IMG/VR virus record: IMGVR_UViG_3300035182_001074
Coordinates: 1 to 57,216 of that record
Length of the DNA: 57,216 bases
Strand: one strand, 5' to 3'
Source of the DNA: a virus
The position numbers and the translations under genes were made by a program. The notes under the pieces were generated by a model. It ran no database searches and had not been told where the DNA came from. It saw only the letters and a program-made list of their open reading frames with translations. Below are positions 1 through 57,216 of this stretch, in pieces; the first letter of the stretch is position 1; every line of letters starts with the position of its first letter.

Positions 1-127
1 ACACAGAGCGTGGTCATGGTGGGCTGGTGTTCCCTCGCTTCCCCATGGAACCATATGTGCCGCCCAAAGGTGTTGTTCCTTCAGAGCAGATCCAGCATGT
101 GCTGGCCATGGATGCTTCGTGGAAGAA
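1..127. repeat. Terminal direct repeat, left copy
   Basis: These 127 bases are identical to 57090-57216. The repeat lies inside the portal reading frame and joins its two halves in frame, so the molecule is circular in assembly and the unique genome length is 57,089 bp. A repeat of exactly 127 bases equals a k-mer size commonly used by short-read assemblers, so it is most likely an assembly overlap and not a physical terminal repeat. It is compatible with a circularly permuted, headful-packaged genome. Confidence 0.95.
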
Positions 128-1811
128 TCTAGCAGAGGACGCCAACTTCAGCTCGATGCTGTCTACGATGAATGGTATCACTGCCAATGTCCTTGATGGC
201 ATGGGGTTCCCAGGCTTCCCATTCCTCACTGAGCTGACGCAGCTGACTGAGTATCGAGACATGTCGGAGCGCACCGCTGCTGAGATGACGCGCAAGTGGA
301 TCAAGCTGCGTAGCACTGGTGATGACGACAAGCAGGACATCATCGACATCATTGATCGCGAGCTCAAGCGACACCGAATCAGGGATCTGTTCCGCACTGC
401 TGCGGTGCTGGATGGCTTCATGGGCCGCTGTATGCTGTTTGCGAACTTTGGCGACGTGGTTGGACAGGAGCTGGAAACTCCGTTGCTGCTGAACCCATAC
501 AAGATCAAGAAGCGATCATTGCGTGGGTTCAAGATCGTGGAGCCAATCACGACCTACCCAGCAAGCTACAGCGCGAGCAATCCTCTGGCCTCTGACTACT
601 ATGTGCCCAGTGCGTGGTTTGTCTATGGGCAGAAGGTTGATGCTACTCGCTTGCTCACATTCTGTTCCCGGCCAGTCCCAGATCTTCTCAAACCAGTTTA
701 CAACTTTAGCGGCATGTCGTTAAGCCAGCTTGCACAGCCCTACGTTGATTACTGGTTTGGGACGCGTGATAGCGTTGGCAAGCTGCTGCGCAACTTCAGC
801 ACTCTGGCCCTTGCGACTGATCTTGATGTGCTGCTTTCGCCGAGTGGTGATGAGCTGATTCGACGGTCGCAGTTGTTCACTAAGCTGCGCGACAATCAGA
901 GCATCCTGCTTATCAATAAGGACAGTGAGGCATTGACGCAGCTCAATGTTCCAATAACTGGTCTTGATAAGCTACAGGCGCAGGCACAGGAGCACATGGC
1001 TGCTGTGGCCAAGACTCCGCTCGTCATTCTGCTCGGCATCACACCAACAGGTTTGAACACCACCGCAGAAGGCGACATCAGGATCTACTACGATTACATT
1101 GCTGATCAGCAGGAGCGTCTGTTTCGCAACAATCTTGAAATAGTGATCAAGATGATCATGCTCGATCAGCTTGGCTATGTGGATGACGACATCACCTTTG
1201 ACTTCGTGTCGCTGTTTGCTCTGACTGGCAAGGAGCTAGCCATGGTGCATAAGAGCGACGGGGATCTTGCGGTGGAGCTGATTCAACAGGGTGTTATCAG
1301 CCCGAAGGAAGTTCGCTCTAAGCTGGCAAGCGATCCTGAATCTGGGTTCAACAACCTTGATGTCGATGCTATGCCGACTCCTCTTGCTGCTACCCAGCCT
1401 ACGATGCAGACTGGTGGTGAGCAGGACTCTGTTACTGCTGAAGAGCGCAGTTCAACTGGCGATGCTGCTGCTCAGTCAGCCTTGCGCATCATGCGCGACG
1501 CGAATGCTTTCGCTCGCGATGGTGGTTTCCGAGGAAACCAGTTCCTAGGTGGTTTCAAGGACGATGATGGTCCGTTGTCCTCTGCCATGCGCCTCAGTGG
1601 TGCAGCGACAGCAGCATCACGAACCGCAAGAAAGCTGGGGACTGGGCGAGCGCATGCGGCAGCTCGTTCTGCGCACAGTCGGGCTCTGGAAGCTCATAAG
1701 CGTGCCCTTTCCTCAGCCCCATCTCACCTGCGCCCAGTGCATGAGTCCTATGTGGATGCGCACACTGCTGCTCGTGATGCTCACAACTCTGTTCTAGGAG
1801 TTGAGCGATGA
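1..1811 (+). CDS. Portal protein, DUF1073-like (3' part; 5' end at 56942)
   Basis: The dodecameric portal forms the DNA entry channel at the capsid vertex and docks the terminase. The gene crosses the contig join: it starts at 56942 (GTG) and this part continues in frame to TGA at 1809-1811, giving 652 residues. The middle contains motifs typical of the DUF1073 portal family, including a KIVEP segment and a segment ending WFGTRDSVGKLL. The last ~65 residues are unusual for a portal: an Ala/His-rich helical tail (AHAAARSAHSRALEAHKRAL) resembling modules in the protein encoded at 2721. It follows the large terminase by 3 bp and overlaps the next small gene by ATGA. Portal identity is well supported by order and family resemblance. 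Confidence 0.9.
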   Translation, partial: TERGHGGLVFPRFPMEPYVPPKGVVPSEQIQHVLAMDASWKNLAEDANFSSMLSTMNGITANVLDGMGFPGFPFLTELTQLTEYRDMSERTAAEMTRKWIKLRSTGDDDKQDIIDIIDRELKRHRIRDLFRTAAVLDGFMGRCMLFANFGDVVGQELETPLLLNPYKIKKRSLRGFKIVEPITTYPASYSASNPLASDYYVPSAWFVYGQKVDATRLLTFCSRPVPDLLKPVYNFSGMSLSQLAQPYVDYWFGTRDSVGKLLRNFSTLALATDLDVLLSPSGDELIRRSQLFTKLRDNQSILLINKDSEALTQLNVPITGLDKLQAQAQEHMAAVAKTPLVILLGITPTGLNTTAEGDIRIYYDYIADQQERLFRNNLEIVIKMIMLDQLGYVDDDITFDFVSLFALTGKELAMVHKSDGDLAVELIQQGVISPKEVRSKLASDPESGFNNLDVDAMPTPLAATQPTMQTGGEQDSVTAEERSSTGDAAAQSALRIMRDANAFARDGGFRGNQFLGGFKDDDGPLSSAMRLSGAATAASRTARKLGTGRAHAAARSAHSRALEAHKRALSSAPSHLRPVHESYVDAHTAARDAHNSVLGVER

Positions 1812-1879
1812 TCACCAGACTACTCGTCGTTGGCGACGAACTGTTCCGCTGCTACCAGAAGGAGAAGAAGCAACCATGA
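1808..1879 (+). CDS. Tiny 23-residue peptide coupled to portal and MuF genes
   Basis: The frame reads MITRLLVVGDELFRCYQKEK and ends three residues later. Its ATG overlaps the portal stop (ATGA, 1808-1811) and its stop overlaps the ATG of the MuF-like gene (ATGA, 1876-1879). Such double coupling suggests ribosomes pass through it, either making a real peptide or keeping translation continuous up to the next start. I recognise no family. The alternative is that the downstream gene starts at TTG 1801 and this frame is incidental, but the ATG at 1876 has the better ribosome-binding site. Confidence 0.5.
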   Translation: MITRLLVVGDELFRCYQKEKKQP

Positions 1880-2721
1880 AGCTGCGCGCTCCTGGTAAGA
1901 AGCCAATCTTCGTCTCTCCTGTGTATCCAAACGCAGGAGAGGAGCTGGAGTATCGGCATCACCTGGAGAGGATGATCACTGCCATGCACAGCGGCACGAT
2001 GTATTGGCTCAAGGTTGCGTGGCGCAAGGAGGGACTGCCAGAGGACAAGCAGCTCGCAGAGGATCTCAATCCCCAGGCACGCATGACCAAGGCCATGAAG
2101 GATTATGCCAAGCAGTGGCTCCAGCAGTTCGATTCCGGCTCAGAGACCATCGCGAAGCAGTTTGCGAAGAAGGCTATGAAGAGCCATGACATCTCATTTG
2201 TTGCTGCTCTGCGCAAGGCTGGGTTCTCTGTGAAGTTCCAGACAACAGGCGCCATTGAGTCTGTGCTCGACGATGTGATAGCGGAGAATGTGAAGCTAAT
2301 TAAGAGCATCCCTCGCGAATACTTTGATGCCATCATTGATCGGGTTCGTGATAGCGTCGAGAAGGGCCGATCCATGAAGGAGCTGACTCATTACCTGGAA
2401 GATCGCTATGGTGTCACCCAGCGTCGTGCAGCTCTGATTGCTCGTGATCAGAACAACAAAGCTACCGCAGCCATCCATAGGACGAGGCAGAAGGAGTCTG
2501 GCATCAGCAAGGCACGATGGGTCCACACCATGGCTTCTGCCCAGCCTCGCGAAGAGCACATGGGCTGGGATGGCGAAGTTTACGACATTGACAAGGGAAT
2601 GTATTCTGATGTTGATGGCGAATACGTTTGGCCAGGCACCCCAATCAACTGTGGTTGCACTTGCATGTCTATTATTCCTGGGCTCGATGAAGAGGACGAT
2701 GAATCAGAAGGAGAAGAGTGA
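1876..2721 (+). CDS. Minor head morphogenesis protein, Mu gpF-like
   Basis: A 281-residue protein of the phage Mu gpF (MuF) family, a minor head component that sits near the portal and is injected or needed for head assembly. The C-terminal third holds the family signature: a basic helix ([20 protein letters not shown]), then [13 protein letters not shown], and a [11 protein letters not shown] motif close to the end. I chose ATG 1876 because AAGGAG lies just upstream and the start overlaps the 23-residue frame. An in-frame TTG at 1801 would add 25 residues. It follows the portal, as is usual, and its stop overlaps the next gene's ATG by one base. Confidence 0.88.
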
Positions 2722-4208
2722 TGGCTGCTCGTCGTAACCTACCAGGAGGGGCAATCGCCTTTGATCGCGGCAGTGCTCGTTCCGTCGATGCTCAAGGTTT
2801 CCTTCATGTGGAAGGATGCAACATCAGCAAAGCTGGTGTGAATCCATATTGGGGTGCTGAGATCCCGGACTACGAGAAGCTTGGACTGCAGCCGGACCGA
2901 GTCTATTACCTCTTCCGCGATCCTAAGGAGCTGGAGAAGGCTGCTGCCACATTCAACAATTTGCCACTCATGGACAACCACATTGAGGTGAGTGCTGATG
3001 ACATGGACGACAAGGAAGTCCACGACCGTGTCGTTGGGTCCACAGGCACGAATGCGAGATTTGAAGATCCTTATCTCATCAATGACCTGGTTGTGTGGAC
3101 GACGAGTGCGATTGATGGAGTGATGTCGAAGACTCAGACGCAGCTGTCATGTGCGTATCGCTACGAGCTTGACATGACGCCAGGAACATACATGGGGCAG
3201 AAGTATGATGGGCGCATGCATGATCTTCAAGGCAACCATGTTGCGCTGGTTGATGAGGGTCGCGCAGGTCCGGACGTCACTGTGAAAGATCGCAAGCCAG
3301 CGGGTGTGTCGAAGCTGAATGTCAAGGTCAATATGAAGGGCATTGCCAAGCTGGTGTCTGATGCTCTTGCTCCTGCAAAGCAGAAGCTTGGCATGAAGCC
3401 TGGTGCTGGCACCATTGATTCAATCACCGACGATCTCACGAGCACCAAGGCTTGTGCCATAAAGATGAAGGGTGGCGTCACCTCAGATGAGAATCCTGAA
3501 GGCCACAACCAGTATAGTGGTGCTGCATCGTACGCTGGTCGTAGCTCTGCGAAGGCAATCAAGTCCAAGGACGCTGGCTCGCACGAAGAGGCAAGTGCAG
3601 CCCACGCCCACGCTGCTCGTCTGGCCACGTCTGCTGGCCCCAAGGCTTGGCACGAGAATATGGCCGCAGCTCATGAGGCTGCCGCACGCGGGGTGCCGGT
3701 GAAGTTTGGTCGCAACTTTGGTGATCAACCGAAGATTGGTGCCCATGACTCGATGGTGGCGTCTGATGTCGTCGCCCACATGAAGGGCCACAAGGATGCG
3801 AGCGGCAAGCTGGCTCCTTGGGTCATCAAGAGTGAGTCAACTGGCCGAATCATCTGGAGCGGCCCAACTAAGGAGGAAGCAGTGGCACAACTCAAGAATG
3901 TGGAAGGGCACAAGGCGCACGACTCTGTGACGGTGGAGGACGACAATCCCGAAGGCATCAACCAGTACTCGGGTGGAGGCGGCAGCAAGGCATCCGCAGC
4001 AAAAGCATCTGTCGCTGCGCAGAAAGCCAGTGCGGCAGTCAGAAATGGGACTGGGTCTAGCAAGGCTGCTGCCGCAGCCCACAGAGCTGCGGCGAAGGCT
4101 CACTGGGAGGCGTCGCAGAAAGCACCGACACAGGCAGAAAGATCGTTACATGAGAAGCTCGCTGCTGGCCATGAAAGAGCAGAGAATAATCTGCTCCGTC
4201 GCAGCTGA
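2721..4208 (+). CDS. DUF2213-type head protein with NPEG-NQYSG linkers and Ala/His modules
   Basis: A 495-residue protein. Residues 1-195 resemble DUF2213 proteins, found between MuF and the major capsid genes and thought to act in prohead maturation. The rest is modular: [10 protein letters not shown] and [10 protein letters not shown] linkers (near 3487 and 3943) each precede an Ala/His-rich helical block of AH-AA spacing, like the portal tail. Between them lies a small domain ([20 protein letters not shown]). Start ATG 2721 has AAGGAG upstream and a TGATG overlap with the MuF gene. In relatives known to me the DUF2213 part is often fused to a scaffold-like C-terminus; here that region seems to be the separate next gene (inference). 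Confidence 0.75.
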
Positions 4209-4319
4209 TTCATATTGTTGAAAGGAGGATCAGACGACAACGACGACCATTACCACGAGGAAGTTCAAGATCGGTGGACTCACCGAGAGCAAGTAAACCC
4301 TTTTCAAAGGAGGCCCATC

Positions 4320-5204
4320 ATGGCCCGAAAGATCACCAAGCTGGGGCACACCGTCAAGGGTGCTCTCGCTGCGTTCATCGCTCCGCGTCTCGCGTCCGAT
4401 GCCGCGTTCAAAGTCGGTGAGCTTGACAAGCTCCTCAAGGACGTGAAGCCTGCGCCCTTCAAGCAGCAGATCAAGCCCATCACCGATTCCGTCAAGGCGC
4501 TGTTCAAAGATCGTCTTGCCAAGGACGCTGATGTCGAAGACCTCGCTGAGCTGCTTGAAGCCCTTGGCAGTGGCGACGAGGACGATGACGACGAGGCTGG
4601 CGAAGACGCTGCTCGTCCCAAGAAGGACGATGTCGCCGAAGATGACGTCGCCGAAGATGGCGACTCTGCGGGCGAGAAGCTCATGCAGATGCTCAGCCAT
4701 TATGACATCCCGGCTTCGGATCTTGAGGCCATCAACTCGCTCATCACCGAGCTCAGCAAGCCTGCTGCTCGGGATGCGGTCCTGCCTAAGAAGGGAGCTC
4801 CCGTGGCCAAGCCTGTAGCTGCAGCTTCTGAGAAGGATGACAATGCTGCTCCCATGAAGGATGTGCCTGTGACCAAGCCTGCGATGGATGCTGCCATCCG
4901 AACCGCCACCGACGCCGCAATCAAGGAGACCAAGGCGCACATGTCTGCTCTCTACGAGGCCAGCAATGACGTCAGGCCTTTCGTTGGCGAGATCAACACT
5001 CTCGCTTTCGACTCTGCTGATGCCATCTTCAAGTTCGCTCTCGATGCTCATCAGATTGAGACGAAGGGAGTTCACCCCAGCGCCTACAAGTCTCTGCTTC
5101 CTCTGATCCACGCCAAGGCTCAGCCCAGCCAGAACATGGCCACGGACTCTGCTGACGTTGTTGACTTCGAGAAGCGTTACACCCACATTCCTGCTCGCGC
5201 TTAG
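4320..5204 (+). CDS. Probable capsid scaffold protein
   Basis: A 294-residue, strongly charged, low-complexity protein beginning MARKITKLGHTVKG. Acidic stretches (DEDDDDEAGEDAA, DDVAEDDVAEDGD) lie near residues 95-120, followed by an Ala/Pro/Lys linker. The C-terminal ~100 residues (ASNDVRPFVGEI, AFDSADAIFKFAL, GVHPSAYKSL) resemble the end of longer DUF2213 proteins. Charged, helical, expendable proteins before the cement and capsid genes usually scaffold prohead assembly. Start ATG 4320 follows a strong AAAGGAGG; the frame is open upstream to 4215 but without a better start. The 110-bp gap before it has another AAAGGAGG at ~4218 but no usable start. Confidence 0.65.
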   Translation: MARKITKLGHTVKGALAAFIAPRLASDAAFKVGELDKLLKDVKPAPFKQQIKPITDSVKALFKDRLAKDADVEDLAELLEALGSGDEDDDDEAGEDAARPKKDDVAEDDVAEDGDSAGEKLMQMLSHYDIPASDLEAINSLITELSKPAARDAVLPKKGAPVAKPVAAASEKDDNAAPMKDVPVTKPAMDAAIRTATDAAIKETKAHMSALYEASNDVRPFVGEINTLAFDSADAIFKFALDAHQIETKGVHPSAYKSLLPLIHAKAQPSQNMATDSADVVDFEKRYTHIPARA

Positions 5205-5219
5205 AAGGAGGAAGCAACC

Positions 5220-6185
5220 ATGTTTCAGAATCAGGTCAACTACAAGCAGGCCCCTGGGATCGTCGGCGGCATCGCCTCGATGAACCCGATTGCTACTGTG
5301 GATGCCGGGCCTGGCGGACTCACTGCTGGTCCCAATGGCGTCCTCGTCGGTCGCTTCGCGTGGAACAGCTACCCTGTCGCGGGTGGTCCTGGTCGCGCAA
5401 ACAATGCCTGTCCGGCTGGGCAGCCGCGTAAGCCCGATGGCTTCATCTCCAATCTCCAGCAGGGGTTGATCACTGCGTGGCTTACCAATAGCACTCTTGC
5501 TATTCCCTCTGGCAAGGGTGTCACCGAGCATCTGCGCGGTGACTTCTGGGCCTTCAGCACCATGTCTGAGGCGCTCATCAACAGCAAGGTATTCGCCAAT
5601 CTGCTCGATGGTCAGGTCCTCGCTGCTGCTGCTGGGTCGTTCCCCACGAATGCTGCTGGCACCGTATCCAGTGTCACTGCAAGCCTGGTGGTCGGCACCA
5701 ACACGATGACCATCAGCGCTACTGGATCTGGCATTCCTGCGATCGGTCAGCTCGTCACTGGTCCTGGTGTTGCTCCTAACACCTACATTGAGTCGATCGG
5801 GACCTACAACGGAACTTCCGGCACGGTGTTCCTGTCTCAGAATGCGCTTGCCACTGAGACTGCCCAGGCCTATACCACCGCGCTGCCGGAAGCCTACGGT
5901 GGGTTCGTTGGCACTGCCAGTTTCGCCACCAATGTGATGACGGTCACTGCCATTACCTCTGGTGCTCTGGCCGTTGGCCAGCTTGTGCAGTCTGCGAATG
6001 TCGCTGCTGGGACCTACATCGCTAGCCTCGGCACCGGCACTGGCGGACTCGGCACCTACAACCTTTCGACTGCTCCTGGCACCATCTCTGCTCAGGCTGC
6101 TTCCACCTCTGCGTGGATCGAGACTGACTGGTATGTGAACAGCCCTGGGAATGTCATGGATCTCATCAAAATCGGTGTTCGGTAG
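5220..6185 (+). CDS. Capsid cement/decoration protein with two surface repeats
   Basis: A 321-residue protein starting MFQNQVNYKQAPGIVGG. The N-terminal half matches the structural cement protein family that lies just before DUF2184 capsid genes (NP-ATVDAGPGGL, G-LVGRFAWNSY). The second half carries two copies of a repeat of the form VGQLVTGPGV...T-I-S-GT-...GTY-LS (about residues 150-205 and 240-290). The same repeat occurs in the tail sheath (residues ~115-175), so it is probably a mobile surface module displayed on the virion. GGAGG precedes the start. It would bind the capsid exterior and stabilise the expanded shell. Confidence 0.78.
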   Translation: MFQNQVNYKQAPGIVGGIASMNPIATVDAGPGGLTAGPNGVLVGRFAWNSYPVAGGPGRANNACPAGQPRKPDGFISNLQQGLITAWLTNSTLAIPSGKGVTEHLRGDFWAFSTMSEALINSKVFANLLDGQVLAAAAGSFPTNAAGTVSSVTASLVVGTNTMTISATGSGIPAIGQLVTGPGVAPNTYIESIGTYNGTSGTVFLSQNALATETAQAYTTALPEAYGGFVGTASFATNVMTVTAITSGALAVGQLVQSANVAAGTYIASLGTGTGGLGTYNLSTAPGTISAQAASTSAWIETDWYVNSPGNVMDLIKIGVR

Positions 6186-6196
6186 GAGCCAATCAC

Positions 6197-7240
6197 ATGC
6201 GACAGAATCCCCACATCCATCTCCTGGCTGATCGTTTCGGCATCATCTTTCCTGGTGCCATGGACTACCGCGACTCCCAGGCGGGTCGTATCGCCGCTGA
6301 TCGTCTTCTCATGGACGCAGCGCCGACCAATCTTCTTCAGAGCCAGCTCGTAACGACTCCCAGCTCGGGCGTTCCGTTCTATCTCACCAACTTCCTGGAT
6401 CCTGAGCTGACTCGTGTGGTCACTGCGCCCATGGAGGCAGCGGACATTTTCGGGGAGGCCAAGAAGGGCGACTGGACTACGGACACTGCGACCTTCCCGA
6501 TCGTCGAGTCCACTGGCGAGGTTTCCACCTACGGCGACCTGAACAACAATGGTCTGTCTGGCGCGAATGCCAACTTCGAACCGCGCCAGTCCTATCACTA
6601 CCAGACGTTCACCCGTTGGGGCGATCGCGAGCTTGACAAGATGGGCGCGGCCAAGATTGACTGGGCTGCTGAGCAGAATGTTGCCAGTGCTCTCACGCTC
6701 AACAAGTTCCAGAACTCCAGCTACTTCTTCGGAGTGCAAAACCTCGACAACTACGGCCTGCTCAATGATCCCACATTGACTGCGCCTATCACGCCCACCA
6801 CCGCCTGGTCTGGTGCCACTGGCCTCCAGATCTGGGGCGACATCCAGAACCTCTTCAAGCAGCTCGCTCGTCAGACCAATGGGCTGGTCAAGATGACGGA
6901 TCCGCTCACGCTGGTGATGGATCCTTTCACCGTCAGCTACCTCCTCACGCCGATGCAGAATGTCTATGGCAATGCCACTGTTCAGGCGATGATCAAGGAG
7001 AGCTTCCCGAAGATGGTGGTGAAGACCGCGCCGGAGCTGGCCACTACTGCTGGCAATCTGGTTCAGATGATCGCTCCTTCGGTCCAGGGCCAGAAGTCTG
7101 GGTTCTGTGCCTTTACGGAGAAGATGCGCGCTCACGCCATTGTGCGTGACACGTCCTCGACCTACCAGAAGAAGTCTGGTGGCACCTGGGGTGCGATCAT
7201 CAAGTTCCCGGCTGGCATCTCTCAGATGCTTGGCGTGTAG
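6197..7240 (+). CDS. Major capsid protein, DUF2184 family
   Basis: A 347-residue protein in the position of the major capsid gene, with features of the DUF2184 family. These include an N-terminal DSQAGRIAADRLL segment, a central FTRWGDRELDKMG, a repeated NVASALTLNKFQNS-type helix region and a C-terminal WGAIIKFPAGI strand. It should assemble into the icosahedral shell with an HK97-like fold. It follows the cement gene by 11 bp. A perfect 12-bp inverted repeat directly after the stop would allow high expression of capsid relative to the distal tail genes. Confidence 0.88.
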   Translation: MRQNPHIHLLADRFGIIFPGAMDYRDSQAGRIAADRLLMDAAPTNLLQSQLVTTPSSGVPFYLTNFLDPELTRVVTAPMEAADIFGEAKKGDWTTDTATFPIVESTGEVSTYGDLNNNGLSGANANFEPRQSYHYQTFTRWGDRELDKMGAAKIDWAAEQNVASALTLNKFQNSSYFFGVQNLDNYGLLNDPTLTAPITPTTAWSGATGLQIWGDIQNLFKQLARQTNGLVKMTDPLTLVMDPFTVSYLLTPMQNVYGNATVQAMIKESFPKMVVKTAPELATTAGNLVQMIAPSVQGQKSGFCAFTEKMRAHAIVRDTSSTYQKKSGGTWGAIIKFPAGISQMLGV

Positions 7241-7250
7241 CACTGAATAC

Positions 7251-7281
7251 GGAGGACCGATCTGTCGTGGATCGGTCCTCC
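7251..7281 (+). terminator. Strong hairpin after the major capsid gene
   Basis: A perfect 12-bp stem (GGAGGACCGATC paired with GATCGGTCCTCC) closes a 7-base loop, 11 bp after the capsid stop codon. There is no T-run after it, so it may stabilise the 3' end of the capsid mRNA or attenuate transcription instead of ending it fully. It is the only sizeable gap (about 78 bp) in the head region. Confidence 0.7.
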
Positions 7282-7318
7282 ACTCCTCATTCCAAGACCA
7301 TACACTACGGTGAAAAAC

Positions 7319-7738
7319 ATGGCTGAAGTCAAGACCGAACCCAAGCTCGTTTCTGAATCTGTTCTCGTCGCCTGCAAGCTGCCGCACGGCCTCAATCTTG
7401 ATCTGTATGATGGCAACGTCCTGCGATCAAGGGTGAAGCTGTCTGGCATCATGGGGTTCCGCATTCCCAATCCAGATCGCAAGTTTGTGAATCCGGAGAC
7501 TTATGCCGGACACAGCATCACATCAGTTCCTCGTGCGCATTGGGAGGAATGGTATGCAACGCACAAGTCTCACCCTGCAGTGGTTAATGGCTTCGTCTAT
7601 GTTTCAAAGACGAGGGATGACGCTCAGGCGCAGGCGAAAGAACGTGAGAAAGAGCGGACGGGGTTCGAACAGCTTGATCCTACCAAGCAGGCAGTTCGTC
7701 CGCTCGACCGCGATCCTCGCCCGATGGAATTTCGCTAA
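7319..7738 (+). CDS. Hypothetical head/neck protein
   Basis: A 139-residue soluble protein between the capsid and head-tail connector genes. It has no signal or membrane segment. The N-terminal half contains a short beta-type segment (CKLPHGLNLDLYDG), and the central part has GFRIPNPDRKFVNPETYAGHSIT. Residues ~95-115 are highly charged (DAQAQAKEREKERTG). The start could be GTG 7310 or ATG 7319; neither has a strong ribosome-binding site. Position alone suggests a head-associated or connector role; I do not recognise a named family. Confidence 0.6.
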   Translation: MAEVKTEPKLVSESVLVACKLPHGLNLDLYDGNVLRSRVKLSGIMGFRIPNPDRKFVNPETYAGHSITSVPRAHWEEWYATHKSHPAVVNGFVYVSKTRDDAQAQAKEREKERTGFEQLDPTKQAVRPLDRDPRPMEFR

Positions 7739-7749
7739 GGAGCTGACCA

Positions 7750-8190
7750 ATGGCTGTGGTTGTGTTTGACAAGGTAGCCTTCCTTGCTCGCTACCCTGAG
7801 TTCGTGGCCACAGATGCTTTGTATCCTTCTCCTGCTGACATTATCACAGCGAGCTTCAATGAGGCTTGTGTGATCCTGGACAATCGTGACTGCAGTCGTG
7901 TTCCTGTTCCTCCTCGTGACACGCTGCTCAATATGCTCACTGCGCACATTGTGGCGATCTACTTTGGCATCGATGGCAAGCCACCCTCTCGTGCAGTTGG
8001 GAGGGTGGCTTCTGCTGGCCAAGGCTCTGTGAATGTCTCGCTGGCCATGGGGCCTGCTACCGACCAGAAGGCTTGGTATGAGCAGACTATCTATGGTGCG
8101 TCTTACTGGCGAGCATCAATGGGCTATCGTTCCATGCTCATCGTCCCTCCCTGTCCAGCACCAGAGCAGATCTATCTGCAGGAAGGCTGA
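7750..8190 (+). CDS. Head-tail adaptor, DUF4054-like
   Basis: A 146-residue protein. The N-terminus FDKVAFLARYPEF, a DALYPSPADI helix, the LLNMLTAHIVAIYFG helix and the C-terminal Y--SYWRASMGYRS segment resemble DUF4054 proteins. These form a ring beneath the portal in contractile-tailed phages. It starts 11 bp after the previous gene with AAGGAG upstream, and ends one base before the next ATG. Function is inferred from family resemblance and the conserved gene order. Confidence 0.75.
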   Translation: MAVVVFDKVAFLARYPEFVATDALYPSPADIITASFNEACVILDNRDCSRVPVPPRDTLLNMLTAHIVAIYFGIDGKPPSRAVGRVASAGQGSVNVSLAMGPATDQKAWYEQTIYGASYWRASMGYRSMLIVPPCPAPEQIYLQEG

Positions 8191-8191
8191 A

Positions 8192-8674
8192 ATGGCAGCA
8201 TTTAGTGGCGGCATCAAGATGGCATCAGTGCTCAACCACATTGAGCAGTCACTTGGTGACGGAGTCAAGCTGGTGCGTGTTGGGTTTCTTGAGGGAAGCC
8301 ACGCAGGCATCAACAATGACCAGCCTGCTCCTGAGATTGCATTGATCTTAGAGAATGGCGCACCTGCTGCGAATATCCCACCTCGTCCATTCTTCCGTGG
8401 GATGATCACCAAGAGGAACGCAACCTGGGGCAAAGTTCTTTTCCAGTTCCTCAAGAACCACAACTACGATGTGCGCAAGGCTCTGCTAAGCACTGGGCTG
8501 GTTATGGGTGAGCAGCTCCAGCTTGCCATTACAGAGTTCAATGATCCGCCTGATAAGGATTGGGCCATCAAGGCGAAAGGACATACCAAGCCACTGGAGT
8601 GGAGCAAGAACATGAAGCGTTCAATCTCTGCAGAAGTAGATGGAACGCGTGAGGCCTGCAATGGATCTATTTGA
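8192..8674 (+). CDS. Neck/tail-completion protein, HK97 gp10-like
   Basis: A 160-residue protein starting MAAFSGGIKM. The pattern KLVRVGFLEGS, then a region with APEIALILENGA, then IPPRPFFRGMI is typical of small neck or tail-completion proteins of the gp10 type. The C-terminal half is helical with a KPLEWSKNMKRSIS end. Start ATG 8192 is one base after the previous stop. The last 14 bp overlap the next gene. Confidence 0.65.
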   Translation: MAAFSGGIKMASVLNHIEQSLGDGVKLVRVGFLEGSHAGINNDQPAPEIALILENGAPAANIPPRPFFRGMITKRNATWGKVLFQFLKNHNYDVRKALLSTGLVMGEQLQLAITEFNDPPDKDWAIKAKGHTKPLEWSKNMKRSISAEVDGTREACNGSI

Positions 8675-9047
8675 TCTGACATCACCAGCGATCTCTGCTA
8701 TCAATGATCAGACTTCTGCTCAGCTCTACAAGAGCACAGGCTATGTCACTGGTGCCAATGGCAAGCAGGTTCCGTCATACGCTGATGCTATCTCTGGCGA
8801 CATTCAGGTTCAAGCACTCAGCGGAAAAGAACTCCAGCACCTTAACAACCTGAACATTGGTGGCGTCACCCACAAGATCTATCTCGCAGGGGATTGGGAG
8901 AGTGTTGTTCGCTCTGCTATTCGTGGTGGTGACAAGTTTGTCTTTTCTTATGGCGATATCGTTTCTGGGACCTGGTTAGTTGCCACAGTCCTTGAGACGT
9001 GGCCAGGATGGTGCTGCGTCGCAGTTCAACTTCAGGTGACGCCATGA
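8661..9047 (+). CDS. Hypothetical head-tail connector protein
   Basis: A 128-residue protein, MDLFDLTSPAISAIN at its start, with a beta-rich body (GDIQVQALSGKELQHLNNL, GVTHKIYLAGDWE, GDKFVFSYGD, WLVATVLETWP). Its place between the gp10-like and the tail terminator genes points to a neck connector. ATG 8661 is preferred to ATG 8640 because GTGAGG is correctly spaced. It overlaps the previous gene by 14 bp and the next by ATGA. Confidence 0.6.
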   Translation: MDLFDLTSPAISAINDQTSAQLYKSTGYVTGANGKQVPSYADAISGDIQVQALSGKELQHLNNLNIGGVTHKIYLAGDWESVVRSAIRGGDKFVFSYGDIVSGTWLVATVLETWPGWCCVAVQLQVTP

Positions 9048-9562
9048 GCTACACCATCTCAATCACTGAGGACCAGGTATTCACTGCTCTGCGCAACTGG
9101 CTTCTTTACGCAGTCTCTGGGGAGGTTGTTCAAGGGATCGTCAATCGTGTGGCGATGCCTGCTGGTGGTTTCGTTGAGATGACACCCCTGGTGAAGACTC
9201 GGCTGAGCACCAACGTCACCAGTTATCCTGATATCAATACTGAGACCAACCAGCAGTTCATTGATTTCACAATTCAGCTCGATATTTATGGAGCTAACGC
9301 TGGGGATTGGTCTACCATCATCACAACTGCGTTCCGTAGCGATCAGGCTTGCGCATTCCTGGCCGCTCAACTTCCTGGCATCGCACCACTCTACAGCGAG
9401 GCTGCTCGTCAGCTTCCTTTGATCAATGGAGAGGAGCAGTATGAGTCTCACTGGTCTATTGCCATCCACCTTCAGTTCAATCCTTCGGTGAATGACACGC
9501 AGCAATCCGCGAACGTCATCACTCCTGCCATTATTAACGTTGACGCCACCTACCCACTCTAA
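9044..9562 (+). CDS. Tail/neck terminator protein, gp12-like
   Basis: A 172-residue protein that should cap the tail tube and join it to the head. Segments typical of this terminator family include an N-terminal ITEDQVFTALRNWLL helix, a QGIVNRVAMP strand, FVEMTPL, then TNQQFIDFTIQLDIYG, and late in the chain QYESHWSIAIHLQFNP. The ATG overlaps the previous stop (ATGA), with AGGTGA upstream. It directly precedes the sheath gene, as in related myoviruses. Confidence 0.72.
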   Translation: MSYTISITEDQVFTALRNWLLYAVSGEVVQGIVNRVAMPAGGFVEMTPLVKTRLSTNVTSYPDINTETNQQFIDFTIQLDIYGANAGDWSTIITTAFRSDQACAFLAAQLPGIAPLYSEAARQLPLINGEEQYESHWSIAIHLQFNPSVNDTQQSANVITPAIINVDATYPL

Positions 9563-9574
9563 AGGAGAGCGAGC

Positions 9575-11263
9575 ATGTCCATTCCTGCTTCCACCCTTGT
9601 CTCGGTAACTCCGAGCGTCCTGAGCGCAGGCGGGAATCCGCTGGCTCTCAATGGCCTTCTGCTTAGCCAGGCTTCCAGGCTTCCGTTCGGAACTCCTCTG
9701 AGCTTCCCCACTGCTGCCTCTGTGGCAGACTACTTCGGCCCGCAGAGCCAAGAAGCTGCCATGGCCGAAACCTACTTCCTCGGTTTTGATGGCAGCAATA
9801 CCAAGCCTGGAGCTCTTCTGTTCTCGCGCTATGCTGCCACCGCCATCCCTGCCTTCCTGCGCAGTGGTATTCCCACGCTGTCGCTGGCACAGGTCAACGC
9901 CATCGCTCCTGCGTCCGTCACTGCTTCCATCGCCCTTACCGTCATGACGGTCACTGCAGTCAGCTCTGGGGTGCTTGCTCCTGGCATGCTATTGACTGGC
10001 TCTGGCGTCACTGCCAATACCAGGATCGTCAACCAGCTAACTGGCACACCTGGCGGAACTGGAACCTATACGGTGGACACGAGCCAGACCACTGCCAGCA
10101 CAACCATTACTGGAGCTTATGATCTGGTGGTCGTGGTTGATGGCGTTACCAAAACTGCTTCGTCGCTTAATCTGTCTTCTGCACTGAGTCTGTCTGCTGC
10201 TGCTTCACTCATCACCACTGCGCTCGGTGCTGGCCAGACCACGACTTTCGACTCCACACTCCATGAATTCGTCATCACGAGCTCAACCACTGGCGCGTCG
10301 TCCACTCTAGCCTACGCTACTGGTCTCGGCGCGACCACGCTTGGCTTCACTGCTGCTACTGGTGCGGTGCTCAGCCAGGGCAGTGCGATCCAGACTCCGG
10401 CTTCTGCCATGGCTGCTGTCATCGCATCTACGCAGAACTGGGTGTCCTTCTCTAGCACCTTTGAACCCAGCCTCGCAGACAAGGAAGCCTTCTCCTCCTG
10501 GACGAACAGCACAAATGGCCGCTATCTCTATGTCCCCTACGACACAGACGCGACTGCTGCATCCAGCCAGCCAGCGACCTTCACTGGTTTGGGGAGCTGG
10601 CTGAAGGCGAACACCATCAGTGGCGTTGCTCCTGTGTGGAACAACTACCTCCACGCAGCTTTTGTGCTTGGCGCCATCGCGAGCATCGACTTCACCCAGC
10701 ACAATGGACGGATCACCCTGGCCTTTAAGGTGCAGAGTGGCCTCGTTGCCACTGTCACCGACCCTGCGTCTGCTGCCAACCTGATCGCGAATGGATACAA
10801 CTTCGTCGGCGCTTATGCGACTGCGAACCAGCTCTTCACCCAGTTCCAGCCCGGGCAGGTGAGCGGACCCTACGCTTGGATTGATAGCTACATCAATGCC
10901 ATCTGGCTCAACAACCAGTTCCAGCTTGCGCTGATGACGCTGCTCCAGAACATCAAGTCTGACCCATACAATCCGCAAGGCTACGGCCTCATCCGCAGCG
11001 CTCTGCAGGATCCTATCAATCAGGCTGTCAACTTTGGTGCCATTCGCTCCAATGTTCCGCTCTCTGCTGCTCAGGCTGCAGAGGTCAATGCTGCAGCTGG
11101 CATGGCCATTGATGGGATCCTTTCTAGTCGTGGGTGGTATCTTCAGATCCTCCCAGCTTCTGCTCAGGTTCGCGCAGCTCGTCAGTCTCCGCCTTGCACC
11201 TTCTGGTTCATGGATGGACAGAGCATCCAGCAGGTTAATCTCGCCTCCATTGACGTTCAGTAA
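9575..11263 (+). CDS. Contractile tail sheath protein, DUF3383-like
   Basis: A 562-residue sheath subunit that contracts around the tail tube during injection. The N-terminus (SIPASTLVSVTPSVLSAGGN), the ALNGLLLSQ strand and FPTAASVADYFG-PQ-E are typical of DUF3383 sheaths. The C-terminal half carries the long GYNFVGAYATANQLF and WIDSYINAIWLNNQFQLAL segments and ends WYLQILPASAQVRAARQSPP. Residues ~115-175 are an inserted surface repeat (VLAPGMLLTGSGV...GTYTVDTS) also present twice in the cement protein. AAAGGAG precedes ATG 9575. It is about 60-70 residues longer than I would expect for the family core, which matches the insert. Confidence 0.85.
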   Translation: MSIPASTLVSVTPSVLSAGGNPLALNGLLLSQASRLPFGTPLSFPTAASVADYFGPQSQEAAMAETYFLGFDGSNTKPGALLFSRYAATAIPAFLRSGIPTLSLAQVNAIAPASVTASIALTVMTVTAVSSGVLAPGMLLTGSGVTANTRIVNQLTGTPGGTGTYTVDTSQTTASTTITGAYDLVVVVDGVTKTASSLNLSSALSLSAAASLITTALGAGQTTTFDSTLHEFVITSSTTGASSTLAYATGLGATTLGFTAATGAVLSQGSAIQTPASAMAAVIASTQNWVSFSSTFEPSLADKEAFSSWTNSTNGRYLYVPYDTDATAASSQPATFTGLGSWLKANTISGVAPVWNNYLHAAFVLGAIASIDFTQHNGRITLAFKVQSGLVATVTDPASAANLIANGYNFVGAYATANQLFTQFQPGQVSGPYAWIDSYINAIWLNNQFQLALMTLLQNIKSDPYNPQGYGLIRSALQDPINQAVNFGAIRSNVPLSAAQAAEVNAAAGMAIDGILSSRGWYLQILPASAQVRAARQSPPCTFWFMDGQSIQQVNLASIDVQ

Positions 11264-11275
11264 AAGGAGCCCATC

Positions 11276-11710
11276 ATGGCCAAGACTATCACTGCCGCAA
11301 ACAGCGTCTTCACGCTGGTTGTCCCCGGTCTTTTCGACTCCCCCGTCCAGCTGGAAGGGTATGGCGCTGATGAAGCTGTCAGCACTGACTCCATCGCTAG
11401 TGCTGAGGCTATCATTGGTGTGGATGGACACAAGAGCGCAGGGTTCGTGTTCGCTCTCGTGAAGCAGAAGATCACCATCGAGCCGACAAGCCCTTCTCTC
11501 GATTTCTTCTACGAGTGGATCCGGGCAATGCAGAGTCAGCGGGAGGACCTCCCTTGCGATGGTGTGATCGATCTTCCTGCCATTGGCCAGACTTACAACT
11601 GCGTCAATGGCTCGCTCACACTGTATCCGCCACTTCCTGGCATCAAGAAGGTTCTTCAGCCTTTGCAGTTTGAAATCACATGGGAACGCGTGGAAGCAGC
11701 TGGGGTGTAG
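11276..11710 (+). CDS. Tail tube protein
   Basis: A 144-residue protein directly after the sheath gene, the usual place and size for a tube subunit of this phage type. It begins MAKTITAANSVFTLVVPGLF and has alternating strands (VQLEGYGADEAV, KSAGFVFALVKQKITIEPTS) and a C-terminal PLQFEITWERVEAAGV strand, consistent with a tube-type beta barrel. AAAAGGAG lies upstream. The tube forms the DNA channel inside the sheath. The assignment rests mainly on position and size. Confidence 0.75.
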   Translation: MAKTITAANSVFTLVVPGLFDSPVQLEGYGADEAVSTDSIASAEAIIGVDGHKSAGFVFALVKQKITIEPTSPSLDFFYEWIRAMQSQREDLPCDGVIDLPAIGQTYNCVNGSLTLYPPLPGIKKVLQPLQFEITWERVEAAGV

Positions 11711-11711
11711 C

Positions 11712-12179
11712 ATGCGCAAGACTGAAGTATTCATCGGTGACAGCGGACGAGATACTGGCAAGGTATTTCTGCTGAAGGAGATGTCTGCTGATCGAGCAGA
11801 GAAGTGGGCAGCTCGTGCTCTCAATGCTCTTGCTGCTTCTGGCGTTCAGGTTCCAGACGGAGCTGGGCTGTCTCACATTGCAGCCATTGGCTTTGATTCC
11901 TTCAGAGGTCTTCCGTGGGAACAGGTGGAGCCTCTACTGGATGAGATGTTCTCCTGCGTTCAGAGAATCCCAGATCCAGAGAAGAAATCAGCACAGTTCC
12001 CTCTGGGGTATTCACGACCGCTCATGGAAGATGACATTGAGGAGGTGCTCACTCGTTTGAAGATACGAGGCAAGATCCTGGAGCTGCACCTCGGTTTTTC
12101 TATCGCCGACGCCCTCTCAACCTTGAGAGGCCCCAACGTCGGCAAGCCCCAAACGAATACCGGAACGTCCCTGGAATAA
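11712..12179 (+). CDS. Tail assembly chaperone, short (pre-frameshift) form
   Basis: A 155-residue protein, MRKTEVFIGDSGRDTGKVFL at the start, located between tube and tape measure genes. That is the invariant position of tail assembly chaperones, which coat the tape measure while the tube polymerises. A second reading frame (-1) is open from ~12041 to 12316 without its own start, so a longer form is probably made by frameshifting; see the next entry. The start is ATG 11712, one base after the tube stop. Confidence 0.8.
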   Translation: MRKTEVFIGDSGRDTGKVFLLKEMSADRAEKWAARALNALAASGVQVPDGAGLSHIAAIGFDSFRGLPWEQVEPLLDEMFSCVQRIPDPEKKSAQFPLGYSRPLMEDDIEEVLTRLKIRGKILELHLGFSIADALSTLRGPNVGKPQTNTGTSLE

Positions 12180-12316
12180 TTGGCATCATTGTCTCGCGCA
12201 AGCTTGCAACGCTCTATGAACTCCAAACGATCTACGGTGCTGAGGATGCCTACGACATGCTCGAAATCATCCTGGTAGATAATGCGAATGTCGCATCAAT
12301 GCACGAGGAGGCTTAG
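11712..12316 (+). CDS. Tail assembly chaperone, long form by -1 frameshift
   Basis: The extended product follows frame 0 to about 12098, then the -1 frame to TAG 12314-12316, adding about 72 residues. These end in a region typical of long chaperone forms (IIVSRKLATLYELQTIYGAE, then DMLEIILVDNANVAS). The -1 frame has stops at 12032 and 12038 and is open after that, so the shift must occur between 12041 and 12177. The best candidate is the T5 run in GGT TTT TCT at 12093-12101: tRNA-Phe on TTT can slip back onto an identical TTT. It is not a classic XXXYYYZ heptamer. Mass spectrometry of the fusion would confirm it. Confidence 0.75.
12093..12101 (+). promoter_or_regulatory. Candidate -1 ribosomal frameshift site
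   Basis: The frame-0 codons are GGT TTT TCT, with five consecutive T at 12095-12099. Slippage of the P-site tRNA-Phe by one base re-pairs perfectly and moves translation into the open -1 frame of the chaperone. I did not find a standard XXXYYYZ heptamer in the correct phase between 12041 and 12179. Confidence 0.55.
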
Positions 12317-12318
12317 CG

Positions 12319-13950
12319 ATGGCAACCATCATTGACGCATTCCTCGTCACCCTTGGGCTCGACACTTCCAATTTCAAGAAGGGAGTGTCAGAGTCCGAGG
12401 AAGGGCAGAAGGCAGTTCGTGATAGTGCAACGAAGACTGCCGAGCACATGAAGGAGCAGGGACGCAATGCTGGCGAGTTCTTCACAGAGCTGATCACCAA
12501 GGCAGGCGAGTTCCTCGGCATCATGATGACTGCTGAGGGATTGAAGATGTTTGCAGAGAAGGAGCTCGAAGCAGAAGACGCAGGCGTGAAGCTAGCGCGC
12601 ATGATGGACCTGAATGTGGAAACGCTCCAAGGATGGCAGCGAGCAGTGAAACTTGAGGGCGGCACTGCGGAGGACTTCAATGCCAGCTTGCGGCACGTGA
12701 CAAGCAGCTTGGCATTGATCGCCATCCATGGTCCACGAGCGAAGATGGCTCTGCGTATTTTCGCTGGCCTTGGAATCAAAGAAGAGGCGCTCAAAGGCAA
12801 GAATGCCATCCAAGTCTTCGAGATGCTCTCAGAGAAGATGAAGGGCATGAGCGGAGGAACAGCGCTCGGCCTTGGCATGCGCCTCGGCCTGAGCGAAGGA
12901 ACCATCCGGCTGCTCATGAAGGGCAAGGAAGGTGTCCAGGAACTGGTTGAGGAGGAAAAGAACCTCGGAACATATACAACAGATGATGCGGAAAAGGCTG
13001 AGCGGTTCAATGAAAGCATGGAGAACGTCAAGACACAGTTCTCGATGGTTGGCCAGAAGATACTTGTCCTGCTCATGCCTGCTCTACAGAAGATGGCCAA
13101 TGCGCTCCTAGCAATTGGCGCATGGGCTAAGGAGCATCCGCAGATCATCCAGGCTGGCATCGCCGGGATCACTGCTGCTGTCATTACCCTTTCGGCGGCG
13201 ATGGTTCCGCTGGTCATTGAGCTCCTGCCAGTCGAGCTTATCACTTTGGCTATCGCTGCTGCGGTCGGGCTGGTGACTGCAGCAGTGGTGTATCTCGCAG
13301 CTGAATGGAATAAGTGGATTCACGGTGGCATGTCGCCACTCGCTAAGTTCTTCCAGTTCTTCTTTGATGTCTGGTCGAAAATACGCGATCACGTTATGAC
13401 TGTGATCAATGCTCTCAAAGGGATTTTCATGGCCTACATCCAAACGCTCAAGGATGAGTTCATGTTCTTCTACTATCTGTTCACTGGGCAGTGGGGCAAG
13501 GCTGGCGACAAGCTCAAGGACATTTTACATGACTTTTCCAATTTGTTCGTCTATGTCTTCAAGTATCTTGAATACAACTTCTGGGTATTCATCTATACCA
13601 TGGTAGACGCATGGTCAAGTGCTTGGAAGACAATGGCAGAAAAAGCAGTGGCGACAGTCAACCAAATCAGCAAATTCTTGACCAGCCACCCAATCCTCGC
13701 GAATATCATTTCGCCAGTAGGCTATCAGGTTGCGAAGGCGTATGAACTGCGAGCACAAGGAGCTAGCGCAGGAGAGTCAATTCTGGGCAGCAATGGCGCC
13801 ACATCATCTGCCGTATCCCATCACAAGACTATCAGCGTTGGCACAGTGGAGATCCATACTGCTGCGACAGACGCTCATGGCATTGCTGCAACTATCGGCC
13901 CTGCTATCTACTCACAGTCACTTGTTGCCCAGGCTGATGGGGGATTCTGA
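12319..13950 (+). CDS. Tail tape measure protein
   Basis: A 543-residue protein after the chaperone gene. It is helix-rich, with an amphipathic N-terminal third (FLVTLGLDTSNFKKGVSESE, a common tape-measure opening) and Gly/Ala hydrophobic segments at about 265-330 (GIAGITAAVITLSAAMVPLV, LITLAIAAAVGLVTAAVVYL) that could insert into the host membrane. A long aromatic-rich helical region follows (FFQFFFDVWSKI, FMFFYYLFTG). At about 0.15 nm per residue (established rule) the tail would be near 80 nm. GAGGAGG precedes ATG 12319. The lack of any peptidoglycan-hydrolase motif is noted. Confidence 0.85.
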   Translation: MATIIDAFLVTLGLDTSNFKKGVSESEEGQKAVRDSATKTAEHMKEQGRNAGEFFTELITKAGEFLGIMMTAEGLKMFAEKELEAEDAGVKLARMMDLNVETLQGWQRAVKLEGGTAEDFNASLRHVTSSLALIAIHGPRAKMALRIFAGLGIKEEALKGKNAIQVFEMLSEKMKGMSGGTALGLGMRLGLSEGTIRLLMKGKEGVQELVEEEKNLGTYTTDDAEKAERFNESMENVKTQFSMVGQKILVLLMPALQKMANALLAIGAWAKEHPQIIQAGIAGITAAVITLSAAMVPLVIELLPVELITLAIAAAVGLVTAAVVYLAAEWNKWIHGGMSPLAKFFQFFFDVWSKIRDHVMTVINALKGIFMAYIQTLKDEFMFFYYLFTGQWGKAGDKLKDILHDFSNLFVYVFKYLEYNFWVFIYTMVDAWSSAWKTMAEKAVATVNQISKFLTSHPILANIISPVGYQVAKAYELRAQGASAGESILGSNGATSSAVSHHKTISVGTVEIHTAATDAHGIAATIGPAIYSQSLVAQADGGF

Positions 13951-14528
13951 TGGCTGTGCAGCCTGGGCTCTCACAAAACATTTGGGGCGTCTTCGATGTC
14001 AATGGCAACCTAGTCGTCGATGTTGACACTATCGCCAGCGTTGATTATTCAAATGAGTCTAGGGTGAGCAGCTTTCCTGTGGAGGAAGGTGCCTTTGCAA
14101 GCTACAACAAGGTGACCACTCCTTACAGCGTTCACCTTGAGATGGTAGTCGGAGGTGATCGTCTCAGGTTATCAAACTTTCTAGACAAGCTCGAACAGCT
14201 TCTTAATGACACGCAAAACCTATACAGCGTGGTCACTCCAGAAAGAACATACCTTAACTCGACCGTGAAGAGGTTCAGCTACAAGCGCAAGGCTAGCCAC
14301 GGCCAGGACATGATCGCTGCTCTGGTTGAGCTTTATGAAGTCCGCGTGGTGTCGCCTCAATACTCATCAGTGGCTATTGCTCTGCCTCCAACCAAGGTGA
14401 AGGTCGTGGATGTGGCCATGATGAGCTGCCATGGCAAGCAGCAGCTTCAGCCTCCGCCAACACCAGACATTCTCCACATGAGCAGTGCTGAGATTAAAGC
14501 TCTGGCTCGTAAGAATGCGAGGTGGTGA
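13950..14528 (+). CDS. Dit-like baseplate/tail protein
   Basis: A 192-residue protein with a start-stop overlap (TGATG) with the tape measure. The N-terminal half carries the pattern SRVSSFPVEEGAFASYNKV followed by P-SVHLEMVVGGD, typical of the Dit-like baseplate proteins that connect tube and hub in this phage group. The C-terminal ~60 residues are extended and Pro/Gln-rich (KQQLQPPPTPDILH). It overlaps the next small gene by one base. Confidence 0.72.
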   Translation: MAVQPGLSQNIWGVFDVNGNLVVDVDTIASVDYSNESRVSSFPVEEGAFASYNKVTTPYSVHLEMVVGGDRLRLSNFLDKLEQLLNDTQNLYSVVTPERTYLNSTVKRFSYKRKASHGQDMIAALVELYEVRVVSPQYSSVAIALPPTKVKVVDVAMMSCHGKQQLQPPPTPDILHMSSAEIKALARKNARW

Positions 14529-14698
14529 TGATTTGTTGCGACCTCATCCTTAATGGATCCCAAGTGTGGGCAGGCGTTCCACCTCTTGTGGGCGTCCCCA
14601 ACAGCTCACAGTTTAACATTGTCCTTGGGCAGCAGAGCTGTGTCTTAGTGCTCTACAATCGTAACATGAGCAAGGTGGTGCAGCATGCTTTATTGTGA
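14528..14698 (+). CDS. Small 56-residue paralogue of the next gene's N-terminus
   Basis: The frame starts at ATG 14528 on the previous stop (TGATG) and runs to TGA 14696-14698. It reads MICCDLILNGSQVWAGVPPL and onward, closely matching the start of the protein encoded at 14685 (M-YCDL---ETNIWVGVPCL-GVPINS). It therefore looks like a duplicated first half of that baseplate-type domain, either a free subunit or a decayed copy. It overlaps the next gene by 14 bp. Confidence 0.6.
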   Translation: MICCDLILNGSQVWAGVPPLVGVPNSSQFNIVLGQQSCVLVLYNRNMSKVVQHALL

Positions 14699-16802
14699 TT
14701 TGGCCATCGACGAAACGAACATTTGGGTTGGTGTCCCATGTCTTACTGGCGTCCCAATAAACTCGCGACCTTACCTTGGGTTCGTCGGTAGCCTACTCTT
14801 CATTGATATGGAGGGGCCTGCTGATCCGACCTATGATGGTCTGGGTATTCGCTACTTTCTCCTGTATGTGCCGGATGATGGAAGTGAAACTCAGGCCATA
14901 CCACTCCAAGCACTCCCGGCTCAGACTCTACGCATAAATCTAGGGGCTCAAAACTGCACACTGTCATTCTATGATCGTGACGCAACGTCTGCGTCTTCTG
15001 ATCGAGCTTTCTCTCAGCAGGATGGTGCCCAAAGCAGAGCTTTCCAGTCGTCATCTATTGTCGTCGGGCCACGTGGTCCTGCTGGGCCTCCAGGAGTTCC
15101 AGGAGCTCCTGGTCCTCTAAAGGGACGGATCACAGTCCCAGTATCTACACCTTCGCTTGCATTCTACGAGACTGCAAACATTGATGTGTCCTTGGCAACC
15201 TCGTGTGATTTTATTAAGACAACTGCAGATCATGAATGCTGGATCAGAGTATATGGGAGTGATGCTGCTAGGACAGAGGATGCAGCTCGAACCCCATTGC
15301 AGCCAGTACCACTAGGCAAAGGCATTTTCGGCCAAACGTGGCCATTCCCTCCTGATGACCTTACTACTGACTGGAGTCCTGTTCCGTTCTTCAACAACTT
15401 GGATGAAACGCTCGGAACCACTGCTTATCTGGCAGTGACGAATATGGAGGTTGGCTACACTGGGACGATTAATCTGCAGTTTGAGGTCCTACCACAAGAG
15501 CAGAGTGCTGTCGGCGGACCACAAGGCCCTCAGGGACCAGCTGGGCGAACTATCCTCGTAGGCAGTATTCCACCGCAGCAGTCTAGCGGTCAGGATGGTG
15601 ACTGCTACATTGACAAAACTGCCATGCTCTTCTATGGACCGAAGAGTGGTGGAGCCTGGCCTGCTGGCGTGTCGCTGGTGGGACCTCAAGGTGCCACAGG
15701 CCCAATAGGTCCTACAGGTCCAATAGGACCTGTAGGCCCAATAGGTCCTACAGGTCCTCCTTATACAGACATACCTCTGGCTGACATGACCTTTGATTCT
15801 GCCAATGACTGGGTGTTGGGCGCAGGTTGGTCGTTGACTGGCGGGTCTCTTGTTTATTCTGGTAACTCAATCACTGTCGCATCGCTGCCTTTGTCTGTTC
15901 TGCCCGTTGCAGCGGGTCAGAGTTTCCAAATTGAAATCAGATTGTCGAGTCTTAGCGGAGATACTATTTATGTCGGCATTGGCAATGCCTACTGTCAGCT
16001 GACCACATATAGTTCAACTTTTTCAATCACTGCTATCGCTGCAAAGGCTCTTGAGATCCAGGGTGGTCCTGGGTCAACGGTTAGTGTTGACTATATCCGA
16101 GTAGTTGCCGGAGGGAGGGATGGGAAATCCGTCCGCTACGGCACAAATGATCCTGTGGCGACAGATGGAACGGATGGCGACTTCTGGATCAACACGACAA
16201 CACACTTCATCTTCGGGCCGAAGGCATCAGGCGCGTGGCCTGCGGGGACTTCGCTGGTAGGGCCTGCGGGGAGTGGGGGTGGTGGGCTTGTTCTGCTTGA
16301 GCAGCACACAGCGTCGAACTCTGCGACACTTGACTTCAAATCATTCATCAGCAGCACCTATGACGAGTACGCCATAGAGGTCCTATCTCTCAGACCTGGC
16401 ACCAACAATGTGAATCTGTTTATACAGATGTCCACAGACCACGGAGCGACGTGGGATACTGCATCAAATTATTCAAATAAACTCTTCGTCTATGGCGGAG
16501 GCACGACCGGCTACGGCAGCACCCTGTCCGGCATCGTTCTCAACTATCCTCCTTCAGCCATCCGCGACACTGCGCCTGTTGGCGTGAAGGCTTCATTGCA
16601 CCTATTCCTGGCCCAACAAACTACGGATGTAGTGACGATCATTGGTAATGGAATATCAAGTGCCCAGGATAATAATCAACTATTGTTTAACTTGGCCTCC
16701 TACTACAACACCGCCGGAGCATCAGTCAATGCCATTCGGTTTCTATTTTCCACAGGCAACATCGCCTCTGGCACCATCCGCATCTATGGAATAGCTAAAT
16801 AG
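14685..16802 (+). CDS. Collagen-like fibre protein on a baseplate-type N-terminal domain
   Basis: A 705-residue modular protein. Residues 1-110 form a beta domain (YCDLAIDETNIWVGV, GLGIRYFLLYVPDDGSETQA) like small baseplate beta-domain proteins and would anchor it to the tail. Three collagen-like Gly-X-Y runs follow: GPRGPAGPPGVPGAPGP, GPQGPQGPAG and GPQGATGPIGPTGPIGPVGP onward. Two copies of a DGD(C/F)-I---...GPK-(S/A)GAWPAG-SLVGP module (near 15590 and 16170) follow two of these runs or linkers. The C-terminal ~170 residues (TASNSATLDFKSF, STDHGATWDTASNYS) resemble receptor-binding heads of phage fibres. It probably forms a trimeric adhesin. Confidence 0.75.
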   Translation: MLYCDLAIDETNIWVGVPCLTGVPINSRPYLGFVGSLLFIDMEGPADPTYDGLGIRYFLLYVPDDGSETQAIPLQALPAQTLRINLGAQNCTLSFYDRDATSASSDRAFSQQDGAQSRAFQSSSIVVGPRGPAGPPGVPGAPGPLKGRITVPVSTPSLAFYETANIDVSLATSCDFIKTTADHECWIRVYGSDAARTEDAARTPLQPVPLGKGIFGQTWPFPPDDLTTDWSPVPFFNNLDETLGTTAYLAVTNMEVGYTGTINLQFEVLPQEQSAVGGPQGPQGPAGRTILVGSIPPQQSSGQDGDCYIDKTAMLFYGPKSGGAWPAGVSLVGPQGATGPIGPTGPIGPVGPIGPTGPPYTDIPLADMTFDSANDWVLGAGWSLTGGSLVYSGNSITVASLPLSVLPVAAGQSFQIEIRLSSLSGDTIYVGIGNAYCQLTTYSSTFSITAIAAKALEIQGGPGSTVSVDYIRVVAGGRDGKSVRYGTNDPVATDGTDGDFWINTTTHFIFGPKASGAWPAGTSLVGPAGSGGGGLVLLEQHTASNSATLDFKSFISSTYDEYAIEVLSLRPGTNNVNLFIQMSTDHGATWDTASNYSNKLFVYGGGTTGYGSTLSGIVLNYPPSAIRDTAPVGVKASLHLFLAQQTTDVVTIIGNGISSAQDNNQLLFNLASYYNTAGASVNAIRFLFSTGNIASGTIRIYGIAK

Positions 16803-16816
16803 CAGACGGAGCTCCC

Positions 16817-18769
16817 ATGTCCACTCTTCGCGCCTACAACTTCACCCCTCTCGCCCTGGGGCTCTCACCTGCTGACATGCAAAATACAGTGGACGGCCTG
16901 CTCACTGCGGCAGGTTGGCAACGGATCCATAAGACCATCGTTCCGGTGGGATATGTGAACAACACCCTAGCGAATGCTCCGGCCTCGCAAATCTTTGATG
17001 GCTACGACATTGACACATCAGGCACTGCGCCCACTCTCGCCTATAACGGCTATGTGGGGGTGCAACTCTCGAGTGCAGCAGCCATTACTCATTGCACCAT
17101 TTTCCGAGCTGGCAACTCCCAGGCCAAACTCACAGGCTTTGTCATCGAGAGCAGCAATGATGGTGCAGCCTGGACGGTCTGTGGCACCTACACCCCGTCG
17201 TGGTGGACGTGGAACGCCACCGAGGGCCGAGATTTTGCCGTTGTGGGAGCTGCTGCGGCCACTTACTGGAGGGTCCGAGCTACCTCTACCATCGGGCCTA
17301 CGGGGGTTGGAAACCAGAATTGGGACGTGGGAGAGATCCGGTTCTCCACTGCGACTGGCGACTTTGTGTGTGGCCAGCAGCGGAGCTACTTCATTCCTCC
17401 CAGCACCGAGCTGGTTGGCAACAGCGCAGGCCGGGGAGTGCTGGCGATTGTTTACACAGGCACCTCTATCCAGTTCATCCCTGAGCTGGAAACCCTGGCT
17501 ACGCTCCCACCCATCATCTTCCTCGCCAACGTCTCAGCTGGCGCAGGAGCGGTGACGTGCTCGGTGACTGTGGATGGCGCCACCATCAGCATCACAGGCG
17601 CAGCGGGGAACTCTAGCCAAACCAATCTCCGGCTGCTGTTCGAAGCCATCCGGGCCAGTGCCAACGCCACCTTTACAGCCTACACCTGGACTTGGCAACG
17701 ACCTGCTGCCCAAAACGCAGACGACACGCAATACCTCATTTTCGGCGTGAAGACTGTGGCTGATACGTGGCCAGGTGTGAGCGGCACCAACATAACCGCC
17801 TTCGTATCTGGTGGCGCACCACCCATGATTCGGATTGGGACAGCCTATCAGCCCTACCCTGTGACCATCACGCCAGACCTTATCAACGGGTGTGTGCTGT
17901 TCTACCAGATTTCCAACCGAGCTGTATCTTTTGCCATTCGCACCAACACAGCCTACACAGGTCCCATTCATGCTGCCTGGGCTGATCACGCGAAGGCGCT
18001 GGCCTGCATGCCAACCTCCTTGGATCCACGCCTAATTACGCCCATTGAGCTGGTGGTGGGCACAGATGATGTGGCTGGTAATTCTGGTGCATTTGCTTAT
18101 CCGTCGCATTGCTGGGGATTGTCCAATGCACAATCTTTTGTGCCTGGGTTCTGGGGACAATTGAGCTATGGAGGCCACCCGATGCTGGGTCTGCCCCTCC
18201 GGGGATATTTCACAGACGGGACACCACTCGGCCACTTCGCTAGCACCTGGGCGATCCAACTTAATCCCTATGGATCTGCCCTGTTTACTGGTGCGGATTC
18301 CATGGGCAACGACTTCCAGATCCATGCTGAGAAGATGATCGGGACCTACCGAAATAACACAGGTTTTTCGACAGGCGGTGCTGGCGAGGTAGTCGTCCCT
18401 GCCCTCGATATTCCCGACTGGTATAAGTTCGTCGGTTCGGCCACCAATGAGTCGCTATCGCTCGTATCCGACATCGTGCCCATCACCACACTGAATCAGG
18501 CTATGGATAACACTACCGCCTATACCTCTCTGACACTGCTGGATGCGACGACCGCTGCCGCCCAGGGCGTGGTCATCATCGAGGATGAGGCCATCCCCTA
18601 CGGTGCAAAGTCTGGCAACACGCTCACGTCCACAACTCGCACAGGGTCTGTGAACCAGTTCGGAACACCCTTGCAAGCCCATGCAGTGGGGGATCCGGTC
18701 TACCAGGGGCTGTTCTTCACGATCATCAACGGAGGTGCGCTTTACGCAGGCACCACCAAACCAGTCTAG
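16817..18769 (+). CDS. Large tail appendage protein with a discoidin-like domain
   Basis: A 650-residue protein of unknown family. It starts MSTLRAYNFTPLALGLSPAD. Residues ~60-190 look like a carbohydrate-binding discoidin fold (IFDGYDIDT, LTGFVIESSNDGAAWTVCGT, YWRVRAT, WDVGEIRF). The middle is beta-rich with a WPGVSGTNITAF segment, and the end carries TTAAAQGVVIIEDEAIPYG, a motif common in virion proteins. It lies between two fibre or baseplate genes, so it is likely virion-attached and may bind host surface sugars. RBS GGAG precedes ATG 16817. Confidence 0.6.
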   Translation: MSTLRAYNFTPLALGLSPADMQNTVDGLLTAAGWQRIHKTIVPVGYVNNTLANAPASQIFDGYDIDTSGTAPTLAYNGYVGVQLSSAAAITHCTIFRAGNSQAKLTGFVIESSNDGAAWTVCGTYTPSWWTWNATEGRDFAVVGAAAATYWRVRATSTIGPTGVGNQNWDVGEIRFSTATGDFVCGQQRSYFIPPSTELVGNSAGRGVLAIVYTGTSIQFIPELETLATLPPIIFLANVSAGAGAVTCSVTVDGATISITGAAGNSSQTNLRLLFEAIRASANATFTAYTWTWQRPAAQNADDTQYLIFGVKTVADTWPGVSGTNITAFVSGGAPPMIRIGTAYQPYPVTITPDLINGCVLFYQISNRAVSFAIRTNTAYTGPIHAAWADHAKALACMPTSLDPRLITPIELVVGTDDVAGNSGAFAYPSHCWGLSNAQSFVPGFWGQLSYGGHPMLGLPLRGYFTDGTPLGHFASTWAIQLNPYGSALFTGADSMGNDFQIHAEKMIGTYRNNTGFSTGGAGEVVVPALDIPDWYKFVGSATNESLSLVSDIVPITTLNQAMDNTTAYTSLTLLDATTAAAQGVVIIEDEAIPYGAKSGNTLTSTTRTGSVNQFGTPLQAHAVGDPVYQGLFFTIINGGALYAGTTKPV

Positions 18770-18778
18770 GGGTGTGCC

Positions 18779-19105
18779 ATGGCCTACACCGGTCCCACCT
18801 TCCTCAGTCGCCAGGGGCCCACAGATCTCATCAACGCTGTATCGGCTGCGCCAATCGTCATCCCTGGCAGGGTCATCGGCCTGTGGGCCTGCCTGCCTCC
18901 TGGTTGCGCCCCTGTCATACCAGGACAGACCGCTTGTCCTCGGCCTATCCTGGTAGCTATGCAGGCCCACAATCAGGTCCACACCCTCTACGGTGAGCGC
19001 ATCCCGTCTCCACCAATGGGCCAACAGGTGGTGCTGATGCTGCCTGCCGTTTATAGCCGAGGAGGCATACCACTCAAGGGCCAGCAATTCCCGATATCGA
19101 GGTAG
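18779..19105 (+). CDS. Hypothetical protein in the tail cluster
   Basis: A 108-residue protein, MAYTGPTFLSRQGPTDLINA at its start, rich in Pro, Gly and Val, with the pattern PTDLINAV-AAPIVIPGRVIG and two Cys in WACLPPGCAP. It has no membrane helix. It lies 9 bp after the appendage gene and 3 bp before the hub gene and is likely translated with them. I do not recognise it; a virion role is inferred from position only. Confidence 0.5.
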   Translation: MAYTGPTFLSRQGPTDLINAVSAAPIVIPGRVIGLWACLPPGCAPVIPGQTACPRPILVAMQAHNQVHTLYGERIPSPPMGQQVVLMLPAVYSRGGIPLKGQQFPISR

Positions 19106-19108
19106 TGC

Positions 19109-19978
19109 ATGGCAATCCAGACATCATTCTCTAAGAAGACCATCACAGTGGTGTTTACGCTATCCACTGGAACCTTCGATACAGTGAATAACCAGACCAC
19201 AGTCACTGGGCTGCGGATGGCAGTTGAGATTGATAAAGGAGGCCATCCCAGCAAGAATACCGCTCATCTCAAAATATATGGCATGCTGGATAGAGATATG
19301 AACGCACTCTCATCTCTTGCCTTCCGTCCGCTGTCGGTGAAGAAGAATCTTGTTCAGGTGCTGGCTGGTGATCTCAACAGCTCGTCTGTCGTATTCCAAG
19401 GCGAGATAAGCGAAGCATTCGCCAGCTTCCAGTCGCCTCCTGACCTATTCTTTGATGTGAAGGCTGTGGCAGGATACTATCCTGCTATTGTGCCAGTGCC
19501 TCCTAAGAGCTATCGTGGTGCTACTTCAGTAGATACTATCATGGCTACTCTCGCATCCCAGATGGGCTACTCATTTCAGAATAATGGGGTGAATGTTACC
19601 CTGGACAGTCCTTATTTGTATGGGACTGCTTGGCAACAAGCTGCCTCTGTTGCTGATGCAGCTAACATTGAATTTGGCATAGACGATGATCAATTATTCA
19701 TCGCCCCAAGAAATAAGCCTCGCGCTGGCCGCGCAGTGCTCATCAATGCAGATTCAGGTATGAAGGATTACCCAATTTTCGACAAGAATGGTTTGAAAGT
19801 CATCACACTCTTCAATCCTTCAGTGCAGCTTGGTGGGCTTATCCAGGTTCGGTCAGCAGTGAAGCCAGCAAACGGAGTGTGGAGAGTCCACAGCCTGAAG
19901 CACAGCCTTGAAGCAGAGTATCCGAACGGAAAGTGGCTTTCAACGATCAGTGCTTCGTATGTAGGAGGCGGCCAATGA
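19109..19978 (+). CDS. Baseplate hub protein
   Basis: A 289-residue protein followed directly by the spike gene, the usual position of the hub. The N-terminal half has tail-type beta-barrel features: VTGLRMAVEIDKGGHPSKNT, AHLKIYGMLDRDMNALSSL, KNLVQVLAGD and VVFQGEISEAFASFQ. The C-terminal half has a small insertion-like domain (WQQAASVADAANIEFGIDDD-LFIAP) and ends with hub-like strands (NGVWRVHSLKHSLEAEYPNG). It should form the trimeric ring that holds the spike. The stop overlaps the next ATG. Confidence 0.75.
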   Translation: MAIQTSFSKKTITVVFTLSTGTFDTVNNQTTVTGLRMAVEIDKGGHPSKNTAHLKIYGMLDRDMNALSSLAFRPLSVKKNLVQVLAGDLNSSSVVFQGEISEAFASFQSPPDLFFDVKAVAGYYPAIVPVPPKSYRGATSVDTIMATLASQMGYSFQNNGVNVTLDSPYLYGTAWQQAASVADAANIEFGIDDDQLFIAPRNKPRAGRAVLINADSGMKDYPIFDKNGLKVITLFNPSVQLGGLIQVRSAVKPANGVWRVHSLKHSLEAEYPNGKWLSTISASYVGGGQ

Positions 19979-20628
19979 GTTCTACAGCAGATGGCTATCT
20001 CCCCCAGCGACAGTTAAACTCTGGCAATACACTTTTCAATGAAGTGAGCTTCGTTATCAAACAAGCACTTGGTCGCACGAATGTGGCGATGCCCGTCAGG
20101 GTCGTTGCGGTGTATGGTGGCGGAACTAACGCAGTTGGGACAGTGGATGTGCTGCCTCTCGTCAATCAGCTCGATGGGTCTGGTTCCTCAATGCAGCATT
20201 CCGTTATCTACGGCATTCCATATCTGCGTCTCCAGGGCGGAGTCAATGCTGTCATCTGTGATCCGAAGAAAGGAGATATTGGTTTTTGCATCATCTGTGA
20301 CCGAGATACCAGCGCAGTAAGAGCTTCTGGATCGCAAGCCAATCCTGGCAGCCACAGGCGCTTTGACCCGGCTGATGCGGTCTATGTCGGCGGATGGAAC
20401 AATTCTAAAACAGCCCCGACTCGATACCTTATCATTGATGACTCTGGGATTAAGATTGTCGCCCCAGAGGTGGTCGAGGTCTCTGCTCCGCTGAAGATCA
20501 TAGGGAATGTTGAGATTGATGGGAATCTGACGGTCACTGGTGCTGTTACCGGACAGGGAACTGATCTCCACACTCACACCCACAGTGGTGTCACTGCTGG
20601 CACTGGAACATCAGGAGCTCCGATATGA
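19975..20628 (+). CDS. Baseplate spike (membrane-puncturing), Gp138/gpV-like
   Basis: A 217-residue protein with an N-terminal OB-type domain of the Gp138 kind (MPVRVVAVYGGGTNAVGTVDVLPLV, with YLRLQGG and GDIGFCIICDRD). A C-terminal beta-helix (PEVVEVSAPLKIIGNVEIDGNLTV) ends in a HTHTHSGV apex followed by GTGTSGAP. The alternating His are typical of a metal-binding spike tip. The trimer punctures the outer membrane at sheath contraction. ATGA overlap with the hub gene fixes the start; the stop overlaps the next ATG. Confidence 0.85.
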   Translation: MSSTADGYLPQRQLNSGNTLFNEVSFVIKQALGRTNVAMPVRVVAVYGGGTNAVGTVDVLPLVNQLDGSGSSMQHSVIYGIPYLRLQGGVNAVICDPKKGDIGFCIICDRDTSAVRASGSQANPGSHRRFDPADAVYVGGWNNSKTAPTRYLIIDDSGIKIVAPEVVEVSAPLKIIGNVEIDGNLTVTGAVTGQGTDLHTHTHSGVTAGTGTSGAPI

Positions 20629-20990
20629 AAAGTCTTGCCTTGAGCACAGAACAGAATAACTGGGACCTGATGCTGGATGCCGAAGGAAACATTGCGACGG
20701 TGTCGGGTTCGTTAAGCGTAGCTCAGGATGTAGCCTGTGCCATCAAGGTCTTCCTCGGGGAGGTATACTTTGATACAACCATCGGAGTCCCATACTTCGA
20801 GGCTGTCCTGGGCCAGAGTCCATCTGTCCAGCTTCTACAATCCCTGATCCTCGCTCAGGTGCTGAGCGTTGCAGGAGTCGTCTCAACACCAGCTCCGAAA
20901 GTTACGGTGACGAGCTACTCCGATCGAAAGATTGCTGGTCGGGTTAGCTTCACAGACACCACAGGCAAACTTCATAACATATCCTTCTGA
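20625..20990 (+). CDS. Baseplate wedge protein, gp25-like
   Basis: A 121-residue protein between the spike and J-like genes, the classical place of the gp25/gpW-type wedge protein with lysozyme-like fold but structural role. It has WDLMLDAEGNIATVSGSLSV, then DVACAIKVFLGEVYFDTTIGVPYFE, which is the conserved core of this family. The start is fixed by an ATGA overlap with the spike gene. Confidence 0.82.
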   Translation: MKSLALSTEQNNWDLMLDAEGNIATVSGSLSVAQDVACAIKVFLGEVYFDTTIGVPYFEAVLGQSPSVQLLQSLILAQVLSVAGVVSTPAPKVTVTSYSDRKIAGRVSFTDTTGKLHNISF

Positions 20991-21001
20991 CAGGAGCGAC
21001 C

Positions 21002-22228
21002 ATGTCAACTGTCCCACAGCCAGTTTTCGGAGTTAATGGCTACTCCATTCCAGATGCCGGGTCGATCCTTGCTGCAGTTCAGAATGATCTCAATACTGCT
21101 TTTGGTGGCGGTGTCAATCCTAGCCTGTCAACTCCACAGGGTCAGTGGTGCTCGAGCCAGGCCGCAATCATCAACAACAAAAACATTCAGTTCCTCTATT
21201 ACGTCTCTCAGGTAGATCCTCTCTACGCTCAGGGCCGCATGCAGGACGCCATCGGCTACATCTACTTCATGACACGTAATCCTGCCATGAGTACGAGTGT
21301 CGTCTGCACTTGCACAGGATTGGCAGGAACAGTCATCCCAGCTGGGGCACAGGCAAAGGACACCAATGGAAACATCTACTATGCCCAGACTGGTGGGACC
21401 ATCCCTGCCAGCGGTAGCATCTCGCTCACATTTTTGAATACAGTCACAGGACCAATCCCGTGTGGCGCTGGGACTCTGAACCAGATCTATGTCGCAATCC
21501 CTGGCTGGGACACGATCACGAATCCTGCTGTTGGCTCCATTGGCACGAATGTGGAGACATCGCAGCAGTTTGAATTCCGTCGTCAGAACAGTGTGGCGAT
21601 GAATTCAAAAGGCAGCATGTCATCAATCTACGCAGCGGTGTTCGCCAGTGGCGCAAGCTTGCCTGTCCCTTCCGTTCCAACGGATGTCTATGTGACGGAA
21701 AACACGACCAGTTCTCCGCTCACGATTGGCGGTGTCACTCTGGTGCCGCATTCTGTCTATGTCGCTGTGGTCGGTGGAGACGATAACTCCATCGCACAGG
21801 CCATCTGGTCCAAGAAAGATCTCGGCTGCGATTACAACGGCAACACGACTGTCGTTGTGCAGGACACGAGCGGATACAATCCGCCTTACCCAACCTACAA
21901 CGTCACCTTCGAGCGACCTGCCGCAGTGCCCATCTACTTTGCAGTGTCCATCGTTAACGATCCGAGTCTCCCGGCTGGTGTTACTTCTTTAATCCAGGCA
22001 GCCATTATCAGTGCCTTCTCTGGCGGTGATGGCGGAACTGCTCAGCGTATCGGTGGTCACGTCTATGCCAGCAGATACTATGCACCAGTTCTTGGAATTG
22101 ATCCACACATCCATGTTCTCAGCCTGTATGTCGGAACTGCTCCTTCTCCTGTCGGCGTCAGTGCTGTCATTAACATCAATCAGTATCCGACAGTGGCTGC
22201 TGCGAATATCTCTGTGAGCCTTGTATGA
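21002..22228 (+). CDS. Baseplate J-like protein
   Basis: A 408-residue protein of the baseplate J family. It includes an N-terminal helical region with STPQGQWCSSQAAIINNKN, the VIPAGAQAKDTNGNIYYAQT loop, GPIPCGAGTLN and the ETSQQFEFRRQNSVA helix. A C-terminal beta domain follows with VYVAVVGGDDNSIAQAIW. It forms the outer baseplate rim with gp25-like and DUF2612 proteins. AGGAG precedes ATG 21002, and the stop overlaps the next ATG. Confidence 0.88.
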   Translation: MSTVPQPVFGVNGYSIPDAGSILAAVQNDLNTAFGGGVNPSLSTPQGQWCSSQAAIINNKNIQFLYYVSQVDPLYAQGRMQDAIGYIYFMTRNPAMSTSVVCTCTGLAGTVIPAGAQAKDTNGNIYYAQTGGTIPASGSISLTFLNTVTGPIPCGAGTLNQIYVAIPGWDTITNPAVGSIGTNVETSQQFEFRRQNSVAMNSKGSMSSIYAAVFASGASLPVPSVPTDVYVTENTTSSPLTIGGVTLVPHSVYVAVVGGDDNSIAQAIWSKKDLGCDYNGNTTVVVQDTSGYNPPYPTYNVTFERPAAVPIYFAVSIVNDPSLPAGVTSLIQAAIISAFSGGDGGTAQRIGGHVYASRYYAPVLGIDPHIHVLSLYVGTAPSPVGVSAVININQYPTVAAANISVSLV

Positions 22229-22797
22229 ACCAAGCTGATCTTGAATCCACCATCATCTCTCAGTATGCCAACAGCCCCAGGCTGATGGCCATCATACAGA
22301 ACATGAATGCGGACATTGACCCGTCTGTAAACTTCGATGACTTCTACGCGAATATCTGGAATATCAATACTGCGGTAGGGTATGGTCTGGATATCTGGGG
22401 ACGAATCATCGGTGTCACAAGAAATCTCTCTATCAATGGTGCTCTCACCACACTATCAGATGCCGACTTCCGCACACTGCTCTTTGTAAAGGCTCTCGCG
22501 AATATCACAGATTGTAGCGCCCATAGCCTCAACCAGCTTCTGTCGAAGCTGTTCGCAGCCCAGGGAAAATGTTACGCAACAGACGTCGGCCATATGCAGA
22601 TGCTGTTCATGTTCGAGTTCAATCTGACAGCAATTGATCTCGCCATCCTTACTCAAGCTGCAGTCCTCCCGCATCCCGCTGGCGTTGGCGCTGGTGTGAT
22701 GAGCTTTGACGCCTCCACAATCTTCGGTTTCTCTGGCAGTGGTCTCCAGCCATTCAACCAGGGAACCTTCTTCAGCGGAGTCACACATGTCGCTTAG
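22225..22797 (+). CDS. Baseplate protein, DUF2612 (gpI-like)
   Basis: A 190-residue protein. The N-terminal helix pair ISQYANSPRLMAIIQNMN, then WNINTAVGYGLDIWGRIIGV and DADFRTLLFVKALANI are the DUF2612 core. The rest (LSKLFAAQGKCYATDVGHMQ, PHPAGVGAG, FGFSGSG-QPFNQGTF) is also typical. It links J-like wedge proteins to tail fibres. It overlaps the J-like gene by ATGA and the fibre gene by 11 bp. Confidence 0.85.
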   Translation: MNQADLESTIISQYANSPRLMAIIQNMNADIDPSVNFDDFYANIWNINTAVGYGLDIWGRIIGVTRNLSINGALTTLSDADFRTLLFVKALANITDCSAHSLNQLLSKLFAAQGKCYATDVGHMQMLFMFEFNLTAIDLAILTQAAVLPHPAGVGAGVMSFDASTIFGFSGSGLQPFNQGTFFSGVTHVA

Positions 22798-23944
22798 TCA
22801 ACCAGATCTTCTTCTTCACTCGGTCGGGCAAACTACGCCGGACTACGTCAATGCCATCCCGGATGCTCCGAGCACTGCCTATAATTTCAGCTGGGAGACT
22901 GGGTTCCAGGTCGCCAACATGACACCCATCTCGTCTGGTGGCGTGCCACCAGATATGAAGGACATGAATGGCGTGCTTGCTGCACTAAGCAAATATGCTC
23001 AGTGGCAGATTGTCGGAAGTCCGTTCGCTTTCAGTTCCACCTTTTCCGCTGCCGTTGGCGGATACCCACAAGGAGCAGTCGTCCGAGATCCTGGGTTCAA
23101 CATGCATTCGTTCGTCAGCATGGCTTTTGGAACGAGCACTGATCCTGGCGTAGAAACGAATGTTACTGGCGCCCAGCCGGGAGTGCCCGGCTGGGATTTC
23201 TGGACCACTCGCGGACCTGGCACCGCGTTTGGGTTTGTGATGCATTTAACAGATCACAGCTCGGTAGCGAATGCGATCATTCTCCATCATGATGTTTATA
23301 CTGCCTATGCCAATGGAGGCAGCACTGTTGGCGCGGTTGTGATCTGGAAGCAGGCTATCACAAACACAGGAGCCTGCACTATCACAGTCAATGGCACCAC
23401 AGGAAACCTTGTTCGGCGAGATGGTTCTGCGGTCGTCGGCGGCGATCTAGTCGCTGGGACAGTCTATGTGGCAGAGCTTGACAGCCTCAGCCTTGATTGG
23501 CATCTCCTCTCCTTCTTGCCATCCTATTTACCAGCTGCTGCACCTAAGACCTACGGCACAGACACAGCTGCTGGTCCGATAGCGATCACTTCTGCGACAG
23601 GGCAGATGGCAGGTCTCTATTTCTTTGTCCAGCCATCGAGTACAGGTAGGATATTCTTAAGCCTCTCCTTCCGTCTTAGGAACAATGGCGCAAGTGTTGG
23701 CAGCACAACGATGCAGCTTAACTACGGGACAGGGACTCCTCCGAGCAATGGCGCAGCTCCAACAGGAACTATCATTGGATTGCCGCTTACTGATTCGATT
23801 GCATCTGGCGACTCAGTCCATCGCTCGCTGGCTGCCACCGTCACACTAGATGTGGGGACTGAATACTGGATTGATCTCCAAATCAGCACCAGTGCGACGA
23901 ACTCCTCCCTTTACGAGACTGTGCTCTCCATTATGGAGTTCTGA
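22787..23944 (+). CDS. Tail fibre protein
   Basis: A 385-residue protein after the gpI-like gene, where the main tail fibre normally lies. The N-terminal part (FSWETGFQVANMTPISSGGV, PPDMKDMNGVLAALSKYAQW, YPQGAVVRDP) is the attachment domain common to many baseplate-bound fibres. Residues 165-270 form a beta region. The last ~130 residues (RIFLSLSFRLRNNGASVGST, LDVGTEYWIDLQI) form a probable jelly-roll receptor-binding tip. It starts inside the previous gene (11-bp overlap). No separate fibre assembly chaperone follows it. Confidence 0.78.
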   Translation: MSLSQPDLLLHSVGQTTPDYVNAIPDAPSTAYNFSWETGFQVANMTPISSGGVPPDMKDMNGVLAALSKYAQWQIVGSPFAFSSTFSAAVGGYPQGAVVRDPGFNMHSFVSMAFGTSTDPGVETNVTGAQPGVPGWDFWTTRGPGTAFGFVMHLTDHSSVANAIILHHDVYTAYANGGSTVGAVVIWKQAITNTGACTITVNGTTGNLVRRDGSAVVGGDLVAGTVYVAELDSLSLDWHLLSFLPSYLPAAAPKTYGTDTAAGPIAITSATGQMAGLYFFVQPSSTGRIFLSLSFRLRNNGASVGSTTMQLNYGTGTPPSNGAAPTGTIIGLPLTDSIASGDSVHRSLAATVTLDVGTEYWIDLQISTSATNSSLYETVLSIMEF

Positions 23945-24336
23945 TGGCTACTAAGATAAAGCCTCGTCCTTGGTGGCTGTTCTGGCTCGGCAGTGGCAGA
24001 TGGATCACAATTTCACCGAACATCTACCATCCGCGCAATATATCGCCGGGGGATTTCCCCGCACTGATTGCCCATGAGCAGACTCACCTAGTCCAGCAAG
24101 GATCTCACCGAGTCTCCTGGATTATTCGCTACTTGCTGAGTCCTTCCTTTCGTTTATCCCAGGAGGCAAAGGCAATAGCAGTCGAGCTTGCGTGCTACGA
24201 CCCGAGCTTTTCTGAAGGAGTCCTTTCCTACTACGCCAAAGACCTAGCATCTTCAGCCTACCTCTGGGCTGCGAAATCTGAGGCGTCTGCCAGAACTGCC
24301 ATCAATGAGGCTCGTGCCTCTCTTCTCGGAGCCTGA
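23944..24336 (+). CDS. Zincin-like protein with HEQTH motif
   Basis: A 130-residue protein overlapping the fibre stop (TGATG). Residues ~45-50 carry HEQTH in the context ALIAHEQTHLVQQG, the HExxH zinc-binding helix of metallopeptidases. A second helix (SQEAKAIAVELACY) could provide a third ligand (Glu). It is too short for a secreted protease with a propeptide. Similar small zincins near fibre and lysis genes are common in phages, but their role is not established. The Glu in HEQTH would be catalytic if active. It precedes the lysis genes. Confidence 0.7.
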   Translation: MATKIKPRPWWLFWLGSGRWITISPNIYHPRNISPGDFPALIAHEQTHLVQQGSHRVSWIIRYLLSPSFRLSQEAKAIAVELACYDPSFSEGVLSYYAKDLASSAYLWAAKSEASARTAINEARASLLGA

Positions 24337-24337
24337 T

Positions 24338-24754
24338 GTGAACTTCCAGTGCCCTCGCAATGTCACAGCTAAAAAAGAGCACGAGAATCAGCGCAACGGA
24401 GTAGGAAGGCGTGACAGCGACGATAAGAAGATCGAGGTCCATCCTATTGCTCTCAGCATCGTTGGCGGGCTCCTCTCAGTAGTGCTAATGGTGCTCGGCT
24501 ACTTCTTCAAGAGCTGGGGCGACAACGTCACCTATGAGATCCACCAGCTCCGTATCGTTGTTCAGGAACAGGTGAAGGAGTCTGCTGCGAACAACGAATG
24601 GAAGTCTGACATGGGGAGGTGGCGTGACAACGTTGATGAGCACTTTCACAGCATCGATGATCAGCTCTCAGCCAATAAGCGTGCCAGGCGTTATCAGCAG
24701 AAAGCAGCCAAGCTCCTCCCATCGACCACGACAGATACAAAGTCCAAACCTTGA
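24338..24754 (+). CDS. Single-helix membrane protein, holin-like
   Basis: A 138-residue protein with one clear transmembrane segment (ALSIVGGLLSVVLMVLGYFF, about residues 38-57). A coiled, charged C-terminal half follows (QLRIVVQEQVKESAANNEWK, DNVDEHFHSIDDQL) and ends in a basic tail. It lies just before the lysozyme gene, so it may be a holin or a membrane anchor. GTG 24338 has GGAG at the right distance; ATG 24305 would overlap the previous gene by 32 bp. Two further membrane proteins nearby compete for the holin role. Confidence 0.6.
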   Translation: MNFQCPRNVTAKKEHENQRNGVGRRDSDDKKIEVHPIALSIVGGLLSVVLMVLGYFFKSWGDNVTYEIHQLRIVVQEQVKESAANNEWKSDMGRWRDNVDEHFHSIDDQLSANKRARRYQQKAAKLLPSTTTDTKSKP

Positions 24755-24764
24755 AAGGTAGCTC

Positions 24765-25316
24765 ATGGGCAATTTCAAGATGGCCTTCAACTTCGCTGCT
24801 CCGCACGAATGGAACCTTCGCCAGAACTACACCAATCTTCCGAATGATCCTGGCGGACCAACAAAGTTCGGCGTCACACTGAAGACGTGGCGCGATCGTA
24901 TGGGAAGCCTTGGCGACATCAACCACGATGGCATCGTGGATGCACAGGACATCAAGCTGCTCACAGAGGATATGATCGAGCCATTCTACAAGAAAAACTA
25001 CTGGGATGATTACTGGCAGGACATAGCAGATGATCGCCTCGCAGCTAAGCTGTACGACATCGGCGTGAACCTCGGACCGCGCACTGCGGTAGAGTATCTT
25101 CAGACGGTTTTGACTGGGCTCGTCGTAGATGGGCGCATCGGTCCGAAGACCATACTCGCCGCCAATGCAGCCGACCCCGAGGAGACCATCAAGGGCCTCT
25201 GCGAAATGCAGCGTTCTCACTATGAACACTGGATCGCTGCTGATCCACGAAGAGAGAGCATGCGCAGCGGACTCATTGCTCGCGCAGAAGACAAGCCCAC
25301 AATGGAGGCAGCATGA
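24765..25316 (+). CDS. Endolysin, GH108-type N-acetylmuramidase
   Basis: A 183-residue lysozyme that cleaves cell-wall glycan at lysis. The N-terminal catalytic domain has HEWN (Glu15 likely catalytic) and NDPGGPTKFGVTLKTW, then a YW motif near residue 78. The C-terminal part (NLGPRTAVEYLQTVLTGL, VDGRIGPKTI) is the PG_binding_3-type domain usually paired with GH108. Unusually, residues 51-62 read D-N-D-G-V-A-D in the spacing of an EF-hand/dockerin calcium loop (GDINHDGIVDAQD). No signal peptide is present, so it needs a holin. Confidence 0.85.
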   Translation: MGNFKMAFNFAAPHEWNLRQNYTNLPNDPGGPTKFGVTLKTWRDRMGSLGDINHDGIVDAQDIKLLTEDMIEPFYKKNYWDDYWQDIADDRLAAKLYDIGVNLGPRTAVEYLQTVLTGLVVDGRIGPKTILAANAADPEETIKGLCEMQRSHYEHWIAADPRRESMRSGLIARAEDKPTMEAA

Positions 25317-25591
25317 CGGACGCACCGAAGAAAGAAAGTATCATCGCCCGGTTCCTCAATCCTCAGGACAAGGAGCGTGACGTCAAGCTCCTTGTGTTTG
25401 TGGTGGGAACTACTGCGACCATTTACTGGCTCACGAAGGAGCAGATTCGTGGTGCGATCACCCAACAGTGGGTTGATGCGCTCAAATGGTTCCTGGCATC
25501 CATCAGTCTAGGTGGTGCTGGCTGGGCATTCGTGGACAAGTGGAAACCCAAGCCGGATTCTGATCGTCCGCAAGACGGAGGTAGCCAATGA
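25313..25591 (+). CDS. Small membrane protein, candidate holin
   Basis: A 92-residue protein overlapping the lysozyme stop (ATGA). It has a first hydrophobic segment at residues ~25-40 (KLLVFVVGTTATIYWL), a second at ~58-73 (WFLASISLGGAGWAFV) and a charged Pro-rich tail. Size and position fit a holin with one or two membrane helices. Its stop overlaps the next ATG. Confidence 0.6.
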   Translation: MTDAPKKESIIARFLNPQDKERDVKLLVFVVGTTATIYWLTKEQIRGAITQQWVDALKWFLASISLGGAGWAFVDKWKPKPDSDRPQDGGSQ

Positions 25592-26250
25592 GCCTCTCAA
25601 TCACAGACGTCAAATCCTCTGTCATTCGCTTCTTCGCAGTCCTGCTCCTTGGCTGGCTGCTTGGAATGGGCACTGGTTGGAAGCTCTGGCAGACTACCCA
25701 GCCGAACATCCATGTCATGCCCAAGCCCGCAATCCATAACTCTGATGGTAGTGTGGCTCTGGAAGTCCAGCCAGCGCACAACCCAAAGCCAGTTCAACAG
25801 ATTCCCGCAGGCTCGCACGTGGAGTCTGTGGTGTCTGTGACTGTCCAGCCAAACGCCACACAGACGCCCCAGGCGCTACCAGTGCAACCATCGGCCCATG
25901 GCTCGCTTCCTGGGCCCATCGAGCGTCCGCCATGCCCACCTGTTACGGTGGATCTGACAGTCTATAGGGATGCTGACGGATCACGTCGGGTGGTGGTGTC
26001 GAGTCCAGATGGCACCATACTCAAGGGCATTCATCTTGAGAATGAGGTCGGCCCTCCAGCTCCGAAGCTGCTGAAGAACTCAGCTGGTTTGGTCGCAGGT
26101 TCTACCGCCTGGGGTGACAAAGCACTCGGTGTCTATTATGACCATGATTGGAAGTTCCTGCGCTTTGGTGGAGAACTCACCAAGAACACCTATGCCATCG
26201 CTGGTCGGCAAGGGTGGGAAGTTCGTCTAAAGACTGGCATCATCTTCTAG
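25588..26250 (+). CDS. Membrane-anchored protein with Pro-rich stalk, possible spanin-like lysis protein
   Basis: A 220-residue protein. It has an N-terminal membrane anchor (FFAVLLLGWLLGMGTGWKLW, residues ~15-34), a long Pro/Val/Gln-rich extended stretch (~40-125), and a C-terminal ~90-residue beta-type domain (VDLTVYRDADGSRRVVVSSP, LGVYYDHDWKFLRFGGEL). The layout, with an anchor, a periplasm-spanning stalk and a globular end next to lysis genes, fits an envelope-bridging function. I see no lipobox or coiled coil of a classical Rz pair, so the role is an inference. Confidence 0.5.
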   Translation: MSLSITDVKSSVIRFFAVLLLGWLLGMGTGWKLWQTTQPNIHVMPKPAIHNSDGSVALEVQPAHNPKPVQQIPAGSHVESVVSVTVQPNATQTPQALPVQPSAHGSLPGPIERPPCPPVTVDLTVYRDADGSRRVVVSSPDGTILKGIHLENEVGPPAPKLLKNSAGLVAGSTAWGDKALGVYYDHDWKFLRFGGELTKNTYAIAGRQGWEVRLKTGIIF

Positions 26251-26258
26251 GAGGCAAC

Positions 26259-26423
26259 ATGCTCACTTCCTTTCTTACCAATGCTGTCGTCCTCATCATT
26301 GGCATTCTGCTCGGTGGTTTTATCTTCCGCCGCGACCCTGTGAGCAGAGCCAAGACGTTGGATGCGCTTGAGAAAGCCTACGCTGATGCAAAATCAAAGC
26401 TGACTGCCAAGGCTCACAAGTAG
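26259..26423 (+). CDS. 54-residue membrane protein ending the late block
   Basis: A small protein with one transmembrane helix (FLTNAVVLIIGILLGGFIF) and a basic, amphipathic tail (AKTLDALEKAYADAKSKL). A strong GGAGG sits before ATG 26259. It is the last rightward gene, 17 bp before the bidirectional terminator. It may take part in lysis; I do not recognise its family. Confidence 0.65.
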   Translation: MLTSFLTNAVVLIIGILLGGFIFRRDPVSRAKTLDALEKAYADAKSKLTAKAHK

Positions 26424-26439
26424 TTCAAGCAGGCACAAA

Positions 26440-26476
26440 AATAGGCCACAGGCATAAGCTCTGTGGCCTATTTTCT
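26440..26476. terminator. Bidirectional terminator between convergent blocks
   Basis: A perfect 12-bp stem (AATAGGCCACAG paired with CTGTGGCCTATT) closes a 9-base loop. It is followed by TTTTC on the plus strand and preceded by an A-rich stretch (AAAA) that becomes a T-run on the minus strand. It can end both the rightward late transcript and the leftward transcript, which meet here. Confidence 0.88.
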
Positions 26477-26496
26477 ATCTGGATGTGGGAAAGAAC

Positions 26497-26700
26497 TCAG
26501 CGCACAAGATCAGGAGAAGGCGATCCCTCTGTGCTGAGGAACGCGGCGATTTTGGCCTCAAGATCTGCGATTCCGACCTCCAACTCTGCAACTTTGGCTT
26601 CCATCGTTCGCCATGCCTCGGTTGGCGAGCAGGTATGGATGGCACCGTCTTCTTGGCTCTCGGTGAGGGTCAGGCACCGAGGGCAACATTTTGCCTTCAT
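26497..26700 (-). CDS. Small Cys-motif coiled-coil protein
   Basis: A 67-residue protein, last gene of the leftward block. It starts MKAKCCPRCL and has a second Cys at HTC, so it can bind zinc. A coiled-coil-like heptad stretch follows (MEAKVAELEVGIADLEAKIA). The terminator at 26440 lies 20 bp beyond the stop. Function unknown. Confidence 0.6.
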   Translation of the reverse strand: MKAKCCPRCLTLTESQEDGAIHTCSPTEAWRTMEAKVAELEVGIADLEAKIAAFLSTEGSPSPDLVR

Positions 26701-26760
26701 GGCTGCTCCTTCTGGTTCATGTCTCGCGACAGGCGGACTAGCTGCTCGCCCAAATTAAAG

Positions 26761-26916
26761 TTAGGGTTCTCGCTTCTCGCTCGGTTCGGTGCGATCGGTG
26801 GCGATGATCTGGTGATAGCAGTCGGGCCTGTAGATCGTCAACCCATATGGGCCCGGGAACGGGACCCAAGGCTTCCGACAGATTGGGCAATAGGTAATTT
26901 CGTAGACTTCCTTCAT
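26761..26916 (-). CDS. 51-residue zinc-ribbon-like protein
   Basis: The frame starts at ATG 26916 and ends TAA 26761-26763. It reads MKEVYEITYCPICRKPWVPF onward, with CPIC and a later DCYH that together could bind one zinc. It starts like the neighbouring 267-residue protein (MKEIKV), also a Cys-motif protein. It is one of four small Cys-rich genes in a row. Confidence 0.55.
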   Translation of the reverse strand: MKEVYEITYCPICRKPWVPFPGPYGLTIYRPDCYHQIIATDRTEPSEKREP

Positions 26917-26925
26917 GCTGGTTCC

Positions 26926-27729
26926 TCACTTCATCTCACTAACTGCTCGCTCAACCCACTCCGCCTGACGATAACAGGTGGCTGGGAATCCGTATTCGGC
27001 ACAGCTACAGTATTCACAGCAGGGCTCAGAGACTTCGTGAGCTACAAGAATTCCCAGTTCAGTGGCCTTGTCTTGAAGTTCCCCTCCGTCCACGTCTCCG
27101 ATGGAATCACCACCGCGGGATGCGTCGAGGCACCAGAGGGCGAAATGTGCCAGTCTCAAAAGCTGGTCGTCGCGGCCTAACTCTGCGCTCAGCTCAGGCT
27201 CTGCCTCATGTGTGTTCTGGCTCGCCAGGTCTATTCCTTTCTCTGGGAGAGCCGAGGGGCTTGGGTGCTGTGCTGCTCGCTCCTTATCCCAGCGTTCCCA
27301 GCAGGCGGCCTTATTCTCGAAGTGAGGGCATCGGCTGAATGAAGACCCAAGGCAGGCGTCGCATTCCTTCCATCCTGGGTTCGGTCCGGGTGTGCATTGC
27401 TCCCACCAGCGCGGACAGGTGAATGCGCGATTCTCCATGCCAGGCTTGAATGGTTCACCGGCAAGCCAATTGGCCAACGGCATCCCTCCGAAGTCCTCCA
27501 GCCTGTAGCCGTTCCCTTTCCCGATCCTGATGCCAGGGTTTGCCTGGTAAACGCGCTTGATCCCAGGTAGTTCTTTGCGCCCAGTGAAGGGCTGGAAAAC
27601 CGATTCGCACCACCCCGTCCCCTTGCAGGAGTGGCAGACCACCGCTGCGCCCTTGCCCTCGCCCATGCCAGAATAGAGCCCTGTCCCGTGGCAAGAACCG
27701 CACTCGTGCTTTACCTTGATTTCTTTCAT
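26926..27729 (-). CDS. Protein with DnaJ-type zinc finger N-terminus
   Basis: A 267-residue protein. Residues 10-40 have two CxxCxGTG-like repeats (CGSCHGTGLYSG and CHSCKGTGWC), the pattern of the DnaJ cysteine-rich zinc centre. The middle has more Cys pairs (CPRWWEQC, CDACLGSSFSRCPHF). The C-terminal ~75 residues (LLRLAHFALWCLDASRGGDS, PCCEYCSCAEYGFPATCY) form a region seen in other phage hypotheticals. There is no J domain. It could bind proteins or nucleic acid; function unknown. Codon pattern and continuous frame support a real gene. Confidence 0.65.
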   Translation of the reverse strand: MKEIKVKHECGSCHGTGLYSGMGEGKGAAVVCHSCKGTGWCESVFQPFTGRKELPGIKRVYQANPGIRIGKGNGYRLEDFGGMPLANWLAGEPFKPGMENRAFTCPRWWEQCTPGPNPGWKECDACLGSSFSRCPHFENKAACWERWDKERAAQHPSPSALPEKGIDLASQNTHEAEPELSAELGRDDQLLRLAHFALWCLDASRGGDSIGDVDGGELQDKATELGILVAHEVSEPCCEYCSCAEYGFPATCYRQAEWVERAVSEMK

Positions 27730-27814
27730 TTCTTCTCCTTCAACTTGTTCGTTGTTCGCAGTCTAACCATTCGTCCCAGCGACCTGCCGAGCTGCTGAAC
27801 TCAGGCAGTAGGCA

Positions 27815-27979
27815 TCATTGCTCCATTAGCAGGTTGTATTCGATGTTCCTCTTGGCTCGATCTGAGCTGGCGCATTCCGAGCACAGGTAGGCATTCGGCG
27901 GGATACTGCGGTCATGCCCATTGTCGGCAGGTCCACCGCACCATGGGCACTTGCTCAAATCAGTCTGTTTGTCTTCCAT
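27815..27979 (-). CDS. 54-residue zinc-ribbon protein
   Basis: It starts MEDKQTDLSKCPWCGGPADN and has a second pair, CSEC, in LCSECASSDRAKR: a CxxC...CxxC zinc ribbon. An in-frame upstream ATG at 28000 would add seven residues; 27979 is preferred for its GGAACCGATGG context, though the ribosome-binding site is weak. Function unknown. Confidence 0.6.
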   Translation of the reverse strand: MEDKQTDLSKCPWCGGPADNGHDRSIPPNAYLCSECASSDRAKRNIEYNLLMEQ

Positions 27980-28025
27980 CGGTTCCTCAGGCTGGCACAA
28001 TGGCCAGTGAACTTCTCGTTAGGTG

Positions 28026-28184
28026 CTAAATGGCCATTTCGATTTTCCGAGCTAGGCTGCGCACATGTTTGATGTTGTGGAGGGTTCGGAGAGAGGGCTT
28101 TACCCTGTGCTTGATTCTCTGCCGCATAAATGCTGCGCCGATGAAACAACCAGCCCCAAATGCTATTAACACTGCTCCAATCAT
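28026..28184 (-). CDS. 52-residue single-pass membrane protein
   Basis: The frame runs from ATG 28184 to TAG 28026-28028. It reads MIGAVLIAFGAGCFIGAAFM, then a strongly basic tail (RQRIKHRVKPSLRTLHNIKH). GGGAG sits six bases before the start. One membrane helix with a positive cytoplasmic tail is evident. It fills an otherwise empty 310-bp gap. Function unknown. Confidence 0.6.
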   Translation of the reverse strand: MIGAVLIAFGAGCFIGAAFMRQRIKHRVKPSLRTLHNIKHVRSLARKIEMAI

Positions 28185-28291
28185 CTGTCGCTCCCACGCC
28201 TAACCTGGCGCTGCACTCGGACCCTGCTGCCTGGGTGAATTGTAAAGGATTTCTTGACAGCTCCCGGGGCAGAGCTGGGGAGCTTGGGTTG

Positions 28292-28594
28292 TTAGGCGTC
28301 ATTCGTTGCGGAAAAAACACACTTGAACTCTGAAACATTGGCATCAATCCACCATGCCTCACCAAATTTGTTGTGGTGATCTGGCAGCTTGTGAGCTTCT
28401 CCCTCGACCTCATATATGACCGTCCGGCCAACCTTCATCGCCCATGCCATCGCAGCTTGAAGGGTTGTGAATCCTCGCACAGGCTTACGAATGTAGCCAG
28501 TTTCCCTATAGAGGCGAGCCTTCCGTTCTGTGGTCGCGTGGTATAGCCTAACTGTGCGCTTAACTAGGGCCTCTCCTTCATTGCTCTGGTTCAT
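28292..28594 (-). CDS. Hypothetical protein, YHATT motif
   Basis: A 100-residue protein. Residues ~15-60 read VRLYHATTERKARLYRETGY followed by PVRGFTTLQAAMAWAMKVGR and TVIYEV. The LYHAT...G...GF pattern recalls small ADP-ribosyltransferase-like folds, but the family is unknown to me and catalytic residues cannot be placed. Similar sequences are common as phage hypotheticals. GGAGAAAC precedes the start. Confidence 0.55.
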   Translation of the reverse strand: MNQSNEGEALVKRTVRLYHATTERKARLYRETGYIRKPVRGFTTLQAAMAWAMKVGRTVIYEVEGEAHKLPDHHNKFGEAWWIDANVSEFKCVFSATNDA

Positions 28595-28667
28595 GTTGTT
28601 TCTCCTTGGCTCACGACAGATCAGGCTAGCTGGTCGCGAATGACGAAGTCGTCATCAATGGCATTTA

Positions 28668-28970
28668 TCATGTCCGCTCCTGCCAGTGCGTCGGCAGTTG
28701 AAATCCCTTCAGCTTTTCTTGGCCCACACCGTCGCTGGCATAGGACCACCAGCCCTCCCACTCTTCCAGGCGGTCCCAGCCAAAAAAGTATTGCCCGAAG
28801 TCTTCCCATTCCTCGCGGCTCCTATACCATGCGGGACGCACGACCGCCACGCCTGCGCAGTCCAGCAGCACCAGCACTTCTGTTCCGTTTCGTGGAGCTG
28901 TCTCAATCGGCAGCCACACGCCCAACCGAGTGCTGCACTCGGATCCTTCCTCGGGTGTGTTCTGATTCAT
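28668..28970 (-). CDS. DUF551-like protein
   Basis: A 100-residue protein whose core LGVWLPIETAPRNGTEVLVL followed by WYR-REEWEDFG and WDRLEEWEGWW matches the DUF551 pattern (W-PIETAP-NGT). DUF551 proteins are frequent in phages and have no known function. Start ATG 28970 has GGAGG at good spacing. A related 30-bp stretch lies at ~28200-28240. Confidence 0.65.
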   Translation of the reverse strand: MNQNTPEEGSECSTRLGVWLPIETAPRNGTEVLVLLDCAGVAVVRPAWYRSREEWEDFGQYFFGWDRLEEWEGWWSYASDGVGQEKLKGFQLPTHWQERT

Positions 28971-29036
28971 GTTGTTCCTCCATGGCCCATAGCAGAGCTG
29001 GTTAGCTGGTTCTGTGATGTGAAGATCGGTGGACAC

Positions 29037-29366
29037 TTAACACGGCATATGGGGGAGCGACATCAGTCGGTTCGCAACCCTTGAATGGGTGATGAGAAAT
29101 GCTGAGGCTTCAGCTTCATAGGTTGGAGCCACGATGCGCTTCTGTCCTGCAATCCCACGGAGAACGCAGGTCGCATCGCGAGCGTATGCTCGCAGCTCGT
29201 TGAGTTCAGCCTGCATCGCGAGCTGAGTTGTAGTGAAGGATGGTAGCTCGTTGGGCATGCCGAGCAGATCGTTGAGTGCTTCACGAGCAGCATCGCACAC
29301 GCCAGTAGGAGCATAGGCGATGGCTGTACGAACTTGGGAGAGTAGCTCGGCTCGGTCACTTGGCAT
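29037..29366 (-). CDS. Hypothetical 109-residue protein
   Basis: Helical, starting MPSDRAELLSQVRTAIAYAP, with a central helix (LAMQAELNELRAYARDATCV) and an ending RVANRLMSLPHMPC. No motif is recognised. It overlaps the gene upstream (29356-29562) by 11 bp, which argues for co-translation. Confidence 0.5.
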   Translation of the reverse strand: MPSDRAELLSQVRTAIAYAPTGVCDAAREALNDLLGMPNELPSFTTTQLAMQAELNELRAYARDATCVLRGIAGQKRIVAPTYEAEASAFLITHSRVANRLMSLPHMPC

Positions 29367-29562
29367 CGGAGGAATCCAGCATTGTGGCACCCGAGAATGC
29401 GGGCGGAATCTGCGAAGCCACAGAGGCATCAGACATCAGCTTTGCGAGCTCGTCTCGAAGTTTGCGGTAGCGTTCCTCGTGTGCCTTGATGATGGCATCG
29501 CGAAAAGTCTCCTCAATCTGGAGAATGTTGCTCTGGATTGCATACTTGCGGAGAGGATCCAT
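29356..29562 (-). CDS. Hypothetical 68-residue helical protein
   Basis: It starts MDPLRKYAIQSNILQIEETF and is largely one charged helix (AIIKAHEERYRKLRDELAKL). TGAGG is spaced seven bases before ATG 29562. It overlaps the downstream gene by 11 bp. Function unknown. Confidence 0.5.
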   Translation of the reverse strand: MDPLRKYAIQSNILQIEETFRDAIIKAHEERYRKLRDELAKLMSDASVASQIPPAFSGATMLDSSDAK

Positions 29563-29570
29563 GGTGTGCC

Positions 29571-29840
29571 TCAGAAGGAGAAATAAAGAGTTAAGAGATA
29601 GAACAGAAGGCCGATGACAGATACCAGCATAAGGATAAATCCTTTGCTCGCTGGCTTCCAGAACTGCCACCACTGCGGAGTCGCATTGCGGGGCTGCCAA
29701 TGTGCTCGTGTGATGCTCTTGCACCTATTACCAATGCCAAGTCGTTTGCGCCTGATGGTCGTTCTGATGCTCGGCATCAATGACCATCCAGCTGTGAAGA
29801 CGAAAATTAAAACTAAGAGGTATAAAACTGCTAGCGACAT
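29571..29840 (-). CDS. Two-helix membrane protein
   Basis: An 89-residue protein with an N-terminal membrane helix (SLAVLYLLVLIFVFTAGWSL), a basic middle (RTTIRRKRLGIGNRCK) and a C-terminal helix (FILMLVSVIGLLFYLLTLYF). AGGAGGAGAT precedes ATG 29840. The Arg/Lys-rich loop probably faces the cytoplasm. Function unknown. Confidence 0.6.
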   Translation of the reverse strand: MSLAVLYLLVLIFVFTAGWSLMPSIRTTIRRKRLGIGNRCKSITRAHWQPRNATPQWWQFWKPASKGFILMLVSVIGLLFYLLTLYFSF

Positions 29841-29848
29841 ATCTCCTC

Positions 29849-30271
29849 CTAGCTGAACGACGACAGAAGGACAGCAGAGACTCTCGGCCATCCAAGAACG
29901 AGTGGGATGTGATACAATTGCACCCTTCGCATGAGACCAGGAAGGTCAGTTTCTGCTTCAACTGAGCATTCCCCAGGAATGAACAGGATGCTGTCTGTGC
30001 TCTTTATGTGGATGATCGTAACAGCATTGCCGCCACTAGCCACGTGGTGTTCTAGCCAGTATGATTGCCGAGGCCGATATTTGACCCGACGTGGAATGGT
30101 CTGCTCCTCCTTCACTTCTACCCAGCCTGCTATTCGAGTTGCTTTGTGAACGCAAGCATCATCAGGGATGCCAGGAGCTGTTGTGTGGCTCTCGATGCGA
30201 TCAAACTTCCATCCAAGTAGAGTTAGCTCTGTCCTGAATGTTTTGTTGAACGCAGATTCTTTGATGGCCAT
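29849..30271 (-). CDS. VRR-NUC-type nuclease
   Basis: A 140-residue protein of the PD-(D/E)XK superfamily. GIPDDACV (residues ~34-41) and GWVEVKEEQ (~49-57) give the D...EVK active site in VRR-NUC spacing, and RPRQSYWLEHHVASGG is the family's helix and loop. Such phage enzymes are thought to cut branched or flap DNA and often lie next to an SNF2 helicase, as here (4 bp away). It probably resolves replication or recombination intermediates before packaging. Confidence 0.78.
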   Translation of the reverse strand: MAIKESAFNKTFRTELTLLGWKFDRIESHTTAPGIPDDACVHKATRIAGWVEVKEEQTIPRRVKYRPRQSYWLEHHVASGGNAVTIIHIKSTDSILFIPGECSVEAETDLPGLMRRVQLYHIPLVLGWPRVSAVLLSSFS

Positions 30272-30274
30272 TGC

Positions 30275-32074
30275 CTACTCCATGAACAATGATATTGGGT
30301 CGCGAGTGATCTGATCTGCAATCTCTTTTTTCTCCCTAAGATCAGTCACGATCTTCTTGTCGATGCCTGTGGTGTAGATGTCTGTGTAAAGGACGCTGTC
30401 GTGGATCTCAGACCCAATGCGATGGTTGCGGTCTTCACTCTGCATACGAATGCGCAGCGAGAAGCTGTTTGTGTAATAAAAGGATTGCTCCGCAGCAGTC
30501 AATGTCAGGCCCACTGCTGCTGCCTTGGACGCAAGGAACCATCTAGGCTTGTCGCTGTCCTGGAATCGTTTGATCGCAGCGGAGCGAGCAGCATCACTCA
30601 CCCCACCGTGATATTCCACGAACTCACCCATCTGCTCCTTACGCAGCAACGCTGCAATTGCCGCGATGTCCTCTCGGCTATTGGTTGCGTTCACCCAGAT
30701 AATTGCCTTACCTCGCGCATACCCAAGCAGCGTAAGCAGCGCCTCTTGTCGGCGATTCTTGGCCTCTAAGGGTATGGCAGCCTCGCCGGATGAGAAGGGC
30801 TGCCAGCCACAAGTGATCTGCTGCAGCCGGATCAGCTTGGTCAGTGCAATTTCTTGGGCGAGCTTGGCCCCGTTCTCCTTCCCGAATACTTCTTGCAATT
30901 CTCTGATCGCCTGACGCCGAACAGCGTCATAGGCTTGCTGCTGGAACTCAGACATCTCAAAGAAGTGACGTTTGTATAGTTTGGGTGGTAGGGATGGCAG
31001 AACATCTTTCTTAAGCACACGATGAGAGTTGCCATCAAGGATGTCAGCTAGAACCTCAATGTGCTTGTATCCTACCACGCTGTGCTGTTGGAACCCACCC
31101 ATGATACAGAACTGGGCTTTGAAGCTCGTGAAGGTGTCATAGCCAAGGATCAGAGGATCAAGGAATCTGAATTGTGAGAACAGATTCTCAACACCCTCTG
31201 TGATTGGCGTCCCATTGAGGATGCGTTTGTATTTTGCTAGCTTGCCAACCCTGGTGATGAACTCTGTCCTCTTGGTTCCTGGGTTCTGGATGGTGTTTGA
31301 TTCATCCACTACGAGCAAGCAGCGATGGTTTGTTAGGAACTCAGTGATGAGATCCTTCGCTGCCTGAGCAGTGAATCCTTCAACATTGAAGGCTACCACG
31401 GTGCATGGCCTTCGTTTGCGCAGCTTGTATGGCTGTGATTCTCCCTCAAGCATCTTGCGTTCGTTTTTATTTGCACCAGTGTGATAGGTGAGCAGCTTGG
31501 CAGGAATCCGATCAGGGAGGTGGGCAGGAAGCTCCTCAACGATCCAATTTGTATGGACACCATTTGGTGCAATCACCACCATGACATCCACCTCGTCTTT
31601 CTCCCAGAGGTAAGCGAATGTGTCAATTGCAACCTTGGTCTTCCCACATCCCTGCTCATACAGTATTGCAAAGTTGCGCAGGTCACGGCTGATGATAAAT
31701 CCGTGGCGCTGGTGTGGGAATGGGACTGTTTTGAACTCATAGCCTGAGTCGTCTATCAGCTGCTCCTTCTTCAGACCGCGCATGGTCTGCTCTTGCATCT
31801 TCACCGAGACGTAATCATTCATGTATGATGCTGCCTCGCTGCTCCACTCTGCAGATGGCCAGTTGTCCAGGATGAACTGGATGTTGGCACCCGTTGGCCT
31901 GAAGACCAGCGTGCGTTCAACCCAACGTTTGTGGCCAGGAAGAGACCCAAGCAGAGCAAAGCAGCGAGGCACATCACAATCAATAGCAAGGCATTCGATC
32001 TGCGGTTTGTAATCGCCAGTTGATGGATCATATTTGGTGATCCTCATTGGCTTGCGCATCTCAGATGCTTCCAT
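30275..32074 (-). CDS. SNF2-family DEAD/DEAH helicase
   Basis: A 599-residue superfamily 2 ATPase. Residues ~135-145 hold the Walker A-like EQGCGKTK; VVDESNTIQNP is the DExx box with SNF2-type N-P. NGTPITEGVENLFSQFRFL is SNF2 motif III; the C-terminal lobe has AIIWVNATNSRED, LASKAAAVGLTLTAAEQSFY and motif VI in QSEDRNHRIG. The first ~110 residues are an N-terminal extension with a FRPTGANIQFIL segment. It follows a stem-loop at 32091. With the VRR-NUC nuclease it likely remodels DNA during replication or repair. Confidence 0.87.
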   Translation of the reverse strand: MEASEMRKPMRITKYDPSTGDYKPQIECLAIDCDVPRCFALLGSLPGHKRWVERTLVFRPTGANIQFILDNWPSAEWSSEAASYMNDYVSVKMQEQTMRGLKKEQLIDDSGYEFKTVPFPHQRHGFIISRDLRNFAILYEQGCGKTKVAIDTFAYLWEKDEVDVMVVIAPNGVHTNWIVEELPAHLPDRIPAKLLTYHTGANKNERKMLEGESQPYKLRKRRPCTVVAFNVEGFTAQAAKDLITEFLTNHRCLLVVDESNTIQNPGTKRTEFITRVGKLAKYKRILNGTPITEGVENLFSQFRFLDPLILGYDTFTSFKAQFCIMGGFQQHSVVGYKHIEVLADILDGNSHRVLKKDVLPSLPPKLYKRHFFEMSEFQQQAYDAVRRQAIRELQEVFGKENGAKLAQEIALTKLIRLQQITCGWQPFSSGEAAIPLEAKNRRQEALLTLLGYARGKAIIWVNATNSREDIAAIAALLRKEQMGEFVEYHGGVSDAARSAAIKRFQDSDKPRWFLASKAAAVGLTLTAAEQSFYYTNSFSLRIRMQSEDRNHRIGSEIHDSVLYTDIYTTGIDKKIVTDLREKKEIADQITRDPISLFME

Positions 32075-32090
32075 ATTCGCTCCTCAAGGA

Positions 32091-32119
32091 TGCTGCCCCA
32101 GGACCATCCTGGGGCAGCA
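32091..32119 (-). promoter_or_regulatory. Stem-loop between two leftward genes
   Basis: A perfect 13-bp stem (TGCTGCCCCAGGA with its complement) and a 3-base loop. It lies just before the ribosome-binding site of the SNF2 gene and 12 bp after the stop of the upstream gene. No T-run follows, so it fits an RNA-stabilising or attenuating hairpin better than a classical terminator. Confidence 0.65.
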
Positions 32120-32131
32120 CATTGGACAATG

Positions 32132-33181
32132 CTAGCGCAGCTCAATGAATCCGTGCTCAGCGTCCCATTTCGCGTCGGTTGCACGCCCACCAGCCTTAAT
32201 GTAATCCTCGTAGGTCATGCCATCCACAATCAGGTTGAAGCTGGCATAGCCAATGCTTCCTTCCCGGCGAGGATTGTCCTTGACGAGCTTGTAGATGCAC
32301 TTGCCAGCAAAATTGCTACGTGGCGACCGAGGTGCTCCAGGGACGCGAGGCTCGCGGGGTGCCTTTGGCTCTCGTTTTGACTTCACATCTTTGATGTTCT
32401 TGAGGTCTGGCTTTGCCTCGCCAAGAGGGAATTCTCTGCCCTTGTCAGTTAGGGTGACGTAGTAGAACGGATCAGTTGCTGTCACCGTGTCATCTTCAAT
32501 ATCAACGCAACCAAGACGCTTGAGAGTGTCCAGCTCTTTGATTGCAATGTCCACAGCCACTTTGGCTGCGAGGGACACTTCGTGGCTCGTTGCAACCTCT
32601 TCCTCGTTAGCAACCTTGCGCTGCTTTATGATGGACCGAACAAACCAGAGCACTGCAGCAGCTCGGCTCTGAGACGTCAGCTCAGCCGGAAGGCCACGCT
32701 GTGGTTTGCGTTCACAAGCACGAGTCTTTCCGGCAGCTTCCAGCTCACTGCCCTTCATTTTCGATTGAGCCTCCAGGAGGAGCTTAGCTGCATTGGCGAA
32801 GTCTGGATCATCAGACCGCACTCCTGCTGCTTCAAGAGAGCCCATTTTAGCGTCGCTCGCCTCCTGCTTAGCAGCCTGCGCAGCAGCCTTGGCCTTCTCT
32901 CGGTCAGCTGCCTTGGCTTGCTCACGGTCCGTCTTCTCCTGTAGCTTCTTAGCTTCTGCAGCAAGAGCAGCTTCGTATTTGGCGATGATGCTCGGATCAA
33001 CCTTTACTGATTTCATTGCCTGGATAAACTTGCTCGTATTGGCAATAGCAAGACCATGCAGCCTCAGCTCAGCAGTCTTGCGATCCTTGAATTTCTTGAC
33101 TTCAGTCTTGCTGAGCTTGTTGTAGCACCCAACGATTTCTGCAGTGCTAAGCTCGAGGATGATGCTGTCAGGCCCTGGCAT
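32132..33181 (-). CDS. Coiled-coil protein with shared C-terminal GG domain
   Basis: A 349-residue protein. Residues ~60-115 are a Lys/Ala/Glu coiled coil (KYEAALAAEAKKLQEKTDRE). The middle (~155-250) looks like winged-helix segments (AAAVLWFVRSIIKQRKVANE, LKRLGCVDIEDDTVT, YYVTLTDKGREF). After a basic Pro-rich linker, the last ~60 residues ([30 protein letters not shown]) match the C-termini of the proteins encoded at 33273 and 46522. Probably DNA-binding; function unknown. Confidence 0.6.
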   Translation of the reverse strand: MPGPDSIILELSTAEIVGCYNKLSKTEVKKFKDRKTAELRLHGLAIANTSKFIQAMKSVKVDPSIIAKYEAALAAEAKKLQEKTDREQAKAADREKAKAAAQAAKQEASDAKMGSLEAAGVRSDDPDFANAAKLLLEAQSKMKGSELEAAGKTRACERKPQRGLPAELTSQSRAAAVLWFVRSIIKQRKVANEEEVATSHEVSLAAKVAVDIAIKELDTLKRLGCVDIEDDTVTATDPFYYVTLTDKGREFPLGEAKPDLKNIKDVKSKREPKAPREPRVPGAPRSPRSNFAGKCIYKLVKDNPRREGSIGYASFNLIVDGMTYEDYIKAGGRATDAKWDAEHGFIELR

Positions 33182-33201
33182 TGATTTCTCCCTTTGAGTT
33201 T

Positions 33202-33215
33202 GCGGCTACTGCCGC
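33202..33215 (-). promoter_or_regulatory. Small stem-loop in a leader
   Basis: GCGGC paired with GCCGC around a TACT loop, 21 bp upstream of the start at 33181. It belongs to the series of intergenic hairpins in the leftward block. Confidence 0.4.
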
Positions 33216-33272
33216 GACTTGGACGCTGTTGCTTGTTGACTTGGATTCGTTTGTGCTTCTTGTGGATGAGTG

Positions 33273-33512
33273 CTACTTCGGCTTCCTGCTTGTGAGATGG
33301 ATGTTGTTGTGGGCGATGTCCCAGCGCAGATCCGTTGTTCTTCCTCCGAGCTCAATGAACTTGGCCACAGTCATACCATTCTTGATCAGCGCGAAGGAGG
33401 CATGACCAAGGGTGCCCTCCTTGCGCGGATTGGTCTTCACGTCCTTGATGATGATGAGGTCGGGGCGAGTGATTGTGCCACGAGTGTTCTTGGTGGTGGA
33501 CTTCTTAGCCAT
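33273..33512 (-). CDS. 79-residue protein consisting of the shared GG domain
   Basis: After a basic N-terminus (MAKKSTTKNTRG), almost the whole protein is the domain found at the ends of its neighbour (32132) and of the histone-like protein (46522): [20 protein letters not shown], then ELGGRTTDLRWDIAHNNIHL. It is the minimal form of the domain. Its small size and basic tail suggest nucleic-acid binding (inference). Start ATG 33512 has AGGAACC upstream. Confidence 0.6.
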   Translation of the reverse strand: MAKKSTTKNTRGTITRPDLIIIKDVKTNPRKEGTLGHASFALIKNGMTVAKFIELGGRTTDLRWDIAHNNIHLTSRKPK

Positions 33513-33559
33513 GATAGGTTCCTTTGCTTTGGTTGATGGGAAGGGAACTGCTGATTGAA

Positions 33560-33781
33560 CTACTTGTTGGCACGCCTGCGGTCCTTCTTGCGCTCACTGC
33601 GTGACGGCCTGCTTGTGCTGGTAGGTGCTTCGGCCACAGAAGGAGCAGGCTTCAGGCTGTCCTTCCACTCCTTCTTACAGCAGTAGGCCCAGATGTCTGG
33701 ATGGCTAGCCATCTTTGCGGCTGCTAGCTGGTCAGCGACTCGGTAGATGTCACCCGTCGGTTTATACTTGATGCACTTCAT
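33560..33781 (-). CDS. 73-residue basic protein
   Basis: It starts MKCIKYKPTGDIYRVADQLA with a central CCKKEW and ends in a very basic tail (SRPSRSERKKDRRRANK). GGAGG is spaced eight bases before ATG 33781, which rules out the longer in-frame start. The first half resembles small phage proteins with the pattern KY-PTG-IYRV-D. Function unknown; RNA or DNA binding is possible from charge. Confidence 0.5.
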   Translation of the reverse strand: MKCIKYKPTGDIYRVADQLAAAKMASHPDIWAYCCKKEWKDSLKPAPSVAEAPTSTSRPSRSERKKDRRRANK

Positions 33782-33822
33782 AGGTATTTCCTCCATGCAG
33801 GCCGTTAGGCCAAGGAACAAAT

Positions 33823-33851
33823 GCCCCACCACACACGATGCGTGGTGGGGC
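33823..33851 (-). terminator. Stem-loop after the DUF932 gene
   Basis: A 10-bp stem (GCCCCACCAC with GTGGTGGGGC) around a 9-base loop. It lies 21 bp beyond the stop of the DUF932 gene and is followed on the minus strand by ATTTGTT, so it could act as a terminator. A second short hairpin (GGCC TAAC GGCC) lies nearby at ~33800. Confidence 0.6.
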
Positions 33852-33872
33852 TGGTCAAACTATTTCAGAAGG

Positions 33873-34955
33873 CTACACTCCAACCAGTTCATCTTCATCA
33901 ATTTCATTCTTTTTGGGCATACGCGCAAGGTCGCTGTAGTCCTTGGCGCCCATCTGCATGATGCGCCCACCCAGAGCTTGCAAGTCCATGGCACGATCAT
34001 AGCTGTCTGTTACATTTGCAAGAACCGTCACCGCATTCGCCAGCCCCCAGCGGCTGTAATCCTTAGACTCAGCCAAAGAGATCAGCGCAGATTCAGCCTC
34101 CGGCTTCAGCAGGTTGTAACGTGCTGCCAGAGACTCAACCACCATTGTCGGTTCAGCCGGAAGCTCCTGATCTGCTACGTCGCGCAGCGTGTTCAGTGTC
34201 TTCTCGAACATTTCTCTGCTGGCCATCGTCTCAAGATATTCAGCCAGTTCGGCGATCATTGCTCGTGTCTTCAGCATCTGCGTTGCGCTGCTCAAGGCGA
34301 TCCATCCGTCTTCTGCTTCCAAGTAGCTGCCTCCAATGTGGGCTCGTCGTCGCACTTGATCAGCAATGGTCATGCCATTCGTGCAGGCCAGGCGATAGAT
34401 GAGAGGAGATACGCTCAAGGCACCCTTGCCGACTTCAGAGTTGCGGATGACAACTCCATAGCGCACCACATCACCCTTGCGGATTTCGCCTTCAATTTCC
34501 ATCGTGGCCTGAAGATGCATGTAGTCATCACTGACATTGGATGACTCGATCTTGGCACCAAGTCGTTCCAGCACAGGATACATTCCATCAAACACAAGCT
34601 CATTGTCAATGCGCCGATAGCTATCAGACAGGAACGCACGAGCAGCGCCATTTAGCGTGCGCACCATTCGCCGCCCTTCTGCTTTCTGGATCAGAGTATT
34701 GAAGTTGTGGACCAGCAGATCAGGGAACTGCTGTTCCAGGCGCTGGGCAAATTTCCTTGGCATGCCAAGGTAACCAGTCACCTGTGAGCTAGTGTGGTGG
34801 CTCATGGTTAGGTCGTGGTCTCCAACTTCAAGATGGATGACCTTGTTCTCGTTACGGAACTTGATGGTGTTGCTTGGCGCAACCAGATCTTCTTTGCCGC
34901 TGGCGTGTGCCACGATGGTAGTTACGAACTCAGATGGGGTCATGCCCTTGATCAT
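33873..34955 (-). CDS. DUF932 protein
   Basis: A 360-residue protein resembling DUF932: SHHTSSQVTGYLGMPRKFAQ at ~60-80, LSDSYRRIDNELVF at ~115, VVIRNSEVGKGALSVSPLIY and LACTNGMT at ~190-215. The motif TNGM and the R-SD-YR-IDN pattern are the family hallmarks. DUF932 proteins are frequent in phages and plasmids; their role is unknown. Start ATG 34955 has AAAGGAG; a leader hairpin lies at 34970. Confidence 0.75.
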   Translation of the reverse strand: MIKGMTPSEFVTTIVAHASGKEDLVAPSNTIKFRNENKVIHLEVGDHDLTMSHHTSSQVTGYLGMPRKFAQRLEQQFPDLLVHNFNTLIQKAEGRRMVRTLNGAARAFLSDSYRRIDNELVFDGMYPVLERLGAKIESSNVSDDYMHLQATMEIEGEIRKGDVVRYGVVIRNSEVGKGALSVSPLIYRLACTNGMTIADQVRRRAHIGGSYLEAEDGWIALSSATQMLKTRAMIAELAEYLETMASREMFEKTLNTLRDVADQELPAEPTMVVESLAARYNLLKPEAESALISLAESKDYSRWGLANAVTVLANVTDSYDRAMDLQALGGRIMQMGAKDYSDLARMPKKNEIDEDELVGV

Positions 34956-34969
34956 TGCGTCTCCTTTAT

Positions 34970-34985
34970 TGGCGCACATGCGCCA
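34970..34985 (-). promoter_or_regulatory. Leader hairpin TGGCGC-ACAT-GCGCCA
   Basis: A palindromic 16-base stem-loop directly before the ribosome-binding site of the DUF932 gene. Almost the same element (GGCGCACATGCGCC) is found at 51229-51242 before another leftward gene. Confidence 0.6.
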
Positions 34986-35001
34986 CTAGGGTTGTGGTTG
35001 A

Positions 35002-35214
35002 CTACATCCCTCTCTTGGCCAGCATGCGATTGAGGCAGGCAGTTAGGCCAGATAGGTAATCACGCTGTTCGTTGATAGCAGTTTGGATATCAGAGGCACC
35101 TAGAGGATCAGCAAGTTCCAGCTGATCCTCTAGATCGCACAGCCTGTCTTCTTCTTGCCGGATTCGTTTGCGTGCTTGTTCGATGGCAGGGTCAGATCGA
35201 GTCGTCTGGTTCAT
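35002..35214 (-). CDS. 70-residue coiled-coil protein
   Basis: It starts MNQTTRSDPAIEQARKRIRQ and is nearly all helix (EEDRLCDLEDQLELADPLGA, then QTAINEQRDYLSGLTACLN). The ATG overlaps the stop of the upstream gene (ATGA), so it is co-translated with the DUF2786-like protein. Function unknown. Confidence 0.55.
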   Translation of the reverse strand: MNQTTRSDPAIEQARKRIRQEEDRLCDLEDQLELADPLGASDIQTAINEQRDYLSGLTACLNRMLAKRGM

Positions 35215-36110
35215 CTCGCTGCCCCAGCCAGTCGCTCGCCAAGGCTGATCTCCTCGCCAACTTCACGACCAGCATTGTATGCTTTGATGTCTTTGCGCGC
35301 AAGTTCACGCTGCTGCTGGCGCTGATATTTTTCCCACCATCGCTTGCTTGCCTTGGCTTCCTTCTCCTTCTCAGCAGCACTCTTCTCCGGCGCTGGCTCG
35401 GCTGCTCGCTGCTCCTTCCAGCGATCGCGCGCAGCCATTGCGCGAGCAAATGCACCTTCGCCATACCACGCGTCGTAGTTGGCCTCGTATTCTGTCTTAA
35501 CCAGCGACCGAATCATCAGGCCAGTTTCCTTCACCTCTGTATTAGCAGAAGGTGCAGGGTTCTGCATGGCATAAGCCTTTTGCCGGATTCGCTCTCCCAG
35601 GCGCTCGGCACACCCTTCTTTCCAGCTCACGCCTGACTTTGAGTTGCGTTCCTTGTTGCGGTATGGGCACAGATCCTCAATGAGCTCCGCCAGCCAGCCA
35701 TACATGCACATGACTGCGGCAACATTGGATTCCTTTCCAAGGATCATGTGTCGCTTGACTTTGTGGCGGTAGCTCTTTCCTGCACTCACCCGTTCTTCAT
35801 CCTCCAGCATCTCAGCTACCCAATACCAGCAGTAGTTAGCTTCAGCAATGGAACGGCACAGGTCACGCTGCCACTTATACATGGCGCTACGATCGATCTT
35901 GGTCTGCTCCCTCTTCTCCTTCTGTGGAGCTGTTCCGCCTTCAACCTCAGCTGCTTTGATTGTGGCCATGTCAAGGTTGTATTTCGCCAGCAGTTCTTGG
36001 GCACGACCCATCGCTAGCGCAGCCTCATTCTCGTTTGTGGCCTTGTTGCCCAGATTCAGTAGCAGCTGAATCTTTCGAACAATCTTGTCATTGATTGCTT
36101 CAGCCATCAC
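35211..36110 (-). CDS. DUF2786-like protein
   Basis: A 299-residue protein. Residues 5-50 (VRKIQLLLNLGNKATNENEA, ALAMGRAQELLAKYNLD) are the DUF2786 pattern. The middle (WQRDLCRSIAEANYCWYW, ILGKESNVAAVMCMYGWLAE) is the second domain usually fused to it. The C-terminal third is a charged coiled coil (EKSAAEKEKEAKASKRWWEK). Function unknown; common in phages. It overlaps its neighbours by 4 bp at both ends. Confidence 0.7.
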   Translation of the reverse strand: MMAEAINDKIVRKIQLLLNLGNKATNENEAALAMGRAQELLAKYNLDMATIKAAEVEGGTAPQKEKREQTKIDRSAMYKWQRDLCRSIAEANYCWYWVAEMLEDEERVSAGKSYRHKVKRHMILGKESNVAAVMCMYGWLAELIEDLCPYRNKERNSKSGVSWKEGCAERLGERIRQKAYAMQNPAPSANTEVKETGLMIRSLVKTEYEANYDAWYGEGAFARAMAARDRWKEQRAAEPAPEKSAAEKEKEAKASKRWWEKYQRQQQRELARKDIKAYNAGREVGEEISLGERLAGAAR

Positions 36111-36448
36111 CAGACTCCTTGAGCAGCTTCAGCCTGATTGCTGTGTTCTTCTTCTTTCAGGTAGACGACGTAAAGTCGCTTGCCAGATTCACAGGCAACA
36201 TAGCTGCCACCATCGTCAATCTTGTCGCCAGCCGCAATTGCTGCATTGAGTTTCCTCATCACAAAGGCAACGTCGCAATCACTGATGCTCTTAGGATCCA
36301 ACGCATGCCCGTTAGCCTTCTTGTATGCCTCGCGATCTGTGGTAGAGGGAACGAAATGCTTCCCGGAACAGCCGCAGCAGCATTTTCCGGCTCGGCCACT
36401 GTAAACACTGAGCACTTCGTCTAACGTAACTAGCTTTGTGCGCGTCAT
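36107..36448 (-). CDS. 113-residue protein preceded by hammerhead ribozyme A
   Basis: It starts MTRTKLVTLDEVLSVYSGRA and has a Cys cluster KCCCGCSGKHF at residues 22-32, possibly metal-binding, then a mixed domain ending KRLYVVYLKEEE. Its first four residues, MTRT, are also those of the next gene upstream. Its leader contains a complete type II hammerhead and the site AAAGGAGTGTGCCATG. The stop overlaps the DUF2786-like gene, so cleavage upstream would create the 5' end of the mRNA for all genes downstream. Function unknown. Confidence 0.6.
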   Translation of the reverse strand: MTRTKLVTLDEVLSVYSGRAGKCCCGCSGKHFVPSTTDREAYKKANGHALDPKSISDCDVAFVMRKLNAAIAAGDKIDDGGSYVACESGKRLYVVYLKEEEHSNQAEAAQGVW

Positions 36449-36468
36449 GGCACACTCCTTTGTTTTAG

Positions 36469-36552
36469 TTGAGCGATCTGGCTCATCAGCGACTGGGGAT
36501 CATTCCAGCCGGACGCCTGCTGCCTCACACAGCAGGCGTTTCGCCATCTCAA
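36469..36552 (-). ncRNA. Type II hammerhead ribozyme A
   Basis: Reading the minus strand: stem II 5' strand UGGC (36546-36543), GAAA, stem III of nine pairs (CGCCUGCUG with CAGCAGGCG, 7-base loop), U-C cleavage site (between 36512 and 36511), stem I of seven pairs (CGGCUGG with CCAGUCG, one G-U), loop AAUGAUCC, invariant CUGAUGA (36489-36483), and stem II 3' strand GCCA. An outer UUGAG/CUCAA pairing (36552-36548 with 36473-36469) may extend stem II. Every conserved core base of the hammerhead consensus is present, and the open stem II makes it type II. Confidence 0.92.
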
Positions 36553-36560
36553 ACGCGGTT

Positions 36561-37355
36561 CTAGCTGAGCAGGCCAAGCAGTGAGTGGCGCAGCTTGACG
36601 CTCAGGTCCATATTGTTCACGATCGTCTCAACTTTATTGCTATCCAGTTCTGTCTCAGTGTCATGGATAATGGACTTGACTGCCTCAGTAAAGTTCACCC
36701 CAGTAGTCAGATCAAGGTTATTCAGCGCATCAGCTACTAAGTCAGTGAAGTCGTAGTCATCCAGTCTATTTTCAACTACCTCGTGGATCGCCTCCTGGAT
36801 CTCCTCCTGGCCGTCCTCTATCTGATTTTTAACCTCGTTGTGGATCAACTTCTGAATTGAATCCTGGTTGTCCTCTATCTGACTTTCAATCTCGTCGTGG
36901 ATCCATTCCCTGATTGATCCCTTGCCGACCATGTCACTGAGAACAACGTCAGAACGGATGCCATCCATCTGTTCAACAAGAGTTTCGATTCGCGCAGTGG
37001 TGTCCATCTCAAGCTGGGCAACTCGCTTGCGAAGAGTGTCAATGCTTTGAATCAGCTCAGCCACCACTTCATTCGTCAGCAGAGTGCCTTCTTGTTCAGG
37101 CTCTTCACTGAAGGGAGCCTCTGCGGCGATGGCCCGCAGCGCAGCATTGGGAGCAGAGATGATAGGCGCATCAAGTTTGCGCTGCTGGACGTTCGCCAAT
37201 TCATCGAACGTCAGCGAGCACATGCGCTCAGCCAGCTTAATCCCATTGTGGTAAATTGCACCAGAGTTGTCAACTGTGGCTCCTAGCAGCAAAGCCACAG
37301 CTTCCATGTTCAGGCTGAACAGGTCGATGGTGCTGTTATTGTTTGTGCGCGTCAT
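36561..37355 (-). CDS. 264-residue coiled-coil protein between hammerheads A and B
   Basis: It starts MTRTNNNSTIDLFSLNMEAV. Residues ~95-135 are a coiled coil (VAELIQSIDTLRKRVAQLEM). Then come acidic helical repeats of the form IHDEIESQIEDNQDSIQKL / IHNEVKNQIEDGQEEIQEA / IHEVVENRLDDYDF, three units of ~20 residues at ~150-205. The helices and repeats suggest a rod-like or oligomeric protein; no family is recognised. A hammerhead ribozyme lies in its leader (37387-37451) and another just after its stop (36552). Confidence 0.65.
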   Translation of the reverse strand: MTRTNNNSTIDLFSLNMEAVALLLGATVDNSGAIYHNGIKLAERMCSLTFDELANVQQRKLDAPIISAPNAALRAIAAEAPFSEEPEQEGTLLTNEVVAELIQSIDTLRKRVAQLEMDTTARIETLVEQMDGIRSDVVLSDMVGKGSIREWIHDEIESQIEDNQDSIQKLIHNEVKNQIEDGQEEIQEAIHEVVENRLDDYDFTDLVADALNNLDLTTGVNFTEAVKSIIHDTETELDSNKVETIVNNMDLSVKLRHSLLGLLS

Positions 37356-37386
37356 GGCACACTCCTTTTCTTCAATTGAGCGATCT

Positions 37387-37451
37387 GGCTCATCAGCAGT
37401 AGCGGATCATTGCTACTGGACGGTGCGGCAAGCTCGCCGCACCGTTTCGCC
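37387..37451 (-). ncRNA. Type II hammerhead ribozyme B
   Basis: Minus strand: stem II 5' GGC (37451-37449), GAAA, stem III of nine pairs (CGGUGCGGC with GCCGCACCG, 6-base loop GAGCUU), U-C cleavage site (between 37419 and 37418), stem I of seven perfect pairs (CAGUAGC with GCUACUG), loop AAUGAUCC identical to ribozyme A, CUGAUGA (37396-37390), stem II 3' GCC. Only three stem II pairs are certain. The stem I and III sequences differ from A but remain paired. It lies between the 78- and 264-residue genes, 32 bp before the start codon. Confidence 0.92.
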
Positions 37452-37481
37452 TCATGCAGTGATCTTCGGAACAGCTTGCAA

Positions 37482-37718
37482 TTATTTCCCCACTGTCGTA
37501 GGCCGCATTGCCATGCTCATGCGGTCGAATGCCTGGTCAATGTGTTCAACAGCAGAAGTGATGTGGTGCTTTTCGCCGCGCAGCTTCACGCTGGCCAGTT
37601 CAATTTTCAACCGCAGCAGCGTTGCTTGAACCTTCTTTAGCTTCTCAATTGTGCGTTCACGCTCAGTCATTTGGTCCCCTGAAGTGGGAAGGGCTGTGGG
37701 CTGGATCGTTGCGCTCAT
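37482..37718 (-). CDS. 78-residue coiled-coil protein preceded by hammerhead C
   Basis: It starts MSATIQPTALPTSGDQMTER and is mostly one charged helix (TIEKLKKVQATLLRLKIELA). Start ATG 37718 has AAAAGGAG at correct spacing, right after the ribozyme. It is the first gene of the ribozyme-punctuated set; a 700-bp stretch without an obvious gene lies upstream. Function unknown. Confidence 0.6.
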   Translation of the reverse strand: MSATIQPTALPTSGDQMTERERTIEKLKKVQATLLRLKIELASVKLRGEKHHITSAVEHIDQAFDRMSMAMRPTTVGK

Positions 37719-37744
37719 GGCGCGTCTCCTTTTGTTGAGCAACC

Positions 37745-37809
37745 TGGCTCATCAGCAGCGTGAGGTCATCCACGCTGGACTGCTCGCGAAGATGCGAGCA
37801 GTTTCGCCA
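37745..37809 (-). ncRNA. Type II hammerhead ribozyme C
   Basis: Minus strand: stem II 5' UGGC (37809-37806), GAAA, stem III of eight pairs (CUGCUCGC with GCGAGCAG, loop AUCUUC), U-C cleavage site (between 37778 and 37777), stem I of seven perfect pairs (CAGCGUG with CACGCUG), loop GAUGACCU, CUGAUGA (37755-37749), stem II 3' GCCA. It precedes the 78-residue gene by 27 bp. The core is identical to A and B while both helices have changed with compensation. Confidence 0.92.
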
Positions 37810-38263
37810 TCCAATGAGAACGAAGAGAGTCTCAGGCTTCCTGCGTCGGTCTCCAGTTTGGGTCTCTTTCGTCTGTGCTTTCCGCTAGGTGTCATCACGA
37901 CAAGGGATTTAAGCAGCCTCACACAGCATCCAGTTCTACAAAACTGTTCTCGTTCTCATCCGTTATCTGTGTGATCAGGAACACCAGTCACAACAGGAGA
38001 GAGCTGCAACGCCACACCAGGACCATCAGCGCCAGCTCATCTCGCATTTTCAAATCACAGGTTCATCATCTCTCTGCTCAGCAGCACCCGTTGGGATGAA
38101 CAACACCCACTCAAGTCCTAGCTATCAGATCAACTTCCGCCTGCTCACTTCGGCTCCCCCAACCAGCCGCACGCCCTCAGCCTCAACTGAGTGACCATCG
38201 TAATTATCTCGCCATTTAGGCCACTTTGGTTAATTTTTTTCCGCACAGAAAACTGCTGAAAAT
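37810..38263. other. Gene-poor stretch upstream of hammerhead C
   Basis: About 450 bp without a convincing gene. A short basic minus-strand frame (MTPSGKHRRKRPKLETDAGS onward, starting ~37892) runs through ribozyme C but has no ribosome-binding site, so I do not call it. The stretch is likely leader and promoter sequence for the ribozyme operon. I cannot point to a clear -35/-10 pair. Confidence 0.4.
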
Positions 38264-38423
38264 AAACGACTTATTGATTCAACAGCTGCCCACAATATAA
38301 GCACTTTTATGGGCATTTGCTTCTAACTGCCTAGATACAAACGACTTACTGATCCAGCAGATGCCCATAATATAAGCACATTTATGGGCATCTGCTTCTA
38401 GCTACCTGGATACAAACGACTTA
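38264..38423. repeat. Two 75-bp tandem direct repeats with hairpins, abutting the dnaE stop
   Basis: Units start with AAACGACTTA at 38264 and 38339, and a third partial unit starts at 38414 and runs into the DNA polymerase stop codon. In the second unit GCAGATGCCCATAA (38357-38370) pairs perfectly with TTATGGGCATCTGC (38382-38395) around an 11-base loop. The first unit keeps most of the pairing with some G-U pairs and mismatches. Possible roles are tandem terminators behind dnaE or a replication/protein-binding site. Confidence 0.8.
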
Positions 38424-41270
38424 CGCATCACGCTTGGAATACTGCTCCAAAGCCCCGACCCCGCTGAGCTTTCGCCAGGCAGTTATGCGCACCTGCCTGA
38501 AGCCAGCTTTCACTTTGCCCTTGAAGATGAACCAATCGTTCATGCGCCCATGCTCAATCAGCGGCAAACCAAGCTTGTTGTAGTCGTGCCGATCAACCAT
38601 GCACGCAATCTGATCTGTGTCGTCTTCTGCTGTGAACAGCACCATCAGGCTCGGTCCCTTGATGATGCTGCCATTGCGCTTCTTCACGTGCGTTGGATCA
38701 TTGAGATCGCGAAGATCCTTCTCGATGATCTTAGCAATGAAACAGCATTCTACTTCTCCATCCTCACTCTGCACATCCTCAACATTTTTCAGCTTTGATC
38801 TGATGCCATAGCGCCCCGGCTCTCGCTTTAGGTGGCCCCATCTCTCTTCACACTCAAAGATGTGGTCGTATGGGGTTGAGCCATTGGCGAGTTTGTTCTG
38901 CTGGCCTGCTGTCAATTCAATGCCTCGTGACCTGCGTAAGAGGATCTCGCTGGCCATCTTCTCGCCAATGCCCTTGATGTTTGTCAGTCCGCCAATCAGT
39001 TGCCCTTCTTGCACTGACCAGGTCTTCTGGGAAAGAAAAGGATCGTATGGCTTGAAGACATAGCCTTCCTTATGAAGCTCCCGCAGGAGCCGGATGGACT
39101 GCTCCTCGTCTTTGGCATTGCGAAGGCAAGCAGCACCAAACTCCAAGGGGAACTTCGCCTTCATTACCATGCACCAATAGCTGACCATTGCGTATGCAAC
39201 TGCGTGGCTTCGGTTGAATGACCACGAACCCATGGTGTTGATCTGGTTCCAGACTCGCAGAGCATCATCCTCATTGATTCCCTGCTCAATTGCGCCAGTG
39301 CGAAAACGGAACCAATACTGATCAAAGAATTCTTTCCCCAAGGATTTTGACATTGCTTTGCGCAGACTTGTCACATCTGCCCAGCTCAACTTACCCATGT
39401 CACGCGCAATCTGGATCACCTGCTCCTGGTAGATCACGATGCCATAGGTAACCCTGGTGATGTGAGCGATCATCGGATGCAATGGGGTCGCTGGGTGTTC
39501 CCCGGTTCTCCTTCTGATATACTCTGTGGTGCCTCCTGAATGCAACGGACCAGGCCGTGCTAGGGCTGTCATTGCTGCGATATCTTCAAAGTTCTCCACT
39601 GCGAACTGGTTGACCAAGGACTGAAGTGCATGGCCTTCAAACTGGAAAATGCCTGCGAACTTCCTGTCGTTTAGGATGTTGAACGCAGACGCATCATCAG
39701 TTCTGTAATCAATCAGCTGCTCGCGAGTCCATCCAACCTGGTCAAGACAATCCTGAAGAACAGATAGTGTCCGCAGGCCAAGCGCATCAATCTTCAGAAG
39801 GTTCAATCGTTCTGCATCAACCTTGTCAATCTGAGCAGCACCCTTCTGGTTGTCAACTGAACAGTAATAGCTGATTGGCTCTGCAGTCACGATGATGCCA
39901 GCAGCATGCTGACCATGCCCTGATGCGTGCCCTTCAATGTCGCTTGCTGTGATCATCTGCGGATATTTTCGCAGCACTGCTCGGCCAATCTCAAGCTCAC
40001 TGAAGGTGTCAGCAATGCAAAAGCCTGCGCGAGAATCTCCACCACTTCGTTCAATGATTGAGTTTTTCAAGTCTGTGACTTCCCACAAGGGAACGTTCAA
40101 TGCCTTAGCGATGGTGTCGATGGCGCTCTTGGCTTTGTAACGCATAACAGTTCCCAGCCGGGCGACCTTCTCCTGACCATATTTCCTGTATAAATATTCG
40201 AACACCAGGTCGCGACGATCGTCGGGGAAGTCAATGTCAATATCAGGATAGTCAAAACGATTGACGTCAATGAATCGTTCAAAGAGCAGTCCGTAAGGAA
40301 TCGGGTCAATCTCTGTGATGCGCAGCAGGTAGCACACAAGCGAGCCACAGGACGAGCCACGCGCAGGACCAACCAGCATTTCACTTTTTGCATATTGAAC
40401 CAGATCCCACACGAGGTAGAAGTAGTCCTCAAATCCTTTGTCGTGGATCAGTTCCAGTTCCCGATCTAGCCTCGCTGCATAAACTGGATCTTTCAAGTCA
40501 ACCTTGCGCTGTGGAGCGGCCTGCTCACACAGCGCACGCAGAGTCGGTAATGATGGATCTGCCTTGACCATCGTGCCGATTGGCAGGTCTGCGTTGCACA
40601 TTTCCGCAATCTCAGCTGCGGTGCGCAATGCTTCCTCCTGTCCAGGCCAACACAGTTTCCATTCGGTGCTGCTCAGCAGATGCATAGGCGAAGTTCTCAT
40701 CAGCTTTTCATGGCCAGTCAGAGCTTCATACACTGCCTTATCGGTGATGCGCGGATAATAATTATCTGAGGTTGCAACTGTCTTGAACCCACGCATGCTG
40801 GCGAATTCTGGTGCCTTCATCTGCGAAGCTGGGCTTAGCTCAACGTATATATTTTTTCGCTTTGGTAAATTGCCCCACACAGGATGCGAGCCAGACAGAA
40901 CAATGACGCTGTCGCTGATATCAAGAAGTGTCGTGTAGTCAATGCGAGGGGTGTAGTAGAAGTTCTCTTTCTTGGTGCTGAGCCCAACAAGCTCATAGAT
41001 CTCACGCAGCCCTTTGTTGTCTTTGGCCAAGAACACCATCATGTTCATGCCCTGTTTGGTGCGAGCAGTCATGTCATTGACTACTGCTAGCTCAACCCCG
41101 AAAATCGGCTTGCGCTTGGCTGCTTTGCATTTGTCATTCCACTCAACATGGCCAAATGTATTGTAGCGATCTGTTATGGCGACAGGCCCTTCTGTTGCTG
41201 CCAGCACCTTGTCAACAGGACCGAATGCCTCTCTAAACGAATACTCAGTCCTACATCGAAGGTGGATCAT
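38421..41270 (-). CDS. dnaE: DNA polymerase III alpha-like replicative polymerase
   Basis: A 949-residue DnaE-type C-family polymerase, shorter than the ~1160 of E. coli. The catalytic core has PDIDIDFPDDRR (two metal-binding Asp) and SFNRSHAVAYAMVSYWC. After it come a helix-hairpin-helix (LTNIKGIGEKMASEILL) and an OB-like region; the tau-binding end appears absent. The N-terminal PHP domain has lost metal ligands: HLH is HLR (3-5), TDH is TDR (33-35), and the later DxHY is DNYY. So PHP proofreading is probably dead; a separate DEDDh exonuclease gene lies upstream. Start 41270 is chosen because its ATG overlaps the previous stop (ATGA) and GGAG precedes it. Confidence 0.9.
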   Translation of the reverse strand: MIHLRCRTEYSFREAFGPVDKVLAATEGPVAITDRYNTFGHVEWNDKCKAAKRKPIFGVELAVVNDMTARTKQGMNMMVFLAKDNKGLREIYELVGLSTKKENFYYTPRIDYTTLLDISDSVIVLSGSHPVWGNLPKRKNIYVELSPASQMKAPEFASMRGFKTVATSDNYYPRITDKAVYEALTGHEKLMRTSPMHLLSSTEWKLCWPGQEEALRTAAEIAEMCNADLPIGTMVKADPSLPTLRALCEQAAPQRKVDLKDPVYAARLDRELELIHDKGFEDYFYLVWDLVQYAKSEMLVGPARGSSCGSLVCYLLRITEIDPIPYGLLFERFIDVNRFDYPDIDIDFPDDRRDLVFEYLYRKYGQEKVARLGTVMRYKAKSAIDTIAKALNVPLWEVTDLKNSIIERSGGDSRAGFCIADTFSELEIGRAVLRKYPQMITASDIEGHASGHGQHAAGIIVTAEPISYYCSVDNQKGAAQIDKVDAERLNLLKIDALGLRTLSVLQDCLDQVGWTREQLIDYRTDDASAFNILNDRKFAGIFQFEGHALQSLVNQFAVENFEDIAAMTALARPGPLHSGGTTEYIRRRTGEHPATPLHPMIAHITRVTYGIVIYQEQVIQIARDMGKLSWADVTSLRKAMSKSLGKEFFDQYWFRFRTGAIEQGINEDDALRVWNQINTMGSWSFNRSHAVAYAMVSYWCMVMKAKFPLEFGAACLRNAKDEEQSIRLLRELHKEGYVFKPYDPFLSQKTWSVQEGQLIGGLTNIKGIGEKMASEILLRRSRGIELTAGQQNKLANGSTPYDHIFECEERWGHLKREPGRYGIRSKLKNVEDVQSEDGEVECCFIAKIIEKDLRDLNDPTHVKKRNGSIIKGPSLMVLFTAEDDTDQIACMVDRHDYNKLGLPLIEHGRMNDWFIFKGKVKAGFRQVRITAWRKLSGVGALEQYSKRDA

Positions 41271-41422
41271 CGCAATCTCCATTCCACAGTTTCAATCTTA
41301 TCACACAGATGGATTCGGATGATGTATTTCGCCCACAGATAATACCAGCTTGGTGTGCGTCCTTCAAACATGCGCCCTGAAGCTACCTCCTGAACGAAAT
41401 CATACAGCTGAGAAGGCATCAT
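41267..41422 (-). CDS. 51-residue protein coupled to dnaE
   Basis: It starts MMPSQLYDFVQEVASGRMFE and continues GRTPSWYYLWAKYIIRIHLC. Both ends overlap neighbours by ATGA: with the 38-residue gene upstream and with dnaE downstream. That spacing supports a real gene and fixes the dnaE start. No family is recognised; an accessory to the polymerase is possible from context only. Confidence 0.55.
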   Translation of the reverse strand: MMPSQLYDFVQEVASGRMFEGRTPSWYYLWAKYIIRIHLCDKIETVEWRLR

Positions 41423-41535
41423 TGGCACACCATCCTCTTTGTGAGCAGAGGACAATCCTCCACCAGAGGACAGCCGGGGCCACCCTCTGCAGAGATGCCA
41501 TCATGGCGATCTGCGATCAAGGAAACGGTCCTCAT
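41419..41535 (-). CDS. 38-residue protein with strong ribosome-binding site
   Basis: The frame runs ATG 41535 to TGA 41421-41419. It reads MRTVSLIADRHDGISAEGGP and on, with three Cys (GC, DC, VC) in the second half. AAAGGAG lies seven bases before the start, and the stop overlaps the next ATG (ATGA). The spacing strongly suggests it is translated and couples the polymerase operon. Function unknown. Confidence 0.6.
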   Translation of the reverse strand: MRTVSLIADRHDGISAEGGPGCPLVEDCPLLTKRMVCQ

Positions 41536-41556
41536 TTCTTGCTCCTTTGTCGTTAG

Positions 41557-42093
41557 TTACATCATAGATTCTGCGCGTAGCCATCTAACACAGCGCACCA
41601 GAGCCTCTGTGTCAGCCATCGCCCGATGCGCATCCTTGAAGTCTTCTCCTGTGCAATGCAGATGCAAGTCGCTAAGTCGCATGCGCTTGTTGTTGATCCC
41701 AAAACTTGCCTCAACGGTGCACACCTGCTTTGGTGGCCAAGGAAAGGCAAACTCCTTACCGATGCGAATCAGTTCAAGCTTGAGCAGCGTCTTATCAAAG
41801 TCCAGATTGTGCGCAACCATCATCTGCTCCCCGAGGAAGAAGTCACACAGATCATGATAGTGCGAGGCGAAAGGCTCCTGATCCTTCAGCATTTCATCCG
41901 TAATGCTCGTGATCTTGATGATCTCTTCTGGGAGAGCACAGCCGGGATTGCACATGAAGGTAAGGCGCTCAATTTCCTCCAGCGTGATGTCATCCAGCTT
42001 CACTCCGGCGAATTCAATGATCTGTGGCTGCTCTTCAATGCGGACTAGGCTTGGCAGGATCAGGCCTGTTGTCTCAGTATCGAAGATGATCAT
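41557..42093 (-). CDS. DEDDh 3'-5' exonuclease, DnaQ-like
   Basis: A 178-residue proofreading-type exonuclease. FDTETTG at residues 4-10 gives the first Asp/Glu pair; HNLDFDKTLLK (~93-103) is Exo II; DAHRAMADTEALVRCV near the end is the Exo III motif with His and Asp. These are the four DEDDh residues. It lies in the dnaE operon and probably supplies the proofreading that the degenerate PHP domain cannot. Start ATG 42093 overlaps the upstream stop (ATGA). Confidence 0.87.
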   Translation of the reverse strand: MIIFDTETTGLILPSLVRIEEQPQIIEFAGVKLDDITLEEIERLTFMCNPGCALPEEIIKITSITDEMLKDQEPFASHYHDLCDFFLGEQMMVAHNLDFDKTLLKLELIRIGKEFAFPWPPKQVCTVEASFGINNKRMRLSDLHLHCTGEDFKDAHRAMADTEALVRCVRWLRAESMM

Positions 42094-42449
42094 AGGTTCG
42101 ACCACATGTCGTCTGCTTGTTTCTGACGCTGTAGCTGTGCCTCTCGGTCAAGAGACTCCAGCATAGATGCATAGACAATGAGGTCGTGCTGGCTGTCAAT
42201 GTGTCCGACCTCAAAGTTTGCTGCATAGCGCGCAATTTTGACTACCTCCATGTGGAAACAGCCATATCGGTTCCAGTCCTCGGGGCTGTTGATGGTTAGG
42301 CCATTCGGGAACAAGGCCATCATGATGTGGCCAAATCGCTTGTATGCCTCTCCGCTGTTTCCACCATACTGCTTGCCGCGCTGCGCGAAGGTTTGCATTG
42401 CATCCTGCAAGCAGATCTGCGGTCCAGAGATTGTGCTGCGATCATCCAT
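42090..42449 (-). CDS. DUF6378-like protein
   Basis: A 119-residue protein: LQDAMQTFAQRGKQYGGNSG near residues 12-32, HMEVVKIARYAANFEVGHID near 68-87, DLIVYASMLESL near the end. The AQRGKQYG...KIAR pattern matches small proteins found in nucleotide-metabolism clusters of phages. The HD/KIAR features resemble pyrophosphatase-like folds, but the activity is unknown. It overlaps neighbours on both sides. Confidence 0.6.
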   Translation of the reverse strand: MDDRSTISGPQICLQDAMQTFAQRGKQYGGNSGEAYKRFGHIMMALFPNGLTINSPEDWNRYGCFHMEVVKIARYAANFEVGHIDSQHDLIVYASMLESLDREAQLQRQKQADDMWSNL

Positions 42450-42910
42450 CAGTAGTCTCCTTTCTGAACTTGAAAGCAAGTCAAGCCTTCTTTGCGCCAC
42501 ATGTCAACCACAGCATCCCGATCCTCGAACACCCCAACGACATCAAACAGTGGGTAGATCTGCTCGTGATAGATCTCACGTTTGATGATGTGATCAGATC
42601 GATAATCGCCATCCTTGCGCATCAAAAGGCGACGGAATGGGACTCTGTGCTTGATCAACCATTGGATGGTGGCTTCCTGGTAGCGAGAGGACCTCCCAGT
42701 CACCAGGATAATTGGATACCCATCCGCGTTTAAGGCATCGACCACACGAAGAACGTCTGTCTTTGGCTCATCAAGGTTCAGCATTGAATTGAACACTTCC
42801 CAGTTCTTTGTGCCGTGTGGATTGCTGATGTGTATGATGCGATGTCCGCAGTCGGCTATGGTCCCATCAATATCAACGATGTAACACTTAGTCTTGCCGA
42901 CCGCATTCAT
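42449..42910 (-). CDS. HAD-family phosphatase, polynucleotide 3'-phosphatase-like
   Basis: A 153-residue HAD phosphatase. DIDGTIAD (13-20) is motif I with the nucleophile Asp13; VTGRSSRYQEATIQWL (~77-92) is motif II; FEDRDAVVDMWRKEG (~130-144) is motif IV. The arrangement and the RKDGDYRSDHIIKREIYHE stretch resemble the phosphatase half of T4 Pnkp, without its kinase. It could repair 3'-phosphate ends, or act on a nucleotide in the neighbouring modification cluster. ATGA overlap with thyX fixes the start at 42910. Confidence 0.8.
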   Translation of the reverse strand: MNAVGKTKCYIVDIDGTIADCGHRIIHISNPHGTKNWEVFNSMLNLDEPKTDVLRVVDALNADGYPIILVTGRSSRYQEATIQWLIKHRVPFRRLLMRKDGDYRSDHIIKREIYHEQIYPLFDVVGVFEDRDAVVDMWRKEGLTCFQVQKGDY

Positions 42911-43758
42911 TTGGCCTCCTTGGGAGCATCCATCCCGGTTGGCTGGGCTTCTGCGCGAGTGACTTCCCACAGCTTCTGAATTTCTTCTTTGGTCAGGATG
43001 GCATCGGGGATCTCAAATGGTTCGCCACCCCGACCTTCAACCTTGTGGCATCTGTTGTCATAACGCCGACCAGTGTCAGGGTTGAACACCCCACCCTTGA
43101 TCGGGCAGTCCATGTAGTTGGGAAAGCAGCATGTGCCATTTGTTGCGCAGAACACTCGCAGCATCGGCTCAGTCCACGGCAGCTCCTGGACCACAACACG
43201 GCGAATCTCACGCATCACATTCTGGAACTCTCCTTGTGCTTTCACACACAGACGTTCCCCACACATGTGATGTAGTGTTCGCAGATTTGCTTTGAAGACG
43301 ATATTGGTGCACACATTAGTCGGCAGAACACCACGTGCATCTTGAGCATTGGCACCAGCTTCAATGAGTGCGGAATAGCCGGAGTTGATCTCATGCATCG
43401 TGTTGTCGTAGATCTCTTTGAGCTCCTCGTCTGCGAGGATGCCACCTGTGGTTACGTATTCAAAATCAGCCATGTTCACAGCTCGTTGGGTCTGCTGTGC
43501 GAAGGCAGTCCCAACGCGATGCCTTACTAACTGGTGAGTGAAGGCTCGTGTGACTCCTTCGATGTAGAAGATGAAGTCAATCATCTCCCACGAGGACTTG
43601 ATCGTCCCTAGCATGTAGCGGAGCTCGTCCTTTTTCTTGTCGTCGGTCCAGCTTTCCACGACATCAAGACCATTTGCGCTCATCATGAGCCTGGTCCCTT
43701 TCGTGAATAGCAGCGTCTCAAGGGCACGTGGTGTGTGGTTGATAAGGGTGATTTTCAT
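42907..43758 (-). CDS. thyX: Flavin-dependent thymidylate synthase (ThyX-like)
   Basis: A 283-residue ThyX homologue that would methylate dUMP to dTMP with FAD, NADPH and methylene-folate. GVTRAFTHQLVRHRVGTAFA (~68-87) followed by QQTQRAV is the ThyX signature. It is altered: relative to RHRxxSxNxxSxR there is one extra residue and Thr in place of Ser. The C-terminal ~70 residues add a Cys-rich segment (CATNGTCCFPNYMDCP) and a helical tail. Start ATG 43758 has AAAGGAG. Next to a carbamoyltransferase and a FAD oxidoreductase it may act in DNA modification instead of plain dTMP supply (inference). Confidence 0.85.
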   Translation of the reverse strand: MKITLINHTPRALETLLFTKGTRLMMSANGLDVVESWTDDKKKDELRYMLGTIKSSWEMIDFIFYIEGVTRAFTHQLVRHRVGTAFAQQTQRAVNMADFEYVTTGGILADEELKEIYDNTMHEINSGYSALIEAGANAQDARGVLPTNVCTNIVFKANLRTLHHMCGERLCVKAQGEFQNVMREIRRVVVQELPWTEPMLRVFCATNGTCCFPNYMDCPIKGGVFNPDTGRRYDNRCHKVEGRGGEPFEIPDAILTKEEIQKLWEVTRAEAQPTGMDAPKEAK

Positions 43759-43895
43759 TTTGTGATCTCCTTTGTGATGACATATAGGGACACTGCCACC
43801 CCAAGAATTATTATGGACCACGAGACAATGACATCAATGATGTCATCACCCGTCATATCTTTGTCCAGGAAGAGCATGTGTCGCAGAGAAGACAT
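43755..43895 (-). CDS. 46-residue membrane protein
   Basis: It starts MSSLRHMLFLDKDMTGDDII, then a single membrane helix (VIVSWSIIILGVAVSLYVIT) and a short basic end. It overlaps the carbamoyltransferase stop (TGATG) and thyX start (ATGA), so it is translated with them. Function unknown. Confidence 0.55.
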   Translation of the reverse strand: MSSLRHMLFLDKDMTGDDIIDVIVSWSIIILGVAVSLYVITKEITK

Positions 43896-45559
43896 CACAG
43901 CACCTCCTCGCCTCTGGTATAGAGAACGTTGTTGTGCCAGATGCAGTGGCTGTGTGGCCAACGCATGGCACTCTCTACATCAGGGAAGAATCCGCTGCCA
44001 TTGAGATTGGCGCTGGTATTGCACAGCAGAGGGATGCCCGTTATCTCATAGTAGCGAGTGAGCAGATCGCACACGACGAAGTTCTCTGTAGCATTGACAG
44101 TCTGCAGTCGCGCAGTGCCATCAAGGTGCACAATCGCCGGCACCTTCGCCACCCATTCATCCTTCACACGATGATCGAAGAGCATGAATGGATCAGGAGT
44201 CCCGGGAGTGAAAACTTCTGGAGCATGCTGCTCCAAGCATATCGGCGCCACAGGACGGAACGACTCTCTGAGCTTCATCTCATTGAGTAGTCCTTTTGTT
44301 TCTGCATGGATGGCAGAGCACAAGATACTCCGGTTGCCCAGCGCACGAGGCCCAGCTTCACACCGACCATTCAGGAACACAACCGGAGTATCAGGGTGGG
44401 TCGCAAAGAACTGAGCCAGCTCACTGATTGAACATTCCTTCTGCACCCAACCTTCCGGAATCGTTCCGATCTGTGCTTCCATGCCGCAATATACGCTCCA
44501 GTCGAGCTCAAGAATGCCATCCTCGGTGAACATCGCACAGGCAGCAGCACCAATTGCGCTACCAGAGTCATTGGGGAATGGAGGGACATAGACTGCTTTG
44601 AAGTGCCCACTGTTGCGCAATGCGCTATTCCATTTGATGTTGAGTGCGCTGCCGCCTGTGAAGCACAAATTCGCACCCTTGGGAATAATTGCGCAGGCAT
44701 TCTCCACCAGCATGATCTTCAACCATTCATGGATTGAAGCGAGCACATCAGCATCACTCAGATTGCCAATTGACTCCACTTCTGCCTTCACCCCACGCAT
44801 GAACTCATGCTCCATGATTCCTGTCTGGTTGTAGCCAAGAGGGCAGTCGTCGTTGATGTTGCTCACACGGAAATAGATGCCCATCATTCGCTGAACTAGA
44901 TCAGGGCTGGCAGTTCCTTGCGCGATGTAGCTCATCAATTTTCCTGGGACATCATATCCGCGTCCATACCGCGTCACCTGCTTGATGTCTTCACCCCACA
45001 CATGCGGTTCTTTGTATGGGCCATAGTAGTAGCCCATCACCGCATAGATGATGCCGTAGAGTTCAAACAGTGACGAAATGAATTGGAACTTGCCGAGGCC
45101 AGGATCGAAATAATGGACACGCGGATTCTGCCCGCCATCCCAGCTGATGAAGTAGCAGCACTCTCGGTTCTTGGCGAATGGGCTAGTAACGTAAGCACTC
45201 ATCAGGTGTCCGCTCATGTGTGGGAAGCTGATGTAGTTGCCAAAGATTTTGTCTTCTGGGTAGAACACCGACGGATCGAGTGGATGCTGATTGCTGCTAT
45301 CAAATTCTGAATAGCCAGCAACCTCAAAGGTGCCAGCCGGGGAGATGGCGCTGCTGTACTTCCAGCCATCTAGAACGAACAGGTCTGGGACAAAGTTGAA
45401 ATGCTCCAGAATGTCATCCACATCATCGGTGGTCGTCATTTTTGAGTAGCGAGGATTGTTGCGCAGCTTCTCTATCTCCACACAGAAGAGCAGCTTGCCA
45501 TCCTCAATCCCTGCCACTGCTGCGTCATGGGTCAGCTTGATGCCGCAGATCTTTGTCAT
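43895..45559 (-). CDS. Carbamoyltransferase (TobZ/NodU type)
   Basis: A 554-residue enzyme of the O-carbamoyltransferase family, which activates carbamoyl phosphate with ATP and transfers the carbamoyl group to a hydroxyl. The N-terminal domain has ICGIKLTHDAAVAGIEDGKL and the metal-binding FPHMSGHLMSAY (His114, His118). The middle has LCFTGGSALNIKWN; the C-terminal domain has GRCEAGPRALGNRS and HLDGTARLQTVNATEN. All family hallmarks are intact. In phages such enzymes are known or proposed to decorate hydroxymethylated bases in DNA. It lies in one unit with thyX, the HAD phosphatase and a FAD oxidoreductase. Confidence 0.87.
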   Translation of the reverse strand: MTKICGIKLTHDAAVAGIEDGKLLFCVEIEKLRNNPRYSKMTTTDDVDDILEHFNFVPDLFVLDGWKYSSAISPAGTFEVAGYSEFDSSNQHPLDPSVFYPEDKIFGNYISFPHMSGHLMSAYVTSPFAKNRECCYFISWDGGQNPRVHYFDPGLGKFQFISSLFELYGIIYAVMGYYYGPYKEPHVWGEDIKQVTRYGRGYDVPGKLMSYIAQGTASPDLVQRMMGIYFRVSNINDDCPLGYNQTGIMEHEFMRGVKAEVESIGNLSDADVLASIHEWLKIMLVENACAIIPKGANLCFTGGSALNIKWNSALRNSGHFKAVYVPPFPNDSGSAIGAAACAMFTEDGILELDWSVYCGMEAQIGTIPEGWVQKECSISELAQFFATHPDTPVVFLNGRCEAGPRALGNRSILCSAIHAETKGLLNEMKLRESFRPVAPICLEQHAPEVFTPGTPDPFMLFDHRVKDEWVAKVPAIVHLDGTARLQTVNATENFVVCDLLTRYYEITGIPLLCNTSANLNGSGFFPDVESAMRWPHSHCIWHNNVLYTRGEEVL

Positions 45560-45570
45560 GGTTTATTCCT

Positions 45571-46503
45571 TTATGAATTCAAGACGATTGACTTCTGTGC
45601 GTGATAGAGGTCGCGTTGTGTAATGAAGGATTCAATGAACTGGATATCGTTTACCAGATCATCGAGTAGGATCTGCCTCCACGTGGCAAACCTTCCTAGG
45701 GAATAGATGTGATGCTGCTGGCTAGCAGTGAAGATGAAGTTCTTGCGCAGCAGGTCGTTGATTGGGCTGATCTTGCCGTAACGCTGGACTGAGATTTTCT
45801 CGTTTGCAAGAACTCTTGGCTGGATTCCGAACGCAGTAAGCCATTCATCCGCCAGAGACCCACAGCTTGTCCCTTCTGGGTCCTTCATGAATTCGAGAAT
45901 CACTTTGTTGCCTGTGATGCTTGCTCGATAAAGAGGAAGGTCTGGATCTGGGAAATACAGCGTCTGGTAAACATCGACGATCGGATCAAGTATCTCCGCA
46001 GTCACCACCCAGATCGGACTGGATCCAAAGACTGGCATGCTATCCCAGCCAAGCTGAGTCATCAGCACAGGCATCGGCATGGTGCTGATGACTGGCTCTG
46101 AGCTGTTTTCTTCTTGTGATAGATCTATCGCAGAATTGAAAACAATGTCCACACATTGAGCCATCTGCTGGATGAAATCCTGAGGAGCAATAAATCGCTC
46201 CTCAGGATCAAGATTGATGATGCTCCTAGTCACGACACGACCAATCACTTTCTGCGCATACATGTTGCTCAGGCGGAGATTCGTCGTTGTGTGGATGGCA
46301 CCCCTCTCATCAATGATTGCTTTTTGGACTTTGACTTTCTTGAATGGGATGCCCGTCGCTCGACTGACGCCCTCATTGCGGAAGCGCAGCACTGCTGCAT
46401 GATTGTCGGGCAGCGTCTCTCTCTGCTCATAGACAACAGGATTGTGTCTACGCAACATATTTGCAGCGAGTAGCCCTGCCATTCCCGCACCAATGATTTT
46501 CAT
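45571..46503 (-). CDS. FAD-dependent oxidoreductase-like protein
   Basis: A 310-residue protein with an N-terminal dinucleotide-binding fold ([20 protein letters not shown] with GxGxxG, then YEQRE with an acidic ribose ligand). [36 protein letters not shown] and the late [20 protein letters not shown] (family-typical G-R-W near the FAD) follow. It is short for an amine oxidase. It may oxidise a base or nucleotide to prepare it for carbamoylation. It lies 12 bp upstream of the carbamoyltransferase. GGAGG precedes ATG 46503. Confidence 0.75.
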
Positions 46504-46521
46504 GCTGGCCTCCGCAGGGAA

Positions 46522-47052
46522 TCAATCAACCTTGACAAATCCGTGCTTGACACAGTAGGCAAGCTGGGCAGTGCTGCCGCCGAGCTCCGCATACTTCTCA
46601 AACTTCATGCCGCTGGTGATCAGCGCGAAGCTGGCATGACCGATGGTGCCCTCCCGACGAGGATTGTCCTTGACGAGCTTGGTGATCTTCTTGCCAGCGA
46701 ACTTGCTGATCCTGCCGGGCTGACCCGCTCCTTCTGCTTTCTCCTTCTTGGGCGCAGCCTTCTTGGGCGCAGCCTTCTTGGGCGCAGCCTTCTTGGGCGC
46801 AACCTTCTTGGGCGCAACCTTCTTGGGCGCAGCCTTCTTGGGCGCAGCCTTCTTGGGCGCAGCCTTCTTGGGCGCAGCCTTCTTGGGCGCAGCCTTCTTG
46901 GGCGCATCCTTCTTAGGCGCATCCTCCCAGGGCGCATCCTTCTTGGGCGCATCCTTCTTGGGCGCAGCAGCTTCCGCAGCAGGCGCTTCCACAGCAGCTT
47001 CCGCAGCAGGCGCTTCCACAGCGCCCTGGGTCGTGGTTTCGACTTCAGACAT
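46522..47052 (-). CDS. Histone H1-like protein: (AAPKK)n tail fused to shared GG domain
   Basis: A 176-residue protein. Residues 1-28 are acidic Ala/Glu-rich ([20 protein letters not shown]). Residues ~30-115 are about 14 repeats of a six-residue unit (APKKDA / APKKAA / APKKVA), like H1 tails and bacterial AlgP-type proteins. The last ~60 residues ([35 protein letters not shown]) are the domain also found at 32132 and 33273. The tail should bind DNA through charge, so the protein may compact phage or host DNA. Start ATG 47052 has AAGGAGG. Confidence 0.75.
46745..46966. repeat. 18-bp tandem repeat coding for the AAPKK tail
   Basis: The unit TTCTTGGGCGCAGCC(T) with CTT spacing repeats about every 18 bp, giving ~12 near-identical units (variants give Asp, Val or Trp-Glu). 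The number of units is expected to vary by slippage between relatives, and short-read assembly may have collapsed or expanded it. Confidence 0.85.
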
Positions 47053-47077
47053 GATGTCCTCCTTGTGGTGGGTGAAT

Positions 47078-47096
47078 ACGGGGCGACACACCCCGT
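47078..47096 (-). promoter_or_regulatory. Leader hairpin of the histone-like gene
   Basis: ACGGGG pairs with CCCCGT around a 7-base loop, 25 bp upstream of the start codon at 47052. It is one of the series of intergenic hairpins of the leftward block. Confidence 0.5.
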
Positions 47097-47150
47097 GATG
47101 AAGAATTTATTATCCCTTATTTTCAGCAGAATGGGTGAAACTGTTTTTGA

Positions 47151-48599
47151 TCACAATCTGTAGCTAGACAGAGATTGTGCATCAATTATTGTCAGAGTCT
47201 CCTTCGCTCTCGTAAGTGCGACATAGAGAACTCGCAGCTCGCTATCAGTATCCTGCTGCTCCCACTGCTCTCGCGTCAGATCCGTAATTAAGATGACATG
47301 GTCTGCTTCTCCTCCTTTCGCTCTGTGGATGGTGCTGATGGTAATTCTTGGATCTGCAAATAGATTCTCTCCATTTGCAAGACATGAACGCAGATACTCT
47401 TTCTTCAAAAGTGGAACGGAAAGGGCCTGCATCCAGTTGTACTCGGCCAGATGATGCGCAGGGGAATCTTCAATTGCAATTACCGTCTTGCCAGGATTCC
47501 ACTCCTCCAGGCAATCTACGTAGTTCTTCAGGGTCTTCAGATTCTTGATGTCCACCTGCTTGCCCTTGCGCCACTGCTCCCATGTAACAATTGCACGAGA
47601 TAGGCTACCGCTAGTAGAATGATTCCCCTCCTTCAAGTAGGAGTAGCCTTGCTGCTGGACCATGGACTCAAAACGAGATAGTTGCCTATGGTTGCGCGCA
47701 AGAAGAAGCCACGACCCTTCTTTCAAGGAGACTGCATCTTCAAAGCCAATGCGATAGATCTTCCCTTCTGCTTCGCGTGGATACCATTGCTTTTCCTGTC
47801 GCACCCGAATGCGAGCCGAGACTCCCTGTGCGATTGACTGAATTGCACGAGGAATTCGGAAGCTCTGCGGTAGCACCAGGCTTTTACCCGGATGGTTGAT
47901 GAATGCCTCGGGAGTGGCTCCGGCCCAATCATAAATGCTCTGGTCATCATCCCCAGCGAGGTAGAAGTTCTTGGCGTTAGCCGAGGCACGATGGACTACT
48001 TGCCATTGGAGTGGTGAAAGATCTTGTGCTTCATCAAGAATGAAAAGATCAACGTCCAGCACAGTGTTGAACTGCTCAAGCATGTCTGTGTAATCAACCA
48101 GCCCATGCGTTGCTTTGTAACGCTGAAGCCCAAAGTGCCATTGCTTTGCCACCTCAAGCAAGCAATCGTGGAAGTTACATTCTTCCCACTGCTGTTCAAT
48201 AGTCACACCACGCAAGCGACTCAATGACTGGATGATCGCCACCTTATCGCCAAGAGTTTTACCAGTCCTAACCATCGCAATGTCGTGCGCAGGACTGAAT
48301 TGGAAGCCCATCTCGTAGCACAGCTCTTTCTCGTGATGCTCTTGCATCACGTCATCACGCGACATGCCAAGAGTCTTAAAGGCCATAGAGTGAAGTGTTC
48401 GGAACCACAGAAGCTGCTCTTTTGTTAGGCCAAATCGAGACATTGCTCGTGATGCAGCTTCTTCCGCAGCTCTCTTTGTGAAAGCAACATAGGCTATACG
48501 CTCTGGTGGTGTGCCAGTGCGAATGGCCTGGTCAACCACATCAAGAAGAAATGTTGTCTTGCCTGTGCCTGGTGGACCAAAGACTTTTGTTATGTTCAT
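47151..48599 (-). CDS. Superfamily 1 DNA helicase, UvrD/Dda-like
   Basis: A 482-residue helicase. Walker [10 protein letters not shown] is at residues 8-16; [17 protein letters not shown] is motif Ia; [18 protein letters not shown] is motif [17 protein letters not shown] is motif [15 protein letters not shown] is motif [20 protein letters not shown] is motif V; and [17 protein letters not shown] is motif VI. All SF1A motifs are intact. It probably unwinds DNA at the replication fork together with the AEP primase and DnaE. Confidence 0.9.
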
Positions 48600-48725
48600 T
48601 TCTCTGCCTTAATGTTCCTTTGTGAATCAGATTTCAAGTGAGCTGCCTGCGCCTGTGAAGTCGTGACTTCATCGTCCTTCCATTGACGTAGGTCCTATGG
48701 CTCCTTGCTGTGCGATGCCAGAAGA

Positions 48726-50282
48726 TCAGATTTCCGTGGCAAGCGGAGGAGGAAGGGGAAACTCTCCACCATTGCTTCGCTCTGGTTCAGGAACATACCA
48801 CACACGATAATTTTTACCATCGATGCGCATCGTATCAGAATTGCCATCCATCCCACGCACCCACTTCCACACCTGCGCAGGCTTGCTGTCGAACCTTCTC
48901 TGCATCAGGAACGTAAGTAGGTCACGACTGCGGAAGTAGCAGTGGCCATTCTCGGTATAGACATTGCCCTTGAGCAGTTCATTCTTGCTGTGCGTTGGGC
49001 GCTGACTAAGAAACACATCCATGAGGGAGTAGAACTGACCGCTCTCACACGCATCATCAGGAAGCTGCTGTATAGTTGCCGTCAGCATCAGTTCTGCGAG
49101 CTTGTTCAACCAGTCAACTTTCTTAAATGGCATGAGGACGATATGCGCTTGTTCCAAGAATGCAAATGCCACTTCCTCCGGACTACGGATTGCTCGTGGG
49201 TCCATAGTGATTGTGTGACCAAGGACATTGAGCGTCATGTATTGGATGCTCGTTCCTTGCTGATGGATGACTAACCCATCTGCGCGGAAGAGGATGTTTT
49301 CATCATTGCCTCCACCATCATTGCCTCCGACAACGCCAAACTCCCTCTTCAAACACTCCTTCTTGTCACAGTGATTACAGAGTGGTGGTTGTTTGCACTG
49401 ATAGTAGTAGGTCTTGCGCTGCTGGTTCTTTCTGATCTGCGACAGCTCAGCTGCGGGCAGTGGAGGATGAACGTGCTCAAAGTTGAACTCCTGAAGTTTG
49501 TCCTGCCACTCTTCAGGATACTTTTTTTTGAGGTAGATAACCACATTTGTCAATGTTACGTTTCTACCACCTTCTGTCAGGCCATTGGAGGCAATCTGCT
49601 GAAGGCAAGGAGGACCATCCGCAAACAGATCGGACAGCTTCGGCGTTGCAGTTTCAAGCAATCTTGGCGTCAGCTGCATTGACTTTGCATAGCGAACAAA
49701 ATCATCCAGTGCCTGGATGTGTTCTCCATTACGTATGGCAAAGCGAGTCGTGCCTTCTGCACTCAGTGCCCCATACATGGCAATGTTGATCCAGTTGCCC
49801 AGATCCTTTTCACTTACTCGCAGCGTCTGCTTGGGGAATACCTCACAGCCACCATACCCCAATGCGATGGAGAACTCCGTTAGCTTTGATTGCATCAGAG
49901 TCGCAGAGCACGGCTTGCTCATGAAGGCATAGAGATGTGCCCCACCAGACTTGCTGCGGCAGACGACCAGCGGAAGCTCTTTTTCCCTTACTCGTCGCTC
50001 AAGTTCTTCGATGGTCTCATTTAGCTTGACCTCGCCTTGGATATCAATATCAATAGCGCCAAAAAAGCAAGTGTTGTCCTCAAGCAGAGGGATCAGGCCA
50101 AGGCTCGTTCCTGTGCCAAGCAGGTGCTCTGAATAATGTTCGAACGTAGCGCCAGTTGGCACTGTTCGTGCATCGCCCTTCACCTTCCCATTGGCCTGAA
50201 CCTTGTTGAGCACGTGTTCGCCGTGACCATGTTCAAAGCCAACCAGGATCTGCATGAATTGCTTGATGAGGTCGTGAGACAT
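48726..50282 (-). CDS. Archaeo-eukaryotic-type primase (TOTE-like)
   Basis: A 518-residue primase. GAIDIDI at 75-81 gives the metal-binding Asp pair, SKSGGAHLYAF at 110-120 is the AEP His motif, and DLGNWINIAMYG lies near 190. This pattern is that of the AEP domain of TOTE-type proteins. A Cys cluster CKQPPLCNHCDKKEC near 312 probably binds zinc or an Fe-S centre. The C-terminal ~180 residues may be a PriCT- or winged-helix-type region (DLLTFLMQRRFDSKPAQVW). It makes RNA or DNA primers. The AEP-DnaE combination is unusual for a phage. The start has only a weak ribosome-binding site. Confidence 0.82.
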   Translation of the reverse strand: MSHDLIKQFMQILVGFEHGHGEHVLNKVQANGKVKGDARTVPTGATFEHYSEHLLGTGTSLGLIPLLEDNTCFFGAIDIDIQGEVKLNETIEELERRVREKELPLVVCRSKSGGAHLYAFMSKPCSATLMQSKLTEFSIALGYGGCEVFPKQTLRVSEKDLGNWINIAMYGALSAEGTTRFAIRNGEHIQALDDFVRYAKSMQLTPRLLETATPKLSDLFADGPPCLQQIASNGLTEGGRNVTLTNVVIYLKKKYPEEWQDKLQEFNFEHVHPPLPAAELSQIRKNQQRKTYYYQCKQPPLCNHCDKKECLKREFGVVGGNDGGGNDENILFRADGLVIHQQGTSIQYMTLNVLGHTITMDPRAIRSPEEVAFAFLEQAHIVLMPFKKVDWLNKLAELMLTATIQQLPDDACESGQFYSLMDVFLSQRPTHSKNELLKGNVYTENGHCYFRSRDLLTFLMQRRFDSKPAQVWKWVRGMDGNSDTMRIDGKNYRVWYVPEPERSNGGEFPLPPPLATEI

Positions 50283-50300
50283 GCTTCACCAGATGAATGT

Positions 50301-50326
50301 GTGTGAGCCCATTGCTGAGCTCACAC
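50301..50326 (-). promoter_or_regulatory. Stem-loop between primase and SSB-like genes
   Basis: GTGTGAGC pairs with GCTCACAC around a 10-base loop, between the stop of the SSB-like gene (50342) and the start of the primase (50282). No T-run follows on the minus strand. Confidence 0.5.
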
Positions 50327-50341
50327 CCTTGGTTGCTGAAG

Positions 50342-51208
50342 CTAAATCTCACCTTCGATAGAACCAGCAGGATCAATGATCGCTGCCGCGTCGTGATCGG
50401 CAACCTTCACAGAGCCAGACACCACCGCCTTGCGGAAGCTGCGCGAGCCCAGATAGAGGTCGTGGCCGCCAACCAGCTCCAGCGTGGGCTTGTAGGGATT
50501 CACCTTCCACACATACCAGGTTCCGTCGTCGTTGGACTTGGGGATGGTGGTGAGCTTGTAGCTGTGGTAGAAGATAGCCGGATTGAAGACGCCTTCGCCA
50601 TCAGGACGAGGAACCATGAGATTGCTCATGAGGCTGTTCCATCGCTTGGCCTCACTGAACATCGTCCTGCTCATGCTGATGACAACCTGGCGAGGCAGCC
50701 CAGTCTCCGGCTCAAGCATGACGCAATAGTATTCAGCAGTTTCCACCATGGTGTGACCATTGGGAAGCTGCATCTGCTTCTTCTCATTCTTCACACACTG
50801 GTTATACAGGGTGTCATCCGTTCCGTGATCTGCCACGAACTTGCGATTGTCCCACTCAATGTAGGCACGACGATAGCTGACAGGAATGACGATGATGCCT
50901 TCCTCACCAGCCCATCGCTTGCCGCTGATGTTGTCAATGATCTCGCCAACCTCCGCTTCCTTGATGTAGGCAGGATCACCCTTGGTGCAGGTCGGGCTGA
51001 GCGCCTGGAGAATGGCCAGCCGAGGGATTGCCAGATCTTTGGCGCTCATTGTCTCCCGACCAGCACCTTCATCTTCCAGCAGCAGGCTGGCGATGTCAGA
51101 GGTGACAAGGCCAGTGTTCGTATTCGGCGTTGCCAGCTCCTGCTTCTTCTCTTCGTGCTTCTTCACTTCCTTCTTCGCTTCCTCGTGGTGGGGCTGCTGC
51201 TTGGCCAT
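50342..51208 (-). CDS. Putative single-stranded-DNA-binding-like replication protein
   Basis: A 288-residue protein with a charged, Glu/Lys-rich N-terminus. A core follows that is frequent in phage replication clusters: KDLAIPRLAILQALSPTCTK, EVGEIIDNISGKRW, GIIVIPVSYRRAYIEWDNRK. Then come AEYYCVMLEPETGLP, PAIFYHSYKLTTIPKSNDDG and YVWKVNPYKPTLELVG. Members are commonly annotated as ssDNA-binding, but I cannot prove this from the sequence. It ends acidic (GSIEGEI), as many SSBs do. AAAGGAT precedes ATG 51208. Confidence 0.55.
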   Translation of the reverse strand: MAKQQPHHEEAKKEVKKHEEKKQELATPNTNTGLVTSDIASLLLEDEGAGRETMSAKDLAIPRLAILQALSPTCTKGDPAYIKEAEVGEIIDNISGKRWAGEEGIIVIPVSYRRAYIEWDNRKFVADHGTDDTLYNQCVKNEKKQMQLPNGHTMVETAEYYCVMLEPETGLPRQVVISMSRTMFSEAKRWNSLMSNLMVPRPDGEGVFNPAIFYHSYKLTTIPKSNDDGTWYVWKVNPYKPTLELVGGHDLYLGSRSFRKAVVSGSVKVADHDAAAIIDPAGSIEGEI

Positions 51209-51228
51209 GACTTAATCCTTTGAGATTG

Positions 51229-51242
51229 GGCGCACATGCGCC
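51229..51242 (-). promoter_or_regulatory. Leader hairpin GGCGC-ACAT-GCGCC
   Basis: A 14-base palindromic stem-loop 21 bp before the SSB-like start. It is nearly identical to 34970-34985 in front of the DUF932 gene. Confidence 0.6.
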
Positions 51243-51272
51243 ACTGGGTTAGAACTGCTTGCTGTTGAGATC

Positions 51273-51488
51273 CTAGTCAACACTTCCTGCGTCGGCACTC
51301 TCTTCGCCTTCCTCGCCAGTGCCTTCAGCCTCTTCGCAAAGACCATCAAAGTGATTCTGAAGAAGCTGCCGAACCAGTTTTGCAGCTGCACTCGGAGCTC
51401 TGTTAGGCTTCTCGAAAACATGGCATTCATCAGAGGTGTCTTGCTTAATGAAGACACCATTGGCGGCTGCTTGGATGATGATGATCAT
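51273..51488 (-). CDS. Hypothetical 71-residue acidic protein
   Basis: It starts MIIIIQAAANGVFIKQDTSD, has ECHVFEKPNRAPSAAAKLVR in the middle, and an acidic tail (EEAEGTGEEGEESADAGSVD). TGGAGC precedes ATG 51488. The first half resembles small phage proteins with the pattern IIIQ-A-NGF-V--D. Function unknown. Confidence 0.5.
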   Translation of the reverse strand: MIIIIQAAANGVFIKQDTSDECHVFEKPNRAPSAAAKLVRQLLQNHFDGLCEEAEGTGEEGEESADAGSVD

Positions 51489-51507
51489 ATTTGCTCCAGT
51501 AGTTGGG

Positions 51508-51843
51508 TTAGATGAGCCGAGACTCGACTGCGGCCAGTCGCTCGCTAAAGGCGGATAAAAGAGATTCGAGATTCGCAATGCGGACATCAGTTGGAAGGGC
51601 ATCCTGTGCCACGACAGGCTTCAGACGAGCAGCCACTGCCAGACGCTTCGTGGTGACGCGCACGAGCAGATTGGAAGAAACAAGATCTTTGATGAGGCCA
51701 GTCATGGATGCTGCGGACAGGCACACATTCTCACGAGCCAGCATCAGCGCCAGATCAGCAGTGCGCAGCTCCTTTCCAACTGGAAGTCTATTGATCTCTT
51801 CTACCAGGATGCCATGTGCTCTGAGAATGCTGGCCGCGCTCAC
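51508..51843 (-). CDS. Small winged-helix-like protein
   Basis: A 111-residue protein: RTADLALMLARENVCLSAAS, then MTGLIKDLVSSNLLVRVTTK, which reads as helix-turn-helix plus wing. The C-terminus is a short coiled coil (IANLESLLSAFSERLAAVES) that could dimerise it. It may be a DNA-binding regulator of the early region. It overlaps the upstream gene by ATGA. Confidence 0.55.
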   Translation of the reverse strand: MSAASILRAHGILVEEINRLPVGKELRTADLALMLARENVCLSAASMTGLIKDLVSSNLLVRVTTKRLAVAARLKPVVAQDALPTDVRIANLESLLSAFSERLAAVESRLI

Positions 51844-52526
51844 TGGGCTGATCCTTTCTTGGTGCCCTTGGCTTTGGCGGGGAGCTTGATAGTAGCCTTG
51901 CGACCACTGAACAAGGCGAATGCATCTGCGGGAATGGATTTGCCTCCTTTGAGTGCCTCCTTGAGATAAGCATTCAGAGTTTGGAAGTTGATCTCTTCTT
52001 CACACTTCGCAGGGAAGCCTTCGTTCTTGATCTTCTCAAAGAATTTCTTGGCATCCTCGTCCTGTCCCTTGCCGAACAGCACGACCACCTGGTTCTTAAT
52101 CAGACTTTCAGCACCCTGCTCACGCAGCCAGGTCAGTGCCTTCATGCGACGATCCATCAGCATGCCACGATCGAATTCATCAGCACCTTCAATCTGGTTA
52201 GTCGTTGGGATTGTGCCACGCACGAAATCGCCGACCTCAACCACATACCCAGATGACAGCGTGAACTTCTTCATCCCAATGGCCAGCATGACGTCTGGAA
52301 GCAGGTCCAGCTGGATCTTGGCGTAGCGAGCAGTCTTCTTCTTCATCTCCTCCGACAGCTGCTCCATCTCCTGCTCGAGAGCCAGCATCTCATCAGCGTA
52401 AGCAACCAGTTGCTGGAGATCATTTGCACCAGCAGGTGGGGCCGCGTCCTCCAGCAGATCGATGCTCGGCTGCATCTCAGGCGGTTGACCCTGATCTGCT
52501 GCGACTGTGTGGGTTCTGTTTTCCAT
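51840..52526 (-). CDS. Conserved phage coiled-coil protein
   Basis: A 228-residue protein of a family common in phage replication clusters. It has an N-terminal coiled coil (EMLALEQEMEQLSEEMKKKT), LPDVMLAIGMKKFTLSSGYV, RRMKALTWLREQGAESLIKN, VVVLFGKGQDEDAKKFFEKI, then QTLNAYLKEALKGGKSIPAD and the ending SGRKATIKLP. The order helix-strand-GxG-helix is conserved, but the function is unknown. AAAGGAG precedes ATG 52526. Confidence 0.65.
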   Translation of the reverse strand: MENRTHTVAADQGQPPEMQPSIDLLEDAAPPAGANDLQQLVAYADEMLALEQEMEQLSEEMKKKTARYAKIQLDLLPDVMLAIGMKKFTLSSGYVVEVGDFVRGTIPTTNQIEGADEFDRGMLMDRRMKALTWLREQGAESLIKNQVVVLFGKGQDEDAKKFFEKIKNEGFPAKCEEEINFQTLNAYLKEALKGGKSIPADAFALFSGRKATIKLPAKAKGTKKGSAQ

Positions 52527-52546
52527 ATGTTGCTCCTTTATGTGTT

Positions 52547-52560
52547 GCGCCCTATGGCGC
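52547..52560 (-). promoter_or_regulatory. Leader hairpin GCGCC-CTAT-GGCGC
   Basis: A 5-bp stem with a 4-base loop, 21 bp upstream of the start at 52526. It is similar in form to the leader hairpins at 34970 and 51229. Confidence 0.45.
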
Positions 52561-52616
52561 TGGTTGAAGAACTACTTAGACGACACACAGCTCACCACGC
52601 TCCAGCAGCCGGGGAC

Positions 52617-53030
52617 TCATTTCTGCCACCCTGGCTGAAGCTGGTAGCCAAGATCAACGACCTTCCAGATGCGCAATGCAGAACCACTCAATGACAGCTG
52701 GTTCAGTTCCTTGACGATGGTGTGTGCCTCAGGCGCAGGCAGAGGATGAATGTCCAGGAATCGTTCGTCTGGGAACACTGAGCCATCGTTGCTGGTCTCT
52801 ACGATGCGCTTCAATCCCACAACGAGATCTCCCTCTGCTTTTGGTGGATCAGGGATTTCAGTATGGCAGTAAAGACGATGGCAGGTCTTCTTTCCGGTGA
52901 TCTGGTTCGTCCACACCTGCCGATTATCACCACACTTCGGGCAGTTTGGTTCGACAGCTCGCGGCTCCTGCTGGATGCTGGCTGGCCTGCTGCTGTTTGG
53001 TTCATTGGGTTCTTTCTTGACAGGCGGCAT
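52617..53030 (-). CDS. Zinc-ribbon protein
   Basis: A 137-residue protein. A Pro/Glu-rich N-terminus is followed by NCPKCGDNRQVWTNQITGKK and CHRLYCHTEIP, a CxxC...CxxxxC type zinc ribbon at ~29-55. The C-terminal half (EAHTIVKELNQLSLSGSALR) is helical. Probably DNA- or RNA-binding; function unknown. Confidence 0.6.
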   Translation of the reverse strand: MPPVKKEPNEPNSSRPASIQQEPRAVEPNCPKCGDNRQVWTNQITGKKTCHRLYCHTEIPDPPKAEGDLVVGLKRIVETSNDGSVFPDERFLDIHPLPAPEAHTIVKELNQLSLSGSALRIWKVVDLGYQLQPGWQK

Positions 53031-53039
53031 AACTCCTCC

Positions 53040-53396
53040 TCAGATGCTCTTGCGCATATATGGAAGGCCATCACGCAATGCCCTACGCACGCGGATGGCC
53101 TCATTCTTGTCGCAGATGATCAGATGGCTTGGGTTGATACAGCCCCACCACCCACAAGTTGGCAGGACGATATCCTGGTCTTCCATTCCGCCAGTGGTGA
53201 TGTCCAGCATCACCCACGCAGCACCACGCTCCCGACCCTGCCAGATAATTAATGGTGGAGGAACTGCAAGACCGAATGTGGTCCAATACCAGTGTCCGCC
53301 TAGAGTTGGATCCTTTATGATGTGCGCATGAACATGCTCAGCCTTCGTCGTCTTGAAGGAAGCAGTCAGATCGAAGCAATCGCTCAGCCGGATCAT
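53040..53396 (-). CDS. HNH-like endonuclease, possibly degenerate
   Basis: A 118-residue protein. Near residues 80-92 it has CGWWGCINPSHLIICDKNEA, the second half of an HNH motif (C---C-NP-HL). The first His expected ~20 residues earlier is not obvious (ITTGGMEDQ), so activity is doubtful. An AGGAGGAGGAC site directly before ATG 53396 indicates strong translation. It could be a homing-type or packaging-associated nuclease, or a structural relic. Confidence 0.55.
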   Translation of the reverse strand: MIRLSDCFDLTASFKTTKAEHVHAHIIKDPTLGGHWYWTTFGLAVPPPLIIWQGRERGAAWVMLDITTGGMEDQDIVLPTCGWWGCINPSHLIICDKNEAIRVRRALRDGLPYMRKSI

Positions 53397-53413
53397 GTCC
53401 TCCTCCTCCTGGG

Positions 53414-53782
53414 CTAGAAGAGCGGCAGTTTGATTGTTACGGGTGAGTAGAATCCGTCCCTGCGAGAACGCTCGCCATCTACGAGCTTGCGCTCCCAGTA
53501 GAGAACTCGGAGCTTGTTGATGTTGAACCTCGCCAGCACCAGGAGGATGATCCACATCGCTGCTGGGTCGCCAGAGTTTGGATAGAGAATATAATCTTCA
53601 TCCGGGTCAAAGTCGGCCAGTGCTGCTGTGGCGATCTCAACAGCTTCATCTGGATTTGTCCAGGGAGCTGCGTCGCTGCTGAACACATAGACAAACCGGC
53701 CGTATGGCGCGGCTGGGCTAAGATTGGGCATCCACCCAGTGTGGTTGGGCTTTGGCTGCTGAGTGATGAATACACGACCCAT
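53414..53782 (-). CDS. Hypothetical protein, first gene of the leftward block
   Basis: A 122-residue protein starting MGRVFITQQPKPNHTGWMPN. It has YILYPNSGDPAAMWIILLVL and RFNINKLRVLYWERKL, a pattern seen at the beginning of early operons in several phages (GDP...LR-LYWER). AAAAGGACAGAGC precedes ATG 53782. It is the nearest leftward gene to the control region. Function unknown. Confidence 0.6.
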   Translation of the reverse strand: MGRVFITQQPKPNHTGWMPNLSPAAPYGRFVYVFSSDAAPWTNPDEAVEIATAALADFDPDEDYILYPNSGDPAAMWIILLVLARFNINKLRVLYWERKLVDGERSRRDGFYSPVTIKLPLF

Positions 53783-53993
53783 TGCTCTGTCCTTTTCTTT
53801 AAGTGCGCCCCAGGAGTTCACCCAGGATACCGCTCTTGGAATGATCCCAGGGCGCGGTGGACCCTAAGTTTCCCGCGAAAAAAATTGCAGCGGGGAAATT
53901 TTTTTTGATTGCTGGCGACCTGGTAGCTTTGGAAAATGAACCTGTGGCGCAGGGTGGATGGTAATTGCAAGTGGACCTGTTCGCATGGGGTAT

Positions 53994-54090
53994 GTTTTTC
54001 AGAGCAACCCCCCGTTTACGAGTTTTTTGGGACCCGTCCTCTGGGAACGCACCCCTCTATATAGGGGGGTAAAACACAAACAGGAATCCG
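53994..54090 (+). repeat. Inverted repeat, left arm
   Basis: About 90 bp that reappear, diverged, on the minus strand at 54377-54478. Shared blocks are CAGCAACC-like, GTTTACGAGTTTTT, GACCCGT, a CCCCT...AGGGG palindrome, GGGGGGTAAA and AAACA-GAAT. Inside the palindrome lies TATATA, which could be a -10 element. Confidence 0.75.
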
Positions 54091-54113
54091 CACTACAGCC
54101 TTTTCTGGAAAAT

Positions 54114-54252
54114 GACGTTCTGCCGTTCTGGAACCTTGAAGAATGTGTGATAGACAGCATCTTGCGCAGAACGACAAAAGAACGACGAGAGATAAGCAGC
54201 GTTCTGTGGAAGAGGAAGTGTGAATGTTTTCAAATGGAAAGGACAGAACGTC
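54114..54252. repeat. Cluster of six CAGAACGNC sites (iteron-like)
   Basis: Copies are at 54114-54122 (-), 54122-54130 (-), 54167-54175 (+), 54178-54186 (+, AAGAACGAC), 54198-54206 (-) and 54244-54252 (+). The first pair share a base, and the first four form two tandem pairs facing each other. Such clusters often bind an initiator or a regulator. Confidence 0.7.
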
Positions 54253-54376
54253 AAGGATGAACTGTCTGTGAGATGCTCTGATGGACTGAAACATTATGAC
54301 AGATGAAGTGAGCCGAAGTGGAAGGAAACAAAAGACATAAGTGAGCTCCTAATCCGGCGCGCGCGAGAAAGTGCAA

Positions 54377-54478
54377 ACAAGAATTCGTGTTTCACATTTA
54401 CCCCCCTATTAAGGGGAAGCGAAGTTTCCACTACGGGTCGCGAAAAACTCGTAAACTGGGGTTGCTGGAAAAAAGCTA
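54377..54478 (-). repeat. Inverted repeat, right arm
   Basis: The minus strand carries AGCAACCCCAGTTTACGAG, GACCCGT, CCCCTTAATAGGGG and AAACACGAATTC in the same order as the left arm. The palindrome is preserved with a different centre (TTAATA instead of TATATA), pointing to selection on the palindrome. Confidence 0.75.
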
Positions 54479-54770
54479 CCCTCTGTGGAATGATGGGAAT
54501 GGGAATTGCAGTTTGTTGGGTGTGCGGAACTGTGGCGAAAAATTGGTGATTTGTTGATGAAATTGTGGTGCGGAAGCATCGAATCGTGCGGACGCAGGCA
54601 GGGCGCACATCCGCAAGTTCCCGGCTATGCTCAATTGAGCACTTTACAAAAAGATGTTTATTTTTCAAGGGTGATCCTTTCCAGGGCTGGAAAAAGGCGT
54701 AAACTTAAAGGTGTGCCAGCCACATTCGTTCGCAGGGCCTTGTGATTTTTCTCCTGACAGAGATTTATTT

Positions 54771-55394
54771 ATGGCAAAGAAAGTGAAACCACTCCCTCCG
54801 ATCAAACCTAAGAACGATAAGACAGATCAGCCTCTGTCTCCTTCTGGTGGAACACGTCGTGCGCCCAGGACAGCTTTCAAGAAGGGCCATGCGCCTCTGC
54901 CTGGTGCTGGTCGAAAGAAGGGAGTCCAGAACAAGGTCACTGTCTCTGTGAAGCAAGCACTCATTGATGCCTTTGATGGCCTTGGTGGTGTGCCTTCACT
55001 CATCAGGTGGGGAAGAGCGCATCCTGGCGACTTCTACAAGCTATGGTCTCGGCTGCTGCCAATTCAGGTCACAGGCGAAGGTGGTGGGCCTGTGGTAGTT
55101 GAGAACAAGCACGACCTGAGCAAATTGAGCATCGATGAGCTGACTACGCTTGCTGCGCTCGTTGACAAGGCAACCATTGCGCGAGCGGCTGCTGGGGAAA
55201 CGATCGCAGGAGGCGTTTCTATCCGGCTGCGCAGGTCTGATGTGCAGCGAGCTGCTGCCTCTGCTGCTGCCTCTGCTGCTGCCTCTGCTGCTGCTTCTGG
55301 CGATAGCGATGCCGATAGCGATAGCGATAGCGATGCTGCTGGTGTGCCACGAGAGTCTCCCCATACCTGTTCTTGTGAATGTGGAGATGATTGA
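54771..55394 (+). CDS. Terminase small subunit-like protein
   Basis: A 207-residue protein just before the large terminase. RRAPRTAFKKGHAPLPGAGR, KKGVQNKVTVSVKQALIDAF and GGVPSLIRWGRAHPGDFYKL match small terminase/DUF5681-type proteins that bind phage DNA for packaging. The C-terminal end is low-complexity: (AAAS)n followed by DSDADSDSDSD and a CSCECGDD tail, encoded by 12-bp and 6-bp tandem repeats. The ribosome-binding site is weak. First gene of the rightward block. Confidence 0.75.
   Translation: MAKKVKPLPPIKPKNDKTDQPLSPSGGTRRAPRTAFKKGHAPLPGAGRKKGVQNKVTVSVKQALIDAFDGLGGVPSLIRWGRAHPGDFYKLWSRLLPIQVTGEGGGPVVVENKHDLSKLSIDELTTLAALVDKATIARAAAGETIAGGVSIRLRRSDVQRAAASAAASAAASAAASGDSDADSDSDSDAAGVPRESPHTCSCECGDD
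55249..55340 (+). repeat. Microsatellite-like repeats in the small terminase gene
   Basis: GCTGCTGCCTCT (12 bp) is repeated about four times, followed by GATAGC(GAT) units of 6 bp repeated five or more times. They code for Ala/Ser and Asp/Ser runs. Copy number may vary between isolates. Confidence 0.85.
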
Positions 55395-56938
55395 TGTCCT
55401 TGTCTGCGACGCTGGCTAGTCTGCCTTCGCTTGCTGAGATCAAGCAGGAGATAGCACGTCGCACACTTCTGGACTTCACTCGCTATACAAAGCCAGACTA
55501 TATCGTTGGATGGTTCAATGAGGAGCTGGCTGCGATCCTCGATCAGTTCCTTCAAGATGTGATTGATCAGAAGTCGCCACGCCTGATCATTATGGCGCCT
55601 CCTCGCCATGGCAAAACAGAGATCGCTTCTCGTCGTTTCCCTGCGTATGCTCTTGGTCGCTATCCTGATCTGACGTTCATCGCGACGAGCTATGCGAGTG
55701 ATCTTGCTAGCTCAATCAATCGTGATGTGCAGCGCATCATTGACTCTGAAGAGTATAGGGATCTGTTCCCTGGAACAAATCTGTGGGGCAAGAACATTCG
55801 CACAGTTGCTGATGGCAGCTACTTGCGCAACTCTGACATCTTTGAAGTTGTTGGGCGTCGTGGCGTATATAAGAGTGCTGGTGTTGGCGCAGGAATCGGC
55901 GGTCGTGGTGGCGAGGTTCTGATCGTTGATGATCCGATCAAGGATGCAGCTGAGGCTGCCAGCGCAGTTGTTCGCCAGAGCGTCTGGGACTGGTTCGCAT
56001 CTACGCTCTATACTCGCGCAATGCCTGGTGGTGGCATCGTTGTGATCATGACGCGCTGGCATGAAGCTGATCTTGCTGGTCGTCTGATTGAGAATGCGCA
56101 CAAGGGTGGTGAGCAATGGCAGATTGTTCGCTTCCCTGCAATCGCAGAGGAAGATGAATACAGCGCCATTGATGGGCGTCTGCTTCGGCGTGCTGGGGAG
56201 GCTCTGCACCCTGAGCGATACCCAATTGAGGCACTCAATCGCATTCGGACTGGCACTGCTGACTCTGTGGGCGTTGGGTCACGTGTGTTCGCATCACTCT
56301 ACCAGCAGCGACCGTCTGCTGCTGAGGGTGAGATCTTCAAGCGTGAGAACTGGGCATATCTGAAGCCACCCAAGCCACTGGCGCTGATGACGCATGGCGA
56401 GCGCAGCAGCTACTTCCACAGCCTGGGAATTCGTTCAGTCATTCAGGCATGGGACACTGCGCTTGGTGGGAAGAAGGAGCACGACTACACCGCATGCACT
56501 ACGCTGGGTGTTGCTGACTATCGCTACTATGTCCTGGATGTGTGGCGTGATCGTTTGGAGTTCCCTGATGCGCTGAAGCAGGTTGAACTGCTCTATGACA
56601 TGTGGCGACCGCATCGGGTCGTTGTTGAAGGTGGTGGATCTGCGAGCGGCAAGGCGACCATCCAGACGCTTCAGCGTTCAACACGCATCCCATTCAAGGA
56701 GGTGCCCACAGTCACTGACAAGGTGTTCCGTGCTCACCGCATCAGCCCAACGCACGAGTCTAAACTGATCACAATCATTGAGGACGGTGGTTGGCAGGCG
56801 TCGTTCGTTGATCAGTGCGCGAACTTCCCCAACATCAAGGTTGATGATGATGTGGACTCCTTCATGATCTCGATGGAAGCTGCTATGGCCTCTAGCAAGA
56901 TGCACATCTCCGACGAACTCCTTAGTCGGCTGGGGTGA
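55394..56938 (+). CDS. terL: Terminase large subunit
   Basis: A 514-residue packaging ATPase and nuclease. Residues 68-75 (APPRHGKT) form the P-loop, VLIVDDP (175-181) is Walker B followed by the coupling region (VVIMTRWHEADLAGRL), and the C-terminal RNase H-like nuclease has AWDTALGGKKEHDYTACTTL and VVVEGGGSASGKATIQTL. It cleaves concatemers and drives DNA into the head. ATG 55394 overlaps the small subunit stop (TGATG). Confidence 0.93.
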   Translation: MSLSATLASLPSLAEIKQEIARRTLLDFTRYTKPDYIVGWFNEELAAILDQFLQDVIDQKSPRLIIMAPPRHGKTEIASRRFPAYALGRYPDLTFIATSYASDLASSINRDVQRIIDSEEYRDLFPGTNLWGKNIRTVADGSYLRNSDIFEVVGRRGVYKSAGVGAGIGGRGGEVLIVDDPIKDAAEAASAVVRQSVWDWFASTLYTRAMPGGGIVVIMTRWHEADLAGRLIENAHKGGEQWQIVRFPAIAEEDEYSAIDGRLLRRAGEALHPERYPIEALNRIRTGTADSVGVGSRVFASLYQQRPSAAEGEIFKRENWAYLKPPKPLALMTHGERSSYFHSLGIRSVIQAWDTALGGKKEHDYTACTTLGVADYRYYVLDVWRDRLEFPDALKQVELLYDMWRPHRVVVEGGGSASGKATIQTLQRSTRIPFKEVPTVTDKVFRAHRISPTHESKLITIIEDGGWQASFVDQCANFPNIKVDDDVDSFMISMEAAMASSKMHISDELLSRLG

Positions 56939-56941
56939 TCT

Positions 56942-57216
56942 GTGAATCATTTCTTCAGCAAACTCTTCCGCAGGCCCAAGGTGGTGCAGGATCTCCCGGC
57001 TGTCCTTGGGCCCAAGACGCCAGAAGAGCAGCTCGCTGAGCGTCGCGAAAAGTTCCAGGAGGGTGTGCGTCGCGCTGTTGAGATTTACAACACAGAGCGT
57101 GGTCATGGTGGGCTGGTGTTCCCTCGCTTCCCCATGGAACCATATGTGCCGCCCAAAGGTGTTGTTCCTTCAGAGCAGATCCAGCATGTGCTGGCCATGG
57201 ATGCTTCGTGGAAGAA
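56942..57216 (+). CDS. Portal protein, 5' part (continues at position 1)
   Basis: GTG 56942 opens a frame that runs to the window end and joins the frame at position 3 through the 127-bp overlap. The N-terminus reads VNHFFSKLFRRPKVVQDLPA, then a charged helix (TPEEQLAERREKFQEGVRRA). The upstream spacing (3 bp after the terL stop, TGATCTGTG) is typical. With the left part it gives a 652-residue portal. Confidence 0.85.
   Translation, partial: MNHFFSKLFRRPKVVQDLPAVLGPKTPEEQLAERREKFQEGVRRAVEIYNTERGHGGLVFPRFPMEPYVPPKGVVPSEQIQHVLAMDASWK
57090..57216. repeat. Terminal direct repeat, right copy
   Basis: Identical to 1-127; see that entry. It proves closure of the contig into a circle. Confidence 0.95.

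Follow-up and report, generated by a model that had tools for sequence, protein, structure and literature searches.

The stretch of DNA analysed here (the window, 57,216 nucleotides) is a 57-kb tailed-phage genome record, IMG/VR virus record IMGVR_UViG_3300035182_001074. The portal, major head, tail sheath, baseplate and terminase genes are located on the plus strand, and most replication genes on the minus strand. At 50342-52526 (minus strand), Pfam matches (DUF7307 and Pam3_Gp34) reveal homologues of gp33 and gp34 from cyanophage Pam3; despite these homologues, the head protein is closest to those of Klebsiella and Burkholderia phages, and the host is uncertain. In the order of minus-strand transcription, the gene for DNA polymerase III alpha (38421-41282; PHROG 405, E 7e-234; Pfam DNA_pol3_alpha) is followed by roughly 600 nt in which no convincing ORF was seen (37815-38420) and by three genes, each with a hammerhead ribozyme in its leader: hammerhead C with a 78-aa gene, hammerhead B with a 264-aa gene and hammerhead A with a 113-aa gene. 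The 78-aa gene (37482-37718, minus strand, with AAAAGGAGA upstream of the ORF) had no match in PHROGs or Pfam. For the 264-aa gene (36561-37355, minus strand, an ORF with AAAAGGAG) the same two collections gave no confident family, and no relative was confirmed in IMG/VR. The product of the 113-aa gene (36107-36448, minus strand) resembles that of the gene behind the second hammerhead of a related contig (L127), as judged by comparing the translations by eye.

Hammerheads A (36472-36546), B (37379-37452) and C (37743-37809), all on the minus strand, were found with the Rfam Hammerhead_II model (RF02276) at 39.2, 38.9 and 36.2 bits. A and B are above the gathering score of 37 bits, and C is 0.8 bits below it with an E-value of 1.4e-4 in an 8-kb search. 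The covariance-model search proposed in the initial annotation thus agrees with its assignment of three complete type II hammerheads, and the predicted cleavage sites (36512/36511 in A, 37419/37418 in B and 37778/37777 in C) are identical to those given there. A direct check showed the invariant core to be intact in all three copies, as had been claimed (C3 U4 G5 A6 N7 G8 A9, G12 A13 A14 A15.1, U16.1 and H17), including the GAAA and CUGAUGA elements and a C at H17. Stems I and III are closed by hairpin loops and stem II is open, which is the type II order. Stems II, III and I comprise 4, 11 and 7 bp in A, 3, 11 and 7 bp in B and 4, 9 and 8 bp in C; the initial annotation was right in assigning 7 bp to stem I of A and B, though not of C, while its 8 to 9 bp for stem III apply to C only. 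Its observation that the stems differ in sequence among the copies and remain fully paired holds for stems I and III of each. The conserved flanks and loop I, also pointed out there, are explained by the known type II pseudoknot, of which they are the two halves: UGAUC in loop I pairs with GAUCG in the 3' tail of A and B, and UGACC with GGUUG in C. A, B and C are therefore confirmed as genuine type II hammerheads, their activity being a prediction.

With a structural finder requiring at least 10 bp in stems I and III together and at least 2 bp in stem II, three matches were obtained in the window, compared to one in 100 dinucleotide shuffles of it; viral loci selected by a scrambled pattern, 336 kb in total, served as a control and gave no match. 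Three hammerheads within 1.3 kb are hence not a chance occurrence. No further copies were found in the window. A and B share a block of 81 nt (84% identical) that extends from the ribozyme, including its tail, through the start codon. Stems I and III of the two copies nevertheless differ and are still completely paired. Taken together, the shared block and the differing yet paired stems suggest that the leaders were probably duplicated at least once and then diverged under selection for pairing.

The closest relative with hammerheads is contig L127, the polymerase of which is 76% identical to that of the window. It has two hammerheads; the second precedes the gene similar to 36107-36448, which is followed by an apparent counterpart of the DUF2786 gene of the window. 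One hammerhead was found in L125 (polymerase 60% identical), with complementary sequences in loop I and tail (CATTCGC/GCGAATG), and none in L128 (polymerase 40% identical), either by the structural finder or with Rfam. A DNA-level search of GenBank phages gave no relatives of the hammerhead array or of the noncoding region 37815-38420. The latter aligns in collinear blocks with a region of the same size in L127 (71% over 56 nt and 84% over 32 nt), has no Rfam match and shows an ordinary folding energy across most of its length (z 0.07); it could be an unknown RNA, the 3' end of which would be trimmed by hammerhead C. Two tandem repeats of 75 nt (38264-38413, minus strand, 87% identical) lie directly past the polymerase stop codon, each containing a hairpin (GATGCCCATAA...TTATGGGCATC) and GTCGTTT. 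No counterpart of these repeats was seen in the aligned L127 and L125 regions.

Natural type II hammerheads and their pseudoknot between loop I and the 3' tail, which is common in this type, were introduced by Perreault et al. 2011 (PMC3088659), who described clusters in prophages flanking single genes or short gene blocks and proposed that they process RNA into single-gene mRNAs. Three of these arrays cleave in vitro, and the triple array of Agrobacterium tumefaciens does so in E. coli as well. Self-cleaving ribozymes were furthermore reported to be enriched close to other ribozymes (PMC10085705). In IMG/VR, 379 distinct type II hammerheads, including A, B and C of the window, were collected from 226 loci with up to nine per locus. 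Among cultured phages, Streptomyces phage Hank144 carries eight and Streptomyces phage R4 at least three, and all eight and all three are situated between annotated genes; those of R4 are predicted at positions 18956, 18273 and 16512 of its locus (L364). Arrays of three are thus commonplace in phages that bear hammerheads; the view of the initial annotation that a tandem series between genes is unusual is contradicted by the clusters of PMC3088659, the IMG/VR loci and Hank144, and the array of the window belongs to the already known class of clustered phage hammerheads. The feature tables of R4 and Hank144 contain no hammerhead annotation despite three and eight complete type II copies, and some of the annotated starts are oddly near the cut and may be misplaced. 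Very dense arrays comprise nine copies in 8.5 kb (L260) and five in 2.3 kb (L272); in these and in two further dense arrays (L102 and L093), some copies have a GGC stem II together with CCUC tails.

The original placement of the hammerheads between successive genes is borne out, each being in the leader of one gene: the ATG start codons lie 59 (C), 63 (B) and 63 nt (A) past the predicted cleavage sites. These values are close to those of the IMG/VR loci, where an SD-led ORF start was found no more than 90 nt past the cut in 316 of the 379 hammerheads, at a median distance of 57 nt (quartiles 52 to 61); by comparison, 33% of random positions on the same strand of the same loci passed the test. 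Where neighbouring genes are co-directional, the upstream stop codon is a median of 3 nt away from the ribozyme, a spacing derived from rough automatic gene calls with many false antisense ORFs. The positional claim rests on the SD-led ORF count and the annotated phages rather than on these calls. No common function was found for the genes behind the hammerheads, the families being mixed and mostly unknown, so that no single gene function accounts for the ribozymes. The narrow range of cut-to-start distances and the adjacency to stop codons fit a cutter acting between cistrons, and intercistronic processing is most likely the role of these hammerheads. The idea that the 5' strand of stem II masks the start codon (AUGGC/GCCAU in A and C) was considered as well and rejected, as the pairing is not kept in L127.

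Besides the pseudoknot, the 3' tails contain a second element that was missing from the initial annotation. In all three copies, a tail GCUC is complementary to GAGC of the core (G8 and A9 plus positions 10.1 and 10.2). The resulting tail hairpin of A (UGAGC-CAGAUC-GCUCA, 36470-36485), in which U7, G8, A9, 10.1 and 10.2 are paired with the tail, has an isolated fold of -6.0 kcal/mol; those of B and C are located at 37377-37392 and 37736-37751 (all minus strand), with an isolated fold of -5.7 kcal/mol for C. All three hairpins are supported by their sequence and by covariation in relatives. A, B, C and both L127 copies end in GCC-AGNNN-GCUC-A, one base of the NNN being counted with the pseudoknot. 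Across the hammerheads collected, complementary tails were observed 43 times, compared to 21.8 expected from tail swapping (sd 3.3, maximum 35 in 2000). When only the exact register is counted, CUC outnumbers every other trinucleotide (34 of 378 hammerheads; runner-up 15); in 32 of these 34, position 10.2 is complementary to the base preceding CUC (20 C-G, 12 G-C, two mismatches). When contigs are clustered by linking loci with tblastx matches in common, the C-G form occurs in three and the G-C form in seven of nine clusters (L102 has both forms), besides the two mismatching copies. The pairing base thus switches along with stem II in other phages; covariation is limited to this one base pair, the catalytic core leaving the other three no freedom to vary. 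Most type II hammerheads lack the motif, and those that have it come from few lineages. In a set of 32 hammerheads with the tail hairpin, the mean complementarity between loop I and tail is 4.31 bp, compared to 3.47 bp (sd 0.125) with loops swapped, and none of 1000 swaps reached 4.31. No mention of such a tail hairpin was found in the literature searched, the coverage of which was incomplete.

Neither stem II nor the active core can form together with the tail hairpin. In the 3' cleavage product, the partner strand of stem II is gone, and the predicted pair probability of the hairpin is 0.75 for C, 0.36 for B and 0.74 for A. Cleavage by a hammerhead leaves a 2',3'-cyclic phosphate and a 5'-OH. 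According to the scheme we favour, the type II hammerhead in the leader of each gene would cut after GUC, so that the polycistronic RNA falls apart into pieces of one gene each. Stem III would remain on the upstream message, forming a hairpin at its 3' end that bears the cyclic phosphate. The 5'-OH, together with the stem I hairpin, would open the downstream message some 60 nt before the start codon. The freed core GAGC would then pair with the tail GCUC to form a second hairpin, the loop of which would hold the pseudoknot strand and could thus engage loop I in a kissing contact. By removing the stem II strand, this hairpin might hinder reversal of the cleavage, block religation and structure the 5' end of the message. 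We regard it as probable that the leader hammerheads cut the polycistronic RNA in this way; the tail hairpin would form afterwards and may make cleavage hard to reverse. The sequences show the motif together with its conservation, its position and the substitutions by which pairing is preserved, while cleavage in cells, the folding order and the effects on mRNA stability or translation are what we infer. More tentatively, and with less than even confidence, these copies might represent a type II subfamily with a built-in switch, in which the tail covaries with stem II and, following cleavage (or ahead of it, as an off-state), base-pairs with the core, and the pseudoknot is turned into kissing hairpins at the new 5' end. 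If this holds, cleavage would be one-way and the message stable.

Sequence alone would be compatible with a hairpin acting after cleavage or with one holding the uncut RNA inactive. As an off-switch, it would form before cleavage, disrupt the core and stem II, and be opened by translation, a ligand or a protein, resulting in processing regulated gene by gene. Nested folding of the uncut leaders points in this direction, since the tail hairpin is favoured over an almost absent stem II in A (probability 0.74) and C (0.96), although this calculation ignores the pseudoknot and the tertiary core of the active fold. Many hammerheads are within a few nucleotides of a stop codon, and terminating ribosomes could thus affect folding; the tail GCUC, however, is transcribed last, so that the ribozyme can fold first, and the natural arrays known so far need no trigger for efficient cleavage (PMC3088659). 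We therefore consider an off-switch unlikely.

It is still less likely that the hammerheads are passive hitchhikers on duplicating or recombining gene cassettes and hardly affect expression. The A/B block from ribozyme to start codon implies at least one duplication, and the mixed gene families behind hammerheads in other phages would fit such a passage, but stems that diverge with pairing kept, a covarying pseudoknot and tail, and the tight start spacing argue for selection for RNA folding. Finally, the formation of circular or spliced RNA, by cleavage and ligation or by phage end-repair enzymes joining the ends, is highly improbable. An enzyme of the kind able to heal such ends, a polynucleotide-kinase-type 3'-phosphatase (PF25109), is encoded at 42449-42970 on the minus strand, but the protein has no kinase domain, and no RNA ligase was found among the proteins scanned. 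PF25109 is present in four out of 40 contigs with hammerheads, including two from relatives of this phage, and in none of 30 controls, which is no general link. A search for circular and spliced products by Perreault et al. was negative (PMC3088659). The Pnkp-type phosphatase was accordingly discarded as an RNA end repair partner. The gene following it (42090-42500, minus strand) encodes a 136-aa protein with a weak polynucleotide kinase PHROG match that Pfam did not confirm, and its assignment as a kinase was rejected.

The results bear on what hammerheads do in bacteria and phages, a question dating from 2011. Intercistronic cutting, our preferred reading, leads to testable predictions on mRNA processing from the tight spacing between cut and start in hundreds of cases, and the arrays in cultured Streptomyces phages make them concrete, as R4 grows on S. 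coelicolor A3(2), a laboratory strain. Whether cleavage is irreversible or regulated is likewise made testable by the covarying tail hairpin. Clusters of type II hammerheads in phages are already known; the extra covarying tail hairpin is the little-noticed part. The copies of the window match RF02276 in the core, the open stem II, the GUC triplet, the pseudoknot and the phage context, while the consensus line of the family lacks the tail GCUC that can pair with the core GAGC in the window. In the arrays of A. tumefaciens, Clostridium scindens and Azorhizobium caulinodans (PMC3088659), several hammerheads likewise flank single phage genes within one polycistronic RNA; that of A. tumefaciens is cleaved in vivo in E. 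coli, whereas the array described here belongs to another phage with other genes, and its cleavage is predicted. The arrays of Hank144 and R4 are similarly located in gaps between co-directional genes, and several of their copies have the same GCUC tail, with Hank144 carrying more copies than the window; the two phages represent a different lineage.
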